NCBI GenBank assembly: GCA_025453925.1
Contig: JALOPK010000253.1
Span: forward strand, 1-5,277
Direction: 5' to 3'
From: Candidatus Eiseniibacteriota bacterium
GTDB lineage: Bacteria > JAFGKV01
Length of the DNA stretch: 5,277 nt
Shown here piece by piece: positions 1 through 5,277 of this stretch. Under the pieces are notes generated by a model. It was not told the DNA's origin and made no database searches. It saw only the letters and a list, made by a program, of their open reading frames with translations. How positions within the stretch are numbered: position 1 is the stretch's first letter; every line of letters starts with the position of its first letter. Made by a program: the position numbers and the translations under genes.

Positions 1-2
1 TC

Positions 3-443
3 CACCGCGATTGGCGGCTCTTCACCGGCCACTTCGTCGTGCACTTCCCCCAGCGTATCCGCCCAAGCCAGCTCCAGCGCATGATCATCGACGGGCAACG
101 ACGCTTCTTCCGCGCCAATCGATCGACCTTCTTTCAGTACTTTCCCGTCTACGCCTCCTCGGAGCCGTACATCCGGTACCTGGAGGAGCAGGAGCGTGGC
201 GTGTACGATGCGAGCGACCGGCTCCGCGAGGACCAGCTCGCGTCCCGCACCTATGGGGATCTTCCTGACTTCGTGCCGATCACCCCCAGCCGACGCATCC
301 AGGCGCGGGAGACCCTTGAGTTCGTGGCACAGAACGTCTCCCGGGTTAAGTCTTGGCGGATGATGGCCGAGAACTTCGGCTTCAGGCGACGGCCGCGCGG
401 CGAGCCGCCGTTCTCTGGGGGGCTGGACACTATCCAGCCGTAG
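3..443 (+). CDS. C-terminal part of a probable B12-binding radical SAM protein (5' end outside window)
   Basis: The frame is open from the left edge of the window to a TAG stop at 441-443, giving 146 residues with no start inside. The visible beginning, DWRLFTGHFVVHFPQRIRPSQLQ, spans two parts: an aromatic DW-LFTGHFVV segment, then a proline and an S-x-L-Q segment leading into a helix ending RRFFR. This pattern is typical of the tail that follows the radical SAM barrel in BchE-like cobalamin-binding radical SAM proteins (family knowledge). The rest is basic and hydrophilic and ends FSGGLDTIQP. No iron-sulfur cysteines are in view because the catalytic half lies upstream. The GTG at 39 is an internal codon, since the conserved segment starts before it. 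The next gene is convergent and ends 21 nt away. The family call is by tail similarity only, so another protein with a similar C-terminus cannot be excluded. Confidence 0.6.
   Translation, partial: HRDWRLFTGHFVVHFPQRIRPSQLQRMIIDGQRRFFRANRSTFFQYFPVYASSEPYIRYLEEQERGVYDASDRLREDQLASRTYGDLPDFVPITPSRRIQARETLEFVAQNVSRVKSWRMMAENFGFRRRPRGEPPFSGGLDTIQP
421..439. terminator. Possible weak hairpin between convergent genes
   Basis: GGCTGGA (421-427) and TCCAGCC (433-439) form a perfect 7-bp stem with a 5-nt loop. It sits over the last codons of the left gene and just beyond the stop of the convergent minus-strand gene. Neither strand has a T tract after it, so it is not a canonical intrinsic terminator. 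It could still pause or stabilise the 3' end of transcripts from either side. It may also be a chance structure within coding sequence. Confidence 0.3.
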
Positions 444-464
444 GAGACTGGGCCCCCTGCCGCA

Positions 465-1889
465 TCAGGGCGCGATGACCTGGGTTCGGTTGAGGCCGCC
501 CCGGTCCAGCATCCTGCGGAGCCATATCCACGCCGCGTTCCGCCAGTCGATGCGAAGCCTGGGCAAGGTAGCGATGATCTTCGGGAGTTTCCGGGCATAG
601 AACCTGCGGTAGGCCTCGCGCTGCAGTCGGCGTAGTTCCTCGCCGCTCACAGCACTCAGGTTGAAGTACCCGGACAGGTAGTTGTACTCCCGGAAGTCGA
701 GGGAGGATGAGCCCCGCTCCCGCATAGTCTGCTCCCACAGCGGTGTGCCCGGGTACGGGGTCACGATGAAAAAGCTGGCGAAGTGCAAGTCGGTTTCCAC
801 CGCGTAGGTAATCGTACTCTCGATCTCATCCCTGGTCTCACCGGGGAAACCGAGCATGAAATACCCGTTCGTCACGATACCTTCCTCATCAAGCCACGAT
901 ATGGCCTCCTTGGCCCTCTCAAGGTCGAGGTGCTTGTGAATCACTTTCTGGAGCCGCGGGGATGCGGTTTCTATGGCAATGGCAAGGTTCGTCGTGCCGG
1001 CCTGTGCGAGCAGGGCAACCAACTCCCGGTCGAGGCGGTCAACGCGGACCCCGTTGGGGAAGGCGAGTTTCAGCCTCAAATCCAGGTCGATCAGTCCCCG
1101 GCATATGGCCTTGGCCCGGGCAAGGTCCATGTTGAAGATGTCGTCGTAGATCTCGATGTCAGTGATGCCGTAAGCCTCGTGAATACGGCGGACCTCTTCG
1201 ACGACGTTCTCGGTCGGCCTCGCTCGGAAGGACTTGCCAAACAGGTTGTGGCAGTAGAAGCACTGATAGGGGCATCCGCGCGAGGTGAAGACTGGGAGGA
1301 ATCGCCCGCGGCGGAGGTTCCCTGCGCGGCCCAGACGCGCATAGCGTTCCACGCTCACGAGATCCCAGGCCGGGAACGGCAGCTCGCCGAGATCCTCCAA
1401 AGGAGGCCGGGGAGGAGCCCATTCCACCCGTCCGTGCGCTCGAAGGCCCGTTCCCCTGATGCCGGCGGGAACCCCGTTTCCCGCGGCACAGGCGGACACG
1501 ATCGCGCAATAGGTCTCCTCGCCTTCGCCTATCACCATGACATCGATGTTGGTATTCCCGGCGACGTCGTCGGTGCATGCCGAGATATGTGGGCCCCCCA
1601 CGACGACCACGGTGTCCATTCGCCGGGCCTTCGCAATCCGCGCCGTCTCGTGGAGGCTGGCGGCCTCAGCGGTGAGTGCCGAGACGGCGACCATGTCCGG
1701 GTCGAAATCCTCCAGCACCGCGGCCAGCGATTCGAAGGGGTGACGTTCGCAGCGCAAATCGATGATCCTCTGGTCATGGCCCGGTTGGCGCTGGCGTAGG
1801 TACGCGGCGAGGTACATGAGCCCCAGCGGATACGAGAACTGCGGGACCTCTCGATTCAGCGAAGCGCCCTTTACAAGGAGTATTCGCAC
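465..1889 (-). CDS. B12-binding-domain radical SAM protein, 474 aa
   Basis: This is a complete cobalamin-type radical SAM enzyme, of the class that performs radical methylations, cyclisations or rearrangements using SAM and a [4Fe-4S] cluster in the cytoplasm. The N-terminal domain (about residues 1-160) has the Rossmann features of B12-binding domains: RILLVKG at the start, PLGLMYLAAYLR, VVVVGGPHIS (about 94-103) and GEGEET (about 121-126). The DxHxxG cobalamin motif is not visible; it is often missing in this group. The radical SAM barrel follows, with SRGCPYQCFYC giving cysteines 206, 210 and 213, then IEIYDD, AIAIETASP and YFMLGFPGET. The C-terminal tail is basic. The GTG at 1887-1889 was chosen because GAGGA lies 7 nt upstream and the homologous sequence starts there. 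An 18-codon extension to a GTG at 1941-1943 has no such support and overlaps a possible operator. The substrate is unknown. Confidence 0.93.
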   Translation of the reverse strand: MRILLVKGASLNREVPQFSYPLGLMYLAAYLRQRQPGHDQRIIDLRCERHPFESLAAVLEDFDPDMVAVSALTAEAASLHETARIAKARRMDTVVVVGGPHISACTDDVAGNTNIDVMVIGEGEETYCAIVSACAAGNGVPAGIRGTGLRAHGRVEWAPPRPPLEDLGELPFPAWDLVSVERYARLGRAGNLRRGRFLPVFTSRGCPYQCFYCHNLFGKSFRARPTENVVEEVRRIHEAYGITDIEIYDDIFNMDLARAKAICRGLIDLDLRLKLAFPNGVRVDRLDRELVALLAQAGTTNLAIAIETASPRLQKVIHKHLDLERAKEAISWLDEEGIVTNGYFMLGFPGETRDEIESTITYAVETDLHFASFFIVTPYPGTPLWEQTMRERGSSSLDFREYNYLSGYFNLSAVSGEELRRLQREAYRRFYARKLPKIIATLPRLRIDWRNAAWIWLRRMLDRGGLNRTQVIAP

Positions 1890-1896
1890 CGATGCA

Positions 1897-1901
1897 TCCT
1901 C
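1897..1901 (-). promoter_or_regulatory. Ribosome binding site that fixes the GTG start of the radical SAM gene
   Basis: On the minus strand GAGGA precedes the GTG start at 1889 by 7 nt. The ATG at 1926-1928 and the GTG at 1941-1943, both farther upstream in the same frame, have no comparable site. Confidence 0.7.
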
Positions 1902-1926
1902 GTGGCCGGAGAGTTGGGCAACACAC

Positions 1927-1946
1927 ATTGTGTATAGGGCCACAAT
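1927..1946 (-). promoter_or_regulatory. CRP/FNR-shaped inverted repeat upstream of the radical SAM gene
   Basis: ATTGTG (1927-1932), eight bases, then CACAAT (1941-1946) form a perfect inverted repeat. This fits the TGTG-N8-CACA layout bound by CRP/FNR-superfamily regulators (family knowledge). It lies 38-57 nt upstream of the GTG start of the minus-strand gene. On the minus strand it contains TATACA, which could act as a -10 box, although no good -35 lies 17-18 nt before it. Binding here would therefore probably overlap the core promoter. The regulator is unknown. Confidence 0.4.
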
Positions 1947-1963
1947 ATGGGCTTCTTGGGCGA

Positions 1964-1975
1964 GACTCGCGAGTC
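1964..1975. promoter_or_regulatory. Perfect 12-bp palindrome, possible operator
   Basis: GACTCGCGAGTC is a perfect palindrome located 75-86 nt upstream of the minus-strand radical SAM start. On the minus strand it overlaps a TTGACT that resembles a -35 box, but no convincing -10 is found 16-18 nt further on. It is a candidate regulator site only; short palindromes also occur by chance in GC-rich DNA. Confidence 0.25.
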
Positions 1976-2016
1976 AATCTTCCGATACCTTGCCGCCGCG
2001 ACCTGACCCCACGAGA

Positions 2017-2063
2017 ACGCTCCAGCTCGCGTGACGCGCCAGCTTTGCCGACACGCGCCAGCT
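2017..2063. repeat. Three short direct repeats, possible remnant of an IS end
   Basis: ACGCGCCAGCT occurs perfectly at 2034-2044 and 2053-2063 (19-bp period). A one-mismatch copy, ACGCTCCAGCT, lies at 2017-2027. Clusters of short direct repeats near the tip are characteristic of IS21-family ends (family knowledge). No second end or istA/istB gene is visible here, so a decayed or truncated element is only a suggestion. The repeats lie immediately before the point where the glycosyltransferase remnant begins. Confidence 0.45.
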
Positions 2064-2074
2064 GAGATCACCTT

Positions 2075-2307
2075 GTGATCGCCAGCACCCGGGGGGTGTG
2101 CTCCCGCAGGTTCGGCGTGAAACGGTTGCCGTGGCCGGGGCACGACGTGGGTGGCAGGCAGTTCACGTCGCCGCTCGACCGCAGCAGGCCAGGCTGCCAG
2201 GTCGGCCTCGGCAATGTTGCCCTTCAGTTCGCCACGCTCTCGACGGGGCTCATGGGATGGCCGGCGATCTCGCTGGACCCGGCGCTGATCGGTCTCTGGT
2301 TCGGTAG
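2075..2307 (+). pseudogene. Glycosyltransferase-like membrane protein, middle fragment (left of the IS)
   Basis: This open frame follows an in-frame TGA at 2063-2065 and is broken by the insertion sequence at 2308. About 78 residues remain. The right half, GNVALQFATLS followed by GLMGWPAISLDPALIGLWFG, is a membrane segment. Its pattern (N..L.F..LS.-L-GWP-hydrophobic) is familiar from GT-C/PMT-type glycosyltransferases of the dolichol-phosphate-mannosyltransferase kind. No credible start or N-terminal catalytic loop is present, so the 5' half of the gene has been lost. The GTG at 2075 is only the first possible start codon. The fragment continues after the IS in the same frame: joining the two parts gives GLWFGRRSPWSW and a 264-residue open frame. 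The first 20-30 codons, beside the direct repeats, may not belong to the original gene. Confidence 0.6.
2296..2307. repeat. Target-site duplication, left copy
   Basis: CTGGTTCGGTAG here is repeated exactly at 3786-3797 on the other side of the IS. The 12-bp length fits the longer duplications made by IS4-family elements. It sits within the glycosyltransferase codons for LWFG. Confidence 0.9.
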
Positions 2308-2312
2308 CAATG

Positions 2313-2328
2313 CTGTCCAAGAACGGTT
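2313..2328 (+). repeat. IS terminal inverted repeat, left
   Basis: CTGTCCAAGAACGGTT matches the reverse complement of the right end with one mismatch. This is the end lying downstream of the transposase stop. Confidence 0.9.
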
Positions 2329-2381
2329 GGGAGCAGTGGTTTTGGACGGGGGATGGCCTTGTGAGGGCAGGACAGGGGTGT

Positions 2382-2403
2382 AGGGGGTGAAGAAGGACCC
2401 CCT
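2382..2403 (-). terminator. Possible transposase terminator hairpin
   Basis: AGGGGGT (2382-2388) and ACCCCCT (2397-2403) form a perfect 7-bp, GC-rich stem with an 8-nt loop. It begins 7 nt after the transposase stop codon in the direction of transcription. No T tract follows on the minus strand, so if it terminates it is not a textbook intrinsic terminator. Confidence 0.4.
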
Positions 2404-2410
2404 TGTCAGG

Positions 2411-3607
2411 TCAGGCATGGTTGGTTTCAAGTCGGATGCTGTCCAAGAAGGGGAAAAGGAGCTGGTCAGCGGCAGGGAGAGGGGGGACGCCGAAGGGGTC
2501 ATTGAGCCAGGACCAGAGGTGGCGGTAGGAGAAGAGATTCCAGTGGAGGAGGGCGACGAGGTTGGAGAAGGACCAGGCGAGGCGTGCGGAGAACTGCAGG
2601 TACTTGACCAGGAGGATGGCGATCAATGCAGCCCAGATCTGGATGCGCAATGCGTTGTCAGAGGTACCCACGAAGGTCTTCACCTTGAGGTTCTGCTTGA
2701 GGGTACGGAAGAAGACCTCGATCTCCCATCGGTCCTTGTAAATGGCCGCAATGGTGGTGGCACCGAAGGTGAGATGATTGGTGAGGAGGACGATCTCTTC
2801 CTCCTTCGTGGGATCCCACACGACGATACGGCGGAGGGTGACGGGACACGCCGCACGAGATGTCTCGCCGGTGAACCGGATGAGCTGGTCCGCGATGATG
2901 TGGCGGTGTTTTGGAAGGGGCCATGAGCCGACGACCTGATAGGCAGCGTTGTGCTTCTGTCTGGTGACGAACCAGACCTTGGCGGTGTGCCAGGCGTAGA
3001 AGAGGGCATAGTCGGTGAAGCCACGATCCACGACGACGATGCTGCCGGGAGGGAGGGGGAGCCGACGAGCGACAGTGATTTCATGGACCTTGCCGGTGGT
3101 GAGATGGACAAAGGTGGGGAGATAGCCGTCATGATCCAGCAGCAGGTGGAGCTTCACGGCTCCCTTGGTCTGTCGAAATGTGGCCCAGGGGAACATGGCC
3201 AGACACAGATCGATGACGGTGGCGTCCAAGCTGAGCAGTTTGTTGCGGAACCGGAAGCGTCGCTTCTTGCCCTTCGACACGGCACGGCAGCGCTCCAAGA
3301 GCTGATAGAAGGTGGCTTCATAGAGTTGCCAGGGGCGATGGGCGTTGGCATAGGAGAGGGTGGAACGCTTCGGTCCTTTGGCGATACCGAGGTGGTTCAG
3401 CTTGCCGAGGCAGCAGTGGAGGCCATCGCAGATCTCGCGCAACGACTTCGCCTGAGCGAGCTGGCAGAAGAGCATGGCAACGAACTGGTCCCACGAGCTG
3501 AAGCCCTTGGCGTACCGATCAGACCGCAGCTCATGACAGGCACGAGCGAAGTGGTGCTTGGAGATGAGCGCAAGTATTTGACTGAAGAGGCTGGTTGGGT
3601 GTAGCAT
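2411..3607 (-). CDS. IS4-family DDE transposase, 398 aa
   Basis: The enzyme cuts and rejoins the IS ends to move the element. The N-terminal part (about 1-75, MLHPTSLFSQILALISKHHF onward) resembles the DUF4372 domain found in many IS4 transposases. The RNase-H-like catalytic core follows: first aspartate D128 in SLDAT, second aspartate D194 in VVVDRGFTDY, and glutamate E297 within the YREK signature Y290-x2-R293-x3-E297-x6-K304. All catalytic residues are present and the frame is unbroken, so the protein is probably active. The C-terminus (about 325-370) is rich in hydrophobic and aromatic residues and ends LLFPFLDSIRLETNHA. The ATG at 3605-3607 was chosen because AAGGAG lies 9 nt upstream. 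That ribosome binding site can be paired with an upstream complementary stretch. Long open frames on the opposite strand are shadows of this gene. Confidence 0.95.
   Translation of the reverse strand: MLHPTSLFSQILALISKHHFARACHELRSDRYAKGFSSWDQFVAMLFCQLAQAKSLREICDGLHCCLGKLNHLGIAKGPKRSTLSYANAHRPWQLYEATFYQLLERCRAVSKGKKRRFRFRNKLLSLDATVIDLCLAMFPWATFRQTKGAVKLHLLLDHDGYLPTFVHLTTGKVHEITVARRLPLPPGSIVVVDRGFTDYALFYAWHTAKVWFVTRQKHNAAYQVVGSWPLPKHRHIIADQLIRFTGETSRAACPVTLRRIVVWDPTKEEEIVLLTNHLTFGATTIAAIYKDRWEIEVFFRTLKQNLKVKTFVGTSDNALRIQIWAALIAILLVKYLQFSARLAWSFSNLVALLHWNLFSYRHLWSWLNDPFGVPPLPAADQLLFPFLDSIRLETNHA
2436..2449 (+). repeat. Internal copy of the IS left end inside the transposase gene
   Basis: ATGCTGTCCAAGAA is identical to 2310-2323 across the left tip of the element apart from position, and lies in the same orientation. 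It encodes part of FLDSI at the transposase C-terminus. It could be a subterminal transposase-binding site or a second usable end. Confidence 0.6.
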
Positions 3608-3612
3608 GGGGC

Positions 3613-3680
3613 GTCACTCCTTCTGCGGGTGCTCCAATGGTTTTCGATGACCCATCGAAGCAACTCAAAGGAGGAGTGAC
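3613..3680 (-). promoter_or_regulatory. Hairpin able to mask the transposase ribosome binding site
   Basis: On the minus-strand transcript GUCACUCCU (from 3680-3672) is perfectly complementary to AGGAGUGAC (from 3621-3613), which contains the AGGAG of the transposase Shine-Dalgarno site. Between them TTCGATG/CATCGAA (3643-3649 and 3653-3659) forms a 7-bp hairpin with a 3-nt loop, so the outer stem can close easily. Transcripts entering the IS from outside would carry both arms and be poorly translated. IS10 and IS50, also IS4-group elements, use this kind of read-through protection. A TTGAGT at 3668-3663 is a possible -35 of an internal promoter whose transcript would lack the upstream arm. 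Confidence 0.6.
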
Positions 3681-3767
3681 CTTCCATCCCCCGCATATCC
3701 CTTTCCCCCTCCAACCACCTTCCCAACCGCAGCCCGCGCCCCCCGTGCTCACCTACCATCAGCCCAG

Positions 3768-3783
3768 AACCGATCTTGGACAG
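3768..3783 (-). repeat. IS terminal inverted repeat, right
   Basis: Read on the minus strand this is CTGTCCAAGATCGGTT, matching the left end at 15 of 16 bases. This is the end upstream of the transposase gene. Confidence 0.9.
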
Positions 3784-3785
3784 GC

Positions 3786-3797
3786 CTGGTTCGGTAG
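3786..3797. repeat. Target-site duplication, right copy
   Basis: CTGGTTCGGTAG is an exact repeat of 2296-2307 and marks the right boundary of the insertion. Confidence 0.9.
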
Positions 3798-4359
3798 GAG
3801 ATCGCCGTGGAGCTGGGTCTTCGCGCTGGTGGTGGCGATGACTGGTGGCATCCTGTTCTTCAGTTGGTACGCCGCCATTGAGCACGGCCCACGGCACTAC
3901 CTCGATGCGTGGCCCGGCCTGATGATCCTCTCTGCCGTAGGGCTTCACGGAGCGGCGGGGTTCTTCCGCCGCATCGCTGGAAGGGCAGGGACCAATGCCT
4001 TCGCCATCGCCATCGCCGGTCTCTACGTGACCTCCATTGTCCTGTACATTCCCCTGCGCGTCAACGACCTCGTCACCCGTCATCTTGGTGTTGATCCGCG
4101 GGTCCATGAAGTGGCACAGCAGCAGGTGCGCATCCCTGCCGTGGTGTTCATGCAATGCCCCTCAGAACCCGCCGACTTCTACTGCTCAGGATTCGTCCAC
4201 AACGATCCGTTCCTGGAGGGGCCCATCATCTATGCGCGGCATATCAGCGCGCAAGCCGACAGCATGTGTCTTGGCAGCTTCCCCGGTCGGACGGGCTACC
4301 TCATGACCTATGACCCGCCCTCGGGCGCCATCGAAGTGGTGGCTCTGCCGTATCGCTGA
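3786..4359 (+). pseudogene. Glycosyltransferase-like membrane protein, C-terminal fragment (right of the IS)
   Basis: This is the continuation of the gene broken at 2307, ending with TGA at 4357-4359. It contains three membrane helices: SWVFALVVAMTGGILFFSWY, then AWPGLMILSAVGLHGAAGFF, and FAIAIAGLYVTSIVLYIPLR. Between the first two is the IEHGPRHYLDAWP loop. The H/Y-GPR-[YH]-Y-E/D-x-x-P pattern there is typical of GT-C/PMT-like membrane glycosyltransferases, which transfer sugars from polyprenyl-phosphate donors at the membrane. The last 95 residues form a soluble tail (FMQCPSEPADFYCSGFVHNDPFLEGPIIYARHIS) as seen in these proteins. The coding sequence is intact, so the damage is the IS and the missing N-terminus. 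A frame reading in from the IS exists from 3595 but has no good start. The acceptor and sugar are unknown. Confidence 0.75.
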
Positions 4360-4547
4360 TGGCCCAAGCGGTTCGATCAACGCACCGACTTTGCTGCCGC
4401 CAGTGCTTCGACCCCGTGGCCAGACAGGCTCCGATCGATCACTACGCCGCGTGCGAGGCTCTACCCCCACGACTCCCGCCCCCCGCACCGGCGCATGCTC
4501 TGCCGGGTTCTTGGCCATTACCGGTCGCCCCATTCTGATGCCGGGCT
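4360..4547. other. Non-coding spacer with no recognisable feature
   Basis: The stretch between the glycosyltransferase stop and the promoter below holds no convincing gene on either strand. The short open frames here show no family resemblance, and no terminator hairpin with a T tract is visible. Confidence 0.5.
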
Positions 4548-4576
4548 TTGACGCGATCGGCCCGCGATCGTAACAT
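4548..4576 (+). promoter_or_regulatory. Sigma70-like promoter with an inverted repeat filling its spacer
   Basis: TTGACG (4548-4553, 5/6 to consensus) and TAACAT (4571-4576, 4/6) are separated by exactly 17 bp. The spacer consists of CGATCG, GCCCG, CGATCG, an inverted repeat whose arms are themselves palindromes. The longer unit CGCGATCG occurs twice, 11 bp apart (4552-4559 and 4563-4570). A protein bound there would sit between the -35 and -10 boxes, a common position for repressors. Transcription would start near 4583, leaving a leader of roughly 45 nt before the TTG start at 4629. Confidence 0.55.
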
Positions 4577-4618
4577 GTGCCCGCGTTTTCCGAATGACCA
4601 CGAACCTTGAAGAAGTGT

Positions 4619-4623
4619 GAGGA
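4619..4623 (+). promoter_or_regulatory. Ribosome binding site that fixes the TTG start
   Basis: GAGGA lies 5 nt upstream of TTG at 4629. The only other nearby candidate in the frame is a GTG at 4617, which overlaps this site and has none of its own. Confidence 0.6.
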
Positions 4624-4628
4624 ATCGG

Positions 4629-5277
4629 TTGCCGAGTAAACGCCTCTCCTGTGTTCTCGCGATGCCGGCGTGGTCGCACACGCAGTCCCACCCAACGGCG
4701 CTTCGGAGGCTCGGCACCGGCTTCTGGACTCCGATCAGTCTCCTCTACCCTGCGGCGCGAGTCCGCCGCGACCATGATGTCCGAGTTCTCGACGGGGGCT
4801 TCTACACTCCCGACGGCCTCATGCACACCATCGCCTCGCTGAAGCCCGATGTAGTCGGCTTCTACTGCAGCACGGTCTTGTGGAACATCTCCCGCGAACA
4901 GATCGCTGCCTGTCGGCGTCTCCTGCCGGATGCCCACATCACGGTGGGAGGCCCCCTTCCGACCGTGATCAAGCAGGAGTATCTGGAGCACTCCCCCGAG
5001 TGTGATTCCGTCGTCGTGGGCGAGGGAGAAGAGACGCTGGCCGCCCTCCTAGACCGCGTCGCGGACGGCGAATCCCTCGAGGGCGTCGCCGGGACCGTCT
5101 ATCGTCGCAACGGCGAGATCATCGAGAACCCCCCGCGACCGTTTATCAACGACCTCGACAGCCTCCCCAGTCCCGCCTGGGATCTCATAAACGTGAGGGA
5201 CTATACGCCTCCCATCGGGCTCTACACCAAGAAGCCAGTGGTGACCGGGCTCACATCGCGCGGGTGTCATCACCGCT
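4629..5277 (+). CDS. B12-binding-domain radical SAM protein, N-terminal part (3' end outside window)
   Basis: The frame opens after a TGA at 4608-4610 and runs off the right edge, giving 216 residues. It has a B12-binding-type domain: RLSCVLAMPAW as first strand, PISLLYPAARVRRDHDVRVLDGG (end at about residue 57), PDVVGFYCST, TVGGP (about 105-109) and VVVGEGEE (to about 135). The linker PSPAWDLINVRDY and TGLTSRGC lead into the radical SAM core. The first iron-sulfur cysteine is C213, and the next codon after R216 begins with T, as expected for the second cysteine of CxxxCxxC. No DxHxxG motif is seen. The TTG at 4629 gives MPSKRLSCVLAMP and has GAGGA 5 nt upstream; the ATG at 4662 would delete the first strand. 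The domain order matches the minus-strand gene at 465-1889, but the sequences differ enough to be separate enzymes. The substrate is unknown. Confidence 0.88.
   Translation, partial: MPSKRLSCVLAMPAWSHTQSHPTALRRLGTGFWTPISLLYPAARVRRDHDVRVLDGGFYTPDGLMHTIASLKPDVVGFYCSTVLWNISREQIAACRRLLPDAHITVGGPLPTVIKQEYLEHSPECDSVVVGEGEETLAALLDRVADGESLEGVAGTVYRRNGEIIENPPRPFINDLDSLPSPAWDLINVRDYTPPIGLYTKKPVVTGLTSRGCHHR

Follow-up and report, generated by a model that had tools for sequence, protein, structure and literature searches.

Comparative analysis of an insertion sequence (IS) carried by a bacterium of the Candidatus Eiseniibacteriota suggests that a distant branch of the IS4 family controls its transposase in an IS10-like, double manner, a reading to which we assign a probability of roughly 0.7. 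An antisense promoter would lie inside the first ten codons of the transposase gene, with the complement of AGT CAA as its −35, the complement of ATG-NTA as its −10 and an 18-bp spacer. The predicted antisense RNA, roughly 70 nt long, would start at the base of an inverted repeat, fold as a stem-loop and pair with the transposase mRNA around its translation start. The repeat would have a second role in transcripts that originate outside the element and run into it: folded in the sense RNA, it would hide the Shine-Dalgarno (SD) site. The element's own mRNA would start between the arms of the repeat and stay translatable. What comparison of related sequences establishes is the repeat and the codon constraint; that both RNAs are made, pair with each other and repress is what we infer from them.

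Placement of the element within the IS4 family

The element is intact, 1481 bp long and located at positions 2308..3788 (minus strand; left end CAATGCTGTCCAAGAACGGTT, right end, in reverse complement, CAGGCCTGTCCAAGATCGGTT) of the 5,277-nucleotide stretch of DNA analyzed here, hereafter the window. It is bordered by two copies of a 9-bp target-site duplication, GTTCGGTAG on the left (2299..2307) and GTTCGGTAG on the right (3789..3797), and encodes an IS4-family transposase of 398 aa (DUF4372 + DDE_Tnp_1; 2411..3607, minus strand, ATG at 3607). The transposase matches NCBIfam NF033592 with 264 bits against a cutoff of 115, and its ORF (3607-2411) is present in a single copy in the source draft genome. 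In an alignment of 15 transposases, the YREK residues Y290, R293, E297 and K304 are invariant, as are D128 and D194. IS4-family elements generate target duplications of ~10 bp (PMC2266710), with which the 9 bp of the window agree, and subgroup IS4Sa is delineated by ends of the form CA------T, a size of 1150-1750 bp and a duplication of 8-10 bp (PMC2266710). The element displays all three (CAATGCTGT / CAGGCCTGT, 1481 bp, 9 bp). Its CA...CTGTCCAAGA termini, together with the 9-bp duplication and the YREK signature, are, as far as sequence features go, the published features of IS4Sa. The sequence-only reading that preceded this work had assigned the element to a different branch from IS10 and IS50, and rightly so: the ends are 5'-CT in IS10 and 5'-CA here.

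An extra copy of the terminal-repeat core TGTCCAAGA is found at 2436-2452, in addition to the terminal copy at 2311-2327, ~126 bp inward from the IS end 3' of the transposase gene and within the end of that gene. About half of the relatives checked have such an inner copy at ~103-135 bp from this end (L002, L008, L009, L012, L015, L018, L020, L028 and L068), and its conservation suggests a putative second transposase binding site. The IS is flanked by two genes resembling those for B12-binding radical SAM proteins, one at 465-1943 (minus strand), called by Pfam, and the other at about 4660-5277 (plus strand), truncated at the contig end and called by eye.

An inverted repeat covers the Shine-Dalgarno site

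It had been noted from the sequence that a perfect 9-bp complement of the SD-containing site lies upstream of it, at a distance of 50 nt. Both statements hold: on the minus strand, the 5' arm GTCACTCCT (3680-3672) pairs with the 3' arm AGGAGTGAC (3621-3613), with 50 nt between them, and the 3' arm overlaps the AAGGAG SD, 6-14 nt upstream of the ATG at 3607. Around these perfect cores (3672-3680 and 3613-3621), the helix grows to 12 positions, the 5' arm GTCACTCCTCCT occupying 3669..3680 and the 3' arm AGAAGGAGTGAC, with AAGGAG, 3613..3624 (both minus strand); the single C-A mismatch becomes a G-U pair on the opposite strand. The region between the arms (3625..3668, minus strand) holds an inner hairpin, as well as, in the relatives, a sense −10-like site of which the window has no convincing version. 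The 7-bp inner hairpin proposed earlier, TTCGATG/CATCGAA, is indeed present in the sequence, but the minimum-energy fold prefers an overlapping 11-bp helix, TGCTTCGATGG/CCATTGGAGCA.

The predicted fold of the arms region (3680->3613) has an energy of −33.0 kcal/mol (z −5.7) and that of 3690->3600 an energy of −42.2 kcal/mol (z −4.7). When the whole leader is folded from 3783, z is only −1.4 and the 5' arm re-pairs with a G-rich stretch upstream, but access to the SD remains blocked. Folding of the minus-strand RNA with and without the upstream arm, a check suggested by the sequence-only reading, yielded the anticipated difference: in the predicted ensemble, the SD is unpaired with a probability of 0.01 when the arm is included and of 0.43 in an mRNA starting at −36. 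In the predicted folds, the paired arms thus hide the translation start, as in read-through protection of the IS10/IS50 type. No T-run follows the sense hairpin, and a sense-strand terminator was rejected on this ground. An Rfam search with the window and five relatives returned no match at E<=1.

Taken as a single case, the window is notable, not extreme. Its helix score of 25.5 was reached by none of the 47 SD-bearing genes on 20 contigs of the same genome (mean 16.7, sd 3.2), and in a duplex test against shuffled sequences, the window alone gave a p of 0.08. The latter value would suit a chance complementarity to a purine-rich SD in one GC-rich element, an explanation that is refuted by comparison with the relatives, where both the same duplex test and the strong covariation described below speak against it, leaving it a virtually nil probability. 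It is the comparative evidence that carries the case.

Arm sequences vary among relatives while complementarity is kept

Through one genome scan and whole-genome searches, we collected 86 distinct elements with leader sequence. These relatives span several phyla, and their transposases are roughly 50-65% identical; the closest in the searched set, L019/L040, from the same genus and titled Candidatus Fermentibacteria, shares 67-68% identity. This L019/L040 copy is broken, with in-frame stop codons and a cut at the contig end, yet a 12-bp version of the arms is kept.

In a close group of 32 elements, pairing of the SD region with the element's own upstream region averages −25.1 kcal/mol, against −13.5 kcal/mol when upstream regions are swapped between elements, and 91% of the group have p<=0.05 against shuffles in the duplex test. 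Elements within a clade are non-independent, which makes the P values given here for the set of relatives too small. In an SD-anchored alignment of 23 elements, 82.6% of the cells are paired, compared with 65% in shuffled alignments and at most 53% when the arms are slid; double changes occur in 8 of 11 pairs, with 45 double-change cells against 13.9 in shuffles and at most 17 upon sliding, and the covariation score is 0.443 versus 0.125, all of these numbers being inflated, since the register of the 5' arm was picked by pairing. The swap test searches equally both ways and is free of this bias.

The variety of the arms is illustrated by the pairs GTCACTCCT/AGGAGTGAC, GCCCTCCT/AGGAGGGC, GAATTCTCCTT/AAGGAGAATTC and TGTCCTCC/GGAGGACA. 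One genome carries two paralogs, L002 and L068, whose CDSs share 78% identity; through a double change, their outer pair is A-T in one and G-C in the other, with the stretch between the arms almost unchanged. The strong outer helix is absent in L006 and a few others. Across the group, however, the sequence varies and complementarity is kept, which is the outcome that the sequence-only reading had looked for in relatives when it suggested checking them for compensatory changes. The same pattern bears on the idea of a DNA operator, to which the transposase or a protein of the host would bind. An inverted repeat close to a promoter often proves to be an operator, but here the arm sequences differ freely among similar transposases (GTCACTCC, GCCCTCCT, GAATTCTCC, TAGAGGCT) with complementarity kept, and the half-sites would lie ~50 nt apart. 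With no arm sequence shared, we rejected the operator, which is very improbable.

A search of viral contigs uncovered no relatives, and one of plasmid DNA just a short Polaromonas match. Two plasmid-borne relatives, L134 (Acinetobacter sp. WCHA45) and L133 (Pseudodesulfovibrio profundus), both from cultured hosts, have the same kind of arms (AAAAAAACCTGAGTC...GACTCAGGTT; GTCCGAA...TTCGGAC), the 5' arm being preceded by an A-rich run. In the duplex test, the long-range arm geometry does not hold for the distant MNxGK clade, which is excluded from the antisense claim. By eye, members of this clade (L126-L129, L042, L098 and L135; ISRm16; MNxGK start) have a different, shorter SD hairpin, e.g., GCCATTC ... 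GAATGGC. Hiding of the start region may thus be more general, with another geometry in the distant clade.

A putative sense promoter lies between the arms in relatives

The relatives carry a sense −10-like site, often with an extended TG, mostly 7-9 nt past the 5' arm, a position of about −46 to −49 relative to the start codon (TGnTATAAT in L014, L084, L089 and L090). Such sites are enriched in the loops over shuffled loops (mean z 1.18, P 2e-4); in the same loop scan, the window's own sense −10 is no better than chance (p 0.54). Because the −10-like site sits between the arms, the relatives' own mRNA should lack the 5' arm: it would initiate ~7 nt after the site. Predicted SD accessibility averages 0.14 with the 5' arm and 0.45 without it, with this direction in 29 of 33 elements. 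That only read-through transcripts contain both arms would follow from the −10-like sites of the relatives, and for the window, whose own sense promoter is not identifiable, it is carried over from them. The read-through protection proposed at the outset finds partial support in the covariation, the −10 positions and the SD accessibility, but that proposal missed an antisense layer, and the arms may serve an antisense RNA equally or more.

A candidate antisense promoter is written in the early codons

Near the arms, promoter scanning gave a single site, TTGACT-18-TAGCAT on the plus strand (3578-3607), only a 9/12 match. Its −35-like TTGACT (3578..3583, plus strand) is the complement of Ser9-Gln10, AGT CAA, and its −10-like TAGCAT (3602..3607, plus strand) is the reverse complement of ATG CTA, i.e., of the start codon and codon 2. 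Codon usage among the relatives is constrained at precisely these places. Codon 2 is NTA in 20 of the 20 elements with Leu, Val or Ile there, the window included, so that ATG-NTA places a −10 box, TANCAT, on the opposite strand. These NTA codons are rarely used in the genes concerned (0.009 in the window); the next best among 75 comparable columns reaches 0.41 and the mean is 0.12, and the P value computed from each gene's own usage is about 1.6e-19, for a test that was devised after the pattern had been seen. Gln10 is CAA in 20/20, compared with 0.22-0.43 in other Gln columns, and just ahead of it 18/20 have AGT, AAT or GGT (14% expected). Ser/Asn-Gln written as AGT/AAT-CAA, eighteen bases behind the antisense −10, gives TTGAYT as the −35. 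In two other clades, the antisense −10 lies a few codons deeper (TGCTAAACT; TGTTATAAT/TGCTACAAT), and the synonymous constraint is weaker yet concordant.

The predicted antisense RNA (3613..3692, plus strand) has its 5' end near 3613, a 12-bp stem formed by 3613-3624 and 3669-3680, and an undefined 3' end. The distance from the best antisense −10 to the stem base is 5-9 nt in 24 of 33 elements (permutation P <1e-4), which puts the base where transcription would be expected to start. The outer end of the 3' arm is at about −5 to −8 where the antisense −10 falls on the start codon and mostly at −3 to +1 where it lies deeper, a coupling of −10 and stem positions that rests on few clade-level states. 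The automatic −10 scan misfits about a quarter of the elements, including L074, for which it chose another hexamer; read by eye, L074 has one extra codon before the homologous NTA, and its arm ends at −3, compared with about −5 to −8.

In the 8 nt directly upstream of the 5' arm, A makes up 0.52 of the bases, against 0.27 at greater distance. Many of the antisense RNAs would accordingly carry a T-run past the stem, at their 3' end, and at least 5 T in the 9 nt after the antisense stem were found in 16/33 elements; the window has no T-run there. Near-pairs in the helices number 16 A-C and 4 G-U in the sense reading, some common to related elements, an excess that favors the antisense RNA as the folded molecule. 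The strand asymmetry of the folding energies was not significant (P 0.21).

These observations make the double control more likely than either half of it. If the arms did nothing but hide the SD in outside transcripts, and the promoter-like codons were non-functional, one would expect what is seen on the sense side: arms that coincide, in the close clades, with the SD or the start codon, −10 sites for the sense mRNA between the arms of relatives and an SD accessibility that depends on the 5' arm. Left unexplained, however, would be NTA in 20/20, CAA in 20/20, the coupling of stem base and −10, the T-rich antisense 3' flank and the excess of A-C over G-U, and we consider protection by itself quite unlikely. 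Conversely, the repeat could serve an antisense RNA alone, as its stem and terminator, and the sense hairpin would be the unavoidable mirror image, devoid of a role. The stem base following the antisense start and the 16:4 ratio of near-pairs in favor of the antisense strand are in keeping with this, but the sense RNA folds with about the same stability and its SD thereby becomes inaccessible, so that a read-through lock would follow even if unselected. IS10, moreover, reportedly uses one repeat for both functions, which we count against an exclusively antisense role; it has a small but real chance of being right. We thus favor double control for the group. In the window copy, neither a sense promoter nor an antisense terminator is visible, and self-regulation of this copy is putative.

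Comparison with known systems

As a control, we ran the same scan on the IS10 of an E. coli record, located there by a 100% match to an 86-nt query. The arms CACATCTTGT/ACAAGATGTG were found at −56 and at −5 to +4. The antisense −10, TAAAAT, precedes the stem base by 11 nt, and −10-like sites in the sense direction follow the 5' arm after 2-7 nt. This recomputed anatomy agrees with the published RNA-OUT of 69 nt, the first 35 nt of which are complementary to the translation initiation region (PMC5006887). The elements described here resemble the RNA-IN/RNA-OUT system of IS10 (Tn10) in the antisense −10 in early codons, the stem near the antisense start, the repeat over the translation start, the sense −10-like site just past the 5' arm and an antisense RNA, predicted in our case, of ~70 nt over the mRNA start. 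In our elements, the antisense promoter in early transposase codons is indicated by the codon signature and the −10/stem coupling, both read from sequence only. Unlike IS10, they belong to a distant IS4 branch with unrelated sequences. In the clade of the window, the 3' arm lies on the SD and the start codon is part of the antisense −10, whereas in IS10 the arm lies on the AUG (−5 to +4) and the −10 at about codons 6-7.

IS50 (Tn5), named along with IS10 in the sequence-only reading, is reported to hide its translation signals in outside transcripts. IS50 belongs to a different IS4 subgroup and is not known to have an antisense RNA of such kind. ISPpu9 (Asr9/Ssr9 RNAs) has a hairpin in the tnp 5'-UTR that lowers transposase translation, with involvement of an antisense RNA (PMC8450116); in contrast to the window element, it belongs to another family, IS110, and its antisense RNA is reported to aid translation, not to repress it (PMC8450116). 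In Sinorhizobium meliloti, deep sequencing revealed an antisense sRNA over the 5' end of the transposase TRm22 (PMC2873474), and ISRm22 is listed under subgroup IS4Sa (PMC2266710). If TRm22 is the ISRm22 transposase, this sRNA may provide independent, putative support for antisense RNA in IS4Sa. The S. meliloti matches turned out to be ISRm16 and not ISRm22, and thus gave no link between the TRm22 sRNA and the present geometry. The literature searched contains no account of such an arrangement for IS4Sa elements, an absence that is weak evidence.

Implications

Few elements have had their antisense control of transposition worked out in detail, and the layout of a repeat combined with an antisense promoter in early codons has so far been known from IS10. 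On balance, we lean toward a picture in which the start codon is part of the antisense −10, the promoter is written in synonymous codons among the first ten, and one repeat would act as antisense stem, terminator and read-through lock in an IS4 branch found in several phyla, with IS10 then being one member of an old and widespread scheme. The signature ATG-NTA ... AGT-CAA, together with a covarying repeat, predicts antisense control in elements from genomes titled as desulfobacteria, acidobacteria, Nitrospinota, Phycisphaerae and others. Codons of these transposases would thus be under a selection pressure unrelated to the protein, and the finding is relevant to the question of whether the IS4 family had control of the IS10 type from its origin.
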